Below, in pieces: positions 1 to 64,000 of a stretch of DNA of 64,000 nt (position 1 is its first letter; every line of letters begins with the position of its first letter). Both the position numbers and the translations under genes were made by a program. The notes under the pieces were generated by a model. It saw only the letters and a program-made list of their open reading frames with translations, was not told the origin of the DNA and did not search any database. The DNA is from Parolsenella catena (lineage in GTDB: Bacteria > Actinomycetota > Coriobacteriia > Coriobacteriales > Atopobiaceae): the NCBI RefSeq assembly GCF_003966955.1, contig NZ_AP019367.1, forward strand, positions 310,001 to 374,000. Direction: 5' to 3'.

Positions 1-198
1 ACGTGATCCCCGTCACATATCGTCAGGTTAGGGACGTGGAAAACTATCATGCGCTTGCCCGGCTTATCACGGGACTCTGCGGTCGGAAGCTACCGAGTAG
101 AACCAGCCAGTTTGTTCGAGCGGAAAATGCCCTTCGCCATGAAATCTTGGGAGATTGGGCTCACATGTTTGATTGATTGGGCTCTAGAGGGACGCTGG

Positions 199-328
199 GG
201 GCTAAGTACGCAGATTGAAGCCGCTGCTCCGATGGGGTCGTCTCCTTCGGGAGCCCCCGTGGGGGATTCCAGTGATGATTTGGTATAAGTCGGTAGGCGT
301 TCCGCCAATCAATCTGCGTACTTAGCCC
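199..328. repeat. Perfect 20-bp inverted repeat in the leader region
   Basis: The 439 bases before the first gene hold no convincing coding region. Arms at 199-218 (GGGCTAAGTACGCAGATTGA) and 309-328 are exact reverse complements separated by 90 bp. Inside lie a small CTCC-TTCG-GGAG hairpin (242-253) and a CCCCC-GT-GGGGG hairpin (254-265). The right arm is itself nested in a CCGCCA.../...GGCGG pairing (about 303-340). There is no T-run after the right arm, so it is not a plain terminator. It could be a structured RNA, a regulator site pair or the relic of a small element. The pairing is certain; the function is unknown. Confidence 0.6.
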
Positions 329-439
329 TGTTGATGGCGGGTGATCTTTTGCGGGTCATTACCAATGTGTCCGCACGGTCCCTTAATACGAAGATGCTAG
401 GATAGCGGCGTTTTGAGAGCGAGCGAGATGGGGAGCAGC

Positions 440-1603
440 ATGAACATCACAGACAACATCGCCTACGTGGGCGTGAACGACCATGACATCGACCTGTTCG
501 AGGGCCAGTACGACGTGCGCAAGAACGGCATGTCGTACAACTCCTACGTGGTCTTTGGCTCCGAGAAGGTCGTCGTGACCGACTCGGTTGACGCGCGCTT
601 CGTTGACGAGTGGCTGGGCAGCCTCGAGGCCGCGCTCGCCGGCCGCACACCCGACTACCTCGTGGTCCACCACATGGAGCCCGACCACTCGGCCGGCATC
701 GCCACCTTCATGGAGCGCTATCCCCAGGCAACCGTCGTGGCGTCTGCCATGGCGTTCAAGATGATGGCCGCCTACTTTGGCACGGACTTCGCGGGCCGCA
801 GGGTCATCGTGAAGGAGGGCTCCACGCTCGAGCTCGGCGACCGCTCGCTCACGTTTGTGGGCGCGCCCAACGTGCACTGGCCCGAGGTCATGTTCTCCTA
901 CGTGCCCGAGGACAAGGTCCTGTTCTCCGCCGACGGCTTTGGCAAGTTCGGCGCGCTTGACGTCGAGGACCCGGAGGGCTGGGCCTGCGAGGCGCGCCGC
1001 TACTACTTTGGCATCGTGGGCAAGTTCGGCAAGAACGTGCAGGCCGTGCTCAAGAAGGCCGCCGGCCTTGACATCGAGCACATCTGCCCGCTGCACGGTC
1101 CTGTGCTGTCCGAGAACCTCGGCTACTACCTGGGCCTCTACAACGCCTGGTCTTCCTACGAGCCGGAAGGCGAGGGCGTGACGATCGCCTACTCCTCCGT
1201 CTACGGCCACACGAGGGACGCCGCGCTGGCGCTCGCCGAGGCACTCGAGAAGCGCGGCCAGACCGTCGCCGTGTTCGACCTCGCCCGCGATGACATGGCC
1301 GAGGCCGTGGAGTCCGCCTTCCAGTACGATCGCCTCGTGCTTGCGAGCATCACCTACGCGGGCGGCATCTTCCCCCACATGAGCACCTTCATCCACACGC
1401 TGGCCGAGCATGCCTACCAGAGGCGCACGGTGGCGCTCGTTGAGTCCGGCACGTGGGCGCCCATGGCCGCCAAGGTCATGCGCGGCGAGCTCGAGGGCAT
1501 GAAGGACATCGCGGTGGCCGAGAACGTCGTGACGGTGCGCGGCGCGCTCGATGACGCCTCGCGCGCCCAGATCGAGGCGCTGGCTGACGAGCTCTCGAAG
1601 TAG
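440..1603 (+). CDS. Flavodiiron protein (A-type flavoprotein, O2/NO reductase)
   Basis: Cytoplasmic di-iron flavoprotein of 387 aa that reduces O2 to water or NO to N2O, protecting anaerobes. The N-terminal beta-lactamase-like half carries the di-iron ligand pattern HxExDH (H78, E80, D82, H83), followed by NVHWPEV, LFSADGFG and CPLHGPV ligand regions. The C-terminal half is a flavodoxin domain starting near TIAYSSVYGHTRD. No rubredoxin or flavin-reductase domain is attached, so electrons must come from a separate donor. The ATG at 440 was chosen because GGGGAG lies 4-10 bases upstream; an in-frame TTG at 413 is less likely. An MFS gene starts 10 bp after the stop. A role in oxygen rather than NO removal is an inference. 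Confidence 0.92.
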   Translation: MNITDNIAYVGVNDHDIDLFEGQYDVRKNGMSYNSYVVFGSEKVVVTDSVDARFVDEWLGSLEAALAGRTPDYLVVHHMEPDHSAGIATFMERYPQATVVASAMAFKMMAAYFGTDFAGRRVIVKEGSTLELGDRSLTFVGAPNVHWPEVMFSYVPEDKVLFSADGFGKFGALDVEDPEGWACEARRYYFGIVGKFGKNVQAVLKKAAGLDIEHICPLHGPVLSENLGYYLGLYNAWSSYEPEGEGVTIAYSSVYGHTRDAALALAEALEKRGQTVAVFDLARDDMAEAVESAFQYDRLVLASITYAGGIFPHMSTFIHTLAEHAYQRRTVALVESGTWAPMAAKVMRGELEGMKDIAVAENVVTVRGALDDASRAQIEALADELSK

Positions 1604-1613
1604 GGACGTGACC

Positions 1614-2834
1614 GTGAGCGAGAAGACCGCTTCCGCCGCCGCCCTCTCGAGGCCCATGCGCCTGCTGTGCATAGGCCTGCTCGTGCTTCTCGGGTTCTCG
1701 CTGGGATGCTCGGAGTTCGTCGTCATCGGCATCGAGGTCAACATCGCGGACGCCTTCTCGGTGACGCTTGCGCAGGCGGGCGAGCTCATCAGCATGTTCG
1801 CGATCACGTATGCGGCGTGCACGCCCGTGCTTGCCATCGTGACCGGGCGCTTCAGGCGCTTCCAGCTGCTCGTGACCTATGCGGCGATCTTCTGTGCGGC
1901 CAACCTCGTGCAGGCGCTGGCGCCCACGTTTGCGGTGCTTTTGCTCTCGCGCGTGCTCATTGGCGCGGTGTCGGGGGCGTTCCTCGCCGTGGGCGTCACG
2001 TTCATTCCCGAGCTCATGGGTCCCGAGCGCATGTCGATGGGCATCTCGGTGGTCTATGCGGCGTTCTCGGTGGCCATGGTCGTGGCGACGTCCGCCGGCA
2101 AGATGGTGGCCGAGCTGTTTACGTGGCGCGTTGCCACATGGGCGTCCCTCGCGCTCGCCGTCGTGACGTGCGCGGCGCTCGTGGCCGTGCTGCCGCGCGA
2201 GGGGGCCACGGACGAGCCGGCGACGATGCGCGAGCAGGCGGGGCTCCTCGCCGAGCCACAGGTGCTCACGGGCATCCTCATCTTCGTCTTTGGCGTGGGA
2301 TGCGTGTACGTGTTCTACGGCTACGTGACGCCCTACCTCGAGCAGGTCCTGGGACTCTCCGCGATGGAGGCGTCCGCGGCGCTCATGGGCTACGGCGTGG
2401 TGTGCTTCTTCTCGAACCTGCTGTCTGGCTGGTTGGACGCCCGCTTTGGGATGAGGGCGCTCGTTGTGACGTTCCCGCTGCTTGCGGCTCTGCTGTTTGG
2501 GCTGTGGGCGCTGGGGGCAGCCATGCCTGCCGCGCTTGCGGTGGTCATGGGCATCGCCCTTCTCATGTATGTGGCGAGCGTGCCGTGCATCTCGGCGTTC
2601 ATGGAGACGGCACGGCGTAGCCACCCCAAGGCGCTCACGCTCGCGAGCTCGCTCGAGCCCATGTCGTTCAACATCGGTATCGCGTTCGGCACGGCCGTGG
2701 GCGGTGCCGTGGTGAGCGGGCCGGGCATCGCGAGCGTGGGGCTCGTCGGCGGCGTGTTCGCCCTTGTTGCGCTCGCGCTCGTGCTCGTGACGCTGCGGCT
2801 CATTCGCGTGCGGAGGGCGCGCCAGGGCGCGTGA
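1614..2834 (+). CDS. MFS transporter, DHA1-like exporter
   Basis: Twelve-helix major facilitator protein of 406 aa in the inner membrane, of the arabinose-efflux/drug:H+ antiporter (DHA1) type. Helices are evident from LLCIGLLVLLGFSLG through the final LVGGVFALVALALVLVTLRL, with a basic loop VTGRFRRFQ between helices 2 and 3 and a cytoplasmic loop after helix 6 (about residues 200-220). GTG at 1614 follows AGGGA by seven bases, and the gene probably shares a transcript with the flavodiiron gene upstream. Substrate cannot be read from sequence. A GTG at 1608 is an alternative start. Confidence 0.85.
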   Translation: MSEKTASAAALSRPMRLLCIGLLVLLGFSLGCSEFVVIGIEVNIADAFSVTLAQAGELISMFAITYAACTPVLAIVTGRFRRFQLLVTYAAIFCAANLVQALAPTFAVLLLSRVLIGAVSGAFLAVGVTFIPELMGPERMSMGISVVYAAFSVAMVVATSAGKMVAELFTWRVATWASLALAVVTCAALVAVLPREGATDEPATMREQAGLLAEPQVLTGILIFVFGVGCVYVFYGYVTPYLEQVLGLSAMEASAALMGYGVVCFFSNLLSGWLDARFGMRALVVTFPLLAALLFGLWALGAAMPAALAVVMGIALLMYVASVPCISAFMETARRSHPKALTLASSLEPMSFNIGIAFGTAVGGAVVSGPGIASVGLVGGVFALVALALVLVTLRLIRVRRARQGA

Positions 2835-2901
2835 GATGAGCGTCGACGGTCGCGAGGCTGCTATTCTCGTCTCGGACAACAACGCGAGAAGGGGGAACGG
2901 C

Positions 2902-3696
2902 GTGATACAGGCCGCATTCTTTGACATCGACGGCACGCTGCTGAGCAACAAGACGGGCCACGTCATCCCGCAGGGCACGAAGGACGCGCTCGTTGCGCTG
3001 CGCCGCCGCGGCGTAAAGTGCTGCATCTGCTCCGGGCGTCCCAAGGCACAGCTGCCGTGGTGCATCCGCGACGGCTTTCCCGGCTTTGAGGGCGGCTTTG
3101 ACGCCTACGTGGTCCTCACCGGTTCCATGTGCTATGACGAGCGGGGCATCTACGCCGACACGCCAATCGATCGCGGGGTCGCCGAGCGCTTCGTGGGCCT
3201 CGTTGACGAGGGGCTCTTCGATTGCCTCACGCTCGACGCCGAGAACGCCTACGCCAACCGTGACTCCGAGAAGGTCCATGAGCTCGAGCGCATGGTCGCC
3301 TACAGCTATCCCATTCGAGGCGCGCGCGAGATGCTCGAGAACCCCATCTACCAGTTCTGCGCGTTTCTGGGGCCAAAGGACCAGCACATCGTCGAGGACG
3401 TCATGACCGACTGCATCGTGACGCGCTGGTGCGACCTGTTCTGCGACATCGTTCCCAAGAGCAGCAGCAAGCCCAAGGGCGTCCAGGCGACACTCGACCA
3501 CTTTGGCATCTCCGGCGCAGAGACGATCGCGTTCGGAGACGGCGGCAACGACGCCACGATGCTCGAGTACTGCACCCTGGGCGTGGCCATGGGCAACGGA
3601 ACCGACGAGGCCAAGGCGGCGGCAGACTACGTGACCGCCGACATCGACGATGACGGCATCGCCAAGGCCCTGCGCCACTTTGGGCTCATCGACTAA
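2902..3696 (+). CDS. HAD-IIB (Cof-type) phosphatase
   Basis: Cytoplasmic haloacid-dehalogenase hydrolase of 264 aa. Motif I FFDIDGTLLS gives nucleophile D8 and acid D10, motif II is CSGRP, the motif III lysine lies in SSSKPKG, and motif IV is FGDGGNDATML. The cap inserted between motifs II and III is the IIB type. Members dephosphorylate sugar phosphates or flavin intermediates, and which applies here is unknown. GTG at 2902 is preferred because AGAAGGGGG precedes it and the protein then begins directly at the DxD strand; an ATG at 2836 would add 22 residues of non-conserved sequence. Confidence 0.88.
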   Translation: MIQAAFFDIDGTLLSNKTGHVIPQGTKDALVALRRRGVKCCICSGRPKAQLPWCIRDGFPGFEGGFDAYVVLTGSMCYDERGIYADTPIDRGVAERFVGLVDEGLFDCLTLDAENAYANRDSEKVHELERMVAYSYPIRGAREMLENPIYQFCAFLGPKDQHIVEDVMTDCIVTRWCDLFCDIVPKSSSKPKGVQATLDHFGISGAETIAFGDGGNDATMLEYCTLGVAMGNGTDEAKAAADYVTADIDDDGIAKALRHFGLID

Positions 3697-3753
3697 TGGG
3701 ACGGCGGGGACGGGCTCGCCTGTCCCACATTCGAGAATGCGGAGGAGAGCGCG

Positions 3754-4380
3754 ATGAGTGAGTTCAAGGCGCTGGCCGAGAAGGCCGAGAAGGATTTTGA
3801 CCTGGGCGAGTTTGCGCGCACCGTGCGGGCGTGCCGGAGCTATCGCCGCTTTGACGAGGGCGATTCCGTTCCCGAGGCGCTGCTCATCGAGCTCGTGGAC
3901 CTGGCGCGCGTCGTGGCCAGCGGGGCCAACCGCATGCCGCTGCGCTATCGCATCGTGAGCTCGGCCGGCGAGCGCGAGGCGGTGTTCTCGCAGCTCAAGT
4001 GGGCCGGAGCCCTGCCTGAGTGGGACGGCCCCGAGACCGGTGAGCGCCCCACGGGCTACATCGTGGTGTGCGATGCCGGCCATGGTGCCACGACGCCGGT
4101 GGACGAGGGCATCGCCGCCCAGACGATCCTGCTGGCGGCGACGCAGGCCGGCTATGGCGGCTGCATGCTGCACGCGTTCAACAAGGCCGGCGTCTCCGGG
4201 GCACTGGGCCTGGAGGATGCCAGCGTGTCTCCGCTCATGGTCATTGCGCTCGGGCGTCCGGCCGAGGAGGTTCGCCTCGAGCCGCTCGACGCCTCGCCGA
4301 ACGGCTCCACGAACTACTGGCGAGACGAGGCGAGCGTGCATCACGTGCCGAAGCGCTCGCTGGCAGACGTCCTCGTGTAG
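3754..4380 (+). CDS. Nitroreductase-family FMN oxidoreductase
   Basis: Protein of 208 aa with the nitroreductase fold, using FMN and NAD(P)H. The N-terminal CRSYRRFDEG is the usual FMN phosphate-binding arginine stretch. TILLAATQAGYGGCMLHAFN and the C-terminal TNYWRDEASVHHVPKR match one anaerobe subgroup of the family. GGAGGAG lies eight bases before the ATG. A GGGAC palindrome (3697-3727) sits between this and the HAD gene. The physiological substrate is unknown; a redox role next to a flavodiiron protein is plausible but inferred. Confidence 0.85.
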   Translation: MSEFKALAEKAEKDFDLGEFARTVRACRSYRRFDEGDSVPEALLIELVDLARVVASGANRMPLRYRIVSSAGEREAVFSQLKWAGALPEWDGPETGERPTGYIVVCDAGHGATTPVDEGIAAQTILLAATQAGYGGCMLHAFNKAGVSGALGLEDASVSPLMVIALGRPAEEVRLEPLDASPNGSTNYWRDEASVHHVPKRSLADVLV

Positions 4381-4401
4381 GAACGGCGCGTCAACACGCG
4401 A

Positions 4402-4435
4402 AGAGGCCCGATGGCGTTGCCGCCTTCGGGCCTCT
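4402..4435. terminator. Bidirectional terminator between convergent genes
   Basis: AGAGGCCCGA (4402-4411) pairs with TCGGGCCTCT (4426-4435) and is followed by ACTTTT on the plus strand. It lies between the nitroreductase and the convergent dehydratase-activase gene. Confidence 0.75.
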
Positions 4436-4467
4436 GGCACTTTTGGGCATGGTTTTGCCGCTGTTTG

Positions 4468-4492
4468 CCCAAAGGGCTCTGACCCCTTTGGG
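4468..4492. repeat. CCCAAAGGG...CCCTTTGGG palindrome
   Basis: Nine-base arms CCCAAAGGG and CCCTTTGGG flank seven bases just after the stop codon of the minus-strand dehydratase-activase gene. It belongs to the dispersed G/C-run palindromes also seen at 28124, 32671, 33854 and 36919. It could act as a terminator or mRNA-end stabiliser. Confidence 0.6.
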
Positions 4493-4495
4493 AAG

Positions 4496-6238
4496 CTAGC
4501 CCAGCGACTCCAGACCGAGCAGGGCCGCGCCGATGGCGCCGCAGAGCTGGGAGTCCTCGTGCGTGGTGACCGGAGCGCCGAGCACGTCCTCGAGCGCGCG
4601 CACGACGCCCACGTTCTGCGCCACGCCGCCGGTCATGAGGTAGGGCGGCTCGGCCTTCACGCGCTTGGCGAGCGAGGCGGTCTTGCCGGCGACGCTCATG
4701 TCGAGGCCGTGCACGATATCGGCGACGGGCGTGTCGTCGGCGACGAGCGACACGACCTCGCTCTCGGCGAACACGGTGCACATGCTCGAGATCTTCACGT
4801 CGTGCTTCCACTCGAGGCCCACGCGGCAGAACTCGTCAAGCGAAAGCTCCATGGCCCGCGCCGTGGCCTCGAGGAAGCGCCCCGTGCCGGCCGCGCACTT
4901 GTCGTTCATCACGAAGTTGGTGACGCCGCCCGCCTCGTCCAGGTGGATGACCTTGGAGTCCTGGCCGCCGATGTCGATGATGGTGCGCGCGCCGGGCGCG
5001 AGGAAGTGCGCGCCGCGGGCATGGCACGTGATCTCTGTGATGGTCGAGTCCATCCCGTCGATGGCGCCTCGCCCGTAGCCCGTGGCGACGCGCAGGGTGA
5101 GATCGGCGTCCGTGAGGCCCGCCTTGCCGAGGACCTCCTCAATGGCGCGCCGGGCGCCCGCGGAGGCCTTCGCGCCCGTGGGGACGATGACGCTCGCCAC
5201 GATTGCGCCGTCGCCGTCCACGATGACGGCGTCGGTCGAGGTGGATCCCGAGTCCACGCCCAGCACGTAGACGGGGCCGTCCGCGTGCGCGTGGGCGTCG
5301 CCGCCCGTCTCGGCCATGCCGCGCAGCGTCTCGTCGAACGCCTTGAGGCGCGTGCTGAGCTGGCCCGCGCTCTGGCGCGTGCCGTCCGTCTCGATCTTGA
5401 GCATGGGAACCTCGCTCGTCCGTGAGGCCTCGAGGTACTCGAAGCCGTAGTAGTCGCAGAACTTCATGGTGTGGTAGATGACGCCGCGCTGCCCCGGTGC
5501 GTCGATGAGTGCGCCGCGTGCTGCCACGTCGTCCATGCGCATGCAGGGCGTCTGGTTGAGCAGGGCGTCGGCGTACCAGTCGAGGAAGCGGTCGAGGCCG
5601 CTGGCCTCGTTCTCGTCCCCGCAGGCGTGACAGTCGGGGCGCGGGGCCCGCGCAAGCGTGGACGGCGGGCTCGCCACCTGGCGAAAGCCCGTGCACGTGC
5701 CGTTCTCCACGTGCAGGGACAGCTCGTCTCGGCACGTGTCTACGAGCGACAGGGGAGCGTGGGCGCCCAAGAGGGTCACGCGCTCGTCGGTGCGCGGCAC
5801 GGGAGGGTCAAAGCTCGCCAGCGCCGCATCGAGGCTGAACTCGCGCCCGCTCCACGCGCCGAACGCCTCGGCGAGACGCATGAGCTCGCCGCGGAACCTT
5901 GCGACCTCGCGCGGCCCGCGAAGGTGCGGCAGGTCGAGCATCCATAAGAAGTCGACGCTGCCCTCGCTGCGAACGATGTCGTAGACGCGGCGCATGACGT
6001 CGCAGCAGCTCGTGAGCACGAGGGCGTGCACGCTCGGATCCAGGGCGTGGGCGAGCAGCGACTTGCCGTAGCCACAGAGGTTGGGGTGCGCGAGCTCGTC
6101 GGCGCGGTCAAATGACTCGGCCTCGTGTGTGCAGGGCCAACAACCCGCGCCAAAGCCGGCGAGCAGCTCGGCGGGAACGTATTTGCACGGGTAGTGGACG
6201 GTGAGGCCCCTCTCGGGCCTCGTCTCGTTCTGGGTCAT
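4496..6238 (-). CDS. 2-hydroxyacyl-CoA dehydratase-like domain fused to an ATP-dependent activase
   Basis: A 580-aa two-domain protein. Residues about 10-305 resemble the D-component (HgdB/FldBC) family, with cysteine-rich YPCKYVPAELL, HPNLCGYGKS and TSCCDVMRR motifs and FCDYYGFEYLEAS. Residues about 323-575 are a BadF/BadG/HgdC activase of the ASKHA fold: phosphate motif DSGSTSTDA, DIGGQDSK, and the two cysteines (C448 in DKCAAGTGRF, and SSMCTVF) that ligate the dimer-bridging 4Fe-4S cluster. The family couples ATP hydrolysis to injection of a low-potential electron into a partner. Its ATG immediately follows the TAG of the upstream dehydratase gene, so translation is probably coupled. The fusion of reductase and acceptor-type domain is unusual. 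Substrate unknown; the double-cubane-cluster reductases are an alternative to a classical dehydratase. Confidence 0.85.
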   Translation of the reverse strand: MTQNETRPERGLTVHYPCKYVPAELLAGFGAGCWPCTHEAESFDRADELAHPNLCGYGKSLLAHALDPSVHALVLTSCCDVMRRVYDIVRSEGSVDFLWMLDLPHLRGPREVARFRGELMRLAEAFGAWSGREFSLDAALASFDPPVPRTDERVTLLGAHAPLSLVDTCRDELSLHVENGTCTGFRQVASPPSTLARAPRPDCHACGDENEASGLDRFLDWYADALLNQTPCMRMDDVAARGALIDAPGQRGVIYHTMKFCDYYGFEYLEASRTSEVPMLKIETDGTRQSAGQLSTRLKAFDETLRGMAETGGDAHAHADGPVYVLGVDSGSTSTDAVIVDGDGAIVASVIVPTGAKASAGARRAIEEVLGKAGLTDADLTLRVATGYGRGAIDGMDSTITEITCHARGAHFLAPGARTIIDIGGQDSKVIHLDEAGGVTNFVMNDKCAAGTGRFLEATARAMELSLDEFCRVGLEWKHDVKISSMCTVFAESEVVSLVADDTPVADIVHGLDMSVAGKTASLAKRVKAEPPYLMTGGVAQNVGVVRALEDVLGAPVTTHEDSQLCGAIGAALLGLESLG

Positions 6239-7600
6239 CTAGCGCATCTCCCCTCGGCGTGCCTCGAGCATCTCGAGGAAGGCGCCCATGCGCGTGGACG
6301 ACTGCCCCTCGGTGTTGTTCGAACGCTGCACGCAATCTCCGTCGAGCACGAGCGTGGGGATGCCGGCCGCCTCGAGCTCGCGCTTCGCGAGCTGCGAGAC
6401 GCCCATGGTCTCCTTGCAGCCCCAGTGGCAGAAGCACACGGCGCCGTCTGCCCCCGCGACCTCGGCGATGCGGCGCACGCGCTCGACGCGGCGTTCGCCG
6501 GGGCCGTTGAACACGTTCTTGATGAGGCGCTCGGCCATAGCCTCCCACGGCTCGTCGGCCGTATGCGCCCAAGCCGGCACGCTCTCGTCGCGGCGCCACA
6601 CGCCGTCCTCGAGCCGCCACCCGTCGAGGCTCACCTGGTCGAAGCACATGTCGCTCACGGCGATCTGGGCGCGCTGGTTGCAGTCGACGAGCTGCTGCAG
6701 CGATGCCGAGAAGAACGGGGCGGTGTGCATCCAGACGAGCGACAGGCCCCGGTACTCCTCGGCGCCCGGAAGGTCTTTGAGCTGCTGGCGCGCCATGCCG
6801 AGCGTGTCTGGCGTGCCGAGCGCGATGTGGGCGTCGAGCGCCTGCTGCATCTCGAGGCCCATGTCGTTGTGCATGAAGCGGCGGCGCCTGAGCGGCAGGC
6901 TGCGGACGAGTGCCTCGAGCGTCTCCTGCGAGCGCGCCACGTGCTCGCTCAGGACGCGCTCGTCGAGCGTGCGGCCGTAGGTCTGCTCGAGCCCGCGCGC
7001 GAGCTCGCGCAGCTGGTCGGCCACGTAGGAGCAGGCGTCCTCGCTGTACTTGTAGGGGACGTCGATGTAGGCGTGGGGGCTGCCGAGCTTGTCGGCGAGC
7101 CACTTGAACGTGATGTTGTTGGCGTCGCATGCCACCGAGCAGTTCGCGATGAGGCGGGGCGGCTCGAGTGAGCCCGCCATCGCGTAGCCGATGAGGGCCT
7201 TGTGAAACGAGCAGTACGTCTCGGGCACGCCACCCTGCTCGGCGGCGCGGACGAAGCCCTCCTCGGCCCAGGCGCCGGTCGTGAACTCCGCGAGCGCCTC
7301 GGCGATGAGCGGACGCAGCCCAAGCGCGAGAAACAGTTCGTTGGGCATGAACATGCTGGTCAGCACCGCGCCTTGCGGGTGGTCGAGCGCCCCGGTGACG
7401 CTCTCTAGCGCGATGCGCGCCCCCATGCGCCCGCTGGGCAGCTGCCGGGCCTCCGGGAGGTGGCGCGTCTGGAAGCGCTTCGCGGCGAAGCCGGCGTGCA
7501 GCAGCCTGGCGGCGCGCCTGGGATGCTCGTCGACCATTCCCGTGACCGCCTTGCCAAAGCGGTCCACGACCCACGTTCCCATACTGGGCTTGTCTGCCAT
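6239..7600 (-). CDS. 2-hydroxyacyl-CoA dehydratase (D-component) family protein
   Basis: A 453-aa cytoplasmic iron-sulfur protein of the HgdB/FldC/double-cubane family. Candidate cluster cysteines lie in TYCSFHKALIG, LIANCSVACDANN, DMCFDQ and CFCHWGCKETMG. Members either dehydrate 2-hydroxyacyl-CoA or reduce other substrates after one-electron activation. No CoA-transferase, acyl-CoA dehydrogenase or EtfAB gene is nearby, which argues against a complete amino-acid fermentation cluster at this locus. AAGGAGG precedes the ATG at 7600. The stop abuts the start of the activase fusion, its obvious partner. Confidence 0.85.
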   Translation of the reverse strand: MADKPSMGTWVVDRFGKAVTGMVDEHPRRAARLLHAGFAAKRFQTRHLPEARQLPSGRMGARIALESVTGALDHPQGAVLTSMFMPNELFLALGLRPLIAEALAEFTTGAWAEEGFVRAAEQGGVPETYCSFHKALIGYAMAGSLEPPRLIANCSVACDANNITFKWLADKLGSPHAYIDVPYKYSEDACSYVADQLRELARGLEQTYGRTLDERVLSEHVARSQETLEALVRSLPLRRRRFMHNDMGLEMQQALDAHIALGTPDTLGMARQQLKDLPGAEEYRGLSLVWMHTAPFFSASLQQLVDCNQRAQIAVSDMCFDQVSLDGWRLEDGVWRRDESVPAWAHTADEPWEAMAERLIKNVFNGPGERRVERVRRIAEVAGADGAVCFCHWGCKETMGVSQLAKRELEAAGIPTLVLDGDCVQRSNNTEGQSSTRMGAFLEMLEARRGEMR

Positions 7601-7752
7601 TCCGTGCCTCCTTGCCGTCTTGCGGCTCCACATACTATCGCCCGGTCTCCCTGTGGCGGGCGGGGAGGCCGGGCAATGAGAAAGTCTCCTTTATTTAGTG
7701 GCGCGCCGGAGGTGTCTGGTGGTCTGGCGCTCCCGGGCGTGGCGCCCTGCGC

Positions 7753-10689
7753 CTAGCCGCGGCTGGCGATGAGCTCGCAGACGTCGAGGTCAAGGCCGCT
7801 TGCCTCGATCTGCTCGCGGCCGCCGAACACGCACATGCCTCGGGCGTCACCGAGCTTGGCGAGCGGGCCCGCGAGCGCCCGCACGTCGTCGACCGTGGTC
7901 TGCAGCATCTCCGTGCGGATGCGGCGACGCCACTCGGGCGTGCGGCCGGAGAGGCGCGCGGCGTCGAGCCTGCGGCCGAGCGCGCGGGGCTTCACGGGCG
8001 CGTCCATGCCAGAGACGCCTGCCACGATGAAGCCCTCGAGCTCCTCGGGCGTGGGGTTCCAGCTGGCAATCCACGTGGCCGCGCGCTCGAAGCGCTCGAC
8101 CGTGGGGTCCACGGCCGGGTCGCGGTAGGAGTAGAACTGCAGCAGCGAGTCTGCCGTGCAGCGGAAGCCGCAGCCGTAGGCGCCACCGAGTACGCGCACC
8201 TCGTTCCAGAGGTAGTCGTAGCTGAGCGCCTGGGCGGCCACGCGCCATGCGCCGCTGAGCGACGTCCCGGCCGGGATGCCCGCCATGCCCTCGCCCACAT
8301 AGCAGACGTTCGAGGGAATGACGAACGCCTCGGCGCGCGCGCCCACCTCGGGCACGACGAGCGCGCCCGTGGCCCGCGGGGCATCCGAGAGGCCCAGGGT
8401 GCCGGCGGCGGCCCAGAACGCGTCGAGGTCCGCCCCGTCTCCCGTGAAGCTCATCTCGCAGTTGCCGCGCGAGAAGATGCGGCGGCGCAGGCCCTCGAGC
8501 TTGGCAACGAGGCCCTCGGCCTGTGCGTCGAAGTTGTCGAGAAGCTCGCACAGGAAGCGGTAGAAGTCCACCCCTCCCAGCTGCTCGGACACCTTTGAGC
8601 TCGCGAGGAACTGCGAGCTCACGCGGGAGAGGGCCGCGGCATGGCCGCCCTCGATGAAGGCCTGCTCCATCCCGACGCGACGCTGCTCGAGGATGTCGCG
8701 GATCCGGCGCGTGTCCGCGAGCCTCGTGGAGCCCCACACCTCGGCGGGAAGCTCGGCGAGCCAGCGGGCGTTCTCGGACAGCGAGCTTGCCCCCACGACG
8801 AACTTGGGGCGTGCGCTCAGTGGGTCGTCGTCGGTGCTGTAGACCTCCGTGAAGAACGACAGGCCGCCCAGCTTGGCCTCGCAAATGGTGTCGAGGTCGT
8901 AGGCGCTGTGGCGCTCGGTGTCGAGCTTGCCAAGCAGGTTGGCGAGCACGCTGACGTAGGGGAGCTCCTCATATGAGACGCCGCCAAGGTCAAAGTACCA
9001 GTAGGCGTAGTCGATCCTGTGGGCGTCGATGAGGTGGTGGTGGCAGGGGACGAGCGCCTCGACCGTGCGCGTCTCGGGGTCTGCTGGCCCCTCGCCGATG
9101 TCCGAGAGCGACAGGTGCGGAAGCGTCGCGAGCGACTCGGGGGAGTCCGGCGCGGCCTGCTCGGCGTGCAGCGCCTCGGCTTCGGCGGCGATCGATGCGA
9201 GCTCGTCGTCGGAGAGCTCGGCGCGCTTCTCGGCCAGTCGGCGCGTCTCGGCGGAGTCCTCGCTCGTGGTGGTGGGCACGACCTCCACGCAGCAGCGGTG
9301 GCCGTTGTGGCAGACGGCCTCGTCAAGCAGGCGCTCGAAGGAGCCCGTTGGCAGGCCCTCGCGGATGTGGACGAGCGCGTCCTCGTAGCGCAGGTAGCTT
9401 GTGGCGTCCTCGTCGCTGTACAGCCAGCCGCTCATGGCCTGGATGGCAAGGCCCACGCCGTCCGGGTAGCCAAAGTCGCCCTCGCGCAGGTTGAACTCGG
9501 CCTGGGCGATCGACGCCTCGAGGTTGTCGCGTCCGAGGCCCTCGTCCACGAGGCGGGCGCACGTGTCCTCGACGAGCTTCTCGAACTGCCTGGCCACGCC
9601 GGGCTTGGAACCCCTGAGCTCAAAGATGAGGCAGGGCTGCAGGATGCCGTCGTACAGGTAGCCCTGGACGTCGCTGCCCAGGCCGCTCTCGAGCACGGCG
9701 CGCTTGAGCGGGGCCTCGTTGGAGCCCACGAGCGCGTCGATGAGGATGTCTGCCGCAAGCACGCGCTCGCGCTGCCCGGCCGTGGCGAACACGTAGGCAA
9801 CGCCCACGCAGGCGTTGTCCGGCGTCGTCTGCATGGGGACGCTCAAGAGGTCGCACGTGCGCGCGGGGCACATGGGAAGCCCGTTTGGCTCGCCGGCCTC
9901 GCCCTTGCGCGCACCGTCAAAGCGCGTGCCGAGAAACGCGAGCTTCTCCTCGATGTCGAGGTCTCCGTACAGGATGGTGTAGGAGTTGGAGAGCTGGTAG
10001 TGGCGCTCGTGGGTGCGCAGGAACTCCTCGTAGGTGAGCGTGGGGATGGCCTCGGGGTCCCCGCCGGAGACGAAGCCATAGGGGCTCTGCCCGAACAGCG
10101 AGCGCATCATGCCGTTGATGAGGATCTCCTCGGGCGTGGACAGGGCGCCCTTCATCTCGTTGTAGACGACGCCGTTGAGCGTGAGCGGGGCGTCTGCGTG
10201 GGAGGCGTCGACCTCGTAGTGCCAGCCCTCCTGCTCGAAGATGCGCTGGCGGCGATAGATTGCGGGGTGCAGCACGGCGTCGAGGTAGATGTCCATGAGG
10301 TTCTCGAGGTCGCGGTCGTTCGTGGACGCAACGGGGTACATCGTCTTGTCCGGGAACGTGAGGGCGTTGAGGAACGTCTGCATGGAGCTCTTGAGCAGAT
10401 GGACGAACGGCTCCTTGACGGGGAAGCGGTCCGAGCCGCACAGGACGGAGTGCTCGAGGATGTGGAACACGCCCGTGTCGTTGGCGGGCGGCGTCTTGAA
10501 CGAGATGGCGAACGCCTTGTTGCTGTCCGCGCAGGCGAGCCACATGACGCGCGCGCCCGTGGCGTCGTGGCGCATCACATAGGCGCAGCCGGAGATCTCT
10601 GGCAGGGGCTCGGCGCGCTCGACGGTGAAGCCCGCGTGGGTGGTGCCCGCCGCGAGCGTGGGGCTGGGGGTGGCGAAGTCTTGGCTCAT
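7753..10689 (-). CDS. Peptidase M16C family metalloprotease (PreP/Cym1 type)
   Basis: Zinc peptidase of 978 aa, the usual length of presequence protease-like M16C enzymes that swallow and degrade unfolded peptides in a closed two-halved chamber. The inverted zinc motif HILEH (H76, E79, H80) is present, with the distal glutamate expected in the EMKGALS stretch. No signal peptide is visible, so it is probably cytoplasmic. The ATG at 10689 follows GAAAGGT; upstream in-frame codons lie in the gap shared with the divergent transporter. Its peptide substrates are unknown. A 152-bp gap separates its stop from the 2-hydroxyacyl-CoA dehydratase start at 7600. Confidence 0.92.
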   Translation of the reverse strand: MSQDFATPSPTLAAGTTHAGFTVERAEPLPEISGCAYVMRHDATGARVMWLACADSNKAFAISFKTPPANDTGVFHILEHSVLCGSDRFPVKEPFVHLLKSSMQTFLNALTFPDKTMYPVASTNDRDLENLMDIYLDAVLHPAIYRRQRIFEQEGWHYEVDASHADAPLTLNGVVYNEMKGALSTPEEILINGMMRSLFGQSPYGFVSGGDPEAIPTLTYEEFLRTHERHYQLSNSYTILYGDLDIEEKLAFLGTRFDGARKGEAGEPNGLPMCPARTCDLLSVPMQTTPDNACVGVAYVFATAGQRERVLAADILIDALVGSNEAPLKRAVLESGLGSDVQGYLYDGILQPCLIFELRGSKPGVARQFEKLVEDTCARLVDEGLGRDNLEASIAQAEFNLREGDFGYPDGVGLAIQAMSGWLYSDEDATSYLRYEDALVHIREGLPTGSFERLLDEAVCHNGHRCCVEVVPTTTSEDSAETRRLAEKRAELSDDELASIAAEAEALHAEQAAPDSPESLATLPHLSLSDIGEGPADPETRTVEALVPCHHHLIDAHRIDYAYWYFDLGGVSYEELPYVSVLANLLGKLDTERHSAYDLDTICEAKLGGLSFFTEVYSTDDDPLSARPKFVVGASSLSENARWLAELPAEVWGSTRLADTRRIRDILEQRRVGMEQAFIEGGHAAALSRVSSQFLASSKVSEQLGGVDFYRFLCELLDNFDAQAEGLVAKLEGLRRRIFSRGNCEMSFTGDGADLDAFWAAAGTLGLSDAPRATGALVVPEVGARAEAFVIPSNVCYVGEGMAGIPAGTSLSGAWRVAAQALSYDYLWNEVRVLGGAYGCGFRCTADSLLQFYSYRDPAVDPTVERFERAATWIASWNPTPEELEGFIVAGVSGMDAPVKPRALGRRLDAARLSGRTPEWRRRIRTEMLQTTVDDVRALAGPLAKLGDARGMCVFGGREQIEASGLDLDVCELIASRG

Positions 10690-10822
10690 GGTGCTACCTT
10701 TCTCATTGTTAGCAAGAGACTGTAGCACGCGCGCGGACGATAATCCCCGTGCGCGTGGGAGCGGCGCCCGCGTGCGTCGCGTGACACTCCGAGCCAGGTG
10801 GCCGGACGGACGGGATGGCCCA

Positions 10823-11722
10823 ATGGCTAAGGCGAGCAAGACGACGCGCGGCGTGGTGCTGACGCTCATAGGCGGGACGTGCTGGGGCTTCTCGGGCACG
10901 TGCGCCAAGTTCCTCATGGATGGCTATGGGGTGGACCCCGTGTGGCTTGTGTGCGTGCGGCAGTTCTTTGCCTCGTGGCTGTTCCTGGCGCTGGCCGCGG
11001 CCGTGCCGGGGGACCGCAGGCGGCTGCGTGACCTTGTCCGTGAGCTTGGCCGCGGCTGGAGGACGCTGGCGCTCGTGGTCGTGACGGCCGCGTGCATGAT
11101 GGTGAACTCGGTGTGCTACATCGTGACCGTGAAGGTCACGAACTCCGCGACGGCGACGGTCCTGCAGACGCTCGCGCTCGTCGTGCTCATGGTCTACAGC
11201 TGCGTGACCGCGCGGCGCGGGCCCAGGCGCCGCGAGCTCGCGGGTCTCGCGCTTGCGCTGGGCGGCACGTTCCTCATCGCGACGGGCGGCGACCCTGCGC
11301 ACCTCGCGATGCCTGCGGCGGGCCTCGCGTGGGGCCTCGCGACATGCGTCACCTACGCGCTGTACAGTGCCGTGCCCGAGGGGCTGCTCAAGCGGTGGGG
11401 GAGCCCTGCCGTGAACGGCGTGACGATGCTCGTCTCGGGTACGGTATTGCTCGTGGCCACGCGCCCGTGGGAGGGTATGCCGGCGTTTGACGCGGCTGGC
11501 GTGGCCGGCGTCGTGGCGATCGTGGTCGTGGGAACGTTTCTGGCGTATGCGCTCTACATGCAGGGCGTCAAGGACCTGGGACCGCTGCGCGCGAGCATGC
11601 TTGGGACGTCGGAGCCCATCGCGGCCACCGTGTTCTCTGCACTGTGGCTGGGCACGGCCTTTGCGCCCACGGATCTCGCAGGCTTTGCCATGATCATCGC
11701 GATGGTCTATCTCACGGCGTAG
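10823..11722 (+). CDS. EamA/DMT-family transporter
   Basis: Drug/metabolite-transporter protein of 299 aa with about ten helices and two EamA repeats, the first from GVVLTLIGGTCWGFSGTCAKF and the second from GLAWGLATCVTYALYSAVP. The conserved late segment LGPLRASMLGTSEPIAATVF is typical. Located in the cell membrane; most relatives export amino acids or metabolites. The ATG at 10823 gives an N-terminus MAKASKTTRG directly before helix 1. It is transcribed divergently from the M16 peptidase (133-bp gap). Confidence 0.88.
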   Translation: MAKASKTTRGVVLTLIGGTCWGFSGTCAKFLMDGYGVDPVWLVCVRQFFASWLFLALAAAVPGDRRRLRDLVRELGRGWRTLALVVVTAACMMVNSVCYIVTVKVTNSATATVLQTLALVVLMVYSCVTARRGPRRRELAGLALALGGTFLIATGGDPAHLAMPAAGLAWGLATCVTYALYSAVPEGLLKRWGSPAVNGVTMLVSGTVLLVATRPWEGMPAFDAAGVAGVVAIVVVGTFLAYALYMQGVKDLGPLRASMLGTSEPIAATVFSALWLGTAFAPTDLAGFAMIIAMVYLTA

Positions 11723-11746
11723 CCGACTGTGACGAGAGTAAGACGA

Positions 11747-11796
11747 GAGCCCGCTCTTGCGCGTCCAAGGGCCTTGGAACGCGTAAAAGCGGGCTC
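11747..11796. terminator. Hairpin between convergent genes
   Basis: Outer arms GAGCCCGCT (11747-11755) and AGCGGGCTC (11788-11796) enclose an inner CCAAGG/CCTTGG stem. A second CAGACGG/CCGTCTG hairpin (11801-11830) follows. No long T-run is present, but the position between the convergent transporter and RlpA-like genes fits termination. Confidence 0.6.
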
Positions 11797-11831
11797 ATAA
11801 CAGACGGTTTGGCGCCGCCGAGCCCGTCTGT

Positions 11832-12866
11832 CTACAGGAAGCGGTACTGGACGGCGCGCACGCCCCAGTCGCTGGCGCTCGAGCAGCCGAACGCCTTCCA
11901 GCAGCCGCCGGCAAGGTCGAGCACGCGGCCGTAGGCGGCAAACCCGCCCACGTCGTTCACGACGGCGGTGATGGTCTTGCCGCCGTAGCGAATCTGCACG
12001 GAGCGACCGAGCAGGTAGCGCTGGCTCAGCGGCACGGCGACGGACATGGAGTCGTCCGTGAGCTCGTCGCCGGAGGCCGTGGCGTTGCCACCCGTGTTGC
12101 TGTCGATGGAGTAGGCCGAGGCCATGCCGATCATCCACTCGCCGTCGCTCTTGACCTCGGAGCCGTCCGTGGCGCTGGGGTTGCTCGGGGTGCTTGCGGC
12201 GGGCGCGCCCGCCGCCGGGCTCGAGGCGGCCTGGCTGGAGCCAGAGGCGGCCTGAGACTGGGCCTGTGTCTGCGCCTGGGCCTGGGCCGCTGCCTCTGCG
12301 GCCGCCTGCGCGGCAATCTGGGCGTTGAGCTCGTCGAGTGCGGTCTGGGCCTCGGTCATGGAGGTCTGGGCCTGCTGCTGCTGGGCGCTTGCCTCGTCCT
12401 TGGCTGCCTGAAGCGTCTGCTGGGCGGCGGAGAGCTCGCCCTCCATCCGGTTGAGCTCGGCCAGCGCGTCGGTGTTGGAGCGCTGAACGGCGTTGAGGTA
12501 CTGGTAGGTCGTGAAGAAGTCGGCGAAGCTGTCCGAGGAGAGCAGCAGGCTTACGAGCCCCGGGGTTCCCTGCTGCATCTTGTACAGCGAGCTCAGCGAC
12601 TGCTCGGCGCGCTCGCGCTGCTCGGGGAGCTCGGCGTTGACCTCGTCGATCTTTGCCTGCGACTCGTCGATCTTTGCCTGGAGCTCGCTCACCTTGGCGC
12701 TGGCATCGCCGTAGGCCTGCGTTGCCGCGTCGACCCTGTTCTGGAGCTCGTCGGCCGTTGCGGCGTAGGCGCTGACGGGCGCGAGCGCGCTTGAGCACAG
12801 GAGTGCCGTTGCGAGGCCGGCCACGATCGTGGCGCGTGCCTTGGCGTGGGCGCTGCGAAGTCTCAT
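11832..12866 (-). CDS. Secreted coiled-coil protein with C-terminal RlpA/3D-like barrel domain
   Basis: A 344-aa exported protein. Residues 1-35 form a signal peptide (basic MRLRSAHAK, hydrophobic core, cleavage near SAYAATA). Residues about 36-195 are coiled coil with the LQAKIDESQAKIDEVNAEL periodicity seen in peptidoglycan-hydrolase activators. A Gln/Ala/Ser/Pro linker follows, and the C-terminal 95 residues resemble a double-psi beta-barrel (RlpA or 3D) with VNDVGGFAAYGRVLDLAGG. Such domains bind or cleave glycan strands, so a cell-wall role is likely. Start ATG 12866 has GACAGGAA upstream. Confidence 0.8.
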   Translation of the reverse strand: MRLRSAHAKARATIVAGLATALLCSSALAPVSAYAATADELQNRVDAATQAYGDASAKVSELQAKIDESQAKIDEVNAELPEQRERAEQSLSSLYKMQQGTPGLVSLLLSSDSFADFFTTYQYLNAVQRSNTDALAELNRMEGELSAAQQTLQAAKDEASAQQQQAQTSMTEAQTALDELNAQIAAQAAAEAAAQAQAQTQAQSQAASGSSQAASSPAAGAPAASTPSNPSATDGSEVKSDGEWMIGMASAYSIDSNTGGNATASGDELTDDSMSVAVPLSQRYLLGRSVQIRYGGKTITAVVNDVGGFAAYGRVLDLAGGCWKAFGCSSASDWGVRAVQYRFL

Positions 12867-13136
12867 TCGGTTCCTGTCGTCTGTCTGAGGACCACGCGTG
12901 CCTGCGGCCCCTTCCTGCCTGGGGCCTGGGCCCCGCCCGAGACGGGCACTTGACCCCTCCGCGGTAGACATGCGACGAGAATTATATCGCGCGTTGGCGT
13001 CTCTACACACATTTACCAGGTTGGTCTACGCTGTCTAGCTCGACAAATGGGGGAGGGCGCCGGATTGGCGCCCTCCCGTGCTACCGATATGCGTTTTATG
13101 CCCAGGATTGCGGACCCCGCTTTGGTCTGCGGGCCG

Positions 13137-13586
13137 CTACTTCACGACGAGAATGTCGCACGCGGTGTTGCGCAGCAGGAACGTGGAGATGGAACCAAGC
13201 AGCGCGTACTTGATGCTCGAGAGGCCGCGCGCGCCGCACAGGACGAGGTCCGGCTTCACGACGTCGAGCATCTCCTCCTTGAGCGTCTCGCGGATGCGAC
13301 CGGTCTTGACCTGAACCTCTACCTTGGGAATGTCCGGGTTCTCCTTGGCCTTGGCCACGAGCCCGGCGATGGAGTCGCGGAAGGCCTTGTCGAGCCCGGG
13401 GATGAGGTCGGTGGGGTAGGAGCCGGACGTCTCTAGGATCGTCGAGTCGATGACGTGGCCAATGATGAGCTCGGCGTTGTTGTTGGCCGCCACGACGATG
13501 GCACGCTCGAGCACCTTGTCCTGCTGCTCGGTGCCGTCGAGGGAGACGAAGACCTTCTTGTAGCCCATGTCGTTGAGAGTTGCCAT
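13137..13586 (-). CDS. Universal stress protein (UspA family)
   Basis: Small cytoplasmic protein of 149 aa with the Usp alpha/beta fold. The ATP-binding pattern G-x2-G-x9-G-S is intact in GARGLSSIKYALLGS near the C-terminus, so it is of the nucleotide-binding class. AGAAGGGG precedes the ATG. It stands alone between the RlpA-like gene and the divergent uppP gene. Roles in the family are general stress survival; the specific signal here is unknown. Confidence 0.9.
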   Translation of the reverse strand: MATLNDMGYKKVFVSLDGTEQQDKVLERAIVVAANNNAELIIGHVIDSTILETSGSYPTDLIPGLDKAFRDSIAGLVAKAKENPDIPKVEVQVKTGRIRETLKEEMLDVVKPDLVLCGARGLSSIKYALLGSISTFLLRNTACDILVVK

Positions 13587-13805
13587 GATGAACCCCTTCT
13601 CTATGTGACCGGCGGCGTGGGCCCGGTCAGCCCGCGCGTCTTCTGTTGCTGGTATACCCAGCCTGGGAATGAGGGGAGTGGCTCACCGCCGGTTGGCGAC
13701 ATGCGTCGGTGGGCGGTCTGTGAAGCTGGCGGGTGCCCGCCTGCGCCGCGTCATAATGGGTCGCTGGAGAACTGGGGCGCCTCGCCCCGCGTCAGAAAGG
13801 CTCGC

Positions 13806-14735
13806 ATGAACATCCTTGACCTCGTTAAGTCGGCGTTCCTCGGCCTCGTCGAGGGCGTCACGGAGTGGCTGCCCATCTCCTCGACGGGCCACATGATCCT
13901 TGTGGACGAGTTCGTGAAGATGGACGTGTCCGACGAGTTCTGGAACATGTTCCTCGTCGTCATCCAGCTCGGCGCCATCCTGTCGGTGTGCGTGCTGTAC
14001 TTCCACCAGCTCAACCCCTTCAGCCCAAGCAAGGGCGGGCAGGGCCGCCGTGCCACGTGGAGCCTGTGGGGCAAGATCGTCGTGGGCTGCATCCCAGCCG
14101 CCGTCATAGGCCTTCCGCTCGACGACTTCATGGACGAGCACTTCCACAACGCCTACGTGGTCGCCGGCGCGCTCATCGTCTACGGCGTCGCCTTCATCGC
14201 CATCGAGAGCTGGCGCGCGGGCCGCCGCGCGGAGCTTGCGGCCGAGCGTCCGCGCGGGGCGCACTTTGCGCAAGACCTGGCCGAGAAGGATGCCAATGAG
14301 GACTTTGGCGCCATCGCGAGCATCGACGACATCAGCTACAAGACGGCGCTCGGCATCGGCTGCTTCCAGGTGCTGTCACTCGTGCCGGGCACGTCGCGCT
14401 CGGGCTCCACGATCATCGGCGGCCTTTTGCTGGGCTGCACGCGCGCCGTCGCGGCCGAGTTCACGTTCTTCCTCGCCATCCCCGTCATGTTCGGCGCGAG
14501 CCTGCTCAAGGTCGTGAAGTTCCTGCTCAAGGGTGCCGCGATGGGGGCAAACGAGTGGGGCATCATGGTCGTGGGGCTCGTCGTGGCCTTCGCGGTGTCG
14601 CTCGCCGCCATCCGCTGGCTCACGGGCTTCGTGCGCAGGCACGACTTCAAGGCGTTTGGCTGGTACCGGATCGCGCTGGGCATTGTCGTGCTCGCGTACT
14701 TCCTCGTCGTGGCGCCTGCGCTGGGCCTGGCGTAG
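13806..14735 (+). CDS. uppP: Undecaprenyl-diphosphatase (UppP/BacA)
   Basis: Integral membrane phosphatase of 309 aa that recycles undecaprenyl diphosphate to the monophosphate carrier for cell-wall synthesis; overproduction in other bacteria gives bacitracin resistance. Both family signatures are present: LVEGVTEWLPISSTGHMIL near the N-terminus (catalytic Glu and Ser/His) and LVPGTSRSGSTIIGGLLLG in the second half. Length is slightly above the usual 265-280 aa because of a charged insert near residues 135-165 (RAGRRAELAAERPRG onward). ATG 13806 has AGAAAGG upstream. Confidence 0.95.
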   Translation: MNILDLVKSAFLGLVEGVTEWLPISSTGHMILVDEFVKMDVSDEFWNMFLVVIQLGAILSVCVLYFHQLNPFSPSKGGQGRRATWSLWGKIVVGCIPAAVIGLPLDDFMDEHFHNAYVVAGALIVYGVAFIAIESWRAGRRAELAAERPRGAHFAQDLAEKDANEDFGAIASIDDISYKTALGIGCFQVLSLVPGTSRSGSTIIGGLLLGCTRAVAAEFTFFLAIPVMFGASLLKVVKFLLKGAAMGANEWGIMVVGLVVAFAVSLAAIRWLTGFVRRHDFKAFGWYRIALGIVVLAYFLVVAPALGLA

Positions 14736-14856
14736 GTCCCGCCGCCTCGACGCGTAGCCGAGGCGCCGCGGGGGAATTGCCGTCCCCTCTATTGGTCTAC
14801 ACTGGGCCTTGGCGGCAACGATGCCGCCCTGACGATGCAACCCAAGGAGGACGACC

Positions 14857-15420
14857 ATGTTCTGTCCCAAGTGCGGAAACCAGATTCCAGACGGCTCGAA
14901 GTTCTGCCCCAAGTGCGGCTCCCAGCTCGGCCAGGCCCCGGCCCCTGCCGCGGCGCCCACGACGCAGCCCGCGGCCTCGCCCTACGTCGCGCCGGTGAGG
15001 GCCACGCCCGGCACCGACGTCCTCAAGATCGGCCGCATCGTGGCTGCCGCCGTGGCGATCATCGCGTTCTTCCTGCCGATCGTCTCGTTTGGCGCGTTTG
15101 GCATCAGCGCGTCGATGAGCCCGATGCAGATGGCCACGGGCACCCAGGTCATGGGCTTTGACATGGACGGCCAGGCCGAGAACTTCCTGTTCCTCGCCAT
15201 CGGCGTGCTCGCGCTTGTCTTGGCGCTGCTGCCCGGTCGTGCGGGCGCCATTGGCGGCATCGTGTCCGGCGTGCTCACGATCGGCTTTCTGCTGCTGTGG
15301 CAGAGCCAGGCCATAGGAGACGCCGGCTCGTACGCCACGCTCGAGATTGGCTTCTACCTCTACATCCTCGCGGGCCTCGCGCTCGCGGCGCTGGGCATCG
15401 CCTCGCTCGTGAAGAAGTAG
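14857..15420 (+). CDS. Zinc-ribbon membrane protein
   Basis: Protein of 187 aa. It begins with a zinc ribbon, CPKCGNQ...FCPKCGSQ (C3, C6, C17, C20), then an Ala/Pro linker to about residue 45 and four predicted helices starting at IVAAAVAIIAFFLPIVSF. AAGGAGG precedes the ATG, and a TACACT -10-like box lies at 14798-14803. This is the first of three zinc-ribbon proteins in the window (others at 21014 and 21942) that share the cysteine head but not the body. Function unknown; no partner is evident from context. Confidence 0.8.
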   Translation: MFCPKCGNQIPDGSKFCPKCGSQLGQAPAPAAAPTTQPAASPYVAPVRATPGTDVLKIGRIVAAAVAIIAFFLPIVSFGAFGISASMSPMQMATGTQVMGFDMDGQAENFLFLAIGVLALVLALLPGRAGAIGGIVSGVLTIGFLLLWQSQAIGDAGSYATLEIGFYLYILAGLALAALGIASLVKK

Positions 15421-15442
15421 GGCTGGTCGCAGACTTTGTGCC

Positions 15443-15488
15443 GGGCGCGCGCCGGCCCCCTTGCGGGGCGTCGGCGTGCGCCCCTTTT
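15443..15488 (+). terminator. Rho-independent terminator
   Basis: GGGCGCGCGCCG (15443-15454) pairs with CGGCGTGCGCCC (15472-15483, one G-U), with an inner CCCC-TTGC-GGGG stem, followed by CTTTTCT. It ends the zinc-ribbon gene at 14857-15420. Confidence 0.75.
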
Positions 15489-15625
15489 CTGTTCGCCACG
15501 GTGGCGCGGACTTCTTGTCCGGGATGGCGGCTAGACTGGTAGGGCTCAGATTTGAGACCCGGCCTTTGGGCCCCGCATTGGTGACGAGGGGCGGCCGGGC
15601 CGCCACGGACACGGGAGACGCGCGC

Positions 15626-18358
15626 ATGACGCAGGGAACGAACAGAAGGACCGCCGCAGACCTCACGCTGCCGATCTTTGCCACGCAGGGGGCGGCGGCT
15701 GGCGCCACGTCCGCACCGTCCGTGTCCGCGCGTCCCGCCTACGTGCCGCCCGTGGCCACGATCGATCTCTCGGGCCTCAACCCTGCCCAGCGAGAGGCCG
15801 CCGAGTGCACGCACGGGCCGCTTCTCGTGCTGGCCGGCGCCGGCTCGGGCAAGACGCGTGTGCTCACGTACCGCATCGCGCACATGATCGCCGACGAGGG
15901 CGTGCGCCCCTGGCAGGTGCTCGCCATCACGTTCACGAACAAGGCCGCGGCCGAGATGCGCGAGCGCCTGGGCGCGCTGCTGCCCGGCGGCACGCGCGGC
16001 ATGTGGGTGTGCACGTTCCACGCCATGTGCGTGCGCATCCTTCGCGAGGACGCGGACAAGCTGGGCTTTCGTCCCAACTTCACCATCTATGACGATGACG
16101 ACTCCAAGCGCCTCGTGAAGTCGATCATGAGCGACCTGGGGATAGAGCCCAAGCAGTTCCCCATCAACGGCATCCGCTCGCGCATCTCGAGTGCCAAGAA
16201 CGCGCTCGTGCTGCCCGACGAGTTCGAGGGCCTCGCCAACACCCCGCCCCTCACGGCCGCCGCCCGCGTCTATCGCGAGCTGCAGGCTCGCCTCGAGCGC
16301 GCGAACGCCATGGACTTCGACGACCTGCTCATCAACGCCCACAGGCTTCTGAGGGACCACCCCGACGTGCTCGAGAAGTACCAGCGCCGCTTTATCCAGA
16401 TCAGCGTGGACGAGTACCAGGACACCAACCACGTCCAGTACGAGATCACGAACATGCTCGCCGCCGCGCGCCGCAACCTCATGGTCGTGGGCGACGACGA
16501 CCAGTCCATCTACAGCTGGCGAGGCGCCGACATCCAGAACATCCTCGACTTCGAGAAGGACTACCCGGACGCCAAGGTCGTGAAGCTCGAGGAGAACTAC
16601 CGCTCCACGGGCCACATCCTGAACGCCGCGAACGCCGTGGTGGCCAACAACAGCCGTCGCAAGGCCAAGCGCCTGTACACGAGCCGCGGCGACGGCGAGC
16701 TCGTACAGGCCTACCAGGCAAGCGACGAGCGCGACGAGGGCCGCTGGATCGGCGCCCAGATCGAGAAGATCCACGAGGCGGGCACGAGCTACGACGACAT
16801 GGCCGTCTTCTACCGCACGAACGCGCAGAGCCGCATCCTCGAGGACATGCTGCTGCGCGCCGGCGTGCCCTACAAGATTGTGGGCGGCACGCGCTTCTTC
16901 GACCGCGCGGAGATCCGCGACGTCATGGCCTACCTCAAGCTCGTCGTGAACCCGTCAGACGACGTGAGCGCCCTGCGCGTGGTCAACACCCCACGCCGCG
17001 GCATCGGCTCCACGAGCGTGACGAAGATCCAGAGCTACGCGCTCACGCACGGCATGCCCTTCCTCGCGGCGTGCCAGGCGTGCGTGGCCGAGGAGGGCCT
17101 GCTCACGGCCAAGGCCCGCAACGCCCTCGGCCAGTTCACGAGCGTCATCGAGCGCGCGCGCGCCAAGAGCGGCGAGCTCGCGCGCGTCGTGGAGTCCATC
17201 GTCGACGACGCCGGGCTCATCTCCGCCCTCGAGGCCGAGCACACCGTGGAGGCGGACGGCCGCATCGAGAACATCCGAGAGTTCCTCGGTGTCGCCCAGG
17301 AGTTCGACGAGACGCACGACGACGTGGCCGAGACGCTCGAGAGCCTCGCGCAGCTGCGCGAGGCCGGGGCGCTTGACGCCGCGCCCGGCGAGGTGGGCCT
17401 GCCGGCCGAGCTCGCCCAGCCCGTCGACCCCAACGTGACCGTGGCGGCCGAGAAGCTCCCGGCGTTCATGGAGTGGCTCGCCCTGCGCAGCGACCTCGAC
17501 GCGCTCGCCGGCTCCACGAGCGCCGTGACGATGATGACGGTGCACTCCGCCAAGGGCCTGGAGTTCCCCGTCGTGTTCGTAGCGGGCATGGAGGAGGGGA
17601 TCTTCCCGCACCAGGGACATGAGGACGACCCCGCCGGCGTCGAGGAGGAGCGCCGCCTGGCCTACGTCGCCATCACGCGAGCCGAGCGCCAGCTGTTCCT
17701 CACCTACGCCGCGACGCGCCGCACGTACGGCACCACGACGGCCAACCCGCCGAGTCGCTTCCTGCGCGAGATTCCCGACGATGACATCCAGCTCGTGGGC
17801 GTGGGCTCGGAGGGCTTCTCGGGCGTGGGCTGGGAGAAGCGAGGCGACCGCAGGGGCACGTACGGCAGCGGCACCCAGGCGTATGGCGGCGCCGTGTTTG
17901 GCTCGGCCACGCGCTCTGCCGGCGGCAACGCCCAGGAGCGCTTTGGCGGCGTGTCGTTCCGCGCCGGCTCCGCCGCATCGGGCCGTGGCGCCCGCTCGGG
18001 CTCTGGCGTCTCGTCTGGCCAGGGGCTTCCGCTCTCCGCGCTCAAGGGCTCGGGCTTCTCGGGCCCGCGCACGTTCGGCTCGGCGCCCGCCGCGGACGAG
18101 GGCCGCGTGATCGGGAGCGGTCGCGTGCGCCAGCGCGAGGCAGACCCGTTTGCGAGCAACCCCGCCGGCGGCATCCGTCGCGACGCCGCGAAGGCCCAGG
18201 AGGGCTTTGCGAAGGGAGACCACGTCTCCCACAAGACGTTTGGCCCCGGCGTGGTGCTGTCGGCGTCCGGAGACGTCATCGAGGTCAAGTTCACGCGCAC
18301 GGGCAAGGTCAAGAAGCTCATGAAGGGCTTTGCCCCCATCGTGAAGGTCGAGGGGTAG
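15626..18358 (+). CDS. pcrA: UvrD/PcrA-type ATP-dependent DNA helicase
   Basis: Superfamily 1A 3'-5' helicase of 910 aa acting in DNA repair and removal of proteins from DNA. Visible motifs: LNPAQREAA Q-motif, Walker A AGAGSGKTRVL, motif II VDEYQDTN, motif III VVGDDDQSIYSWRGA, motif V/VI region VHSAKGLEFPVVF and YVAITRAERQLFLTYA. About 55 N-terminal residues precede the helicase core. The Gly/Ser-rich C-terminus ends in a Tudor-like domain (GDHVSHKTFGPGVVL... to the end), the RNA-polymerase-binding module of PcrA. ATG 15626 has GGGAG upstream. The MscS gene starts 5 bp after the stop. Confidence 0.95.
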   Translation: MTQGTNRRTAADLTLPIFATQGAAAGATSAPSVSARPAYVPPVATIDLSGLNPAQREAAECTHGPLLVLAGAGSGKTRVLTYRIAHMIADEGVRPWQVLAITFTNKAAAEMRERLGALLPGGTRGMWVCTFHAMCVRILREDADKLGFRPNFTIYDDDDSKRLVKSIMSDLGIEPKQFPINGIRSRISSAKNALVLPDEFEGLANTPPLTAAARVYRELQARLERANAMDFDDLLINAHRLLRDHPDVLEKYQRRFIQISVDEYQDTNHVQYEITNMLAAARRNLMVVGDDDQSIYSWRGADIQNILDFEKDYPDAKVVKLEENYRSTGHILNAANAVVANNSRRKAKRLYTSRGDGELVQAYQASDERDEGRWIGAQIEKIHEAGTSYDDMAVFYRTNAQSRILEDMLLRAGVPYKIVGGTRFFDRAEIRDVMAYLKLVVNPSDDVSALRVVNTPRRGIGSTSVTKIQSYALTHGMPFLAACQACVAEEGLLTAKARNALGQFTSVIERARAKSGELARVVESIVDDAGLISALEAEHTVEADGRIENIREFLGVAQEFDETHDDVAETLESLAQLREAGALDAAPGEVGLPAELAQPVDPNVTVAAEKLPAFMEWLALRSDLDALAGSTSAVTMMTVHSAKGLEFPVVFVAGMEEGIFPHQGHEDDPAGVEEERRLAYVAITRAERQLFLTYAATRRTYGTTTANPPSRFLREIPDDDIQLVGVGSEGFSGVGWEKRGDRRGTYGSGTQAYGGAVFGSATRSAGGNAQERFGGVSFRAGSAASGRGARSGSGVSSGQGLPLSALKGSGFSGPRTFGSAPAADEGRVIGSGRVRQREADPFASNPAGGIRRDAAKAQEGFAKGDHVSHKTFGPGVVLSASGDVIEVKFTRTGKVKKLMKGFAPIVKVEG

Positions 18359-18362
18359 CGCC

Positions 18363-19127
18363 GTGGACGACGTTCTCATCCTTGGGCTCACGCTGCCAGA
18401 CTTTGTGCGCAGGGTCGCGTTTCTCGCGATCGCGCTGCTGCTGGCGGCGCTGGCCTCGCATGCGCTCTCCCGCGCCCTGCGCCGTGCCCTCGACGCCACG
18501 GACGTTCCCAGCGCGAGCATCTTCGTGAACATCGGCCGCGGCCTGGTGTGGGCCCTTGCGGTCCTCTCGGTGCTGCAGCCGGTGTTTGGCATCGAGCCCA
18601 CGGCGTTCGTCGCGGCGCTGGGCGTCACGTCCCTGGCGCTGTCGCTTGGCCTGCAGGACACCATCTCCAACCTCATCGGCGGCCTCAGCCTCATGGTGGG
18701 GCGCGTCGTGAAGCCGGGCGACCTCGTGGACGTGGCGGGCTTCGTGGGCGAGGTCACCGACGTCAGCTGGCGTGCCACCACCGTGCGCAACCGCCTGGGA
18801 GACGAGCAGGTCATTCCCAACTCCGTGCTCAACAAGACGGCGCTCGAGCACCTCACCCTGGAGACGGAGTCCCTATGCGAGGTGAGCCTCGTGGTTGCGC
18901 ATGGCGCGGACCTGGCTGTGGTGGAGGGAGAGATCCTGGACGCTGCGCGCGAGATGCGCGAGTTGCTCAACCCTGACATCCCACCCCGCGTGTTCTTCTC
19001 GGGCACGGACGTGTATGGGGTGCAGTGCTCGGTGAGCCTGCGCCTGGCGCCGGGAGCGCTTCCCGCCTCCACGCGCAACACGCTCGTGAGGCGCCTTGCG
19101 GGCCGCCCCTGGCTTGCCCGCGTGTAG
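18363..19127 (+). CDS. MscS-family mechanosensitive channel
   Basis: Small-conductance channel protein of 254 aa that releases solutes on membrane stretch. Two or three N-terminal helices lead to the pore helix and the conserved stretch LGLQDTISNLIGGL, then the beta domain GDLVDVAGFVGEVTDVSWRATTVRN and VIPNSVLNK. The GTG start at 18363 lies immediately behind the pcrA stop, so the two are probably co-translated; no functional link between them is known. An imperfect GC-rich hairpin follows at about 19155-19202. Confidence 0.9.
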   Translation: MDDVLILGLTLPDFVRRVAFLAIALLLAALASHALSRALRRALDATDVPSASIFVNIGRGLVWALAVLSVLQPVFGIEPTAFVAALGVTSLALSLGLQDTISNLIGGLSLMVGRVVKPGDLVDVAGFVGEVTDVSWRATTVRNRLGDEQVIPNSVLNKTALEHLTLETESLCEVSLVVAHGADLAVVEGEILDAAREMRELLNPDIPPRVFFSGTDVYGVQCSVSLRLAPGALPASTRNTLVRRLAGRPWLARV

Positions 19128-19253
19128 GTCCTTGGCGTTCGGCTGCGTATGGCCGGCCACCCCTGGTCGGGTGCGGGGCCCTTGCGCCCGGCCAGGGATG
19201 GCATGGTCTGCGATACTGTGGCCAGCTGACACACGCTGGCGAAGGGACGTGCG

Positions 19254-20921
19254 ATGAGGACCCTGCTGATCAACGCGAGCCCGCGCGGCTCCCGCAGCAA
19301 CTCGCTCAAGCTGGCCGAGGCGTTCGTGCGCGGCCTGGGCGAGGTTGAGCTCGAGCGCGTGGACCTGTGCGACCTGCGCATTGAGCCATGTCGCGGCTGC
19401 TTCGCCTGCTGGAAGGCCACGCCGGGTACCTGCTGCATCCGTGACGACATGGCACGCGTCATCGAGCTCGAGCGCGCCGCCGACCTCGTGGTGCTGAGCT
19501 TTCCGCTCTACTACTTCAACGTGCCCGGTCCGCTCAAGACCATGATTGACCGTCAGCTTCCCACGAGCCTGCCCTTCATGGCAGACGACTCCGCTGCCAC
19601 GGGTAGCGGCGCCCATCCGCTGCGCTACCCCGAGATGGCACGCACGCGCTATGTGGCCATCTCCACCTGCGGCTTCTACACTGCCGAGAACAACTACGAC
19701 GCCGTGGCCCGCGCACTTGACCACTGGCCGGGTGCCGGCGTCTGGGACGCCATCTTCTGCGGCCAGGGCGAGCTGTTCTCCGTTCCCGAGCTCTCCTCGC
19801 GCACCGATGCCTATCTCGCCCTTGTGGAGCGGGCCGGCGCCGAGTATGCCGCGGGTGGCATCTCCGAGGGCGTGCGCGCCGCGCTTGCCGAGCCGCTCTT
19901 TGTGCGCGAGACGTTCGAGCGCATGGCGGACGCGAGCTGGGGCGTGGACGAGCGTGGCGAGTGTGAGGACGAGGCCGTCTCCTTCACGCGGCAGATGGCA
20001 GCCCTCTATGATCCCTCGACCTGGGATGGGCACGATCGCGTGCTCGAGATGCGCTATCGCGACCGGGGTGTCCGCTGCCAGGTCGTGCTCGGCCGCGAGG
20101 GGAGCCGTGTGCTCACCGAGGGGTTCGTTGAGCCCACGACCATCGTTGACACGCCCTGGGACGTGTGGTGCGCCATCGCGCGGGGCGAGATGCGCGGCGA
20201 CGAGGCCCTTGGCAGGCGGCTCTATACGGTTGAGGGAGACTTCGGCCTCATGATGAGCTGGGATAGCGTGTTCGGCGCGGCGGGGGTGGGAGGCGCGGAT
20301 GCGGCTGATGCGCCAGTGGGCGAAGCTGCGCCCGCACCTGGGTCCGGCGCTGGCCTCAGACCGCCCTCGATGGCGACGATGCTCGTTGCCTGGATCGTGC
20401 TGTGGGTGGCCGTGGGCGTGGACGCAGCCGTGGGCCCTGTCGTGTCACTCGCCGTGTGCGCGCTGCTGCCGCTTGCGATGGCGCGCCACGAGCTGTGTCT
20501 CTATGACCGAATCTCGCTGGGCGTGGTGGGGGCGCTCTCGGTGGCCATGGTCGTGTCGGGCGCCACCGGCCTGCTCTATGTTGCGAGCTATGCGGCCTTT
20601 GGCCTGCTGTGGCTGGGATCTGTGCCCACGCGCGAGCCGTTGTGCGCGGCCTACGTCAAGTATGGTTACGGTGGCGAAGACGCCCTCGCGAATCCCATCT
20701 TCATGCGGGCGAACCGCATCCTGGCCGCGGCATGGGGCGTGCTGTACCTGCTCATCGCGTTGTGGACGGCGCTGCTTGGCGACGCGTTCGCAGGATGGGT
20801 GCTTCCCGTTGCCAACAATGTGGCCACGGCGCTCATGGGCGCGCTCACCGTCTGGTTCGAGCACCGCTACCCGGCGTGGGTCGCCTCGGGCAAGGGCCTG
20901 CGCGCGCTGTTTTGGGGCTAG
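19254..20921 (+). CDS. NADPH-dependent FMN reductase-like domain fused to a membrane domain
   Basis: A 555-aa fusion. Residues 1-about 200 form a flavodoxin-like fold of the iron-sulfur flavoprotein/NAD(P)H oxidoreductase type: INASPRGSRSNS binds flavin phosphate, and CRGCFACWKATPGTCCIRDDM supplies the cysteine cluster typical of the family. Residues about 200-340 lack clear motifs. From residue 372 on there are five or six hydrophobic helices, with no recognised family, separated by a short basic loop. GAAGGGA precedes the ATG. A membrane-anchored flavin oxidoreductase is the plain reading; electron donor, acceptor and the role of the membrane part are unknown. Confidence 0.75.
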   Translation: MRTLLINASPRGSRSNSLKLAEAFVRGLGEVELERVDLCDLRIEPCRGCFACWKATPGTCCIRDDMARVIELERAADLVVLSFPLYYFNVPGPLKTMIDRQLPTSLPFMADDSAATGSGAHPLRYPEMARTRYVAISTCGFYTAENNYDAVARALDHWPGAGVWDAIFCGQGELFSVPELSSRTDAYLALVERAGAEYAAGGISEGVRAALAEPLFVRETFERMADASWGVDERGECEDEAVSFTRQMAALYDPSTWDGHDRVLEMRYRDRGVRCQVVLGREGSRVLTEGFVEPTTIVDTPWDVWCAIARGEMRGDEALGRRLYTVEGDFGLMMSWDSVFGAAGVGGADAADAPVGEAAPAPGSGAGLRPPSMATMLVAWIVLWVAVGVDAAVGPVVSLAVCALLPLAMARHELCLYDRISLGVVGALSVAMVVSGATGLLYVASYAAFGLLWLGSVPTREPLCAAYVKYGYGGEDALANPIFMRANRILAAAWGVLYLLIALWTALLGDAFAGWVLPVANNVATALMGALTVWFEHRYPAWVASGKGLRALFWG

Positions 20922-21013
20922 GGCGTGGCTGGCGCGCCGATTGGGGCGGAGTCTGTGTCCGTTGCTTGCGCTACCATGTGTTTTATCGCATCAAGCTCGC
21001 TTAGGAGGAACTC

Positions 21014-21847
21014 ATGGGTTTTCTCGACAGTCTTCAGTCCTCGGTGAACCGTGGCATGGCGGCTACCGGCCGCGCAACTTCCACAATGAAGCTCAAGGCC
21101 CAGATGAGCGAGGCGCTCAAGCGTAGGCAGGCGCTTGCCGCCCAGTTGGGTGCCAGCCTGTATGACGTCACGAAGGACGACGCCAACCTGCGCGCCGGCC
21201 GCGAGGCGCTCTATGACGGCATCGCCGCGTGCGACGCCGAGCGCGCCCAGTGCCAGGCGGAGATCGAGCGCCTCGAGGCGGAGTCTGCCGCTGCCACGGC
21301 CGCGAACTCCTACTATGTGTGTCCCTTCTGCGGCTCTCATGTCGTGACGACCGACCTGTTCTGCAGCGGCTGCGGCAAGCCCATGGCAGAGATCACGGCG
21401 GCGCTTTCCGCCCAGCAGCAGGCTCCTGCTGCCCCGGTGGCCCCCGTGTCTGGCGCCGCCGCCTGCCCCCAGTGCGGTGCTCCCGTCAACGCGGGGGACG
21501 TCTTCTGCATGAGCTGCGGATACAACCTCGCCGCAGCGCCCGCTCCCGCGGCGGTTGCCGCGTCCGACCCCGAGCCTGCCGTGACTCCCGTGCCCGAGCC
21601 TGTCGATGAGGTCGCTTCCCCTGAGGCGGCTCCCGTGCCCGAGCCGCTTGATGCCGTGGCGTCCGAGCCGGTTGTCGAGGCCGAAGCCATCGAGACGGTC
21701 GTCGCGCCTGCTCCTGCGTCCGTGACGGAGCCCGCTCCCGAGCCCATCCCGGCCGCGGCGCCCGCCGCGAACGTGTGTCCCAACTGCGGCACACCCTGCG
21801 AGCCCGGCGATGCCTTCTGCATGGGCTGTGGCGCCCGCCTCTCGTAG
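21014..21847 (+). CDS. Coiled-coil protein with three zinc ribbons
   Basis: Soluble protein of 277 aa. Residues 1-about 95 are helical and charged (MGFLDSLQSSVNRGMAATG, then a coiled coil ending ERLEAES). Three zinc ribbons follow: CPFCGS...FCSGCGK, CPQCGA...FCMSCGY and the C-terminal CPNCGT...FCMGCGA. The last two are joined by a long Pro/Glu/Ala/Val linker. AGGAGG lies eight bases before the ATG. It resembles uncharacterised zinc-ribbon proteins of Coriobacteriia; a scaffold role is only a guess. Confidence 0.75.
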   Translation: MGFLDSLQSSVNRGMAATGRATSTMKLKAQMSEALKRRQALAAQLGASLYDVTKDDANLRAGREALYDGIAACDAERAQCQAEIERLEAESAAATAANSYYVCPFCGSHVVTTDLFCSGCGKPMAEITAALSAQQQAPAAPVAPVSGAAACPQCGAPVNAGDVFCMSCGYNLAAAPAPAAVAASDPEPAVTPVPEPVDEVASPEAAPVPEPLDAVASEPVVEAEAIETVVAPAPASVTEPAPEPIPAAAPAANVCPNCGTPCEPGDAFCMGCGARLS

Positions 21848-21875
21848 GCGCCTCTCGCATACGTCGCAACCAAGA

Positions 21876-21911
21876 AGCCGCCCGCCTGTCGCGTGACAGA
21901 CGGGCGGCTCT
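21876..21911. terminator. Bidirectional terminator
   Basis: GCCGCCCG (21877-21884) pairs with CGGGCGGC (21901-21908), with an inner CTGTC/GACAG stem, between the convergent zinc-ribbon genes. Flanking TCTTC on one strand and its complement on the other fit bidirectional use. Confidence 0.7.
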
Positions 21912-21941
21912 TCGTTGCGGGCGACGTGCCTTGGCGGCGGG

Positions 21942-22838
21942 CTACTTGCCGTCGGTGAACGTCAGGTTGTACGTGTCGTCGTTGAACTCGACGTCGTAGG
22001 AGCCGTTCGACCCGCTTGAGGTGAGCGGGTGCTTCCAGCCGGAGCCGGCCGGGTCATAGGCGCTGTTCGTGGGGTCTGCCACCGCGACGTCGGACTCCTT
22101 GCCCCACTCGCTGGCGAACTCGTAGTAGCCGGTGCCGTCTTCGTCGAGCTCAAGCGTCGTGCTGCGGACGTAGAGCGGGTACTCGTCGTCATCGGTGTCG
22201 GTGGCGCTCACGACGACGCTCCAGCGGCCGAAGGGCTTTGTCGCACTGGCGCCCTTGGGCACGATGATGGTCATAACCTTGTCCGTGACGCTGCTGGCGG
22301 AGAAGCTAGACCCGCCCCAGCTGCCCCAGCTGACGTCCTTGACGTCATAGAAGACCTGGTCGCCCTCCTCGCGCGTGCCGGCGATGGTGCCGGTGACCAC
22401 GTCGTCCTGGTCGTAGACGGTCACGGTCTTGCCGTCGGTCTTGATGCCGAACTCGTGGTCGTAGTTGGCGGAGACGCCGTCGAGCATCATGGTGCCCGTC
22501 CACGGGCCGCGGTTGAGCATGGGCATCACGACGAAGCCCACGACGGCGAGAACGGCGAGAACCGCCACGACGCCACCGATGACGAGCGGCGCCTTGCTCT
22601 TCTTGGCGGAGGCAGCGGGCTGCTGGTAGGCCGTCTGCTGGAAGGGCTGCTGGGGTGCGCCCTGCGGAGGAACCGGCGCGCCGGCGGGGGCAACGGGCGT
22701 GGCCTGGGGCACCGTGGCCTGGGGCGGCACGGGGCCTGCGGGCTGTGCGGTGGGCTGAGGGCTGGCGAGCTCGGCGCCGCAGTTGATGCAGAACTTGGCG
22801 CCGTCGGCATTCTTCGTGCCGCACTTCCTACAAAACAT
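21942..22838 (-). CDS. Zinc-ribbon, single-pass membrane protein
   Basis: Protein of 298 aa: zinc ribbon CRKCGTKNADGAKFCINCG at the N-terminus, Pro/Gln/Ala-rich linker to about residue 75, one transmembrane helix (VIGGVVAVLAVLAVVGFVVM), then about 190 residues outside the membrane rich in Asp, Ser, Thr and beta-prone sequence (GPWTGTMMLDGVSANYDHEFG). AAGGAGG precedes the ATG at 22838. The topology (cytoplasmic zinc head, extracytoplasmic beta domain) is the same as in many Gram-positive zinc-ribbon membrane proteins of unknown function. Confidence 0.78.
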   Translation of the reverse strand: MFCRKCGTKNADGAKFCINCGAELASPQPTAQPAGPVPPQATVPQATPVAPAGAPVPPQGAPQQPFQQTAYQQPAASAKKSKAPLVIGGVVAVLAVLAVVGFVVMPMLNRGPWTGTMMLDGVSANYDHEFGIKTDGKTVTVYDQDDVVTGTIAGTREEGDQVFYDVKDVSWGSWGGSSFSASSVTDKVMTIIVPKGASATKPFGRWSVVVSATDTDDDEYPLYVRSTTLELDEDGTGYYEFASEWGKESDVAVADPTNSAYDPAGSGWKHPLTSSGSNGSYDVEFNDDTYNLTFTDGK

Positions 22839-23023
22839 GGCTCCTCCTTGGTCGTTTCTGCGCTGCGTTTCAGCTGGCTCAAAGCATAGAGCACGCGCTG
22901 ACGCCGCAGTTGCGCAACGCTTACGATTCCGGTGAACGTCGCCGTGGGGCGTTGTCGCCAAGCCGCGTTGCCGCCCTCCTCGGGTTACGATGTCTGCGCA
23001 GGGAGACGAGAGGGGAGGACGCC

Positions 23024-24046
23024 GTGGCGAAGGTCACGCTCAAGGACATCGCGCGCGAGGTGGGGCTCTCCGTCACCTCCGTGTCGCTCGTGCTCAACAA
23101 CCGGCCGTGCAAGGTCTCCGAGACAAGCCGCCGCAAGATCCTCGAGGTGGCCAGACGCAAGGGCTATGTCCCCAACCAGATCGCGCGAAGCCTCGTCATG
23201 CAGCACACGGACACGATCGGCCTCATCATCCCCAACATCGAGAGCCGCTTCTTTGCCTCGCTTGCCAAGAACATCGAGCTCAAGTGCCGCGAGCGCGGCT
23301 ATGCCCTCATCATCACGAACTCAGACGACAGTCCTGAGAACGATTCGAAGCTCGTGCGTCTGCTTGTGAACCGCGGTGTCGACGGGCTGCTCATCGTCGT
23401 CTCGGACGAGTTTGCCACAGACGAGCGGCTCGTCTCGGACCTCTCGCAGCTCCCCACCCCCTACGTCATGGTCGACCGCTTCATCGAGGGACTGCCCTGC
23501 GACAAGGTGCGCTTTAACAACGAGCTGGGCGGCTACCTCGCCACGCGCCACCTCATCGAGCGGGGCCACGAGCGCATCGCCTGCATCGTGAACCCGCGCT
23601 CGAACACGGGCCGCGAGCGCCTCGACGGCTATGCCCGCGCGCTGGGCGAGCAGGGCATCGCCGTGCGTGCGGACTACGTGCTGGGGAGCGACTACTACAT
23701 CGCGAGCGCCTACGAGGCGGCGGCGCGCCTTATCGAGACGGACGCCACGGCGGTCTTCGCGAGCTCGGACAACATCGCCCTCGGCCTGCTCAAGCGCCTC
23801 TATGCCCATGACCTGAGGGTCCCGCGTGACTACTCGGTGGTGAGCTACGACAACTCGGCGGCGGACGTGCTGTTCGAGCCGGCGCTCACCTCGATCGAGC
23901 AGAACGTGCCCGAGCTCTCCCAGGCAGCCCTCGACCTGCTGTTCCGTCGCATCGCCGAGTCCGAGGCCGGCGAGCTTGGTGGGCCGGACGAGGTCGTGCT
24001 CGACCCAAAGCTCGTGCTCAAGGACAGCGTGAGGCGCCTGGACTAG
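23024..24046 (+). CDS. LacI-family transcriptional regulator
   Basis: Repressor of 340 aa. The N-terminal helix-turn-helix VTLKDIAREVGLSVTSVSLVLN and hinge region are canonical, followed by a periplasmic-binding-protein-like effector domain (IGLIIPNIESRFFASLAKNIE to the end). GTG 23024 follows GGGGAGGAC. It lies 471 bp upstream of the phosphoketolase gene in the same direction. A LacI/CcpA-type palindrome sits in that promoter (24376-24389), so control of xfp by this protein is a reasonable inference. The effector sugar or sugar phosphate is unknown. Confidence 0.92.
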   Translation: MAKVTLKDIAREVGLSVTSVSLVLNNRPCKVSETSRRKILEVARRKGYVPNQIARSLVMQHTDTIGLIIPNIESRFFASLAKNIELKCRERGYALIITNSDDSPENDSKLVRLLVNRGVDGLLIVVSDEFATDERLVSDLSQLPTPYVMVDRFIEGLPCDKVRFNNELGGYLATRHLIERGHERIACIVNPRSNTGRERLDGYARALGEQGIAVRADYVLGSDYYIASAYEAAARLIETDATAVFASSDNIALGLLKRLYAHDLRVPRDYSVVSYDNSAADVLFEPALTSIEQNVPELSQAALDLLFRRIAESEAGELGGPDEVVLDPKLVLKDSVRRLD

Positions 24047-24375
24047 CCGATGTGGCGAAAAAGGGGAGTCCGTTACATCAAACCATCGACAATTCGGCAC
24101 CTGAAATGCGTTTTGACGAGCAGGCATACCTCTTTCGCCTGAGAAATCGCAGGAAAAGAGATGCATGACTATGTGCTTGAGCGTGTCATCCCCAATCGGG
24201 CGTCGAATTATAGGCAGTTGGCCGTCTCGTTCGCTTGCGCAAGACGGCTGCGTGCCCGCCTGCACTGTGTTTCGGTTACGTTTCGTTACGACGCAGTACC
24301 GTTCACGGCTAAAAAGCTACCGATCGCGGAGTTAAACGGTTAGGCGAATTGTAAGCATCTTGCGTTCACGTGTGG

Positions 24376-24400
24376 GTAAAACGATTTACCTCTCTATACT
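24376..24400 (+). promoter_or_regulatory. xfp promoter with LacI/cre-like operator
   Basis: The palindrome GTAAA-aCGa-TTTAC (24376-24389) has the CG centre typical of LacI-family sites. It ends five bases before a TATACT -10 box (24395-24400), so a bound repressor would cover the promoter spacer. A weaker related site, GTTAAACGGTTAGG, lies at 24331-24344. No good -35 hexamer is visible. The rest of the 24047-24517 gap is comparatively AT-rich and shows no credible gene. Confidence 0.6.
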
Positions 24401-24424
24401 CCGTCCCGGTCAGTCAAAAAGGGT

Positions 24425-24500
24425 GCGAGCCAAACCCCCAAGAGAAGGCTCGCGCTGGATGCCCGCAAGGGCATAACGACGCGCGGCTGAGATGCCGCGC
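24425..24500 (+). promoter_or_regulatory. Three-hairpin 5' leader of xfp
   Basis: Three consecutive perfect stems lie between the -10 box and the start codon: GCGAGCC/GGCTCGC (24425-24453), ATGCCC-GCAA-GGGCAT with a GNRA-like loop (24459-24474), and GCGCGGC/GCCGCGC (24481-24500), then AGGAAGAGGAGAGG. They look like mRNA stabilisers for a very highly expressed gene; a ligand-sensing role cannot be excluded. No terminator or known riboswitch pattern is seen. Confidence 0.55.
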
Positions 24501-24517
24501 AGGAAGAGGAGAGGCAC

Positions 24518-27028
24518 ATGGCACATCCCGTCATCGGCACCCCCTGGCAGAAGCTTGACGGCCCTGTCTCCGAGCAGGAGCTCGAGGGCGTCGAGAAGTA
24601 CTGGCGCGCGGCGAACTACCTGTCCGTCGGCCAGATCTACCTGCGCTCCAACCCCCTCATGCGCTCCGACTGGACCGATGAGAAGACCGGCGAGACCCGC
24701 GACTTCGGCCGTCCCGACGTCAAGCACCGTCTCGTTGGCCACTGGGGCACCACGCCGGGCGTGAACTTCCTGTTCGGTCACGTCAACCGCCTCATCGCCG
24801 ACCACCAGCAGAACGCCGTGTTCCTGATGGGCCCCGGTCACGGTGGCCCCGCCGGCACCGCGCAGTCCCTGCTCGACGGCACCTACTATGACATCCGTCC
24901 GGACATCACCAACGACGAGGCTGGCCTCCAGAAGTTCTTCCGCCAGTTCTCCTACCCCGGTGGCATCCCCTCCCACTACGCCCCCGAGACCCCCGGCTCC
25001 ATCCACGAGGGCGGCGAGCTCGGCTACACGCTGTCCCACGCCTACGGCGCCGTCATGGACAACCCCAGCCTGCTCGCTGTCGCCGTCGTGGGCGACGGTG
25101 AGTCCGAGACGGGCCCGCTCGCCACGTCCTGGCAGTCCAACAAGCTCGTGAACCCCAAGACCGACGGCATCGTGCTGCCGATCCTGCACCTCAACGGCTA
25201 CAAGATCGCCAACCCCACGATCCTCTCCCGCATCTCCGACGACGAGCTCACCGAGTTCTTCGAGGGCATGGGCTATGACCCGCACTTCTTCGTTGCCGGC
25301 TTCGACAACGAGTCCCACGCCTCCATCCACGCTCGCTTCGCCGCGCTGCTCGAGGAGGTCTTCGACGACATCTGCGACATCAAGGCCGCTGCCGAGGCTG
25401 GCGACGAGACCCGCCCCGTCTACCCGATGATCGTCTTCCGCACCCCCAAGGGCTGGACGTGCCCCAAGCACATCGACGGCAAGAAGACCGAGGGCTCCTG
25501 GCGTGCCCACCAGGTGCCGCTGGCTTCCGCCAAGGACACCCACGAGCACTTCCGTGTGCTTCGCGGCTGGCTCAAGTCCTACAAGCCCGAGGAGCTCTTC
25601 GACGAGAAGGGTGCCATCCGTCCCGAGGTGACCGCCTTCATGCCGCAGGGCGACCTGCGCATCGGCGCCAACCCCAACGCCAACGGTGGCCTCGTGCGTG
25701 AGGACCTCGTCCTGCCCGACATCCACGCCCACGAGGTGCCGGTTGCCGAGAAGGGCCACGGCTGGGGCGCCACCGAGGCCGCCCGCGTCTTCGGTGCCTA
25801 CACCGCCGACGTCCTCCACAACAACATGGAGAACTTCCGCATCTTTGGCCCGGACGAGACCGCTTCCAACCGTCTCCAGGACGCCTACAAGTACACCGTC
25901 AAGCAGTGGGAGGGCGGCTTCTACGCCGACGCTGACAACGACGAGCTCCTCGCCCCGCAGGGCAAGGTCGTCGAGCAGCTCTCCGAGCACCAGTGCGAGG
26001 GCTTCCTCGAGGCCTACGTGCTCACCGGCCGTCACGGCGTGTGGAGCTCCTACGAGTCCTTCATCCACGTCGTCGACTCGATGATCAACCAGCACTGCAA
26101 GTGGCTCGAGGCCACCGTCCGTGAGATCCCCTGGCGCAAGCCCATCGCCGGCCTCAACATCCTGCTCTCCAGCCACGTCTGGCGTCAGGACCACAACGGC
26201 TTCTCCCACCAGGACCCGGGCTTCGTGGACCTGCTGCTCAACAAGGCCAACGACACGCACGTCGTCAACGCCTACTACCCCTGCGACGCCAACATGGCCC
26301 TCGCCGTGGCCGAGCGCTGCTACCAGTCCACGAACTGCGTGAACGCCATCTTCTGCGGCAAGCAGCCCGCCCCGACCTTCCTGACGGTCGACGAGGCCAA
26401 GGCCGAGCTCGAGAAGGGCGTGGCCGAGTGGAAGTGGGCCAGCTCCGCCGAGTCCCTCGAGGATGCCGACATCGTGCTCGGCACCTGCGGTGACGTGCCT
26501 GCGCTCGAGGCCCTCGCTGCCCTCGACATGCTCAAGGGCGAGGGCGTCAAGGCCAAGTTCGTCAACGTCGTTGACCTGCTGAAGATCCAGAACGCCTCCG
26601 AGAACGACCAGGCCATCTCCGACGAGGAGTTCGCCGAGCTCTTCGGCAACGGCGAGAAGCCCGTCCTCTTCGCCTTCCACGCCTACGCCGGCACCATCCG
26701 TCGCCTCGTCTGGGATCGTCCGGGCCACGACGCCTGGAACGTCCACGGCTACGAGGAGAAGGGCTCCACGACCACGCCGTTCGACATGCTCCGTCTCAAC
26801 AACATGGACCGCTGGGCCCTTGCCGCCGACGCTCTGCGCATGATCGATGCCGAGAAGTTTGCCGCCAAGATCGAGGAGTGGGAGAACTTCCGCGAGGAGG
26901 CCTTCCAGTTCGCCGTGGACGAGGGCTACGATCACCCCGCCTTCACCAGCTGGGTGTGGCCCGACGCCGCCGCCGCTTCCGAGGGCGAGCTCTCCGCTAC
27001 CCAGATGACCGCCGGCGACAACGAGTAG
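24518..27028 (+). CDS. xfp: D-xylulose 5-phosphate/D-fructose 6-phosphate phosphoketolase
   Basis: Thiamine-diphosphate enzyme of 836 aa, the expected length, that cleaves xylulose 5-phosphate (and fructose 6-phosphate) with phosphate to acetyl phosphate plus glyceraldehyde 3-phosphate (or erythrose 4-phosphate). Signatures include the N-terminal [32 protein letters not shown], the ThDP-binding [30 protein letters not shown] and the C-terminal [18 protein letters not shown]. Codon use is strongly biased to C-ending codons, more than its neighbours, fitting high expression. It is monocistronic, between an operator-bearing promoter and a strong terminator, and is probably the central route of carbohydrate fermentation here. 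Confidence 0.97.
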
Positions 27029-27116
27029 TTCCGCTCGGTCGCGAGCGTGACTCGCTAGCGTATCTCTCGGGGCCGGCTGCGCCGCTGCGATGCGGCTGGC
27101 CCCAACTCATAAGGCA

Positions 27117-27162
27117 ACGCGCCCGTAGGCTCAGGGGGGAGCCTGCGGGCGCGTCCTTTTTT
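27117..27162 (+). terminator. Strong rho-independent terminator after xfp
   Basis: ACGCGCCCGTAGGCTC (27117-27132) pairs with GAGCCTGCGGGCGCGT (27139-27154), closing on a six-base loop and followed by CCTTTTTT. Confidence 0.92.
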
Positions 27163-27267
27163 GGTGACCCGAAAGGCTGGTCATCTTGTACGTGCCCATG
27201 GCTGCTATGGTCTACTGGGCCGCAGCGTTTGAGCTCGGCTCCTATTCCCTTCAAGACAAGGACGCCC

Positions 27268-28107
27268 ATGCCGCACGGACTGCACATTCGCCTGCCCAAG
27301 AACTTCGTGCTCGAGGAGCGCCTCGAGCGCTATGCGGGCGCCATCGAGCCCAACCCCTACGCGTGGTGCGGCATGTGGGCCTGGGCGTGCGCTCCGGTGG
27401 GCGCGCCGGCCTTTCGCGAGGTTCGCCTCGACCTGGGCTGCGGGCGAGGGTCGTTTACCGTTGAGATGGCACGCCGCGAGCCGGATGTGCTGTTCATCGG
27501 CATGGACGCAGAGCCCATCTGCATTGCCTACGCGGCTCAGGCGGGCTGCGAGAGCGGCCTTCCCAACGTTTTGTTCGTGCCAGGAACGGCCATGCGCATC
27601 AAGGAGATGTTCGCTCCTGGCGAGCTCGCATGCATTTACCTCAACTTTCCCACGCCGTTCCCGCGCAAGAAGGACTCGCACAAGCGCCTCGTGAACTTTG
27701 AGCGGCTCATGGACTACCGAGTCGTGTTGGCGCCCGACGGCGAGGTTCGCCTGCGCACGGACAGTCAGCCTCTGTTCGACTTTGCGCTCACGCAGGTGCC
27801 CATCGCGGGCTACGAGCTTGGCTGGAGCAGCCGAGACGCGCGCGCCGAGCGTCCGGACGAGCCTACGAGCGAGTACGAGGTCAAGCTTGGCGGGCGTGGC
27901 GCTCGCGTGTGCGCCTATGTGGCCACACCCGGCCCTGCGCCCGTAAATCCCACGCAGACGGCCGAGGTGAGCCTGGCGGCCTATATCCCGCAAGACCTTG
28001 CGAGCTTTGACGGTTACGCGCCGCACGGCATGGAGGCTACGATCCAGAACCTGCGCAACCGCGCCGCCAAGAAGAACGGTGACTGGGCCGACGGCATCAC
28101 GCTCTGA
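27268..28107 (+). CDS. trmB: tRNA (guanine-N7-)-methyltransferase
   Basis: SAM-dependent enzyme of 279 aa that makes m7G46 in tRNA variable loops. The SAM site LDLGCGRGSFTVEMA and the TrmB stretch YLNFPTPFPRKKDSHKRLV are clear; the latter replaces the commoner FPDPWPKKRHxKRR pattern, showing a divergent subgroup. The C-terminus is about 60 residues longer than typical, ending in a basic segment LRNRAAKKNGDWADGI. ATG 27268 with AAGGAC upstream. Monocistronic. Confidence 0.88.
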   Translation: MPHGLHIRLPKNFVLEERLERYAGAIEPNPYAWCGMWAWACAPVGAPAFREVRLDLGCGRGSFTVEMARREPDVLFIGMDAEPICIAYAAQAGCESGLPNVLFVPGTAMRIKEMFAPGELACIYLNFPTPFPRKKDSHKRLVNFERLMDYRVVLAPDGEVRLRTDSQPLFDFALTQVPIAGYELGWSSRDARAERPDEPTSEYEVKLGGRGARVCAYVATPGPAPVNPTQTAEVSLAAYIPQDLASFDGYAPHGMEATIQNLRNRAAKKNGDWADGITL

Positions 28108-28123
28108 CGCGATAGCGCCGGAG

Positions 28124-28200
28124 TGGGACCAGGCGAACCCGTCCCCCTTGGTCCCCGTCCCCCTCGGTCCCGGACCAAACGAACCCGTCCCCTTTGGTCC
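28124..28200. repeat. Tandem GGACCA...TGGTCC palindromes
   Basis: Two successive imperfect copies of the same hairpin unit lie between convergent genes. The first pairs GGGACCA with TGGTCCC, the second GGACCAAA with TTTGGTCC; both contain CGAACCCGTCCCC in the loop side. The second ends exactly at the stop codon of the minus-strand LacI gene. They belong to the dispersed palindrome family of this window. Confidence 0.6.
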
Positions 28201-29208
28201 CTAGATGCGCTTGATGCTCTGGCGCTGGACTATCGTGGTGTGTAGCATTGTGATACAGGGGGCAAGGCGAATGTCCGTCGTCTGCTCGAACAGGCGACGC
28301 ACGGCCATCTCGCCCATCTTGTGACGTGGCACGTGCACGGTTGAGAGCGTTGGCTGGATCACCTGGCAGAGCTGCTCGTCGTCAAAACCCATCACGGAGA
28401 CGTCGTCTGGCACGCGGATTCCGTGCGCGTTGAGCGCGCGGATGAGGGCTGCGGCCACGAGGTCGTTGTCGCAGAAGAAGGCCGTGGGCAGTGGGGGATT
28501 GTCATCGAGCCAGGCGCATAGCTCGAGATAGCCCTGCTCGGGGGAGGGGTCCACGAGAATGCGGTTCTTCTCGTCAAAGGGCAGGCACATATCCTCGAGC
28601 ACGTGGCGGAAGCCCCGCTCACGCTGGGGGAAGTTCTTTATTCGTATGCGGGAGCCCACGTAGCCGATGCGCTCGTGGCCCTTCTCGGCAAGAAGGGTCG
28701 TGGCGCGGTAGGCCGCGGGCTCGTTGGCGATCGTGACGCAGTCCAGGGCGAGCTTGTCGCTCCAGCCGTCAAGAACGACGAGCGGCAGGTCGAAGCCCTC
28801 GAACAGGGCGTACTCGTCGTCGCTGATCATCTCCGTGGCGAGCAGGATGACGCCGGCGTTGGCATTCTGCGCGAGCTCTGCCACGGCGTCCTTGCGCGTG
28901 GAGGGGTTCGTGAGGTCGAGCGTAGTCATGGACGCCTTGAGCGAGAACGCCTTGGCGCCGCGCTCTATCCCCGCGTAGACGCCGGGGTGGAAGGGGCTCA
29001 CGTCAACGATGCGCCCCGTGACGCGTGCGACGGCAAAGATGACGCGCTCGAGCTGGTTTGCGCGGTGGTAGCCCATGCGCTGCACGGCGTCGAGGATGAT
29101 GCTCGACGCCTTGGCGCCCACGTTGCCCTTCTTGTTCAGGACGTTCGAGACGGTGGCGGGGGAGTATCCAGTGGCCGCGGCTATGTCCCTGATGCTGACT
29201 CTGCCCAT
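28201..29208 (-). CDS. LacI-family regulator of the adjacent PTS operon
   Basis: Repressor of 335 aa. The helix-turn-helix VSIRDIAAATGYSPATVSNVLN is canonical, and the C-terminal domain is a sugar-binding type (IFAVARVTGRIVDVSPFHPGVYAGIERG to the end). Start ATG 29208 has GGGAGAAAG upstream; longer in-frame extensions contain intergenic repeats and are unlikely. It is divergent from the PTS IIB gene across 370 bp, the usual arrangement for a local sugar regulator. The effector is not identifiable. Confidence 0.9.
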   Translation of the reverse strand: MGRVSIRDIAAATGYSPATVSNVLNKKGNVGAKASSIILDAVQRMGYHRANQLERVIFAVARVTGRIVDVSPFHPGVYAGIERGAKAFSLKASMTTLDLTNPSTRKDAVAELAQNANAGVILLATEMISDDEYALFEGFDLPLVVLDGWSDKLALDCVTIANEPAAYRATTLLAEKGHERIGYVGSRIRIKNFPQRERGFRHVLEDMCLPFDEKNRILVDPSPEQGYLELCAWLDDNPPLPTAFFCDNDLVAAALIRALNAHGIRVPDDVSVMGFDDEQLCQVIQPTLSTVHVPRHKMGEMAVRRLFEQTTDIRLAPCITMLHTTIVQRQSIKRI

Positions 29209-29286
29209 CTTTCTCCCAATCCTGCGCATCATGGCCAAAGTCGAGCCCGTAGCCGTCGACTGGTTAACGCAAGCGTCGTGTTTGTT

Positions 29287-29467
29287 TACTTGCATCAAGT
29301 ATATGGCTCCCTTCCAGGCCTTTATTGAGCGTTTGCGTCTCCACAGCTTATTTACCTGCATCTTAGCAGTGAACAAATTCGGAATTTGATAACGTGCAAG
29401 AGAGCAGGTAGCCACCGTTCGCTGCAAAATATAGACCATTTGAAATAAAACATTCTGTACTTAAATG
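29287..29467. promoter_or_regulatory. LacI-PTS divergent control region
   Basis: The 370-bp gap (29209-29578) is AT-rich relative to its surroundings. It holds two palindromes, TACTTG-cat-CAAGTA (29287-29301) and CAAATT-cgg-AATTTG (29374-29388), and a direct repeat TTTACYTGCATC at about 29285 and 29351. A possible PTS promoter is TTGAAA (29440-29445) with TAAATG (29462-29467); a possible minus-strand promoter is TTGTTC-N16-TAAATA (about 29349-29376). Any of the palindromes may bind the LacI protein. From 29468 to the IIB start the leader is GC-rich without a clear signal. Confidence 0.5.
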
Positions 29468-29578
29468 TTTAAGCTGTTTACAATGGCGGCGACAAGCGGG
29501 GAGAGACCTGCCGCGTGCCCCGGGGGCGGGGCCGTGAGCGGGGCAACCGCACAAGGCTGACAAGAAAGGAAGCCATTC

Positions 29579-29863
29579 ATGAAGAAGATCGTCGTCGCCT
29601 GCGGCTCGGGCATCGCCACGTCCACGGCCGTCGAGGCCAAGGTCAAGGACCTGCTCGACAACAACGGCCTGAGCGGCCAGTACACCATCACGAAGTGCGC
29701 CATAGGCGAGGCCCCCTCGAAGTGCGCCGATGCCGACCTGCTCGTTGCCACCACGGCCGCGCCCGCCGGCATCTCCTGCCCTTACGTGAGCGGCGTGCCG
29801 TTCCTCACCACGATCGGCAAGGCTGCGGCCGAGCAGCAGATCCTCGAGGCTCTCAAGAAGTAG
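29579..29863 (+). CDS. PTS galactitol-family EIIB component
   Basis: Cytoplasmic phosphocarrier of 94 aa. The phosphorylated cysteine is C8 in VVACGSGIATSTA, the P-loop pattern of the galactitol/lactose-type IIB fold. GAAAGGAAG lies before the ATG. It receives phosphate from the IIA encoded at 32105 and passes it to sugar bound by the IIC at 30040. Galactitol itself is not proven; the family also handles pentitols and other sugars. Confidence 0.9.
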   Translation: MKKIVVACGSGIATSTAVEAKVKDLLDNNGLSGQYTITKCAIGEAPSKCADADLLVATTAAPAGISCPYVSGVPFLTTIGKAAAEQQILEALKK

Positions 29864-29864
29864 T

Positions 29865-29922
29865 GACCGGCGTTCCGGCGACATCGCCGGTCGCTTGCGC
29901 GGCGGGAGCCTACGCCCGCCGC
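29865..29922 (+). other. Two intercistronic hairpins between IIB and IIC
   Basis: GACCGGCG/CGCCGGTC (29865-29892) and GCGGCGGG/CCCGCCGC (29899-29922) follow the IIB stop and lack T-runs. They may protect the upstream message and set unequal IIB and IIC levels. Confidence 0.55.
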
Positions 29923-30039
29923 ACTGTGGGCGAAACCCCTTCCGCCCGCAGCGGGGTGCTTCCATGTCCATAGTTTCATGGGGGAGACGTGGGAGTGCCC
30001 TGGTTCGTTTTCGGTAAGAGAAAGATAGGAAGGCATTAC

Positions 30040-31473
30040 ATGGACGCGATTATCTCGTTCTTCACGTTCCTGCAGGGCCTTGGCGTCTCAGTCATGATGC
30101 CGATCATCATTACGATCATCGGTTGCTGCCTGGGCGCTGGCTTTGGCAAGAGCCTGAAGGCCGGCCTCATGGTCGGTGTTGGCTTCATTGGCCTGAACCT
30201 CGTCATCAACCAGCTGTTCGGCACCTCCATCGGACCTGCCGTCCAGGAGATGATTCACCGCTTTGGCCTGCAGCTCTCCACGATTGACGTGGGCTGGCCC
30301 GCCGGCGCCGCAATTGCCCTGGGCACCACGGTTGGCCTCGTCATCATCCCGCTGGCGCTCATCGTCAACCTCATCCTGGTGCTCGCGAACCTCACGCAGA
30401 CCGTGAACGTGGACATCTGGAACTACTGGCACTACGCCTTCGTGGGCTCGCTCGTCGCCAACATCACGGGCAACATCACGTTTGGCTTCGCCGCCGCAAT
30501 CATCGACGAGACCATCCTGCTCGTTCTCGCCGATGCCACGGCCAAGGACTGCCAGAAGGCCCTGAACATGCCGGGCGTCTCCATCTCGCAGGGCTTCTCT
30601 CTTGCGTACGCGCCGGTCGCGTGGGTCCTCAACTGGGTCATCGACCATATCCCGGGTGTGCGTGACATCGACATCGACGTCGAGTCCATGCAGAAGAAGT
30701 TCGGCATCTTTGGCGAGCCGCTGTTCATCGGCACCGTCATCGGCCTCATCATCGGCGCCATCGCCTACTTCGACGGCTCCGACATCGCCGGCTCCATCAC
30801 GAGCATCCTCACCTGCGGCGTCACGCTCGGTGCTGTGCTCGTGCTCATCCCGCGTATGGCCTCCCTGCTCATGGAGGGCCTGCTGCCCATCTCAGAGGCT
30901 GCCTCCAACTTCATCCAGAACAAGGTGAAGAACCGCGGCCAGATGTACATCGGCCTCGACTCCGCCATCGCCGTCGGCCACCCCGTCACGCTGTCGCTGG
31001 CACTCATCTGCATCCCGCTCATGGTGCTGTTCGCCGTCGTGCTGCAGCCGTTGGGCAACCAGACGCTGCCGTTCGTTGACCTCACCGCCGGCACCTACAT
31101 GCTCGCCGTGGCCGTGCCCGTCTCCAAGGGCAACGGCTTCCGTGGCCTGGTCATCGGCCTCATCTCCGTCATCATGGCCCTGCTGATCTCCACCGCTCTC
31201 GCCCCGCTCATCACGCAGAGCGCCGCCCAGGCCGGCTTCGACATCAGCTCCGCCGTGGGTGCCACCGGCGTTGCCGGCTCCAGCCTCGTCACCGTGCTCT
31301 CCGACGGCGGCTCGCCGCTCTCCGGCATCTTCGTGCTGCTGTCCACGATCAACCCGATCGTCGGTCTCGTCGTGACGGCCGTCGTCGCGGTCCTCATGGT
31401 CGTCTGGAACCACAAGCGCATCGTCAAGGAGGCCGCCGAGCTCCACGCTGGCGACGCCTCTGCCCAGGCGTAG
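30040..31473 (+). CDS. PTS galactitol-family EIIC permease
   Basis: Membrane permease of 477 aa with about ten or more helices, starting GLGVSMMPIIITIIGCCLG. TWIN features of the GatC family include the long hydrophobic LVINQLFGTSIGPAVQEMIHRFG segment and DVESMQKKFGIFGEPLFIGTV. ATG 30040 follows AGGAAGG. Sequence identifies the family but not the sugar. No kinase, dehydrogenase or aldolase for the imported phosphosugar is encoded nearby, so catabolism must rely on genes elsewhere. Confidence 0.9.
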   Translation: MDAIISFFTFLQGLGVSVMMPIIITIIGCCLGAGFGKSLKAGLMVGVGFIGLNLVINQLFGTSIGPAVQEMIHRFGLQLSTIDVGWPAGAAIALGTTVGLVIIPLALIVNLILVLANLTQTVNVDIWNYWHYAFVGSLVANITGNITFGFAAAIIDETILLVLADATAKDCQKALNMPGVSISQGFSLAYAPVAWVLNWVIDHIPGVRDIDIDVESMQKKFGIFGEPLFIGTVIGLIIGAIAYFDGSDIAGSITSILTCGVTLGAVLVLIPRMASLLMEGLLPISEAASNFIQNKVKNRGQMYIGLDSAIAVGHPVTLSLALICIPLMVLFAVVLQPLGNQTLPFVDLTAGTYMLAVAVPVSKGNGFRGLVIGLISVIMALLISTALAPLITQSAAQAGFDISSAVGATGVAGSSLVTVLSDGGSPLSGIFVLLSTINPIVGLVVTAVVAVLMVVWNHKRIVKEAAELHAGDASAQA

Positions 31474-31482
31474 GCGATTCGC

Positions 31483-31992
31483 ATGACCGAGAAGGAGCTG
31501 GGCGGCGTGGCTGCCGGGGGAAGTGCGCTTGCGGAGGGGGCGGTCACCTATACGTATGACCGGCGCCGCTATCTCATCGACGTGCTGTTTCCCACCTACG
31601 TGTCCTGCGCAGGGTTGCCGTTGTCCGTCATCCTGTTCATTGCCGGCGTGCTGCCGCCGCTCATGCTCCTTCTCGCCGTCGTGTGCGGTTACTCGGTCCT
31701 CAACGCGTTCGTCGCCCACTCGTACCCGAGGAAGATCACGCTCGACGGCGAGTCGCTGCGCCTCGAGTCGTTCGGCCGCGTTGACGAGTATCCCGCGGGC
31801 TCCATCACGAGGCTGCGCCTTTCCCCCACGCCGGAGGGGATGCGCCTCTACGCCCGCGTGAACGACTCGTCCCCCACGCGCGGTCGCTACTTCCTCGTTT
31901 GCGGCGACATGTACGACGCGGACGGGAACAAGGCCGAGTCCGTGTACGACTATCTCCTCTCCCTCGCCGAAAGCCTGGCTGCTGCGGACTAG
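31483..31992 (+). CDS. Small membrane protein inside the PTS operon
   Basis: Unrecognised protein of 169 aa. A polar N-terminus (about 35 aa) precedes one or two adjacent hydrophobic helices (VSCAGLPLSVILFIAGVLPPLMLLLAVVCGYSVLNAF), then about 90 residues of beta-prone sequence (RKITLDGESLRLESFGRVDEYPAGSITRLRL) resembling a bacterial PH-like domain. It starts 10 bp after the IIC stop and precedes the IIA gene, so it is transcribed with the transporter. A role in transporter assembly or tuning is conceivable but unproven. Confidence 0.7.
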   Translation: MTEKELGGVAAGGSALAEGAVTYTYDRRRYLIDVLFPTYVSCAGLPLSVILFIAGVLPPLMLLLAVVCGYSVLNAFVAHSYPRKITLDGESLRLESFGRVDEYPAGSITRLRLSPTPEGMRLYARVNDSSPTRGRYFLVCGDMYDADGNKAESVYDYLLSLAESLAAAD

Positions 31993-32104
31993 GCCTCGGG
32001 GAGGCAGGGGCCTTTCAGGCGCGGCGCCCAAGCGGCTGCCGCGCCTTCTTATTAGACGCGTGTCGGGCGAGAGCCCGCCGCGCCGTTGCGAGAAGGGAAC
32101 AAAC

Positions 32105-32575
32105 ATGTCCCAAGCTGACGTAGAGCTGCTCCGTCCCGAGCTCGTGTTCTTTGACCTCGAGGCGAATGACGCCCAGGAGCTATTTGACGGCCTCGAGGAC
32201 CGTCTCAAGCCGCTGGGCTACCTCAAGGACACGTGGCGTGCCGCCATTGGCGAGCGTGAGAAGAACTACCCCACGGGCCTTGCCTGCCCCACGGCGCAGA
32301 TTGCCATCCCGCACACGGACCCGGTGAACCTGGAGAGGCCCTACATCGCCATCGTGAAGCCCAAGAGCCCCATCAAGTTCCAGCCGATGGGCGGCATGGG
32401 CGATGAGGTCGAGGCAAAGCTCGTCATCAACCTCGGCATCATGCGTGACGGCGGGCAGGTGGAGATGCTTCAGAAGCTCATGGGCATCTTCATGGACGAG
32501 GCCAAGTCTGCCAACGTCCTGTCACAAACGACGCCCGAGGGCATGGTGTCCGCGTTTGGCGGATACCTCGCCTAG
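32105..32575 (+). CDS. PTS EIIA component (fructose/galactitol type)
   Basis: Cytoplasmic phosphotransfer protein of 156 aa of the PTS_EIIA_2 fold. The active histidine is in IAIPHTDP. It accepts phosphate from HPr and donates to the IIB at 29579. GAAGGGAAC precedes the ATG at 32105; there is a 112-bp gap after the small membrane protein, so a separate minor promoter is possible. Last gene of the PTS operon. Confidence 0.88.
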   Translation: MSQADVELLRPELVFFDLEANDAQELFDGLEDRLKPLGYLKDTWRAAIGEREKNYPTGLACPTAQIAIPHTDPVNLERPYIAIVKPKSPIKFQPMGGMGDEVEAKLVINLGIMRDGGQVEMLQKLMGIFMDEAKSANVLSQTTPEGMVSAFGGYLA

Positions 32576-32670
32576 CGTATTTCTTGAGGCGACAAGTGAC
32601 GGGCGGGGCCGGTCTGCCGTGGTGACAGCCAGCCCCGCCCGCCGCTTGTCTCTGCTGTCGGCGGTGTTAT

Positions 32671-32699
32671 GGCCCAAAGGGCTACGTCCCCTTTGGGCC
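32671..32699. repeat. GGCCCAAAGGG palindrome cluster
   Basis: GGCCCAAAGGG (32671-32681) pairs with CCCTTTGGGCC (32689-32699), followed by further GGGCCC...GGGCC copies to about 32731. It may end the PTS transcript ahead of the nad promoter and belongs to the dispersed palindrome family. Confidence 0.6.
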
Positions 32700-32747
32700 C
32701 GTTCCCTTTTGGGCCCGCGTCCCCTTGGGCCAGATTGTCTTTACAGC

Positions 32748-32780
32748 TGTCTTGTCACCTGACATGACACGTGCCATACT
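32748..32780 (+). promoter_or_regulatory. nadA promoter overlapped by a predicted NiaR operator
   Basis: TTGTCA (32752-32757) and CATACT (32775-32780) are spaced by 17 bp. A near-perfect inverted repeat covers the -35: arms TGTCTTGTCA (32748-32757) and TGACATGACA (32760-32769), nine of ten positions paired, two-base centre. The last gene of the downstream operon encodes the NAD-synthesis repressor NiaR, so this is its likely binding site. The symmetry is directly visible; assignment to NiaR is inference. Confidence 0.7.
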
Positions 32781-32813
32781 GTCCCACAGTATTTCCCAAC
32801 GAGAGGGGCCAGG

Positions 32814-33851
32814 TTGGCCAGCATCAACTCTTCTACCAGCGATTCTTCTGCCGAGGAGCTCGCGCAGCTCGTCGCAGACGGCGTGGGTTCGTGTACCACG
32901 GCCGCGGAGCGTGCCGCGCTCGTCCCCGTCGAGCTCTCCTCGGCCATTGAGCGTCTCAAGGCCGAGCGCGACGCCGTGATTCTCGCGCACTATTATGTGG
33001 CTCCCGAGGTCCAGGCCGTCGCGGACTACGTGGGCGACTCGTTCTACCTTGCCAAGCTTGCCAAGTCGCTGCCGCAGCAGACGATCGTGCTGTGCGGCGT
33101 GGAGTTCATGGGCGAGAGTGCCAAGCTCCTCAACCCCGGTAAGCACGTGCTGCTCCCCGAGCCGGCGGCCGACTGCCCCATGGCCCACATGGTCAAGCGC
33201 GAGACGGTCGACGCCGCGCGCGAGCAGTACGGCGACGACCTGGCCGTCGTGTGCTACGTGAACTCCACGGTTGAGATCAAGAGCTGGAGCGACGTGTGCG
33301 TCACGAGCTCAAACGCCGTGAAGATCGTCTCGGAGCTGCCGCAGCGCAACGTGCTGTTCATCCCAGACCAGAACCTGGGCCGCTACGTGGCCGAACAGGT
33401 CCCCGACAAGCACGTCATCCTCAACAAGGGCTACTGCCCGCGCCACCACGTCATCACGGCCGAGCGGGTCGAGGCCGCCGTGTTTGCGCACCCCGACGCG
33501 CTCGTGCTCGCGCACCCCGAGTGCAAGGCCGAGGTGCTTGCCGAGGCAGACTACATCGGCTCCACGGCCGGCATCATCAAGTACGCCGAGGAGAGCGACG
33601 CCTCCGAGTTCATCATCGTGACGGTGGCGGGCGTGCTCTATGAGCTCGAGCGCCGCACGAGGGGCACCGGCAAGCGCTTCTACTTCCCGGCCACGCGTCC
33701 CACCTGCGTGAACATGGACATGATCAGCCTGCGCAAGCTCGTGACCTGCCTCGCGACCGCCTCTGGCGAGGTTCAGATCGGCGTGAGCCCCGAGGCAGCG
33801 GCCCAGGCCAAGCTCACGCTCGACCGCATGCTCGAGTACGCGGCGAAGTAA
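32814..33851 (+). CDS. nadA: Quinolinate synthase A
   Basis: Iron-sulfur enzyme of 345 aa that condenses iminoaspartate with dihydroxyacetone phosphate to quinolinate, the second step of de novo NAD synthesis. Three cluster cysteines are visible in VLCGVEFMGES, AHPECKAEV and RPTCVNMDM. Other family blocks are ILAHYYVAPEVQ, VCYVNSTVEIK and FIPDQNLGRYV. TTG 32814 is taken as start because AGAGGGG lies just upstream. It heads the nadA-nadB-nadC-niaR operon. Confidence 0.95.
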   Translation: MASINSSTSDSSAEELAQLVADGVGSCTTAAERAALVPVELSSAIERLKAERDAVILAHYYVAPEVQAVADYVGDSFYLAKLAKSLPQQTIVLCGVEFMGESAKLLNPGKHVLLPEPAADCPMAHMVKRETVDAAREQYGDDLAVVCYVNSTVEIKSWSDVCVTSSNAVKIVSELPQRNVLFIPDQNLGRYVAEQVPDKHVILNKGYCPRHHVITAERVEAAVFAHPDALVLAHPECKAEVLAEADYIGSTAGIIKYAEESDASEFIIVTVAGVLYELERRTRGTGKRFYFPATRPTCVNMDMISLRKLVTCLATASGEVQIGVSPEAAAQAKLTLDRMLEYAAK

Positions 33852-33853
33852 GG

Positions 33854-33886
33854 AATGAGACAAGGGGACTGTCCCCTTGTCTCATT
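33854..33886. repeat. 33-bp near-perfect palindrome between nadA and nadB
   Basis: Sixteen-base arms around one central T: AATGAGACAAGGGGAC (33854-33869) and its exact complement (33871-33886). It begins three bases after the nadA stop and ends just before the nadB ribosome binding site. As RNA it would form a very stable hairpin inside the operon and may reduce readthrough or protect the nadA message. Confidence 0.7.
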
Positions 33887-33911
33887 GGGCGCAAGTAAGG
33901 AGATGGGCCGC

Positions 33912-35348
33912 ATGGCCGAGAAGACATACGAGGATATGAGCTGTGACGTCGTGATCGCGGGCTGTGGCGTGGCCGGGCTGTACGCGGCGCTCAACCTGCC
34001 CACGAGCGCCGACGTCGTCATGCTCTCGAAGGGCAACGTGGACGAGTGCGACTCCATGCTCGCCCAGGGCGGCATCTGCGTGCTCCCCGAGGCCGAGGAC
34101 TACGAGGCGTTCTTCACTGACACCCTGCGCGCCGGTCATTACGAGAACCGACGCGAGAGCGTGGACATCATGATCCGCTCGAGCCGCTCGGTCATCAACG
34201 ACCTTATCGCGCTGGGCGTGGACTTCGAGCGACGCGAGGACGGGTCGCTCGACTTCACGCGCGAGGGCGCGCACAGCCGGCCACGCATCGCCTTCCACGC
34301 CGACATCACCGGGCGCGAGATCACGACGAGGCTGCTCGCGGCCGTGCGCCGCCTGCCCAACGTGCGCATCCTCGAGCACGTCGCCATGACGGACGTACTC
34401 GTCGAGGGCGAGGGCAAGTCCGCGCACTGCGTGGGCGTGCGCTGCGCCGCGGTGGACGAGGATGAGTCCGTGACGCCGGCAGACGAGCTCAGCGGCGCCG
34501 AGACGTTTGCGATTCACGCGACGAGCACGCTGTGGGCCACGGGCGGCATTGGTGGCATGTACGACCACTCGACGAACTTCCCGCAGCTCACGGGTGACGC
34601 CTGCTACGTCGCCACGAAGCATGGTATCGCGTGCGAGCACCTCGACTACGTGCAGATCCACCCCACGGGGCTGTTCTCGCCCCAGCCCGGGCGGACGTTT
34701 CTCATCTCCGAGAGCTGCCGCGGTGAGGGCGCCGTTCTGCTCGACCGCGACAACCGTCGCTTTACCGACGAACTGCAGCCACGCGACGTCGTGGCCGCCG
34801 CCATCTCCGAGCGCATGCGCGAGGATGACATGGCCCACGAGTGGCTGAGCTTTGCGCCCGTCGAGCGCGACGTCATTCTCGGGCACTTTGCCAACATCCG
34901 CGAGCGCTGCCTCGAGGACGGGCGCGACATCCTGTGCGAGCCCATTCCCGTGGTGCCCACGCAGCACTACTTCATGGGTGGCGTGTGGGTGAACCGCGAC
35001 TCCGCAACGAGCATGCCGGGGCTGTACGCCGCAGGCGAGACGTGCTGCAACGGCGTGCATGGCAGGAACCGGCTGGCCAGCAACAGTCTGCTGGAGTCGC
35101 TCGTGTTCGCGCGGCGTGCGGCGGCGCGCATGCGCGGGGACGCCTCGATACCGGTTGAGCTTGCGGGCTCGCCCGTGCTGGATGGGCACCACCGCGTGGC
35201 TGGCGACGGCACGCTCTCCATCGACGTGCTCTGCGAGCGTGACGGCACGGTAGCGCTCGATGGGGGCCTCGAGTTTGGCGAGGCGCCCGTGAATGTGGAC
35301 TCGATTGCTCGCGAGGCGTCTGGTGCCGCACGCGAGGGTGAGGAGTAG
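33912..35348 (+). CDS. nadB: L-aspartate oxidase
   Basis: FAD enzyme of 478 aa oxidising aspartate to iminoaspartate for NadA; in anaerobes fumarate is the likely electron acceptor. The N-terminal FAD fold VVIAGCGVAGLYAALNL, the AQGGICVL segment, SRPRIAFHADITGREI and the substrate region HPTGLFS, PTQHYFMGGVWVN and GRNRLASNSLLESLVF are all typical. It is about 50 residues shorter than E. coli NadB and appears to lack most of the C-terminal helical domain. ATG 33912 follows AAGGAG by nine bases; an in-frame ATG at 33903 is the alternative. Confidence 0.93.
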   Translation: MAEKTYEDMSCDVVIAGCGVAGLYAALNLPTSADVVMLSKGNVDECDSMLAQGGICVLPEAEDYEAFFTDTLRAGHYENRRESVDIMIRSSRSVINDLIALGVDFERREDGSLDFTREGAHSRPRIAFHADITGREITTRLLAAVRRLPNVRILEHVAMTDVLVEGEGKSAHCVGVRCAAVDEDESVTPADELSGAETFAIHATSTLWATGGIGGMYDHSTNFPQLTGDACYVATKHGIACEHLDYVQIHPTGLFSPQPGRTFLISESCRGEGAVLLDRDNRRFTDELQPRDVVAAAISERMREDDMAHEWLSFAPVERDVILGHFANIRERCLEDGRDILCEPIPVVPTQHYFMGGVWVNRDSATSMPGLYAAGETCCNGVHGRNRLASNSLLESLVFARRAAARMRGDASIPVELAGSPVLDGHHRVAGDGTLSIDVLCERDGTVALDGGLEFGEAPVNVDSIAREASGAAREGEE

Positions 35349-35351
35349 GCC

Positions 35352-36221
35352 ATGGATCCCATCTCAATGAGGCTCGTTGCCGATGACATCATCATGGCGG
35401 CGCTTCGCGAGGACATCACGTTCGAGGACGTGAGCACGGCCTCCGTGTGCCCTGCGGCGCGTCCGGCCGAGGTCCAGCTCATCGCGAAGGGCGACGGCGT
35501 GATCGCTGGCCTCGACGTGTTCGCCCGCACGTTCGCGCTGCTCGACCCGCAGACGCGCATCGAGGCCACGGTGGCAGACGGCGACGAAGTCGTGGCTGGC
35601 CAGCGCCTCGCCATCGTGCGCGGCGACGCCCGCGTGCTGCTCTCCGGCGAGCGCGTGGCGCTCAACTTCCTGCAGCGCATGAGCGGCGTCGCGACGTACA
35701 CGCGCAGGATGACGCTTGCGCTCGAGGGTACGGGCACCGTACTCGTGGACACGCGCAAGACCACGCCGGGCCTGCGTGTCTTCGAGAAGGCGGCCGTGGC
35801 CATTGGTGGTGGCCGCAACCACCGCTACAACCTCTCGACGGCGGTCATGCTCAAGGACAATCACATCGATGCGGCCGGGGGTGTTGCCGCCGCCGTGTCC
35901 GCCGCCCGCGCGCACGCCTCGTTCACGTGCACCATTGAGGTCGAGTGCGAGAACCTCGACATGGTCCGGGAGGCCGCCGAGGCCGGGGCGGACATCATCA
36001 TGCTCGACAACATGGGCCACGATGCCATGCGCGAGGCCATCGAGCTCATCGCGGGTCGCGCGAAGACGGAGGCGTCCGGCAACGTGGACGCGAGCAACAT
36101 CCGCGCGCTTGCGGACCTGGGCGTGGACTACGTCTCGTCTGGGGCCCTCACGCACTCGGCTCCGATCCTCGACCTGTCGCTCAAGCACCTGCGCATGCTG
36201 GACGCCGAGGCCGCGCGATGA
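35352..36221 (+). CDS. nadC: Nicotinate-nucleotide pyrophosphorylase (carboxylating)
   Basis: Quinolinate phosphoribosyltransferase of 289 aa that makes nicotinate mononucleotide from quinolinate and PRPP. RVALNFLQRMSGVATYTR, LVDTRKTTPGLRVFEK, GGRNHRYNLSTAVMLKDNHI and the C-terminal YVSSGALTHSAPILDLSLK are family blocks. It starts 4 bp after the nadB stop with GAGGAG upstream and overlaps niaR by ATGA. Confidence 0.96.
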   Translation: MDPISMRLVADDIIMAALREDITFEDVSTASVCPAARPAEVQLIAKGDGVIAGLDVFARTFALLDPQTRIEATVADGDEVVAGQRLAIVRGDARVLLSGERVALNFLQRMSGVATYTRRMTLALEGTGTVLVDTRKTTPGLRVFEKAAVAIGGGRNHRYNLSTAVMLKDNHIDAAGGVAAAVSAARAHASFTCTIEVECENLDMVREAAEAGADIIMLDNMGHDAMREAIELIAGRAKTEASGNVDASNIRALADLGVDYVSSGALTHSAPILDLSLKHLRMLDAEAAR

Positions 36222-36763
36222 AGGGCGGCGAGCGCAGGGACGCCATCATCCGCGAGCTGAGGGGGGCCGGGGCTCCGGTCTCGGGCAGCTCGCTTGCGAA
36301 GGCGGTGGGCGTGAGCCGACAGGTCGTGGTGCAGGACATCGCGCTGCTGCGCGCGGACGGTCACGATGTGGTGGCGACGAGCCGCGGCTACGTGCTGCTT
36401 GACGGACACGGTGAGCCGCAGGTGCCCACGCGCCTCGTTAAGGTGTGCCACGGCATCGATGACCTTGCCGATGAACTCACGACGATCGTTGACCTGGGCG
36501 GCGCCGTGCTCAACGTGATGGTCAACCACCGCGTGTACGGCAAGATCACGGGTGACCTCGACATCCGCAACCGTCGTGACGTGGAGCGCTACCTGGACAA
36601 CATCCGCAGTGGCAAGAGCTTCCCGCTGCTCACGGTGACGAGTGGCTATCACTTCCATCGCGTCGCCGCCGAGAGCGAGGAGCAGCTTGACGAGGTGGAG
36701 TCAGCGCTTCGCGAGAAGGGCTACCTGGCTGAGGTTATGCCTTATGAGGGTGACTTGCAGTAG
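36218..36763 (+). CDS. niaR: NAD biosynthesis repressor NiaR (HTH plus 3H domain)
   Basis: Regulator of 181 aa. Residues about 5-60 form an HTH_11 winged helix (RRDAIIRELRGAGAPVSG, then VSRQVVVQDIALLRADGH). Residues about 75-175 form the 3H domain with its namesake histidines in KVCHGID, MVNHRVYGKI and GYHFHRV, the nicotinate and metal site of the family. The ATGA overlap with nadC shows co-translation, so the repressor is made from the operon it probably controls through the palindrome at 32748-32769. Confidence 0.92.
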   Translation: MKGGERRDAIIRELRGAGAPVSGSSLAKAVGVSRQVVVQDIALLRADGHDVVATSRGYVLLDGHGEPQVPTRLVKVCHGIDDLADELTTIVDLGGAVLNVMVNHRVYGKITGDLDIRNRRDVERYLDNIRSGKSFPLLTVTSGYHFHRVAAESEEQLDEVESALREKGYLAEVMPYEGDLQ

Positions 36764-36788
36764 GTGATGGAGTCCGCGTGCCGTTCTC

Positions 36789-37013
36789 TGTCATAAAACC
36801 AGTCATGTGTGCGCTTGCGAATGGGATTGTGGCGGTTTTTGCCCTTGACGGTGCGATTGAGTGGCCCCGAAGTCAGCCGGGGCGAGGCTTCTTGAGGCCG
36901 TGTGGCCAGCATTTTGACGCCAAGGGGCCAGAATCTAGTCAATCCTGGCCCCTTGGCACTATCAATTCACTGAAATAAGCGCTCGCATCGCACTCTTGAT
37001 GACTTTTATGCCA
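36789..37013. repeat. Paired inverted 25-bp motif, copy 1
   Basis: The 25-bp motif TGTCATAAAACCA...TGTGCG occurs at 36789-36813 (plus) and, with 18 of 25 positions kept, at 36989-37013 (minus). The pair encloses the convergent niaR-flavodoxin gap. A second pair of the same motif lies at 49084-49276. Read from the opposite strand the motif spells RTHDWFYD. No target-site duplication is evident and the interior differs from the second copy. Confidence 0.6.
36919..36957. terminator. 13-bp perfect hairpin between niaR and flavodoxin
   Basis: GCCAAGGGGCCAG (36919-36931) pairs exactly with CTGGCCCCTTGGC (36945-36957) over a 13-base loop. There is no T-run, but the position between convergent genes and the stability fit termination or 3'-end protection. 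Confidence 0.6.
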
Positions 37014-37050
37014 AAGAGGCCGGCTTGAACCCCTTGGAAGCGCCGCTGCC

Positions 37051-37470
37051 CTACGCCAGCGCGGCGCCGAGCTCCTTGCAGGCGGCAAGTGCGTCGTCAT
37101 CCGGCTCGAGGTTGGCGATTGCGGTGCCCACGACCTCGGCGTCGTCACCCTCGGTGCGCTCGCGCCAGGCGTCCATCCAGTCGCCCGTGCCCCAGTCATA
37201 GCTGCCGAACAGCGCAACCTTCTTTCCGGAGAGCGAACCCTCCACGGCCTCGAACATCGGCTCGAACTCGTCCTCCTCGAGAGACTCGTCGCCCATTGCG
37301 GGGCAGCCGAACGCCAGCGCGTCGTAGCCGGCGGCGGCATCCTCGCCAAAGTCGGCGGCCTGGATCTCCTCGACCTCGGCGCCTGCCTCGCGGGCACCCT
37401 CGGCGACGGAGCCGGCCATGGTCTCGGTGTTGCCCGTGCCGCTCCAGTACACGACTGCGATCTTGCTCAT
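37051..37470 (-). CDS. Flavodoxin
   Basis: Short-chain flavodoxin of 139 aa, an FMN electron carrier that can replace ferredoxin. The phosphate loop WSGTGNTETM and the acidic surface (many Asp/Glu around the FMN loops GCPAMGDE and GSYDWGTGDW) are characteristic. Neighbour of a DUF3793 protein, an arrangement common in anaerobes. It may supply the flavodiiron or activase proteins, but that is inference. Confidence 0.92.
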   Translation of the reverse strand: MSKIAVVYWSGTGNTETMAGSVAEGAREAGAEVEEIQAADFGEDAAAGYDALAFGCPAMGDESLEEDEFEPMFEAVEGSLSGKKVALFGSYDWGTGDWMDAWRERTEGDDAEVVGTAIANLEPDDDALAACKELGAALA

Positions 37471-37530
37471 GGTTTGTCCTTTCGTATGCCAACCCGCCTG
37501 TCGGGTGTGGTTTGCCGGTGTGGTCCCCGC

Positions 37531-38163
37531 CTATGCCGCGACGCGCGTGACGGCCAGCTGCGCGAGTGTGGCCCCGTGCCCAAGCATCTCCTCGCAGTCC
37601 CTGGTGCACCGCTTGTACCGCTCGAAGCACGCTTCGGCCTGCTCCCTGTGCGAGTAGACCTTCCAGCATCCGCAGCACAGGTAGTCGCGCCCCTCGTGCT
37701 CGATGAAGGCCATGACGTCGTCGTAGGGATAGCCGAGGAACAGCCCAACCTCGTGGGGAAATCCCCCGTCCGGGTCATGCGTCTGCCGACACTCGAGCCT
37801 GTGGCCCAGACGCGTCAGCGATGCCTCGAGCCAACCGGGACCGGTCGTCTTGTAGCCCCAGGCGTTAAGCGCCACGGCGACGCGCGACGAGGAAAGCCCG
37901 CGAGCGAGCATCTGGGGCCGATAGACGAGCACGAGCGCACCGCAGCTCCTGTGGGCGAGCACACGAACATGGGCGCCGGTGCCCGCAAGCCGCGCATTTG
38001 CCCGCCCGACGATCGCGTCGAGCCTCGAGGCCCTCTGCCCCGTGGCGGTCGAGGGCGCAAAGTCGCCGGGAACGTTGAACAGGCAGGCGGGCTTTATGCC
38101 CACGAGCGTGGGCGAGCAGTGCCTGACGATGGCTTGTTCGAGCCCGTCCCTGTCCAGTGTCAT
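37531..38163 (-). CDS. DUF3793-family protein
   Basis: Cytoplasmic protein of 210 aa of unknown function. The diagnostic block near the C-terminus is FPHEVGLFLGYPYDDV followed by HEGRDYLCCGCWKVYSH and RYKRCTRDCEE, which together supply cysteines that could hold a metal or cluster. ATG 38163 is chosen because GAGGGG lies six bases upstream. It precedes the flavodoxin gene in the same direction (60 bp), probably one transcript. Iron-limitation control is suggested by the partner and by the repeats at 38190-38238. Confidence 0.8.
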   Translation of the reverse strand: MTLDRDGLEQAIVRHCSPTLVGIKPACLFNVPGDFAPSTATGQRASRLDAIVGRANARLAGTGAHVRVLAHRSCGALVLVYRPQMLARGLSSSRVAVALNAWGYKTTGPGWLEASLTRLGHRLECRQTHDPDGGFPHEVGLFLGYPYDDVMAFIEHEGRDYLCCGCWKVYSHREQAEACFERYKRCTRDCEEMLGHGATLAQLAVTRVAA

Positions 38164-38189
38164 GCGCATCCCCTCAAGATTGTCAGCCA

Positions 38190-38238
38190 CGGTTAACTTA
38201 CGGTGCCAAGCGTAGCCATAAAGTTAACCGCGGTCAAC
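38190..38238 (-). promoter_or_regulatory. GTTAACC-box operator region of the DUF3793-flavodoxin operon
   Basis: CGGTTAACTT (38190-38199) and AAGTTAACCG (38221-38230) are exact complements, and a second near-palindrome GTTAACCGCGGTCAAC covers 38223-38238. On the minus strand TTGACC then a 17-base spacer and TACGCT could form the promoter, so one palindrome overlaps the -35 and the other the start region. The motif resembles DtxR/IdeR-type iron boxes only loosely. Confidence 0.55.
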
Positions 38239-38605
38239 TACTTGCAGGCGAGCGGTCGCTCCATATGAGAGGGGCCCGCCGGGCGTCCTTGCGCTCGGCG
38301 GCGAGCGTGGGGTCGATGCGTACGGACAGCGTCACGAGCGCCATCGCGAGCGTGGTCTGGTCTCCGAGCGCCTCGGCGAGCGGGGCGTTGAACATTCCGG
38401 CGAGCTCGGGGCTCATCGTGCTGAAGTAGAGCGCAAGGCCAAGCAGAGCCCCAATGAACAGGAACACGACCATGTCGAGGATGCCCATGAGCATCATGAG
38501 CACGCCGTAGACGCGCAACGCGACGTTGACCTTCTTGGGCGCGTCGCCATCGGGTGCCGTGGCGCAGGCCTCCTGCTTCTGCATGTCCTGCTGGCTATCC
38601 GTCAT
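38234..38605 (-). CDS. Small membrane protein, unknown function
   Basis: Protein of 123 aa. A polar N-terminus rich in Gln and Asp precedes a long hydrophobic segment, VYGVLMMLMGILDMVVFLFIGALLGLAL, likely two helices. A third weakly hydrophobic segment (QTTLAMALVTLSV) runs into a charged tail, VRIDPTLAAERKDARRAP, with no final helix. Start ATG 38605 follows GGTGGGAGAA. Its 3' end overlaps the promoter region of the DUF3793 gene. I do not recognise the family; a frameshifted C-terminus is possible. Confidence 0.6.
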   Translation of the reverse strand: MTDSQQDMQKQEACATAPDGDAPKKVNVALRVYGVLMMLMGILDMVVFLFIGALLGLALYFSTMSPELAGMFNAPLAEALGDQTTLAMALVTLSVRIDPTLAAERKDARRAPLIWSDRSPASS

Positions 38606-38706
38606 GAGTTCTCCCACCAAATCAAAGGGTGGGCGCGCGCCCCTGCGTGCGTGTCGTCTCGGCTACCATTTTGCGATACGAAACCCCTGAAACCACGGGA
38701 GTCCCC

Positions 38707-40116
38707 TTGAGCAATTCCAAGAGTGGCGCGAACGAGACAGGCGCCTGCCAGGGCGATGAGGGCCTGGCGTCCGAGCGCGGCGTGCGCCTCGAGATCGCGC
38801 GCCGTCATCGCAAGCGCAAGCTCGCCGTTCTCGTCGTGCTCGCGATCGTCGCCGCGACGGCGGCGGGCCTGTACAGCGTGGTGACCTGGCGCCTCACGAT
38901 GGAGCGTCGCGGGGTGGGCGCGGTCGACGCGCCCACGACGCTCGAGCATATCGACGACACCACCAACCGCACGGGCCGCTTCACCGCGACCGTGGACTAC
39001 ACGAGCATGGCGGCGCCCGCGGACCAGAAGGTCTCGACCCAGATCCAGTGGGACGACGACTGGTTCTTCGCGGACCCCACGGCCTACAACCACGAGCTGG
39101 CCACGACCTGCTCGGTGCTCTCTGCCATTGCCAACTCGGAGAGCAACTACTACCAGGCCGGCACGGGGGCGCCCGCCTACATGGAGGAGGCGCTTGCGCA
39201 GCTTGGCTTCACGGACGTCTCCACCGCGTCGTACCGCTACCGCTCGGAGATCATCGACGAGATCGTGAACTTCATCACGAACACGAACGACGTCACGGCC
39301 TTCTCCATCGCCACAAAGCGCGTGACCTCGAGCGAGACGGGCGCCACCAAGACGCTCATGCTCGTGAGCATTCGCGGCAGCTATGGCTCGGAGTGGGTCA
39401 GCGACGCCAACTTTGGCGGTGCCGCGGACGTGGCATCCGAGGAGGTGGACCACGAGGGCTTCCGCGTGGCGGCCGAGGAAGTCATCGCCCAGATCGGGCG
39501 GGGCGTCTCGGCCTACGAGGAGCGGGGAGGTTCGACCGATGACCTCGCCATCCTGTTCTGCGGCCACTCGCGTGGCGGAGCGGCGGCCAACCTCGCCGCG
39601 GCCTACGCCGACGAGGCGGCGGGTGGGGCGCACCCGCTGGCGCCTCTCGGCTCCATCTACTGCTACGCGTTCGCCACGCCGCGCACCACGACGGCGGCCC
39701 ATGCCGGCGACGCACGCTACGACAACATCTTCAACATCCTGAACCCCTCCGACCTCGTGCCGCGCCTGCCGCTCGCAAGCTGGGGCTATGCCCGCTACGG
39801 GCGCGACGTGTGGCTGCCGGAGTATGGCTCTGCTGCGTTCGAGGCGGGCTATGACGAGACGCGCCGCCGCTTTCTCGCCAACGTGGGCGTCGAGTGCCCC
39901 TATGATCCCACGGACGCCACCGTGGTCAAGGCCGTGGAGAGCGGCCTGGCCGATAAGGTCCCCACGCAGGCGGACTTCCTCTCGCTCGGCGGCGTCACGG
40001 CGCTCGCCGAGGCGCTCACGCAGAAGATGGACGTGGGCCGCGTGCTGTGCAGCCACTATCCCAACGTCTACATAGCCTGGATGCAGACGGTGGACACCGC
40101 CGCGCTCATGTCGTAG
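38707..40116 (+). CDS. Membrane-anchored lipase-like alpha/beta hydrolase
   Basis: Protein of about 469 aa. A basic segment (RRHRKRK) and one hydrophobic helix (LAVLVVLAIVAATAAGLYSVV, about residues 40-60) anchor it outside the membrane. The class-3-lipase nucleophile elbow GHSRGG (FCGHSRGGAAANL) is near residue 280, after VSIRGSYGSEWVSDANFG. A likely catalytic Asp is in NPSDLVPRLPL and His in CSHYPNVYIAW. TTG 38707 with GGGAG upstream is the best start, though no ATG is available nearby, so the N-terminus is uncertain. Substrate unknown. Confidence 0.75.
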   Translation: MSNSKSGANETGACQGDEGLASERGVRLEIARRHRKRKLAVLVVLAIVAATAAGLYSVVTWRLTMERRGVGAVDAPTTLEHIDDTTNRTGRFTATVDYTSMAAPADQKVSTQIQWDDDWFFADPTAYNHELATTCSVLSAIANSESNYYQAGTGAPAYMEEALAQLGFTDVSTASYRYRSEIIDEIVNFITNTNDVTAFSIATKRVTSSETGATKTLMLVSIRGSYGSEWVSDANFGGAADVASEEVDHEGFRVAAEEVIAQIGRGVSAYEERGGSTDDLAILFCGHSRGGAAANLAAAYADEAAGGAHPLAPLGSIYCYAFATPRTTTAAHAGDARYDNIFNILNPSDLVPRLPLASWGYARYGRDVWLPEYGSAAFEAGYDETRRRFLANVGVECPYDPTDATVVKAVESGLADKVPTQADFLSLGGVTALAEALTQKMDVGRVLCSHYPNVYIAWMQTVDTAALMS

Positions 40117-40297
40117 GCGCGGCCTCACGCGTGGCTCTGGGCGGATGCTGGAGCTGGCTGGCGGCTGTAGGCGTCTCGGATGCGGGGAGTTGCCCGCTCG
40201 TCACGAGCCGGAAACCCGGCTGCGTTACAATGGCACGCTAATCCATGGGAGACGTGTGGCGCCGCCGCCGGCGCGCGCCACGGATTGCGAGGAGCAC

Positions 40298-40585
40298 ATG
40301 AGCGACGAGACCAAGTCCACCGAACGCGCCATCATCTCCGTCCTGGGCGCCGACCGCTCCGGCATCGTTGCCGCGGTCGCCGGCCTGCTCGCCGAGCGAG
40401 ACGTCAACATCCTTGACATCTCGCAGACGATCCTGCAGGGCATGTTCACGATGACGATGCTCGTCGACCTCGCCGGTGCGGACTTCTCGCAGATCCACGA
40501 TGGCTTCGACGTCCTCTCCAAGCAGCTTGGCGTGCAGATCGCGATCCAGCGCGAGGACGTCTTCAAGTACATGTACCGCCTCTAA
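40298..40585 (+). CDS. ACT-domain protein (UPF0237 family)
   Basis: Protein of 95 aa made of one ACT domain: AIISVLGADRSGIVAAVAGLLAERDVNILDISQ, then QGMFTMTMLVDLA. The family is thought to bind small ligands, often amino acids. In many genomes it precedes a PFL-like DUF711 gene; here citrate synthase follows after 9 bp instead. GCGAGGAGC precedes the ATG. A regulatory role for the neighbour is conceivable only. Confidence 0.85.
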   Translation: MSDETKSTERAIISVLGADRSGIVAAVAGLLAERDVNILDISQTILQGMFTMTMLVDLAGADFSQIHDGFDVLSKQLGVQIAIQREDVFKYMYRL

Positions 40586-40594
40586 GGGGCGCGC

Positions 40595-42082
40595 ATGGCA
40601 ATTCTCAACTCTCGCCTGACGCCGCGCGAGGCTCGCGCGCGCGTGGCGCGCCGCATCCTGAGCTCGAGCGACACCTCGGCGCTGCTGCACGCCACCGACG
40701 TCACGCCCATGCCCTCCAGCGAGGGGGCGCTGGGTCGGCCCGCGGCGAGCGATGGCCTGTACGAGGGCTACGCGAGGGTGGACCGTCTGCCCGAGGAGCT
40801 CTATCGCGAGTACGACGTCAAGCGCGGCCTGCGCAACGCGGACGGCTCTGGCGTGCTCGTGGGCCTCACGACCATCTCAAACGTCCACGGCTACAACAAG
40901 GTGGGCGGCACCGTCGTGCCCGACGAGGGCGACCTCATCATCCGTGGCTATCGCATCGACGACCTCGTGGCACAGACGCACGGGGCGGGCCGCTTTGGCT
41001 ACGAGGAGGTCGCGTACCTGCTCGTCTCAGGCCGGCTGCCCAACGCCGCCGAGCTCGCGGACTTCAACGCGCGCATCGACTCGCGTCGCGAGCTGCCCAC
41101 GGGCTACCTGAGCCTGTTCCCACGCACGACGGAGTCGAGTTCCATCATGAACGTGCTCGCCCGCTCGACGCTTCTGCTCTACGCCTTTGACGAGGACCCC
41201 GACAGCACCGCCGCCCAGCACGAGATTGACGTGGCGCTGTCGCTTCTCGCGCGGCTGCCGCGCATCGCGGCCATCGCGCACGAGGCGTCCGTCTCTGTGG
41301 CAAACGGCGACAAGCTTCTCGTGCCGCCCGTGCGCCAGGGCTACTCCATGGCCGAGACGCTGCTCGACGTCCTGCGCGGCGCCGAGGGCTTCACGCGCGA
41401 GGAGGCCATGATGCTCGACGTCATGCTCATGCTCCACGCCGAGCATGGCGGCGGCAATAACTCGACGTTCACGACGCGCGTGCTCTCGAGCTCGGGCACG
41501 GACGCCTACTCGACCTACGCCGCGGCCATGGGCTCGCTCAAGGGACCCAAGCACGGCGGGGCCAACGCCAAGGTGGGCGCCATGATCGAGGACGTGGCGG
41601 CCCACGTCCTACGCTGGGACGATGACGACGAGCTCGCGAGCTACCTCGAGCGCATTGCCGCTGGCGAGGCGTTCGACGGCACCGGGCTCGTCTACGGCAT
41701 GGGCCACGCCGTCTACACGAAGAGCGACCCGCGCGCCCGCGTGGTCAAGCGCTACGCACGCCGCCTTGCCTCGCTCAAGGGCTGCGAGGAGAAGCTTGCG
41801 CTCATCGAGGGCATCGAGCGCCTGAGCCCCGACATCGTGCGCGCCGCCCGCGGCACGAGCAAGCCCATCTGCGCCAACATCGACCTGTACACGGGCTTCG
41901 TCTACTCGATGCTCGGCATCCCGGCAGACCTCTACACGCCCATCTTCGCGATGGCGCGCCTCGCCGGTTGGACGGCGCACCGCATGGAGGAGCTCTACGG
42001 CGCGGGCCGCATCATCCGCCCGGCGTACAACTCCGTGATAGAGAGCAAGCGCTACGTCCCCATCGAGGAGCGCGGGGAGTAG
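40595..42082 (+). CDS. gltA: Citrate synthase
   Basis: Enzyme of 495 aa condensing oxaloacetate and acetyl-CoA to citrate. Catalytic His residues lie in LMLHAEHGGGNNS and GMGHAVYTKSDPRA, and the catalytic Asp region is ANIDLYTGFVYSMLGIP. About 50 N-terminal residues precede the usual core, making it longer than the typical 370-430 aa. No aconitase or isocitrate dehydrogenase lies in the window. A role in glutamate synthesis is likely in an anaerobe. Confidence 0.93.
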   Translation: MAILNSRLTPREARARVARRILSSSDTSALLHATDVTPMPSSEGALGRPAASDGLYEGYARVDRLPEELYREYDVKRGLRNADGSGVLVGLTTISNVHGYNKVGGTVVPDEGDLIIRGYRIDDLVAQTHGAGRFGYEEVAYLLVSGRLPNAAELADFNARIDSRRELPTGYLSLFPRTTESSSIMNVLARSTLLLYAFDEDPDSTAAQHEIDVALSLLARLPRIAAIAHEASVSVANGDKLLVPPVRQGYSMAETLLDVLRGAEGFTREEAMMLDVMLMLHAEHGGGNNSTFTTRVLSSSGTDAYSTYAAAMGSLKGPKHGGANAKVGAMIEDVAAHVLRWDDDDELASYLERIAAGEAFDGTGLVYGMGHAVYTKSDPRARVVKRYARRLASLKGCEEKLALIEGIERLSPDIVRAARGTSKPICANIDLYTGFVYSMLGIPADLYTPIFAMARLAGWTAHRMEELYGAGRIIRPAYNSVIESKRYVPIEERGE

Positions 42083-42135
42083 CGCGCGGGGAGCGATTGC
42101 TGTGCCCCCGAGGGCTCCATCCCCTTTGGGACAAG

Positions 42136-42171
42136 AAAGCGCCCGGCGGCCGAGTGGCTGCCGGGCGCTTT
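42136..42171. terminator. Bidirectional terminator between citrate synthase and kup
   Basis: AAAGCGCCCGGC (42136-42147) pairs with GCCGGGCGCTTT (42160-42171), with an inner GGCC-type stem, between convergent genes. The T-tracts belong to the stem ends on both strands. Confidence 0.8.
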
Positions 42172-42192
42172 GCGTTGGCCGTGTGACGAGGG

Positions 42193-44475
42193 TTACTGCT
42201 CGTCGTCCTCGTCGCTCTCCTCGTTCAGGACGATGGGGTGGAACACGGCCGTGTCGCCACCGATGACGGAGTCCTCGACGGCGCGGGCCTCGTCGTCATG
42301 GGCCTTGCGCACCGCGGCGTCGAACAGGTCGATGTCCTCGTCCTGGTCGGGCTTGTCGGCGGAGGCGCCGGAGGCATGTTCCACGTAGGTGGCGTTGGCG
42401 CTCTCGATCTCATCGTGGACGTGGCGCACGCTCTCGGGCAGCTCCACGTACTGCAGCACGTGCTGACGCTTGGAGCGGGCGAACAGGGGCACGTACTCGA
42501 AGATGACGCTCGAGTTCTCCAGACCGTACCAGTGGGCCGGCGAGCCGCAGAACCTGCGGATGAGGTACTTGGCCATGATGATGTTGCGGTCGAACGCCGA
42601 GATGTCGGCCGAGCTCGAGGGCACCTTGCGGATGAGGCAGAAGCGGAAGTCTCCCACGGAGCTCTTCTTCTTGTAGATCGAGTACTTGTGGTGCTGCGGC
42701 GCGATCATGTTGTCGGCCACGAGCTTCTCGACGATCTGGTAGAGGTACTCGTTCACGCGCTGGTTCACGCGAAATCCCAGGCGGATCTGCACCTTGAACA
42801 GGAAGTTAGTCCCAAACGTGTTGATCGAGAACTCGTGGGTGTTGGGTTCGTCGGTCACCTGGATGTTCAGGAAGAAGTAGGCGCGGGCGCGCTTAGGGCG
42901 CTTGTCGAGGATGGAGTAGAGGATGTCTCGGTCGAGGTGGTCTGGGGAGGAGTCGTTGGTGAGAAACACCAGGTTGTCGGCGAGGTAGGGCAGCTCGTCG
43001 TCGGCGCGCAGCTCGGCAAGCTGGTCCACGTACTGGTCAACCGGCAGGTAGACGCTCTGCGTGCGCTCGATGGCCGTGCCACGGCGCCAGACGTACATCA
43101 CGGCGAAGATGAGCGCCGCGAGGATGACGGTCACGTAGCCGCCGTGCATGAACTTGGTGAGGCTCGAGAAGAAGAACGCGAACTCGAGCAGCATGAAGAA
43201 CGCGAGGAACGGGACGGCGAGGGCGTGCTTCCTGCGAATCTTCGAGAGATAGGTGAACAGCAGCAGCGTGGTCATGAGCATCGTGACGGTGATGGCCAGG
43301 CCGTACGCCGCCTCCATGTGCGAGGAGGTCTGGAAGAACAGCACGACGCCGATGCAGCTCACCCACATGATGTTGTTGACGAGCGGGATGTAGATCTGGC
43401 CCTTCGTCTCAGACGGGTAGGCGATGCGCATGTGCGGCATGAGGTTGAGGCGGATCGCCTCGGAGATGATGGAGTAGGAGCCCGTGATGAGCGCCTGGGA
43501 GGCGATGATGGCAGCGAACGTCGACAGCACGACGGCGAAGACGCGCACGGCCTCGGGCAGCATCTGGAAGAACGGGTTGAGCTCGGGGGTGGCGGCGAGC
43601 GCGGCGTTGCCGTTGTTCGCGAGGATCCAGGCGCCCTGGCCCAGGTAGTTGAGAATGAGACAGACCTTCACGAACGGCCAGGAGGCGTAGATGTTGGCCT
43701 TGCCCACGTGGCCCATGTCCGAGTAGAGGGCCTCGGCGCCGGTGGTGCACAGGAACACGTTGCCCAGCACCATGAGGCCGGCGTGGTTGAGGTTGCCGTT
43801 GAACAGGAACATGATGCCGCGCAGCGGGTTGAGCGCACGGAAGACGTTGAGGTCGGCGCCCACGTTGACGAGGCCCGTGATGCCCAGGTAGAGGAACCAC
43901 ACGGTCATGATGGGGCCGAACGCCTTGCCGATCGTGGAGGTGCCGGCGCGCTGCATGGCGAACAGCGCGCACAGGATGACGATGGTGATGAGCACCACGA
44001 TGCCCTGGTTGTCGCCGATGATCGCGTGGAAGAAGTCGATCGTGCGCAGGCCCTCGATGGCCGTGGTGACCGTGACGGCCGGCGTGAGGATGCCGTCTGC
44101 GAGCAGCGCGGCGCCGCCGATCATCGCCGGGATGATGAGCCACTTGCCGCAGCGCTTCACGAGGCTGTACAGGGCGAAGATGCCGCCCTCGTTGTGGTTA
44201 TCGGCCTTCATGGCCACGAGGACGTACTTGACCGTGGTGATGAGCGTCATCGTCCAGATGATGAGCGACAGCGCGCCGATGACGACGTCCTGGCTCATCG
44301 TGGTGAGGCCACCGTTGCCACTCATGATGGCCTTGAGCGTGTACATCGGGCTCGTGCCGATGTCTCCGTACACCACGCCGAGCGTGACGAGGATCATTGC
44401 GGCGGATAGCGGAATGCCGCCCTTGGGAGAGCGCTTCTTAGAAGCGGTCCTCTCTGCCGTTTGGGAAACTCCCAT
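42193..44475 (-). CDS. kup: Kup/Trk-type potassium uptake protein
   Basis: Potassium:proton symporter of 760 aa. The N-terminal ILVTLGVVYGDIGTSPMYTL and NEGGIFALYSL blocks and the later ALYSDMGHVG define the KUP family; about 12 helices are followed by a 260-residue cytoplasmic domain with ADELPYLADNLVFLTND, VQIRLGFRVNQRVNEYL and an acidic tail. ATG 44475 with AAGGAGAG upstream. The 230-bp leader was checked for the ydaO c-di-AMP riboswitch often found before such genes and none was seen. Confidence 0.94.
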   Translation of the reverse strand: MGVSQTAERTASKKRSPKGGIPLSAAMILVTLGVVYGDIGTSPMYTLKAIMSGNGGLTTMSQDVVIGALSLIIWTMTLITTVKYVLVAMKADNHNEGGIFALYSLVKRCGKWLIIPAMIGGAALLADGILTPAVTVTTAIEGLRTIDFFHAIIGDNQGIVVLITIVILCALFAMQRAGTSTIGKAFGPIMTVWFLYLGITGLVNVGADLNVFRALNPLRGIMFLFNGNLNHAGLMVLGNVFLCTTGAEALYSDMGHVGKANIYASWPFVKVCLILNYLGQGAWILANNGNAALAATPELNPFFQMLPEAVRVFAVVLSTFAAIIASQALITGSYSIISEAIRLNLMPHMRIAYPSETKGQIYIPLVNNIMWVSCIGVVLFFQTSSHMEAAYGLAITVTMLMTTLLLFTYLSKIRRKHALAVPFLAFFMLLEFAFFFSSLTKFMHGGYVTVILAALIFAVMYVWRRGTAIERTQSVYLPVDQYVDQLAELRADDELPYLADNLVFLTNDSSPDHLDRDILYSILDKRPKRARAYFFLNIQVTDEPNTHEFSINTFGTNFLFKVQIRLGFRVNQRVNEYLYQIVEKLVADNMIAPQHHKYSIYKKKSSVGDFRFCLIRKVPSSSADISAFDRNIIMAKYLIRRFCGSPAHWYGLENSSVIFEYVPLFARSKRQHVLQYVELPESVRHVHDEIESANATYVEHASGASADKPDQDEDIDLFDAAVRKAHDDEARAVEDSVIGGDTAVFHPIVLNEESDEDDEQ

Positions 44476-44597
44476 GTTCGTGTCTCTCCTTGAGACGGGG
44501 GCTTGCGCCCCGTGCCTGTGGAACCGGGTGGGCCCGGGCTTGCCTCGCGTGGCGGGGCGTTCACTCCATTCTGAACGAGCGCCCGTGCGCATGCAAA

Positions 44598-44636
44598 GGC
44601 TGCTTGGGCCTGACTGAAAGCCGAGCCCAGGCAGCC
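44598..44636 (-). terminator. Probable terminator after the rlmKL gene
   Basis: GGCTGCTTGGGC (44598-44609) and GCCCAGGCAGCC (44625-44636) pair with one mismatch, about 70 bp past the stop of the minus-strand rRNA methyltransferase. The minus-strand T-run is only TTT, so strength is uncertain. Confidence 0.55.
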
Positions 44637-44707
44637 TCAATTGGCATTATCGCGCCTACCGTGTGTGGGGTGGGCGGCGGTGGCGTGTACGCGTTGCATT
44701 TGCCCTG

Positions 44708-47644
44708 TTACCGGTTGGTTCTGCCGCCTTCGGTGGGACCGTCGTTGCGGCCGCGGTGGCCGCCGCCAAATTGCGACGGGCGCGGGCCGTTGCCCTGAAG
44801 GCGCGGCCTGCCGGCGCCGCCGTACTGCGAGGGCCTGGGACCGTTGCCCATGAGCGGGCGCATGGGACCCTGCGAGCGCGCGGTGTGCGGGCGCGGACCG
44901 TCCGGCCGTGCCGCGTCGTAGCGCGGGCGGTCGCCTCGGGCGTCGCGCGAGCCGGCGCCGTAGGGGCGAGCCGAGCCGCGGGAGTCATGCGGGCCTGCGC
45001 CGTAGGGACGGCCGGCGCCGTGGTTGCGCTCCTCGCGTCGGTCGGAGCCGTAGGGGCGGCTGGCGTTGCGGCTGCGCTCCTCGCGGCGGTCGGAGCCGTA
45101 GGGTCGGTCGCCACGTAGGCCATGCGGGCCGCGCTGACCCGCGTCGCGGTCGTCTCGCCTGCCCGCGCCGTAGCGGGGGCGTCCGCCTTGCGAGCCGTAG
45201 GGGCGCTCGTCGCGACGGGCCTCGTTGGCGCGCGAGTCGGGACGGGCCGGGGTGCGGCCGGCGCTGCCCTGGGCGCAGGCGGGAGCCGCGGACGTGGGGG
45301 CGCCCTCGGGCCTGGGCGTGCGCTTCACGAGGTAGACGTGATGGATCTTGGCGTTGCGCTTGAAGTCCTCGGGAATCGTGCCCTCCGTGACGTCTGCGAT
45401 CTGGACGCCGGCGCGGGCGAGCTTCTCGACGTCGGGCTCAAAGCCGCGCAGGTTGCACGAGAACAGGCACACGCCGTTTGCCGTGAGCAGGCGGGAGATG
45501 CCGATGAGCAGCTCGGCGTGGTCGCGCTGGACGTCGAAGACGTCGCGGCCCATGCGCTTGGAGTTGGAGAACGTGGGAGGGTCGCAGAAGACGAGGTCCC
45601 AGCGGTTGTACGTGTGGCGCTGCTCCGTGACCCAACGCACGACGTCGGCCTGGACAAACTCGTGGTCGCGGCCCGTGAAGCCATTGCGCTCCATGTTGCG
45701 CTCGGCCCAGTCCAGGTAGGTGCGGGAGAGGTCGACCGTCGTGGTGTGCTTGGCGCCGCCGTCCGCCGCGTAGCACGTCGCCGTGCCCGTGTAGGCAAAC
45801 AGGTTGAGGAAGCGCTTGGAGCCCAGCGTCTCCTTGGCCATCTCGCGCACGCGGGCGCGCACGTCTCGGTGGTCGAGGAACAGGCCCGTGTCGAGGCGCT
45901 CGGCGAGGTTGACCTCGAACGTGAGGCCGCCCTCGTCCACGAGGTGCGCCCCGGGGGCAAGCGCGAGGCGGTCGCGGCGGCTGCGGCGCTCCTCGGCCTT
46001 GCCCTCGTTGGCGTACTGCGAGCCGCCCTTGGCGCGGCGGCGCACGCGCAGGGTGACGTTGCCGGCGTCCACGCCCATGACGCGCGGGGCGATGGCGAGC
46101 ACGTCGAGCAGGCGGCGGTGCGCGAGCTCGTGATCGATGTCCTTGGGCGCGGCGTACTCCTGCACGACGAGCCATCGGGCATGGGCGTCTGCGCCGCGGG
46201 ACTGCTCGCTTGCCTCATACAGGTCGATGGCGACGGCGTAGTCGGGGAGGTCTGCGTCATAGATGCGGTAGCACGAGACGTCCTCGCGCCGCGCCCACTT
46301 GGCACGCAGCTTTGCGACCTTCGCGAGGCGGGCGGCGAACTGGTCTGACTGCGGCACCAGGACGGGAACCCTCGTGCCGTCCTTGAGCGTGACGGTGGCG
46401 CGGGCCGCGGGCGTCGCGGGTGCCTCGGCGTCGCTGGCGGCGAGCGCACGGCCCGCCTCGTAGGTGGTGATGTCTGCCGCGTCTCGGCCGAGGAAGGTCT
46501 CGAGCGAGCCCGTGGGCTCGAGCGAGAGCGCCGCCCCGAGGGTGGGGCCCTGCGCGAGCGCGACGATGCCCGCGCCCGCGGGCAGGGCGTCTGCGACGCA
46601 CGCGGCGAGCGAGATGGCCGCGACCTCGCGGGCGGGCTCGTCGGGCTCGAGCCACGAGAGGTCCACGGTGGCGAGCGTGCGCGCGGTCTCGGCTCCGGCA
46701 AGCGCGCTGGCGATCTCATCGGCCGAGCTCAGGTGCGTGAGCTTGGCCTCGATGCCGCTCGCGCGCAGCGCCGCGTTCGCGGCCGAGGCGGCCCCGCGGC
46801 GCGGGTCGACGGTTACGAGCGTGAGCTCGCCGGCCTTCTCGGCCCCGCGGGCGGCGCGCTCGTCTGCTTCTTCGAGCAGGGCGTCCCAGGCCTTCTCGTC
46901 GTGGCCGAGCCAGCCAGTGAAGCCCCAGCGGCTTCGCAGCAGCCCGGGCGCGCGGTCGAGTGCGATGCCGGCGGCCTCGGAGACGAGCATGCCAGAGCCC
47001 GAGAACGCCGCGACGAGCGTGGGCGAGCCGTGGCGCACGAGGCGGTGCCACGCGCCGGCGGCGAGCATGGCGGCGGCGTAGTCCGGGCGCATGCCGCCCA
47101 GGCCGTCGTCTGCGGCGCGCCTTGAGGTGCCGCGGCGGAACAGCGGGTCTCCCGACAGGTCGATGCCGCAGGTCATGCGGTTGTTGCGCACGCGGACGAC
47201 GATGGTGACGTCGGGGTTTCTGGTCTCCACGCTCGGGCGGGCTCCGAGCTTTGCCTGCAGGCGGTCGCACACGGCGTCCTTGGCGCGCAGGGCTATGAAC
47301 TGGGTGTTCCTCAGCTCGTTGTTCGTACCGTGCGCGTCGACGGCAAACGTCGAGGTGAGCGCGATGTGGTTCTCCCACGGCAGCTCGTAGAGGCCTTCGT
47401 AGAGCTCGTCGGCGTCTGCGGAGGCGGCGTGGCTCAGCACGAGGACGACGCGTGAGGCGATGCGGCTCCACAGGCAGGCGCGGTAGGCGGTCTCAAGGTT
47501 GCCGGAGAAGGCCACCTGGCCGTGGAGCGCTCGGACTCCCTCCGCGCCGAGGCTTGCGAGCTCGCCGGCCAGCAGCTGCTCGAACCCCTTGGGGCAGGTT
47601 GCGAAGAACTCGAGCGCCGTGCTCGGTGCCTGCGTGTCAGTCAT
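44708..47644 (-). CDS. rlmKL: 23S rRNA (guanine) methyltransferase RlmKL with long Arg/Gly-rich tail
   Basis: Bifunctional enzyme of 978 aa for m2G2445 and m7G2069-type methylation of 23S rRNA. The N-terminal THUMP region (FFATCPKGFEQLLAGEL), RlmL domain (DPLFRRGTSRRAADDG, LVAAFSGSGMLVSEAAGIA) and RlmK domain (RFLNLFAYTGTATCYAADGGAK, LVFCDPPTFSNSKRMG) are in order. From about residue 790 a disordered tail of roughly 180 residues carries repeated RPYGSDRREER- and RPYGAG-type units and ends in GGHRGRN-like sequence, an RGG-like RNA-binding tail rarely seen on this enzyme. ATG 47644 with GAGAGGTG upstream. Confidence 0.92.
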   Translation of the reverse strand: MTDTQAPSTALEFFATCPKGFEQLLAGELASLGAEGVRALHGQVAFSGNLETAYRACLWSRIASRVVLVLSHAASADADELYEGLYELPWENHIALTSTFAVDAHGTNNELRNTQFIALRAKDAVCDRLQAKLGARPSVETRNPDVTIVVRVRNNRMTCGIDLSGDPLFRRGTSRRAADDGLGGMRPDYAAAMLAAGAWHRLVRHGSPTLVAAFSGSGMLVSEAAGIALDRAPGLLRSRWGFTGWLGHDEKAWDALLEEADERAARGAEKAGELTLVTVDPRRGAASAANAALRASGIEAKLTHLSSADEIASALAGAETARTLATVDLSWLEPDEPAREVAAISLAACVADALPAGAGIVALAQGPTLGAALSLEPTGSLETFLGRDAADITTYEAGRALAASDAEAPATPAARATVTLKDGTRVPVLVPQSDQFAARLAKVAKLRAKWARREDVSCYRIYDADLPDYAVAIDLYEASEQSRGADAHARWLVVQEYAAPKDIDHELAHRRLLDVLAIAPRVMGVDAGNVTLRVRRRAKGGSQYANEGKAEERRSRRDRLALAPGAHLVDEGGLTFEVNLAERLDTGLFLDHRDVRARVREMAKETLGSKRFLNLFAYTGTATCYAADGGAKHTTTVDLSRTYLDWAERNMERNGFTGRDHEFVQADVVRWVTEQRHTYNRWDLVFCDPPTFSNSKRMGRDVFDVQRDHAELLIGISRLLTANGVCLFSCNLRGFEPDVEKLARAGVQIADVTEGTIPEDFKRNAKIHHVYLVKRTPRPEGAPTSAAPACAQGSAGRTPARPDSRANEARRDERPYGSQGGRPRYGAGRRDDRDAGQRGPHGLRGDRPYGSDRREERSRNASRPYGSDRREERNHGAGRPYGAGPHDSRGSARPYGAGSRDARGDRPRYDAARPDGPRPHTARSQGPMRPLMGNGPRPSQYGGAGRPRLQGNGPRPSQFGGGHRGRNDGPTEGGRTNR

Positions 47645-47796
47645 GTCAATCACCTCTCGGGTCACCATTTGCCCGTCATGGCGCGTGGGCCGGGTGGCGG
47701 GGCATGTTGCACCGGCTGGTCCGCGCGCGGGAATACACTGCGCTCCAGCCTAGCGTAGCTGCCCGTTTGGTCGTGGCGCCCCTTGGCCCCTTCGCA

Positions 47797-47832
47797 TAAA
47801 AAACGCGCCATGCCGCAGGTGGCATGGCGCGT
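47797..47832 (-). terminator. Rho-independent terminator of cysK
   Basis: ACGCGCCATGCC (47803-47814) pairs with GGCATGGCGCGT (47821-47832); on the minus strand the stem is followed by TTTTTTATG. It lies just past the cysK stop. Confidence 0.9.
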
Positions 47833-47911
47833 AGGTCCCAGGAGAGGAGGGGCGGCTGCTTTTGGCGCGGGGACGCCGGGCGTTGCGGCGCGGGGACGCC
47901 GCAGGTGCCCG

Positions 47912-48838
47912 CTACAGGTCCATGGACAGGTAACGCTCGCCCGTGTCGGGCAGGATGGCGACGACGGTCTTGCCGGCGAACTCGGGGCGCGAGGCCACGG
48001 CGAGCGCGGCGAACGCGGCGGCGCCGGAGGAGATGCCCACGAGCACGCCGGCCTTGGCGGCGAGCTCGGCGCGCTCGGCGATGGCGTCGGCGCTGGCGAC
48101 GGGCAGGACCTCATCGACGACCTCGCGCTTGAAGTTCTCGGGCTCAAAGCCCGCGCCGATGCCCTGGATCTTGTGGCCGCCGGGCTTGCCGCCGGACAGC
48201 ACGGGGTTCTCGGCCGGCTCAACGGCGACGGCGCGGACGCTCGGCTTGTGCTCCTTGAGGAACTTGGCGGTGCCGGAGATGGTGCCGCCCGTGCCCACGC
48301 CGGCGACGATGGCGTCAACGGCGCCCTCGGTGTCGGCCCAGACCTCGGGGCCGGTGGTCTCGTAGTGGGCGCGGGGGTTGGCGGGGTTGGTGAACTGTCC
48401 GGCCACGATGCTGTTGGGCGTGGATTCGTGCAGCTCGTTGGCCTTGGCGATGGCGCCCTTCATGCCCTCCGAGCCGGGGGTGAGCACAATCTGCGCACCA
48501 TAGGAGGCGGCGAGCTTGCGGCGCTCGACGCTCATGGTCTCGGGCATGGTGAGGATCATCTTGTAGCCGCGGGCCGCGGTGAGCATGGCGAGGCCGACGC
48601 CGGTGTTGCCGCTCGTGGGCTCGATGACGGTGCCGCCGGGCTGGAGCTCGCCGGACGCCTCGGCCGCGTCGAGCATGTAGCGGGCGACGCGGTCCTTGAC
48701 GGAGCCGCCGGGGTTCGTGGCCTCGTACTTGCCCAGGACGCGGGCGCCGTTGGCGCGGACGTCCTCGGGCAGCAGCGCGGAGAGGTCGATGAGGGGGGTG
48801 GAGCCAATGAGGGCCTCGACGTGGTTGGCGACGTGCAT
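47912..48838 (-). CDS. cysK: Cysteine synthase (O-acetylserine sulfhydrylase)
   Basis: PLP enzyme of 308 aa making cysteine from O-acetylserine and sulfide. The Schiff-base lysine is in NPGGSVKDRVARYML, the substrate loop is EPTSGNTGVGLA, and the PLP phosphate site is GVGTGGTISGTAKFLKE. C-terminal ILPDTGERYLSMDL is typical. AAGGAGG precedes the ATG. Monocistronic, with its own promoter region and terminator. No cysE is in the window. Confidence 0.95.
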   Translation of the reverse strand: MHVANHVEALIGSTPLIDLSALLPEDVRANGARVLGKYEATNPGGSVKDRVARYMLDAAEASGELQPGGTVIEPTSGNTGVGLAMLTAARGYKMILTMPETMSVERRKLAASYGAQIVLTPGSEGMKGAIAKANELHESTPNSIVAGQFTNPANPRAHYETTGPEVWADTEGAVDAIVAGVGTGGTISGTAKFLKEHKPSVRAVAVEPAENPVLSGGKPGGHKIQGIGAGFEPENFKREVVDEVLPVASADAIAERAELAAKAGVLVGISSGAAAFAALAVASRPEFAGKTVVAILPDTGERYLSMDL

Positions 48839-48954
48839 GGGATGCCTCCTTGTGGTGGCGGGGCGCTTTGCCCCTGGCTGGCGGACGGGTTTGGCGTGCT
48901 TTTGCGTGGGCCGTCCATGTGGTGGGCCGGAGGTGCCTCCGGCTCGTTGGCGAT

Positions 48955-49008
48955 AGTATGCCACTTTTAAACCAACTAAACCAGTAGGAATTTATGAATT
49001 ACTGGTTT
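48955..49008 (-). promoter_or_regulatory. cysK promoter with overlapping inverted repeat
   Basis: On the minus strand CATACT (plus 48955-48960) lies 17 bp from a weak TGGTTT -35 (plus 48978-48983). An exact inverted repeat AAACCAGTA/TACTGGTTT (48978-48986 and 49000-49008) covers that -35, a good position for a repressor or activator site. CATACT is the same -10 hexamer proposed for nadA. Confidence 0.5.
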
Positions 49009-49019
49009 TCGTTCGTCTT

Positions 49020-49080
49020 GGGGCGTTGCTGCGGGCTTTTGCGACCCGTGGGGCGTTGCTGCGGGCTTTTGCGGACCCGT
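49020..49080. repeat. Tandem duplication of about 30 bp
   Basis: GGGGCGTTGCTGCGGGCTTT continues identically for 24 bases in two adjacent units (49020-49049 and 49050-49080) that differ by one inserted G before ACCCGT. It looks like a recent slippage duplication in the cysK upstream gap. No coding role is supported. Confidence 0.75.
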
Positions 49081-49083
49081 CTG

Positions 49084-49276
49084 TGTCATAAAACCAATCG
49101 TTTGTGCGATGGTGGGCTTGGCTGCGTCTTCGTCGGGTCTCTTGTGCGTTCTGTTCCTGAACGAAAATGGAATAATGTTCGGAAACTAGCTGACGGAAGC
49201 GCCTGGGATTGCCCACTCTTTCCGTTGGCACATAGCCGGAAGCGTCTCTAGCGCACTCATGATTGGTTTTGTGACA
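49084..49276. repeat. Paired inverted 25-bp motif, copy 2
   Basis: TGTCATAAAACCA...TGTGCG (49084-49108, plus) and TGTCACAAAACCA...AGTGCG (49252-49276, minus) match at 20 of 25 positions and face each other over 143 bp. It is the same motif as at 36789-37013. From 49277 to 49502 the gap continues with AT-rich sequence near 49440-49480 and no recognised signal. Confidence 0.65.
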
Positions 49277-49502
49277 TTCTGGCGTGGCATGAGGGGCCGC
49301 GCGGCCGACTTGGGCCGGCATTCTGGGGATTGTCGCCGCTCATGTTGGCACCTCCCTGGCCCGGATTCCCGCTTTCAACGCCTGGCACCATCTATATGTG
49401 GCGAATTGTGACAAGGCGATTTCAAAGTACTGGGTCTCCGGTAATTATTAAACCCCGGGCATTATCTTTTAAATTCTTTTAAGGGAGAGAAACGGGGGCG
49501 CG

Positions 49503-49751
49503 GTGGGCAAGAGCGAGAACAAGCGCAGAGGGCGTCCGACGAGTCTGGCGCGCCAGCTCGCCAGAGACTACGTGAGCTCGCCCGATGCCTCGGCTCCCGC
49601 CCGGCTGGCGCTTGACGCTGACGTTGCGTGCATGACGGATGACCCAGTCAGCCTCAAGCTCCTCATCGGGGACCTTCAGTTTGAGAACGACCTGCTGCGT
49701 GGCATCATCGACCACGGCGGGGGAACGTCCTCCATCCTCGGGGAGTATTAG
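49503..49751 (+). CDS. Small hypothetical protein, possibly a transposase-OrfA relic
   Basis: GTG-initiated frame of 82 aa preceded by GGGAGAGAAACGGGGG. The N-terminus is basic (GKSENKRRGRPTSLARQLARD) and the C-terminus is a short amphipathic helix (LKLLIGDLQFENDLLRGIIDH) like the leucine-zipper end of IS3-type OrfA proteins, but no OrfB or terminal repeats follow. It sits behind an AT-rich, repeat-bearing gap. Reality of the gene is likely but its function is unknown. Confidence 0.5.
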   Translation: MGKSENKRRGRPTSLARQLARDYVSSPDASAPARLALDADVACMTDDPVSLKLLIGDLQFENDLLRGIIDHGGGTSSILGEY

Positions 49752-49790
49752 CCGTGCTCGCGAGGCGCAAGGCGCAAGCAGCCCGCCCGC

Positions 49791-51029
49791 CTAGCGCGCC
49801 TCGAGCGTTCCGATGAGCGCGAGGTGGTCGGTGCCGGCCACGTGTGCGGTCTCCAGCGAGCTCACGACGATTCCCGACCCGCTCGAGTACACGATGTGGT
49901 CGATCTCCACGAGCGGCGGTACGATGCCGTTCGCCGGGTAGGTCATGTGGACCCCCTCGCCAGACGCCTCGCCGGCGTCCTCGAACGTCGTACCGAGAAG
50001 CGAGCGAAAGCTCGCGTGGTCCCACGTGGAGTTGAAGTCCCCCATGATGAGGTAGGCGTGTCCGTAGTCTGACAGCGACCCTATGACGGAGAGCCCCTCG
50101 TCCCACAGGTCCTGGGCGCCGCGCACGGGAGAGTTGGGGTGAACGCTCACGATGCGGACGGTCGTGCCGCCCACCTGCACGCTCGCGGCGGGCATGGAGC
50201 TCGTGTCGATCGGCAGCAGGTTACGCGAGACGTCCGCCTGCGGCGCTGCCGTCCAGATGCCGTTGCGCCCGCCGTTGCTGATGGCCGAGGCACCCTCGGA
50301 CACCACGTGGTAGGGGAGCAGCTCGTCGATGCCGGCGCGCTCGAGGTCCTCCACCATGCCGTCCGTGAGCTCCTGCAGGCAGAGAACCTCGACGTGTCTC
50401 TCGCGGACGAGTGACACGACCTGGGCGGCGCTTGCCTGGCCGTTGTAGGTGTTGAGCGTCATCACGCGCGCATAGGCGTCGTCCGTGGTGGGGCTCGCGG
50501 CCACGGCCGCCTGGGCCTCGGCCGAGACGCGCTGCCTGCCAACGAGATAGCCGGCGTGCCAGGAGCCGTTCACGGCAAGCGCGAGAAGGCAGACGAGCGC
50601 AAGGACACGCCTGTGCCACAGCATGGCGAGGACGAGGCAGATGACGCTGGGGACGACCGCCACGAGGACGAACGAGACGAGCTCCGGCACGGCGGGCCCG
50701 CTCGCCATCGAGCTCGGCAGCGTCCGGAGCGCGAGAAGGGCGACAACGGCCGCCATCACGATCCAGAGCAGCGTGGACAGGCAGCCGTGACGCGCGCGGC
50801 CGCGCCAACGAGAGCCGGTTGGCGCCTGCGGCGGCGTGCCATCCATGTGGCTCCGGTCGTCCTGCGGCGCGCTTGCGCTACCGTGCCGCGAGGCCTGCGC
50901 GCGCGGGCGGCGGCGCAGGGGCGCGGCCGGCGATCCCTTGGGGACGTAGGGGTTCTGCTGCGGGGGAGAGGGGACGGCTCGGCGCGGCGCGCCCGGCTGC
51001 GTGCTCGTGTCATATGGTGAGCGTGACAT
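49791..51029 (-). CDS. Membrane-anchored endonuclease/exonuclease/phosphatase-family protein
   Basis: Protein of 412 aa. A proline- and arginine-rich cytoplasmic N-terminus of about 80 residues precedes three hydrophobic helices (STLLWIVMAAVVALLAL, VSFVLVAVVPSVICLVLAM, VLALVCLLALAVNG). The C-terminal 220 residues are an EEP domain with VMTLNTYNG, LCLQEL, GDFNSTWDH, EIDHIVYS and GTDHLAL, the metal- and phosphate-binding motifs. Topology predicts the catalytic domain outside the cell; substrates could be phosphodiesters, nucleic acid or lipid head groups. ATG with GAGAGG upstream. Confidence 0.87.
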   Translation of the reverse strand: MSRSPYDTSTQPGAPRRAVPSPPQQNPYVPKGSPAAPLRRRPRAQASRHGSASAPQDDRSHMDGTPPQAPTGSRWRGRARHGCLSTLLWIVMAAVVALLALRTLPSSMASGPAVPELVSFVLVAVVPSVICLVLAMLWHRRVLALVCLLALAVNGSWHAGYLVGRQRVSAEAQAAVAASPTTDDAYARVMTLNTYNGQASAAQVVSLVRERHVEVLCLQELTDGMVEDLERAGIDELLPYHVVSEGASAISNGGRNGIWTAAPQADVSRNLLPIDTSSMPAASVQVGGTTVRIVSVHPNSPVRGAQDLWDEGLSVIGSLSDYGHAYLIMGDFNSTWDHASFRSLLGTTFEDAGEASGEGVHMTYPANGIVPPLVEIDHIVYSSGSGIVVSSLETAHVAGTDHLALIGTLEAR

Positions 51030-51149
51030 GCCTCTCCTCTCGTGTGCGCCCCTATCCTAGCGGCAGTAAGGCCGCCGACCCGTAACCCCGACGAAATCGC
51101 CGCACACCAAATGTGTGCCCGCCGTGCGCATCGCCCGACGTCTGCCGGC

Positions 51150-51189
51150 TATTGCTCACATTGTGCAATACTGCTCAGGCTGTGCAATA
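51150..51189. promoter_or_regulatory. Two overlapping 21-bp palindromic operators before the TetR gene
   Basis: Site 1 (51150-51170) is TATTGC...GCAATA and site 2 (51169-51189) is TACTGC...GCAATA; each has eight of ten half-site positions paired and they share two bases. They end 54 bp before the TetR start, so autoregulation of the TetR-dehydratase operon is likely. Confidence 0.65.
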
Positions 51190-51243
51190 ACTATCCATGG
51201 CCGCCAGCGCATGCAGGCGGCCAGCCAACGCAAGGAGGTCCGC

Positions 51244-51996
51244 GTGTCAGACGTGCTCGCCAGCACACCCGTCGCGCCCCCTCGCCTCGACCGTCGCAGC
51301 CTTCGCAGCCGTGCGCGCCTTCGCGACGCGCTTGCCGCAGAGATCCAGGCCACCGGCGACCTGTCGCGCGTCACGGTCACGGCGGTGACCGAGCGCGCCG
51401 GGCTCACGAGGAGGACGTTCTACTCGCATTTCCATGACATCCCCGACCTCGTGGCCGCCGTCGAGGCCGATGCGCTCGCCGACATCCGCAGCCTCGTCGA
51501 GCGCATCGCCGCCTCGCACCTTGACGACCTCACGGCCGCGCTCGAGCGTCTCAAGCCCGCTCCGGGCGCGGTTGAGCTGCTGTGCTACTTCCGCGACAAC
51601 GCCGCGCACCTCACGGCACTGCTCGGTGAGGGCGGAGACCCCGCGTTTGTCGAGAAGATCAAGGACGTGTGCGCGGACGCCGTGTGCGGTCGCGCCCTCG
51701 ACGGCATCGACGCACGCGCCGTGGGGCCGTTCTTTGACTACTACCTGGCGTTCGCGGTCTCCGCCGAGGCGGGCGTGCTCACGCGCTGGCTCACGGGTGG
51801 CATGCGCGAGAGCGTGCAGACCATGGCGCTCATGATGACGGCGCTCACCTTCGTGCGCCCCGGCGACCTGTACGGCAAGACCATCGACCTCAACGTGCCG
51901 GCCTACGCGCTGGCGCTCATGCGTTCGACCGAATCGCAGACTGTCGCGGCGGGCGGGGATACCCGCCGTGCGGAAGGAGAGCCCAACCATGACTAA
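51244..51996 (+). CDS. TetR-family transcriptional regulator
   Basis: Regulator of 250 aa. The N-terminal helix-turn-helix LRDALAAEIQATGDLSRVTV followed by VTERAGLTRRTFYSHFHDIPDLV is canonical; the C-terminal ligand domain includes a hydrophobic region FFDYYLAFAVSAEAGVLTRWL. GTG 51244 follows AAGGAGG by six bases. It overlaps the start of the 1590-residue activase-dehydratase gene by 8 bp, so both are made from one transcript. The ligand is unknown; acyl-CoA or fatty acid would suit the neighbour. Confidence 0.9.
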   Translation: MSDVLASTPVAPPRLDRRSLRSRARLRDALAAEIQATGDLSRVTVTAVTERAGLTRRTFYSHFHDIPDLVAAVEADALADIRSLVERIAASHLDDLTAALERLKPAPGAVELLCYFRDNAAHLTALLGEGGDPAFVEKIKDVCADAVCGRALDGIDARAVGPFFDYYLAFAVSAEAGVLTRWLTGGMRESVQTMALMMTALTFVRPGDLYGKTIDLNVPAYALALMRSTESQTVAAGGDTRRAEGEPNHD

Positions 51997-54900
51997 CAAC
52001 CCGGCAGCCTCCAACGCCGCCCAGGCCCAGGCGGCCCGCGGCATCGAGCTCGTCGCCAACGGCGCGGAGCTGCGCCCGGCGAGGACCACCGACTTCTCGC
52101 GCGCGCAGCTGCGCCTGGGCATCGACGTGGGCTCCACGACCGTCAAGCTCGCCGTCATCGACGAGCGCGATCGCATCGTCTACGCCAACTACCAGCGCCA
52201 CCACACCGACATCCGCGCCACGGCCAAAGAGCTGTTCGAGGGCGCCCGCGCCGTGCTAGGCGACGCCTCCATGCGCGTCTCCATCACCGGCTCGGGCGGC
52301 CTGCTGCTTGCCAAGTGGCTCGACCTCGAGTTCGTCCAGGAGGTCATCGCCAGCAAGCGCGCCGTCGAGACCCTCATCCCCCAGACCGACGTCGCCATCG
52401 AGCTCGGCGGCGAGGACGCCAAGATCATCTACTTCGACAACGGCATCGAGCAGCGCATGAACGGCACGTGCGCGGGCGGCACGGGCGCGTTCATCGACCA
52501 GATGGCGAGCCTTCTGCACACCGACGCCGGCGGCCTGAACGAGCTCGCCAAGGAGGCCACGCACATCTACCCCATCGCGAGCCGCTGCGGCGTGTTCGCC
52601 AAGACCGACGTCCAGCCGCTGCTCAACGAGGGTGCCGCACCCGCCGACGTCGCCGCCTCGATCTTCCAGGCCGTCGCGAACCAGACCGTCTCGGGCCTGG
52701 CGTGCGGCCACCCCATCCGCGGCTACGTCGCCTTCCTCGGCGGCCCGCTGCAGTACCTCTCCGAGCTGCGCCACCGCTTCTACGAGACGCTCAGCCTGGA
52801 CGAGGAGCACCGCATCGTTCCTACGAACGCCCACCTGTTCGTGGCCACCGGCGCCGCGCTTGCCGGCGAGACCGACAAGCACGTGACGTTTGCCGAGGTC
52901 ATCGACGCGCTCGAGAACCTCGGTGACATGCAGGGCAGCGAGGTCCAGCGCCTGGACGCGCTGTTCGCCACGCCCGAGGAGCTCGCCGAGTTCCACGAGC
53001 GCCACGACGCGCAGGTCGTTCCCAAGGGAGACCTCGCGAGCTACCGCGGCCGCGTGTTCATCGGCATCGACGCCGGCTCCACGACGATGAAGGCCGCCGT
53101 CGTGGGCGAGGGCGGCGAGCTGCTCTACACCTGGTACGGCAACAACCGCGGCGACGTGCTGGGCACGGCGCGCGTCATCATGGACGACATCTACGACAGG
53201 CTGCCCGAGGGCTGCACGATCGGCCACGTCACCACGACCGGCTACGGCGAGGCCCTGCTCATCGAGGCCCTGCGCGCCGACTCCGGGGAGATCGAGACGG
53301 TGGCGCACCTGCGCGGCGCCAAGGCGTTCGTGCCCGACGTTGAGTTCATCCTCGACATCGGCGGCCAGGACATGAAGTGCCTGCGCGTGCGCAACGGCGT
53401 CATCGAGCACATCATGCTCAACGAGGCGTGCTCGTCTGGCTGCGGCAGCTTCATCGAGAGCTTCGCAGACTCCATGGGCCTCACGGTCCAGGAGTTCGCC
53501 AAGGCCGCCATGGGTGCCGACAAGCCCGTTGACCTGGGCAGCCGCTGCACCGTGTTCATGAACTCGCGCGTGAAGCAGGCCCAGAAGGAGGGCGCCACGG
53601 TGGGAGACATCGCGGCGGGGCTCTCCTACTCGGTCATCAAGAACGCGCTGTTCAAGGTCATCAAGATGCGTGACCCCGAGGAGATCGGTCGCTACGTCGT
53701 GGTCCAGGGCGGCACGTTCATGAGCGACGCCACGCTCCGCGCGTTCGAGAAGCTCACGGGCCGCGAGGCCATCCGCCCCGACATCGCCGGCTGCATGGGC
53801 TGCTACGGCGCCGCGCTTCTCGCCCGCGACCGCGCCGGCGCGGACGGCGTCTCCACGCTGCTCACGCGCGACCAGATCGACAACCTGCAGGTGAAGCAGA
53901 CGAAGGCCCACTGCGGCCGCTGCTCCAACAACTGCCTGCTCACGATCAACAACTTTGGCAACGGCCACAAGTTCATCACGGGCAACCGCTGCGAGAAGGG
54001 CGCCGGCCACAAGCGCAACAAGGTGGAGGCCCCCAACCTGTTCGCGTTCAAGAACAAGCTGCTGTTCGACCGTCCCGTGCTTGACCCCAAGACGGCCCCG
54101 CACGGCACCGTGGGCATCCCCCGCGCGCTCAACATGTACGAGAACTACCCGTTCTGGCACGCGTTCTTCACGGAGCTCGGCTTCTCGGTGGTGCTCTCGG
54201 ACCAGTCCACGAAGAGGACCTACGAGGCCGGCATCGAGTCCATGCCGTCCGAGTCCGTGTGCTACCCGGCCAAGCTCTCCCACGGCCACATCATGAACCT
54301 GCTCGAGAAGGACCCCGACTTCATCTGGATGCCCTGCATCCGCTGGGAGCGCCAGGAGGACGAGACGGCGGGCAACCACTACAACTGCCCCATCGTCATG
54401 AGCTACCCGCAGGCGCTGGGCCTCAACGTCGACGAGCTCGCCGCGCCCCAGGTGGAGTTCCTGGACGCCTTCGTGCCCTATGACGACAAGAGGGAGCTCA
54501 AGCGCCGCCTGTACGAGCTCATCTCCGTGCGGCGCGAGGCCGACGCCAAGGCGGGTCGCGGCCGCTTCCGCGGAGAGCACATCACCCGCACGGAGGTCGA
54601 CCGCGCCGTGAACGCGGCCTGGGAGGCCGACCTCGAGTTCAAGCAGACCATGCAGCGCAAGGGTGACGAGACGCTCGCCTGGGTGGAGGCCCACGACGCC
54701 CACGGCATCGTGCTGGCGGGCCGTCCCTACCACAACGACCCAGAGATCAACCACGCCATCCCCGAGCTCGTGAACAGCTTTGGCTTTGCCGTGCTCACCG
54801 AGGACTCCGTGGCCCACAAGATGCGTCCCGAGCGCCCCATCCGCGTCGTCGACCAGTGGATGTACCACTCGCGCCTCTACCGCGCGGCGCGCTTCGTGGC

Positions 54901-56761
54901 CTCCCGCAACGACCTCGACCTCATCCAGCTCAACAGCTTTGGCTGCGGCCTGGACGCCCTCACCACCGATCAGGTCCAGGAGATCCTCGAGGCGTCCGGC
55001 AAGATCTACACCGTGCTGAAGATCGACGAGGTCTCCAACCTGGGCGCCGCGCGCATCCGCGTGCGCTCGCTCATGGCGGCCCTGTCCGAGCAGCGCGACG
55101 AGCTCGCCCGCGAGGTGGCCGCCGGCAAGCTCGCGCCCGCGGGTCCCGTGGACGTGCGCCGCGCCGACGGCTCGCTCGAGCGCGCGAAGGCGCCCGAGCA
55201 GGGCAGGCTGCCCGTGTGGCGCGAGGCCAAGAGCGCCGCGTTCAAGAAGGTGCGCTACACCAAGGAGATGCAGGAGAGCGGCTACACGCTGCTGTGCCCG
55301 CAGATGTCGCCCATCCACTTCGAGCTCATCGAGCAGCTGCTCGTGAACGCCGGCTTCAACGCGGTGCTTCTGCCCTCCGTCGACCACGGCGCGGTGGAGG
55401 CCGGCCTCAAGTACGTCAACAACGACATCTGCTACCCGTCAATCCTCGTCACGGGCCAGATCATGGAGGCCATCGAGAGCGGCAAGTACGACCTCTCCCG
55501 CACGGCCGTCATCATCTCCCAGACGGGCGGCGGCTGCCGAGCCACGAACTACATCGCCCTCATCCGCAAGGCGCTCAAGGACTCGGGTCATCCGGAGGTC
55601 CCCGTGGTGTCGCTCACCGCGGCGAGCGGCCTTGACGAGGACAACCCCGGCTTCAACGTCTTCAAGCCCGACCTCATCGTCCATGCCGTCTACGCGCTGC
55701 TCTACGGCGACCTCATCATGCAGGCGCTCTACCGCGTGCGCCCCTACGAGGCCCAGGCCGGTGCGGCAAACGCCCTGTACGACCAGCTCATGGAGCGCGC
55801 CAAGGTCGAGCTCGTGAGCTGCGGCCAGCGCGGCTTCCTGAAACTGTGCCAGGACACGGTGGACGCGTTCGAGACGCTGCCCGTGGTGGCAGACCGCTCC
55901 AAGCCGCGCGTGGGCGTCGTGGGAGAGATTCTCGTCAAGTTCCACCCCACGGCCAACAACGAGGTCGTCAAGGTCATCGAGCAGGAGGGCTGCGAGGCCG
56001 TTGTCCCGGGTCTGGTGGACTTCTTCCTCTTTGGCATGACGAGCCCCATGAACATGCGCGGCGAGCTTGGCACCAAGTTCCGCAAGCGCCTCACGCACCA
56101 GACGGGCATCAAGGTCATCGAGGCCATGCGCGAGCCCATCAACCGCATGCTCGAGAAGTCCACGCGCTTTGAGCCCTACCCCGACATCTACGAGCTCGCC
56201 GCCAAGGCCAAGCAGATCCTGTCTTTGTGCAACACGATGGGCGAGGGCTGGCTGCTCACGGCCGAGATGTGCGACCTCATTGAGACGGGCACGCCCAACA
56301 TCGTGTGCTGCTCGCCGTTCGCGTGCCTGCCCAACCACGTGGTGGGCAAGTCGGTCATCAAGCGCCTGCGCGAGATGCACCCCGAGAGCAACATCGTGGC
56401 CGTTGACTACGACCCGGGCGCCTCGGAGGTCAACCAGCTCAACCGCATCAAGCTCATGATCTCCGTGGCCAAGGAGAACTTCCGCCGTGCCCGCGCGGCC
56501 GCAGCCGAGATGGGAGGGACCGCCGACAACGTGGCAGCCTTCCGCCTCGAGAACCCCGAAGACCCCACGACCCACGTCGTGGCACCGCTTGCGGGTGCGG
56601 ACCTTGCCGATGACGCGTGCGAGGGCGGCGTCTGCGCCATGCCCGAGAGCGCGCTGCCCCTCTCGCGCGCCCAGCTCGACCGCATCGAGGCCGCGAAGGC
56701 CGCCGCTGCCGAGCGCGCCGCCGCGGCCGAGTCCGAGGCGAGCGGGGACGACGCGGAGTAG
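51989..56761 (+). CDS. Giant double activase/2-hydroxyacyl-CoA dehydratase-like protein
   Basis: Protein of 1590 aa. Two HgdC-like activase domains come first: GIDVGSTT at 44-51 with cluster cysteines C161 (NGTCAGGTG) and C200 (SRCGVF), then GIDAGSTT at 359-366 with C481 (NEACSSGCG) and C520 (SRCTVF). A DUF2229 module with CGRCSNNC (C642, C645, C649) follows, then large dehydratase-like modules with PSESVCYPAKLSHGH, GRPYHNDPEINH, the NNDICYPSILVTGQ block and a late CCSPFACLPNH near residue 1440. An acidic/Ala tail ends it. Such proteins are known as acyl-CoA dehydratase activase-related; the reaction is not established. All expected cluster cysteines are intact. ATG 51989 with GAAGGAGAG upstream. 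Confidence 0.9.
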   Translation: MTNNPAASNAAQAQAARGIELVANGAELRPARTTDFSRAQLRLGIDVGSTTVKLAVIDERDRIVYANYQRHHTDIRATAKELFEGARAVLGDASMRVSITGSGGLLLAKWLDLEFVQEVIASKRAVETLIPQTDVAIELGGEDAKIIYFDNGIEQRMNGTCAGGTGAFIDQMASLLHTDAGGLNELAKEATHIYPIASRCGVFAKTDVQPLLNEGAAPADVAASIFQAVANQTVSGLACGHPIRGYVAFLGGPLQYLSELRHRFYETLSLDEEHRIVPTNAHLFVATGAALAGETDKHVTFAEVIDALENLGDMQGSEVQRLDALFATPEELAEFHERHDAQVVPKGDLASYRGRVFIGIDAGSTTMKAAVVGEGGELLYTWYGNNRGDVLGTARVIMDDIYDRLPEGCTIGHVTTTGYGEALLIEALRADSGEIETVAHLRGAKAFVPDVEFILDIGGQDMKCLRVRNGVIEHIMLNEACSSGCGSFIESFADSMGLTVQEFAKAAMGADKPVDLGSRCTVFMNSRVKQAQKEGATVGDIAAGLSYSVIKNALFKVIKMRDPEEIGRYVVVQGGTFMSDATLRAFEKLTGREAIRPDIAGCMGCYGAALLARDRAGADGVSTLLTRDQIDNLQVKQTKAHCGRCSNNCLLTINNFGNGHKFITGNRCEKGAGHKRNKVEAPNLFAFKNKLLFDRPVLDPKTAPHGTVGIPRALNMYENYPFWHAFFTELGFSVVLSDQSTKRTYEAGIESMPSESVCYPAKLSHGHIMNLLEKDPDFIWMPCIRWERQEDETAGNHYNCPIVMSYPQALGLNVDELAAPQVEFLDAFVPYDDKRELKRRLYELISVRREADAKAGRGRFRGEHITRTEVDRAVNAAWEADLEFKQTMQRKGDETLAWVEAHDAHGIVLAGRPYHNDPEINHAIPELVNSFGFAVLTEDSVAHKMRPERPIRVVDQWMYHSRLYRAARFVASRNDLDLIQLNSFGCGLDALTTDQVQEILEASGKIYTVLKIDEVSNLGAARIRVRSLMAALSEQRDELAREVAAGKLAPAGPVDVRRADGSLERAKAPEQGRLPVWREAKSAAFKKVRYTKEMQESGYTLLCPQMSPIHFELIEQLLVNAGFNAVLLPSVDHGAVEAGLKYVNNDICYPSILVTGQIMEAIESGKYDLSRTAVIISQTGGGCRATNYIALIRKALKDSGHPEVPVVSLTAASGLDEDNPGFNVFKPDLIVHAVYALLYGDLIMQALYRVRPYEAQAGAANALYDQLMERAKVELVSCGQRGFLKLCQDTVDAFETLPVVADRSKPRVGVVGEILVKFHPTANNEVVKVIEQEGCEAVVPGLVDFFLFGMTSPMNMRGELGTKFRKRLTHQTGIKVIEAMREPINRMLEKSTRFEPYPDIYELAAKAKQILSLCNTMGEGWLLTAEMCDLIETGTPNIVCCSPFACLPNHVVGKSVIKRLREMHPESNIVAVDYDPGASEVNQLNRIKLMISVAKENFRRARAAAAEMGGTADNVAAFRLENPEDPTTHVVAPLAGADLADDACEGGVCAMPESALPLSRAQLDRIEAAKAAAAERAAAAESEASGDDAE

Positions 56762-56840
56762 CGAGCCGTGGCGGGTCGGCCCGTCCCATTTCTGGCGGGC
56801 GTGCGGCCGCGCCCCCGCTACCATAGGAGCCAGAACGTCT

Positions 56841-56876
56841 GCCCGCCCGGTGCCAGCGTGCCGGGCGGGCCTTTCT
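56841..56876 (+). terminator. Terminator before argH
   Basis: GCCCGCCCGG (56841-56850) pairs with CCGGGCGGGC (56861-56870), followed by CTTTCTC, 80 bp past the stop of the giant protein and 33 bp before the argH start. It may cause partial termination or attenuation. Confidence 0.7.
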
Positions 56877-56908
56877 CACACGACCCTTCGCGCAGGCAAG
56901 GACTGATC

Positions 56909-58351
56909 ATGAGCGACAACAACGCAACACCTAAGACCGCCGCCGACGCCCCCAAGCCCCTGTGGGCAGGCCGCTTCTCCGCCGCCCCCACCGGCGAGCT
57001 CGAGCGCTTCGGCGCCTCGCTGCCGTTTGACAAGCGCATGTGGCGCCAGGACATCCGCGGCTCCAAGGCCCACGCCGCCATGCTCGCCCACCAGGGCGTC
57101 ATCTCGCAGCAGGACGCCGACGCCATCCGCGCCGGCCTCGACGACATCGCCGGCCAGATCGAGCGCGGCGAGTTCACGTTCGACGTCGACCGCGACGAGG
57201 ACATCCACATGGCCATCGAGCGCGTCCTGACCGAGAACATCGGACCTGCCGGCGGGCGCCTCCACACGGGCCGCTCCCGCAACGACCAGACGGCCGTGGA
57301 CACGCACCTCATCGCACGCGACCTCGCCGACGAGATCCTCGCCTCGCTCGCCAAGCTCGAGGCCGTGCTGCTCGACCGTGCCCAGGGCGAGTTCGGCGTC
57401 GTCATGCCGGGCTACACGCACATGCAGCCCGCCCAGCCGGTGCTGCTGAGCCACCACCTGCTCGCCTACTTCTGGATGTTCAACAGGGACTTCCGTCGCG
57501 TGTCCGCCGCGCGCGAGGCCGCGAACGTCTGCCCGCTGGGCGCCGCGGCGCTCGCCGGCACCACCTACCCGCTCGACCGCCACATGACGGCCGAGGCCCT
57601 GGGCTTCTCGGGCCCCACGGCCAACTCCATGGACTCCGTGAGCGACCGCGACTACCTTCTCGACCTCATCTACGCCTGCAGCGTGTGCCAGGTGCACCTG
57701 TCCCGGCTGTGCGAGGAGCTCGTGTGGTGGAGCTCCGCCGAGTTTGGCTTCGTGGAGATGGATGACGCCCACTCCACCGGTTCCTCGATCATGCCGCAGA
57801 AGAAGAACCCCGACTTCGCCGAGCTCGTGCGCGGAAAGTCCGGGCGCGTCGTCGGCGACCTCACGAGCCTGCTCGTCACGGTGAAGGGCACGCCGCTCAC
57901 CTACGACAAGGACCTCCAGGAGGACAAGGAGCCGCTGTTCGACGCCGCCGACACGGTGCTTGGCTCGCTCATGGCCTGCACGGGCATGCTCGCCACCTGC
58001 ACGTTCAAGGAGGAGCGCATGCGCGAGGCCTCCCACGAGGGCTACATGGCGGCCACGGACCTGGCTGACTACCTCGTGGGCAAGGGCCTGCCGTTCCGCC
58101 AGGCACATGCCGTGGTGGGCCGCATCGTGGGCGACTGCGTGCGCGAGGGCGTGACGCTCCAGCAGCTCAGCACCGACGAGCTTCGCAGCTACTCCGAGCT
58201 GTTCGACGACGACGCCCATGAGGCGCTCGACATCGACAGCATCGTGCGTCGCCGCACCACGTTTGGTGGCACGGGCCACGAGGCCGTGCGCGCCCAGCTC
58301 AAGCTGGCGACCGAGGCCCTCGAGGCCGACGAGGCCGCGCTGGGCGAATAG
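56909..58351 (+). CDS. argH: Argininosuccinate lyase
   Basis: Enzyme of 480 aa cleaving argininosuccinate to arginine and fumarate. The fumarase/lyase-superfamily signature GSSIMPQKKNPD is present, with the N-terminal LWAGRFSAAPTGELERFGASL, IHMAIERVL and TGRSRNDQ blocks. ATG 56909 with AAGGAC upstream. No argG or other arginine genes lie beside it. It follows a terminator-like hairpin and may have its own promoter (TACCAT at 56819-56824). Confidence 0.95.
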   Translation: MSDNNATPKTAADAPKPLWAGRFSAAPTGELERFGASLPFDKRMWRQDIRGSKAHAAMLAHQGVISQQDADAIRAGLDDIAGQIERGEFTFDVDRDEDIHMAIERVLTENIGPAGGRLHTGRSRNDQTAVDTHLIARDLADEILASLAKLEAVLLDRAQGEFGVVMPGYTHMQPAQPVLLSHHLLAYFWMFNRDFRRVSAAREAANVCPLGAAALAGTTYPLDRHMTAEALGFSGPTANSMDSVSDRDYLLDLIYACSVCQVHLSRLCEELVWWSSAEFGFVEMDDAHSTGSSIMPQKKNPDFAELVRGKSGRVVGDLTSLLVTVKGTPLTYDKDLQEDKEPLFDAADTVLGSLMACTGMLATCTFKEERMREASHEGYMAATDLADYLVGKGLPFRQAHAVVGRIVGDCVREGVTLQQLSTDELRSYSELFDDDAHEALDIDSIVRRRTTFGGTGHEAVRAQLKLATEALEADEAALGE

Positions 58352-58445
58352 CCACGGCGCCTTCCGGGTGGCGAGACGTGGCGGCTGCGTGTCGCCTCGC
58401 CACCAACCCCGGTCCCAGCGCTGGCCCAGTCATTTCGTCATGAGA

Positions 58446-58479
58446 AAGGCCCCGTCCCTCGTGCGAGGGACGGGGCCTT
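58446..58479. terminator. Bidirectional terminator between argH and the PBP
   Basis: AAGGCCCCGTCCCTCG (58446-58461) and CGAGGGACGGGGCCTT (58464-58479) pair perfectly. The stem lies between convergent genes 94 bp past argH; T-tracts are weak. Confidence 0.8.
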
Positions 58480-58494
58480 GTGCTGCCGCAGGCG

Positions 58495-60663
58495 CTACTC
58501 CGTGGTGCCTGCGTCTCCGCCTGGCGTGGGCGTTGGGTCGGGGGTGGGTTCGGGCTCGGGCGTGGGTGTCGGGGTTGGGGTCGGGGTCGGCGTGGTGCCG
58601 CCGTCGCCGCCCGCGGTACCGCCGTCGCCGCCGGTGCCCGTGGTGGTCTGCTCGCTCTCGGTGTTCTCGGCCGCGGCCTCCTCGGTCGTGGCCTCGGTCG
58701 TGGCGGCCGTGCCGTCATTTGCGGAGGACGCGGTGTTGGAGAACTTCCAGGTGCTGTTCTCCTTGTAGGTGGGGTTCGCGGCGTTGGCCATGGGCCAGTC
58801 CGCACGTGGGGTGTCGGCGAGCACCGTGTTCACGAAGTAGGCGAAGGCCCTGTTGGACGTCTCGGCTGGGTGCTTGCCGGTGCTGGAGTCCGAGCTCTTG
58901 TAGCCCGTCCAGATGGCGACGGACAGCTGCGGGGTGTAGCCGCAGAACCAGAGGTTCTCGGTGTTGTCCGTGGTGCCGGTCTTGCCGGCGACGGGCTGGT
59001 TGATCGTGAGCATGGAGTTCATGGCGCTGGCCGTGCCGTTGGTGACGACGCCCTCGAGCACCTCGGTGGCCGCCTTGGCCACGCCCTCGTCGAGCACGCG
59101 CGTGGGGCTGTCCTTGTGCTCGTAGACGGTGTTGCCGTTGCGGTCCTCGATCTTGGTGATGGCAACCGGGTCACGGTGCTCGCCTCCGTTGGCGAGGCAT
59201 GCGTAGGCCTCGGCCATCTCGAGCGGGGAGGTGAGGTTGGCGCCAAGGATTGTGGAGCCATAGGGCTGCAGGTCAGACGAGACGCCCATGTCCTTGGCGG
59301 TCTGGACTACGTTGTCCACGCCCACGGCCATGCCCACCTGGACGTAGCCGGTGTTCGAGGACTTTGCCGTGGCGTCCGCGAGCGAGATCGTACCGTAGGA
59401 CGTGTTGGCGAAGTTCTGGACCTTCCAGGAGTTGGTGACCTGGATGGGGGAGTTGCAGTTGAGCATGATGTTGGGGTTCATGCCCTGCTTGAGCGCCGTG
59501 ACGAGCGTGAACATCTTGAAGCTCGAGCCCGTCTGCTTGAACGCGTTGCTCGCGGCGTTCACCTGGGCGCTGTCCGAGTCTGCGTAGAAGTCCTTGCCAC
59601 CGACCATGGCCTTGATGTAGCCGGTGGTGGGGTCGATGGCCACCAGGGCGCTCTCGAGCTTGGAGTCGCCGGTCTCGTCAAGCATGCGCGTCACGGCGTC
59701 CTGCGCGGCGTTCTGGGTGGTGGGGTCGAGCGTCGTGTAGACCTTCAGGCCGCTCTGCACGATCGTGTCCTGGGAGAAGTCGCCCTCGAGCAGGCCCTTG
59801 ACGTAGTTGGTCCAGAACGGGTAGGTGCCCTGCTGGTCCATGCTCGTGTCGCCGAGGTTGAGCACGAGGTCCTCGGCCTGCGCCGCGTCGTGCTCCTCCT
59901 GCGTGATGTCGCCGAGGCGCAGCATGTTGTCAAGCACCTTGTTGCGACGCTCCTTGGCGGCGTCGGGGTTCTGCGTGGGGTCGTAGTAGGACGGCGAGTT
60001 GGGCAGGCCGATGAGCGTGGCGGCCTCGGCGAGCGTGAGCTCGCTCGCGTGCTTGTTGAAGTACGTGAGGCTCGCCGCCTCGATGCCGTAGGCGCCGTGG
60101 CCGTAGTAGATGGTGTTGAGGTACATGAGCAGGATCTGGTCCTTGGAGTACATCTTCTCCATCTCGACGGCGATGTAGGCCTCGCGCACCTTGCGCCTGA
60201 TGGTCTTGTCGAACTGCTCGTCGGAGAGCACCGTGTTGCGCACGAGCTGCTGGGTGATGGTCGAGGCACCCTCCGAGCGGCCCGCGAGCTGCGAGAACAC
60301 GGCGCGGATGATGCCTGCCGGGTCTATGCCGTTGTGGCTGTAGAAGCGCTCGTCCTCGACGTCCACCGTTCCCTTCCACACGTAGGGCGAGACCTCGTCC
60401 TGCGAGATGGAGCGGCGGTTCTCGAGGTAGAACGTTGCGATGGTGTTGCCGTCCGCATCGTAGACCTCGCTCGGCTCGGCCACGAGGTAGGCGTCTGCCG
60501 AGGTGTAGTCGGGCAGGTCCTGCAGCCACGACTCCACGACGGCGCCGAGCGACACGGCAACGGCGATGGCCAGCAGCGCGAGGAAGCCCATGACGCCGGC
60601 AAGCGAGAAGCCGATGATGTGCGTCTTGGCGTGGGCGCGAGCGCGTCGGTTGCGAATTCCCAT
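58495..60663 (-). CDS. Class A penicillin-binding protein (PBP1A type)
   Basis: Bifunctional peptidoglycan synthase of 722 aa. One N-terminal helix (AGVMGFLALLAIAVAVSLGAVV), then a GT51 glycosyltransferase domain with EDERFYSHNGID and GASTITQQLVRN, then a transpeptidase domain with the SxxK motif GSSFKMF, KSSNTGY and KTGTT. The C-terminus carries an Ala/Glu/Thr stretch and then a (TP)n and (PE)-like tail of about 40 residues, a likely extended wall-spanning spacer. GGAGGG precedes the ATG at 60663. Single gene with its own promoter. Confidence 0.94.
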   Translation of the reverse strand: MGIRNRRARAHAKTHIIGFSLAGVMGFLALLAIAVAVSLGAVVESWLQDLPDYTSADAYLVAEPSEVYDADGNTIATFYLENRRSISQDEVSPYVWKGTVDVEDERFYSHNGIDPAGIIRAVFSQLAGRSEGASTITQQLVRNTVLSDEQFDKTIRRKVREAYIAVEMEKMYSKDQILLMYLNTIYYGHGAYGIEAASLTYFNKHASELTLAEAATLIGLPNSPSYYDPTQNPDAAKERRNKVLDNMLRLGDITQEEHDAAQAEDLVLNLGDTSMDQQGTYPFWTNYVKGLLEGDFSQDTIVQSGLKVYTTLDPTTQNAAQDAVTRMLDETGDSKLESALVAIDPTTGYIKAMVGGKDFYADSDSAQVNAASNAFKQTGSSFKMFTLVTALKQGMNPNIMLNCNSPIQVTNSWKVQNFANTSYGTISLADATAKSSNTGYVQVGMAVGVDNVVQTAKDMGVSSDLQPYGSTILGANLTSPLEMAEAYACLANGGEHRDPVAITKIEDRNGNTVYEHKDSPTRVLDEGVAKAATEVLEGVVTNGTASAMNSMLTINQPVAGKTGTTDNTENLWFCGYTPQLSVAIWTGYKSSDSSTGKHPAETSNRAFAYFVNTVLADTPRADWPMANAANPTYKENSTWKFSNTASSANDGTAATTEATTEEAAAENTESEQTTTGTGGDGGTAGGDGGTTPTPTPTPTPTPEPEPTPDPTPTPGGDAGTTE

Positions 60664-60681
60664 GCAAACCCTCCAATGCGG

Positions 60682-60709
60682 ATACATAGACTGTTCCATT
60701 ATCCGTCAA
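60682..60709 (-). promoter_or_regulatory. Promoter of the PBP gene
   Basis: On the minus strand TTGACG (plus 60704-60709) and TATGTA or ATGTAT (plus 60682-60688) are spaced by 15-16 bp, 19 bp upstream of the start codon. Confidence 0.5.
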
Positions 60710-60903
60710 AAACCCTCGTGGGATGCGCGCGCGTTGGAGTCAACGCCGCGTCCACATGCCTTGGGGGCGGATCCGGGGCCGCTGATTTTGCCACTCGCGG
60801 TAGGCCGACGCGAGAGGGGCGTCCGTGGGCGTTGCGTGGGGCGCGCCAAATTTGTCCGGTGCGTGTCATAGACTTGTGCGAGTGCAAAGCGAGGGAGGGG
60901 CGC

Positions 60904-62469
60904 ATGGCGTCGGACAGGACGATAACCGAGAGGCGCACGAGCGTGGCGGTGGGTGCGATGGGGGCGGCCGTGCTCGTCGCCGTCCTCGTGCCGCTTCTGC
61001 TCATCAGCGCCTACAACCACTCCTACGCAGACGACTGGCACTATGGCGTGTGGGCCCACCTGGCGCTGCAGCAGACGGGCAACGTTGGCGTGGCCATCGT
61101 CACGGCCCTTCAGCAGGTGGGGAAGGCCTGGTTCGACTGGCAGGGCACCTACTCGGCGATCTTTCTCATGGCCATCGAGCCGAGCGTGTTCGGCGAGCAG
61201 TGCTACGTCATCGCCGCCCCGCTCGTCATGGCCTCGCTCGTGGCGGGGACGCTGTTCTTCTCCCATGTCGTGCTCGTCGAGCTCATGGGTGCGGACCGCG
61301 GCTCGTGGATCGGGCTGTCGTGCCTCGTCGTCGCCGTTCAGCTGCTGCTGCAGCCAAGCCCCGTCGAGGGCATCTTCTGGTTCAACAGCGCCGTGTACTA
61401 CACCACCTATCACGCCGCGGCCCTCGCGCTCGTTGGCTGCGTGCTGCGCGTGTGCGACCCGCGCCGCACGAGCCGCCCCGTCGGCGCCATGGTGGCGTCG
61501 TGCGTGCTCGCGGCGTTCGTCGCCGGGGGCAACTTCGTGACGGCGCTCGTGACCGCCGAGGTCATGGTCGTCGTTCTCGCCGTGCTCATCTACCAGGGCA
61601 GGCGCTGCGCCACTGATGTCCTGCCCGCGTTTGCCCTCATGGTGCTCGGGCTTGCGCTGTCGCTTGCCGCGCCGGGCAACGAGGTGCGCCAGCAGACGCA
61701 GTTTCCCGACGACGGTCTTGGCGTGGCGCAGACGGTCCTGCAGTCCTCGGTCGCGGCGTTCCAGTATCTCCAGCAGTGGTCGAGCGGCCTGGTGGTGATC
61801 CTGGCCGCCGTGAGCGTGCCCATTGCCGTTCGCGCGTGCGAGCGCGCCGCGGCCCGCGGCTGGACGTTCAGGTGGCCTGCGCTCGTCGTGGCCGCCTCCA
61901 TCGCCCTGTTTGCCACGAGCTTCACGCCCACGTTCTGGGCGCAGGGCTCGGTTGGGCCGGGCCGCGTGCAGAACTGCCGCTTCGACCTGTTCGTTGTGCT
62001 CGTGGTCGTTGACGTGTTCTGGGTGTGCGGGTGGCTGGCCGCCAGGCGTCGCGCCGCGGGCATGGGCGCCGCGCGTACGCAGGTCATGAGCGGCGTCGCG
62101 CTCGCGTGGGCGATGGCACTCGCCGTCGTGGTCCTCGGGTGCGTCGTGGGGTCCATGGCCGCGGACAAGGACCTGGGCGAGGACCTCTCGAGCGTCTCGG
62201 CGGCTCGCTCGCTTGCCTCGGGCCAGGCGGCTGCCTATGGCGAGCAGGTGTGGGAGCGCCTTGACTACATCGAGTCCTCGGACGAGGACAGCCTGCGCGT
62301 TCCCTACTACACCGACGTCCCCCACGTGCTGCTCATGGGAGACATTCGCGACAACATGGACAACTACATCAACTATCGCCTGTGCCAGTGGTATGGCAAG
62401 GAGTCCATCGTGGGCTACCATGCCGCGGTGGGCACGGGCCTTGGGACGGCGGCCTCCGATGCGTCGTAG
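60904..62469 (+). CDS. DUF6056-like polytopic membrane protein
   Basis: Protein of 521 aa with about ten hydrophobic helices. After helix 1 comes the YNHSYADDWHYGVWAHL loop, whose acidic Asp-Asp pair resembles the catalytic-loop position of GT-C glycosyltransferases, then WFDWQGTYSAIFLMAIEP and a C-terminal extracellular stretch ending GDIRDNMDNYINYRLCQWY. It resembles DUF6056 proteins, often found with cell-envelope polysaccharide genes. GCGAGGGAGGGGCGC precedes the ATG. Its end overlaps the next gene by 11 bp. Confidence 0.7.
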   Translation: MASDRTITERRTSVAVGAMGAAVLVAVLVPLLLISAYNHSYADDWHYGVWAHLALQQTGNVGVAIVTALQQVGKAWFDWQGTYSAIFLMAIEPSVFGEQCYVIAAPLVMASLVAGTLFFSHVVLVELMGADRGSWIGLSCLVVAVQLLLQPSPVEGIFWFNSAVYYTTYHAAALALVGCVLRVCDPRRTSRPVGAMVASCVLAAFVAGGNFVTALVTAEVMVVVLAVLIYQGRRCATDVLPAFALMVLGLALSLAAPGNEVRQQTQFPDDGLGVAQTVLQSSVAAFQYLQQWSSGLVVILAAVSVPIAVRACERAAARGWTFRWPALVVAASIALFATSFTPTFWAQGSVGPGRVQNCRFDLFVVLVVVDVFWVCGWLAARRRAAGMGAARTQVMSGVALAWAMALAVVVLGCVVGSMAADKDLGEDLSSVSAARSLASGQAAAYGEQVWERLDYIESSDEDSLRVPYYTDVPHVLLMGDIRDNMDNYINYRLCQWYGKESIVGYHAAVGTGLGTAASDAS

Positions 62470-64000
62470 CTTGAGGGCCGGGGACCTCGAGTGCGTTGCC
62501 GCCGGTCAGACGGGCGTTGGGCGCGCAGGTGGCGAGGGACGCCTCGGCGGGGCCGGCAGGGTAGGTGCGGCCCTCGCGCGCGTGGGGCTTGCGATGAGCG
62601 CGTGCTGCCTCGGCGTCGTCGTGCTTGTCGTGTGTCTCTCGACCGTGTGGCTCATGGTCGGCGCCGACGACGGAAACCTTACGCAGAGCATGTCGATCCG
62701 CACGTGGCTTGGCGCGGACACGCGCCTGGACCTCGCGCTTGGCCTCGTGGGCGCGATCGTTGTCCTGGCACTGTGTCGTTTGGCGCGGAGCTGTGGCCGC
62801 ATGCTCGACGGGCCATCCGCGACGCGGGCGCTCGTGGTGGGGACGCTTCTGTTTCAGCTCCTCGTCATCCTCGCGCTGCAGGCGCGCGACACCTACTGGG
62901 GAGACTCGTGGATGGTCTCCGACTTTGTGGACAAGGCCCTGGCGGGCGGCGTGACCTCCCTGTTCCGCGGCCCGTATCGCACGCTGTTCTACGACGCGCG
63001 CCTGTACTTCTCGTGCTATCCGTTCCAGGCGACGTTCTTCTGGCTTCTCTACGGCTTGCGCCTCGCCTTTGGCGACCTCGCGTTCATGGCGTTCCAGGTG
63101 CTGTCCGCGCTTTCGACGTCGCTGGGCGTCTGGGCGCTCATGTCGCTCGTGGGAAGCCTCACGAGCTCTGCCGGTGCCCGCCGCGTGGCGTGGGTGCTCG
63201 TTGCCCTGTGCCTGCCCATGTACTGGCTGTCGACGTTTCTGTACGGAAACGCCATGGGCTGCGGCCTTGCGCTGGCGTTTCTCGCGATGCAGGCGCGGGC
63301 GATGGGCGAGCGCGGGCGCGCTGCCGCCGGGTGGTGCGCCGGCTCGCTCGTGCCGCTTGCGCTGGCGCTGTGCGTGAAGGCGACGTTCGTGCTGTTTGCG
63401 ATCGGGGCCGTTCTCGCGTGGCTCGTCGTGGCGCTGTGCCGCGGGCGGGCGTGGGGGCTCGTGGGCTGCGTTGCCGTCGTGGCGTGCGCGCACGCGCTGT
63501 CGGGCCTGCCGTTCTCGGCGCTGCGGGCGGCCTCGGGCGGCTACGAGTTTGGCGAGCCGCTCACCACGCTCAACCACATCGAGCTCGGGCTGCGCATGGG
63601 CGCGGGCGAGTTCTACGTGAGCGTTGACGGGGGCGTCTACGAGTACGCGCCCGGCGGCTGGTCCAACCACGCCAACGCCGTGTGGCAGGCCTCGGGCGAG
63701 AACGCCGACGTGCAGAACGAGGTTGCCACCCACGAGCTTGCCGCCGACGTGCTCGGCTTTGCGAGCCACCCGCTCTCTGCGGCGCGCTTCTTTGCCGTGA
63801 AGCTCGCGACCGAGTGGGCCGACCCAACCTACCAGTCCCTGTACTACCTGTCCATGTGCGGCAACGCCGCCGGCGCGCGCGTGAACCCCGCCGACGAGTC
63901 CGCGTCGCTGGGCATCGCGTGCGCGAGGCTCACGAACCTGCTCGACGGCTATCAGACCGTGACGTTTGCCGCCGCGCTTGGCCTTCTCGTGCTTGCGTGT
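62459..64000 (+). CDS. Polytopic membrane protein, possible glycosyltransferase (partial)
   Basis: Incomplete at the window end; 514 codons are visible. ATG 62459 (MRRSLRAGDLE) lies inside the 3' end of the upstream gene with weak GGGACGGC upstream. About eight hydrophobic helices are seen, beginning GLAMSACCLGVVVLVVCLSTVWLM. The loop ARDTYWGDSWMVSDFVDKAL, with acidic residues, precedes FRGPYRTLFYDARLYFSCYP, again suggestive of a GT-C fold such as family 39/83. Sequence similarity to the upstream neighbour is limited, but both have the same general plan. Confidence 0.65.
   Translation, partial: MRRSLRAGDLECVAAGQTGVGRAGGEGRLGGAGRVGAALARVGLAMSACCLGVVVLVVCLSTVWLMVGADDGNLTQSMSIRTWLGADTRLDLALGLVGAIVVLALCRLARSCGRMLDGPSATRALVVGTLLFQLLVILALQARDTYWGDSWMVSDFVDKALAGGVTSLFRGPYRTLFYDARLYFSCYPFQATFFWLLYGLRLAFGDLAFMAFQVLSALSTSLGVWALMSLVGSLTSSAGARRVAWVLVALCLPMYWLSTFLYGNAMGCGLALAFLAMQARAMGERGRAAAGWCAGSLVPLALALCVKATFVLFAIGAVLAWLVVALCRGRAWGLVGCVAVVACAHALSGLPFSALRAASGGYEFGEPLTTLNHIELGLRMGAGEFYVSVDGGVYEYAPGGWSNHANAVWQASGENADVQNEVATHELAADVLGFASHPLSAARFFAVKLATEWADPTYQSLYYLSMCGNAAGARVNPADESASLGIACARLTNLLDGYQTVTFAAALGLLVLAC

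Follow-up and report, generated by a model that had tools for sequence, protein, structure and literature searches.

Two abutting genes of Parolsenella catena, here called A and B, probably encode an uncharacterised ATP-dependent low-potential reductase in which an activase is fused to the double-cubane subunit and the cluster layout is like that of class I benzoyl-CoA reductase (probability roughly 0.68). The genes are located in a 64,000-nucleotide stretch of DNA, hereafter the window, of a 1.8 Mb host genome that comprises one contig. Overall, the pair fits best as a variant member of the BCR I/HAD superfamily whose mode of action would resemble that of class I benzoyl-CoA reductase. It was not assigned to the benzoyl-CoA reductases (BCR), the DCCPs or the 2-hydroxyacyl-CoA dehydratases (HAD), because defining features of each were examined and were not found in it. 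Most likely, the substrate is an organic molecule or a thioester that accepts electrons poorly and differs from both benzoyl-CoA and the 2-hydroxyacyl-CoAs.

Gene organization and conservation

Gene A begins with the ATG at 7600-7598 and ends with the TAG at 6241-6239 of the minus strand. The ATG of gene B (6238-6236) abuts this stop codon with zero intervening bases, and gene B ends at 4496. The main features are:

6239..7600, minus strand: gene A, 453 aa, an HGD-D protein of catalytic (alpha) type with a predicted single open-site [4Fe-4S] cluster
4496..6238, minus strand: gene B, 580 aa, a predicted double-cubane-type HGD-D domain fused to an activase (Pfam/NCBIfam, AF2)
7607..7613, minus strand: Shine-Dalgarno sequence AAGGAGG before gene A, six bases 5' of the ATG
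6248..6255, minus strand: GAGGGGAG, a possible Shine-Dalgarno sequence of gene B within the 3' end of A

Pfam assigns A to HGD-D (E 7.9e-55) and detects in B both HGD-D, as two stretches (E 1.1e-31), and BcrAD_BadFG at residues 326-575 (E 1.6e-61). These results confirm an earlier note on this DNA, which had described a D-component-type gene whose stop directly abuts the next ATG and a second gene that fuses a dehydratase-like domain to an activase. Promoter, terminator and Rfam scans gave no matches.

A protein search with B confirmed at least 541 relatives, from which 80 loci were retained for neighbourhood comparison. An A homologue lies upstream of B on the same strand in all 80, and the adjacency is therefore not due to chance but reflects a conserved two-gene module. 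The 80 loci belong to Coriobacteriia, Lachnospiraceae, Oscillospiraceae-type genera, Peptococcaceae and Desulfosporosinus; Olsenella and other Atopobiaceae are the nearest relatives among the matches listed from the public genome set. The A/B junction overlaps in 51 of the 78 measurable loci, most commonly by 4 bases, which suggests coupled translation of A and B. Among 149 Coriobacteriia genomes, 12 contain a true B (E < 1e-100), and A adjoins B in every one of the 12. An extra, more distant A paralogue (E 1e-127 to 1e-140) is present at another site in five genomes, each of which also carries the A-B pair.

N-terminal domain of B

The ligand alignment combined B with DCCPs, E. coli YjiM, BzdN, HAD subunits and A; the BzdN, BzdO, MbdO and HadB stretches were taken from printed PDB alignments. 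In the 1.4 Å BzdNO structure, the [8Fe-9S] cluster is held by BzdN Cys36/73/100/263/293/327 (PMC11971306). Cysteines occupy all six of these positions in 43/43 B and 17/17 DCCP sequences:

5321..6238, minus strand: B residues 1-306 (about), HGD-D domain without the middle helical domain (alignment, fold matches)
6185..6187, minus strand: Cys18, position of BzdN Cys36; Cys in 43/43 B and 17/17 DCCP
6074..6076, minus strand: Cys55, position of BzdN Cys73; Cys in 43/43 B
6002..6004, minus strand: Cys79, position of BzdN Cys100; Cys in 43/43 B, with the extra Cys78 just before
5693..5695, minus strand: Cys182, position of BzdN Cys263; Cys in 43/43 B
5543..5545, minus strand: Cys232, position of BzdN Cys293 with a one-column shift relative to BzdN; Cys in 43/43 B and 17/17 DCCP
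5456..5458, minus strand: Cys261, position of BzdN Cys327; Cys in 43/43 B

The AF2 monomer model of B has a pLDDT of 88.1, and its residues 6-308 match BzdN with Z 23.5 and DCCP with Z 22.9-23.4. An [8Fe-9S] double cubane in B is thus strongly predicted from the aligned ligands, although ligand conservation does not reveal a bridging sulfide.

The columns that correspond to BzdN 156-227, the middle helical domain, contain a median of 17 residues in B versus 72-73 in A, DCCP, HAD alpha, HAD beta and BzdN; as judged from the alignment, the loss of this domain is specific to the B clade. Since the middle domain helps to form the substrate channel in BzdNO (PMC11971306), its loss would fit a subunit that only relays electrons. 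Cys78 (6005-6007), beside the ligand Cys79, is invariant in all B sequences and absent from DCCP, BzdN and HAD. This extra cysteine and the lost middle domain could change the predicted cluster of B.

C-terminal domain of B

The C-terminal part of B has an ASKHA-type ATPase fold and two candidate cluster cysteines, as is characteristic of an archerase:

4508..5272, minus strand: B residues 323-577 (about), archerase (ATPase) domain (TIGR00241, phmmer, fold match)
4895..4897, minus strand: Cys448, candidate activase [4Fe-4S] ligand in NDKCAAGTGRF; invariant, same motif in 4EHT and 1HUX
4778..4780, minus strand: Cys487, candidate activase [4Fe-4S] ligand in SSMCTVFAESE; Cys in 80/81 with a gap in the other, motif shared with 4EHT and 1HUX

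B scores 250.5 bits against TIGR00241 (BadF/BadG/BcrA/BcrD; cutoff 125.4), and a phmmer comparison of its activase with 4EHT gives E 1.1e-64. Residues 322-580 of the AF2 model match MbdQ with Z 37.9 and HgdC with Z 37.4. The earlier view that the pair contains the complete machinery for ATP-driven electron delivery is strongly supported at the level of activase motifs and fold, and the [8Fe-9S] and [4Fe-4S] positions are predicted.

Catalytic subunit A

The AF2 monomer model of A is confident (pLDDT 95.5). Its best fold match is HadB, with Z 38.3 over 375 residues at 2.7 Å (VIA, AF2 model), compared with Z 37.3 for BzdO and Z 28.7 for DCCP. In BzdO, Cys95/128/380 bind a [4Fe-4S]-OH2 cluster, and Glu65 and His131 are located at its water (PMC11971306). 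The equivalent positions in A are:

7298..7300, minus strand: Glu101, equivalent by alignment to BzdO Glu65 (acid/base at the cluster water)
7211..7213, minus strand: Cys130, ligand position of BzdO Cys95; invariant
7127..7129, minus strand: Cys158, ligand position of BzdO Cys128; invariant, with a one-column ambiguity relative to the BzdO CC pair
6416..6418, minus strand: Cys395 in an FxHWGC motif, ligand position of BzdO Cys380; invariant

The position of Glu101 is invariant in 58/58 A sequences, 6/6 HAD alpha subunits, BzdO and MbdO. All 58 A sequences have cysteines at ligand positions 2, 3 and 6 only, with no conserved cysteine at 1, 4 and 5, a pattern that matches both BzdO and HadB. The six cysteines of B thus predict one double cubane, and the three of A one open-site cubane. 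The comparison of cysteines with solved structures that had been proposed as a check on the pair therefore locates the six BzdN/DCCP positions in B and three in A.

Around this shared site, A has residues of its own. His133, Asn161, Phe390, His392, Trp393 and Thr398 are present in 58/58 A and absent from every BCR and HAD compared; all of them are retained in one lone A paralogue that was examined. BzdO His131, Gln274 and Tyr298 are replaced in A by Asn, mostly Thr, and Met/Leu, respectively; MbdO deviates at these positions too, and the comparison thus tests the Bzd type. At the position of BzdO Tyr97, a contact of the thioester oxygen in that protein, A has Tyr or Phe. The Asn-Arg-Ser-Cys-Lys of HAD alpha becomes His-Trp-Gly-Cys-Lys, and the Tyr of its GSVY motif becomes Met/Leu. 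The named BzdO contacts are thus partly absent from A, and CoA contacts diverge between HAD and BCR as well. The A-exclusive residues and the change of Tyr298 to Met/Leu suggest a different substrate, and second-sphere residues unlike those of both BCR and HAD indicate that the chemistry may also differ.

Phylogeny and family-model scores

In a tree of 55 sequences, which did not include BzdO, A groups with HAD alpha (99/97) yet forms its own clade (100/99) beside it. B falls on the side of DCCP, BzdN and HAD beta, where it forms a clade (100/100) with a long stem, separate from the DCCP clade; the branch of BzdN is long, so that its exact neighbour in the tree is unsure. Neither A nor B lies inside a characterised dehydratase clade. 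As far as the tree is concerned, the condition under which the earlier note would have given up its reading, both proteins squarely within such a clade and with conserved CoA-binding residues, thus did not occur. Both proteins also remain below the cutoffs of the curated BCR and DCCP models: A scores 23.3 bits against bzdO (cutoff 448.6), B scores 181.8 bits against bzdQ (cutoff 380.2), and the DCCP model NF040772 (cutoff 350 bits) gives 49.4 for A and 58.2 for B.

Proposed mechanism

In the proposed path, a ferredoxin- or flavodoxin-type donor would reduce a [4Fe-4S] cluster of the activase that bridges two B chains, with Cys448 and Cys487 from each chain as putative ligands. A cluster shared in this way, with two cysteines per chain, requires a B dimer. 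ATP binding and hydrolysis would move the activase and push very low-potential electrons into the [8Fe-9S] cluster of B. The predicted double cubane, on the six N-domain cysteines, would store these electrons and pass them to the [4Fe-4S] cluster of A, which is presumably bound by three cysteines with water on the fourth iron beside Glu101. Reduction of the A-bound substrate would then take place at this cluster, probably by a radical mechanism with electron or hydrogen-atom transfer. The activase has to form a dimer, and each copy is tethered by about 15 residues to its own double-cubane domain; an (AB)2 assembly is therefore likely, in which one activase dimer may serve two heads in turn.

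Relationship to known systems

Class I benzoyl-CoA reductase (BzdNOPQ, PDB 8S02; MbdONPQ, PDB 9GAI) has, as predicted for A, a catalytic subunit with a three-Cys [4Fe-4S]-OH2 cluster and a Glu and, as predicted for B, a six-Cys [8Fe-9S] partner, solved for BzdN. Its electrons are driven by archerase ATPases, as proposed for B. It comprises four polypeptides, in contrast to the two of the A-B pair, in which the activase is fused to the double-cubane subunit and is of a single type, with no P/Q pair. B also lacks the middle domain that BzdN has, A lacks BzdO His131, Gln274 and Tyr298, and the gene context is not one of aromatic-CoA metabolism. DCCP with DCCP-R (PDB 6ENO, 7YZM; relatives E. coli YjiM/YjiL) shares the six cysteine ligands of B and an archerase partner. 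It is, however, a homodimer with two double cubanes, a separate activase gene and a middle domain, whereas A has one three-Cys site. As only B has the six double-cubane ligands, the closest working analogue is the heterodimeric class I benzoyl-CoA reductase rather than DCCP. The earlier suggestion of a double-cubane-type reductase is thus supported for B, with six ligands in 43/43 sequences, but not for A, whose predicted site resembles those of BzdO and HadB.

The 2-hydroxyacyl-CoA dehydratases (HadBC with activator, PDB 3O3M, 4EHT; HgdABC) have the fold in common with the pair, A being of alpha type, and the archerase domain of B is 44-45% identical to their activators by structural alignment. 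They differ in the beta subunit, which offers three ligands and a single cubane where B offers six ligands, in the residues of the active-site motifs, and in having CoA-transferase or dehydrogenase partners. Activase-activase-DUF2229 proteins also contain archerase domains within a larger fusion; B differs from these in having one C-terminal activase after a six-Cys HGD-D domain.

Three other functions were weighed. It is unlikely that the pair is a small-molecule reductase of the DCCP kind, with the double cubane of B as the site of reduction and A in a structural or regulatory role. Acetylene, hydrazine and azide are in vitro substrates of DCCP (PMC11971306), B and DCCP have all six ligands in common, and the profile of the B N-domain scores best against DCCP (6ENO, E 2.1e-24). 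However, each DCCP subunit carries a double cubane, while A has only 3/6 ligands and an invariant Glu of catalytic type; the separate clades and the 58.2 bits of B against a cutoff of 350 also argue against this assignment.

An unusual 2-hydroxyacyl-CoA dehydratase, redox-neutral, with a recycled electron and the double cubane as an electron store, is quite unlikely despite the grouping of A with HAD alpha, HadB as its nearest structure and the retained Glu and three-Cys site. HAD beta has cysteines at positions 2, 3 and 6 only, having lost ligands 1, 4 and 5, whereas B keeps all six; the signature residues of HAD alpha are replaced in A; the genome has no acyl-CoA dehydrogenase match, and the pair has no HAD-type neighbours. 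A one-to-one fusion with the activase would moreover fit a stoichiometric supply of electrons better than occasional priming. A genuine reductase of benzoyl-CoA or a related aromatic CoA ester is highly improbable. The non-conserved BzdO residues, curated BCR model scores far under the cutoffs and the absence of recurrent aromatic-degradation genes beside the pair in the loci compared outweigh the shared fold, catalytic Glu and predicted cluster layout.

According to the 2025 paper on BzdNO (PMC11971306), DCCP, a protein of unknown physiological role, had been the sole known carrier of [8Fe-9S] double cubanes until class I benzoyl-CoA reductase joined it. If the predicted clusters hold, the uncharacterised reductase proposed here would add a further double-cubane type that is compact, occurs widely in gut bacteria and combines electron activation with the double cubane on one chain. 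It would provide an accessible system in which to study the use of such very low-potential electrons in the gut and, as a two-gene reductase, would be a candidate for biocatalysis. More tentatively, the pair may represent an undescribed enzyme class, an ATP-driven reductase that is CoA-independent or acts on a new thioester, in which one B serves interchangeable A subunits and by which gut anaerobes reach reductions at potentials lower than is usual in biology. Support for the main reading comes from extra A paralogues with no adjacent B, which are restricted to genomes containing the pair, and from tandem A-A-B arrays; both would follow if a single B works with more than one catalytic subunit. 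A search of the openly accessible literature, with subscription papers outside its scope, found no description of a fusion of B's type.

Genome neighbourhood and related loci

The pair is surrounded by genes for a flavodiiron-like protein, an MFS transporter, a haloacid-dehalogenase-type hydrolase, a convergent nitroreductase and a PreP-like peptidase, none of which defines a pathway. No CoA-transferase, ETF or dehydrogenase gene occurs within about 4 kb on either side, in agreement with the earlier observation that the pair lacks them. Elsewhere the genome contains two type III CoA-transferases, about 165 kb from the pair, and one ETF pair adjoining a GlcD-like dehydrogenase; no other HGD-D protein was found in it. 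Reductive amino-acid fermentation was rejected as the setting on account of these distant CoA-transferases, the ETF partner and the lack of an acyl-CoA dehydrogenase match.

Beyond the pair, neighbours are conserved among close kin only, and outside Coriobacteriia the immediate neighbours vary almost every time. DegV upstream in a few Lachnospiraceae and, in Coriobacteriia, the convergent nitroreductase were considered as substrate clues but look like cases of local synteny. The nitroreductase-family gene, at 3754-4380 (plus strand) of the window, has homologues near the pair in 14 Coriobacteriia loci, and a TM1586-type nitroreductase gene lies near the lone A paralogue in four of five cases. 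The pair-side and lone-A-side genes belong to different subfamilies with no significant similarity, and the nitroreductase link is therefore not counted as evidence.

The lone second A paralogues are located far from the pair (L124/L130, L131, L132, L133, L134), and the A-A-B arrays occur in Olsenella relatives (L008, L010, L011, L013, L121). A second archerase system is encoded at 51989-56761 (plus strand) of the window, a 1590-aa activase-activase-DUF2229 protein without a PF06050 match. Locus L127 (genome G113; similar locus in G095) encodes a reverse fusion, an activase followed by a six-Cys HGD-D domain in which the middle domain is retained, adjoining an alpha-like partner. This order suggests more than one fusion event between activase and double-cubane domains. 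In locus L113 (genome G132), a further dehydratase-like pair sits on long branches; its alpha-like member carries His in place of the expected third cluster cysteine.
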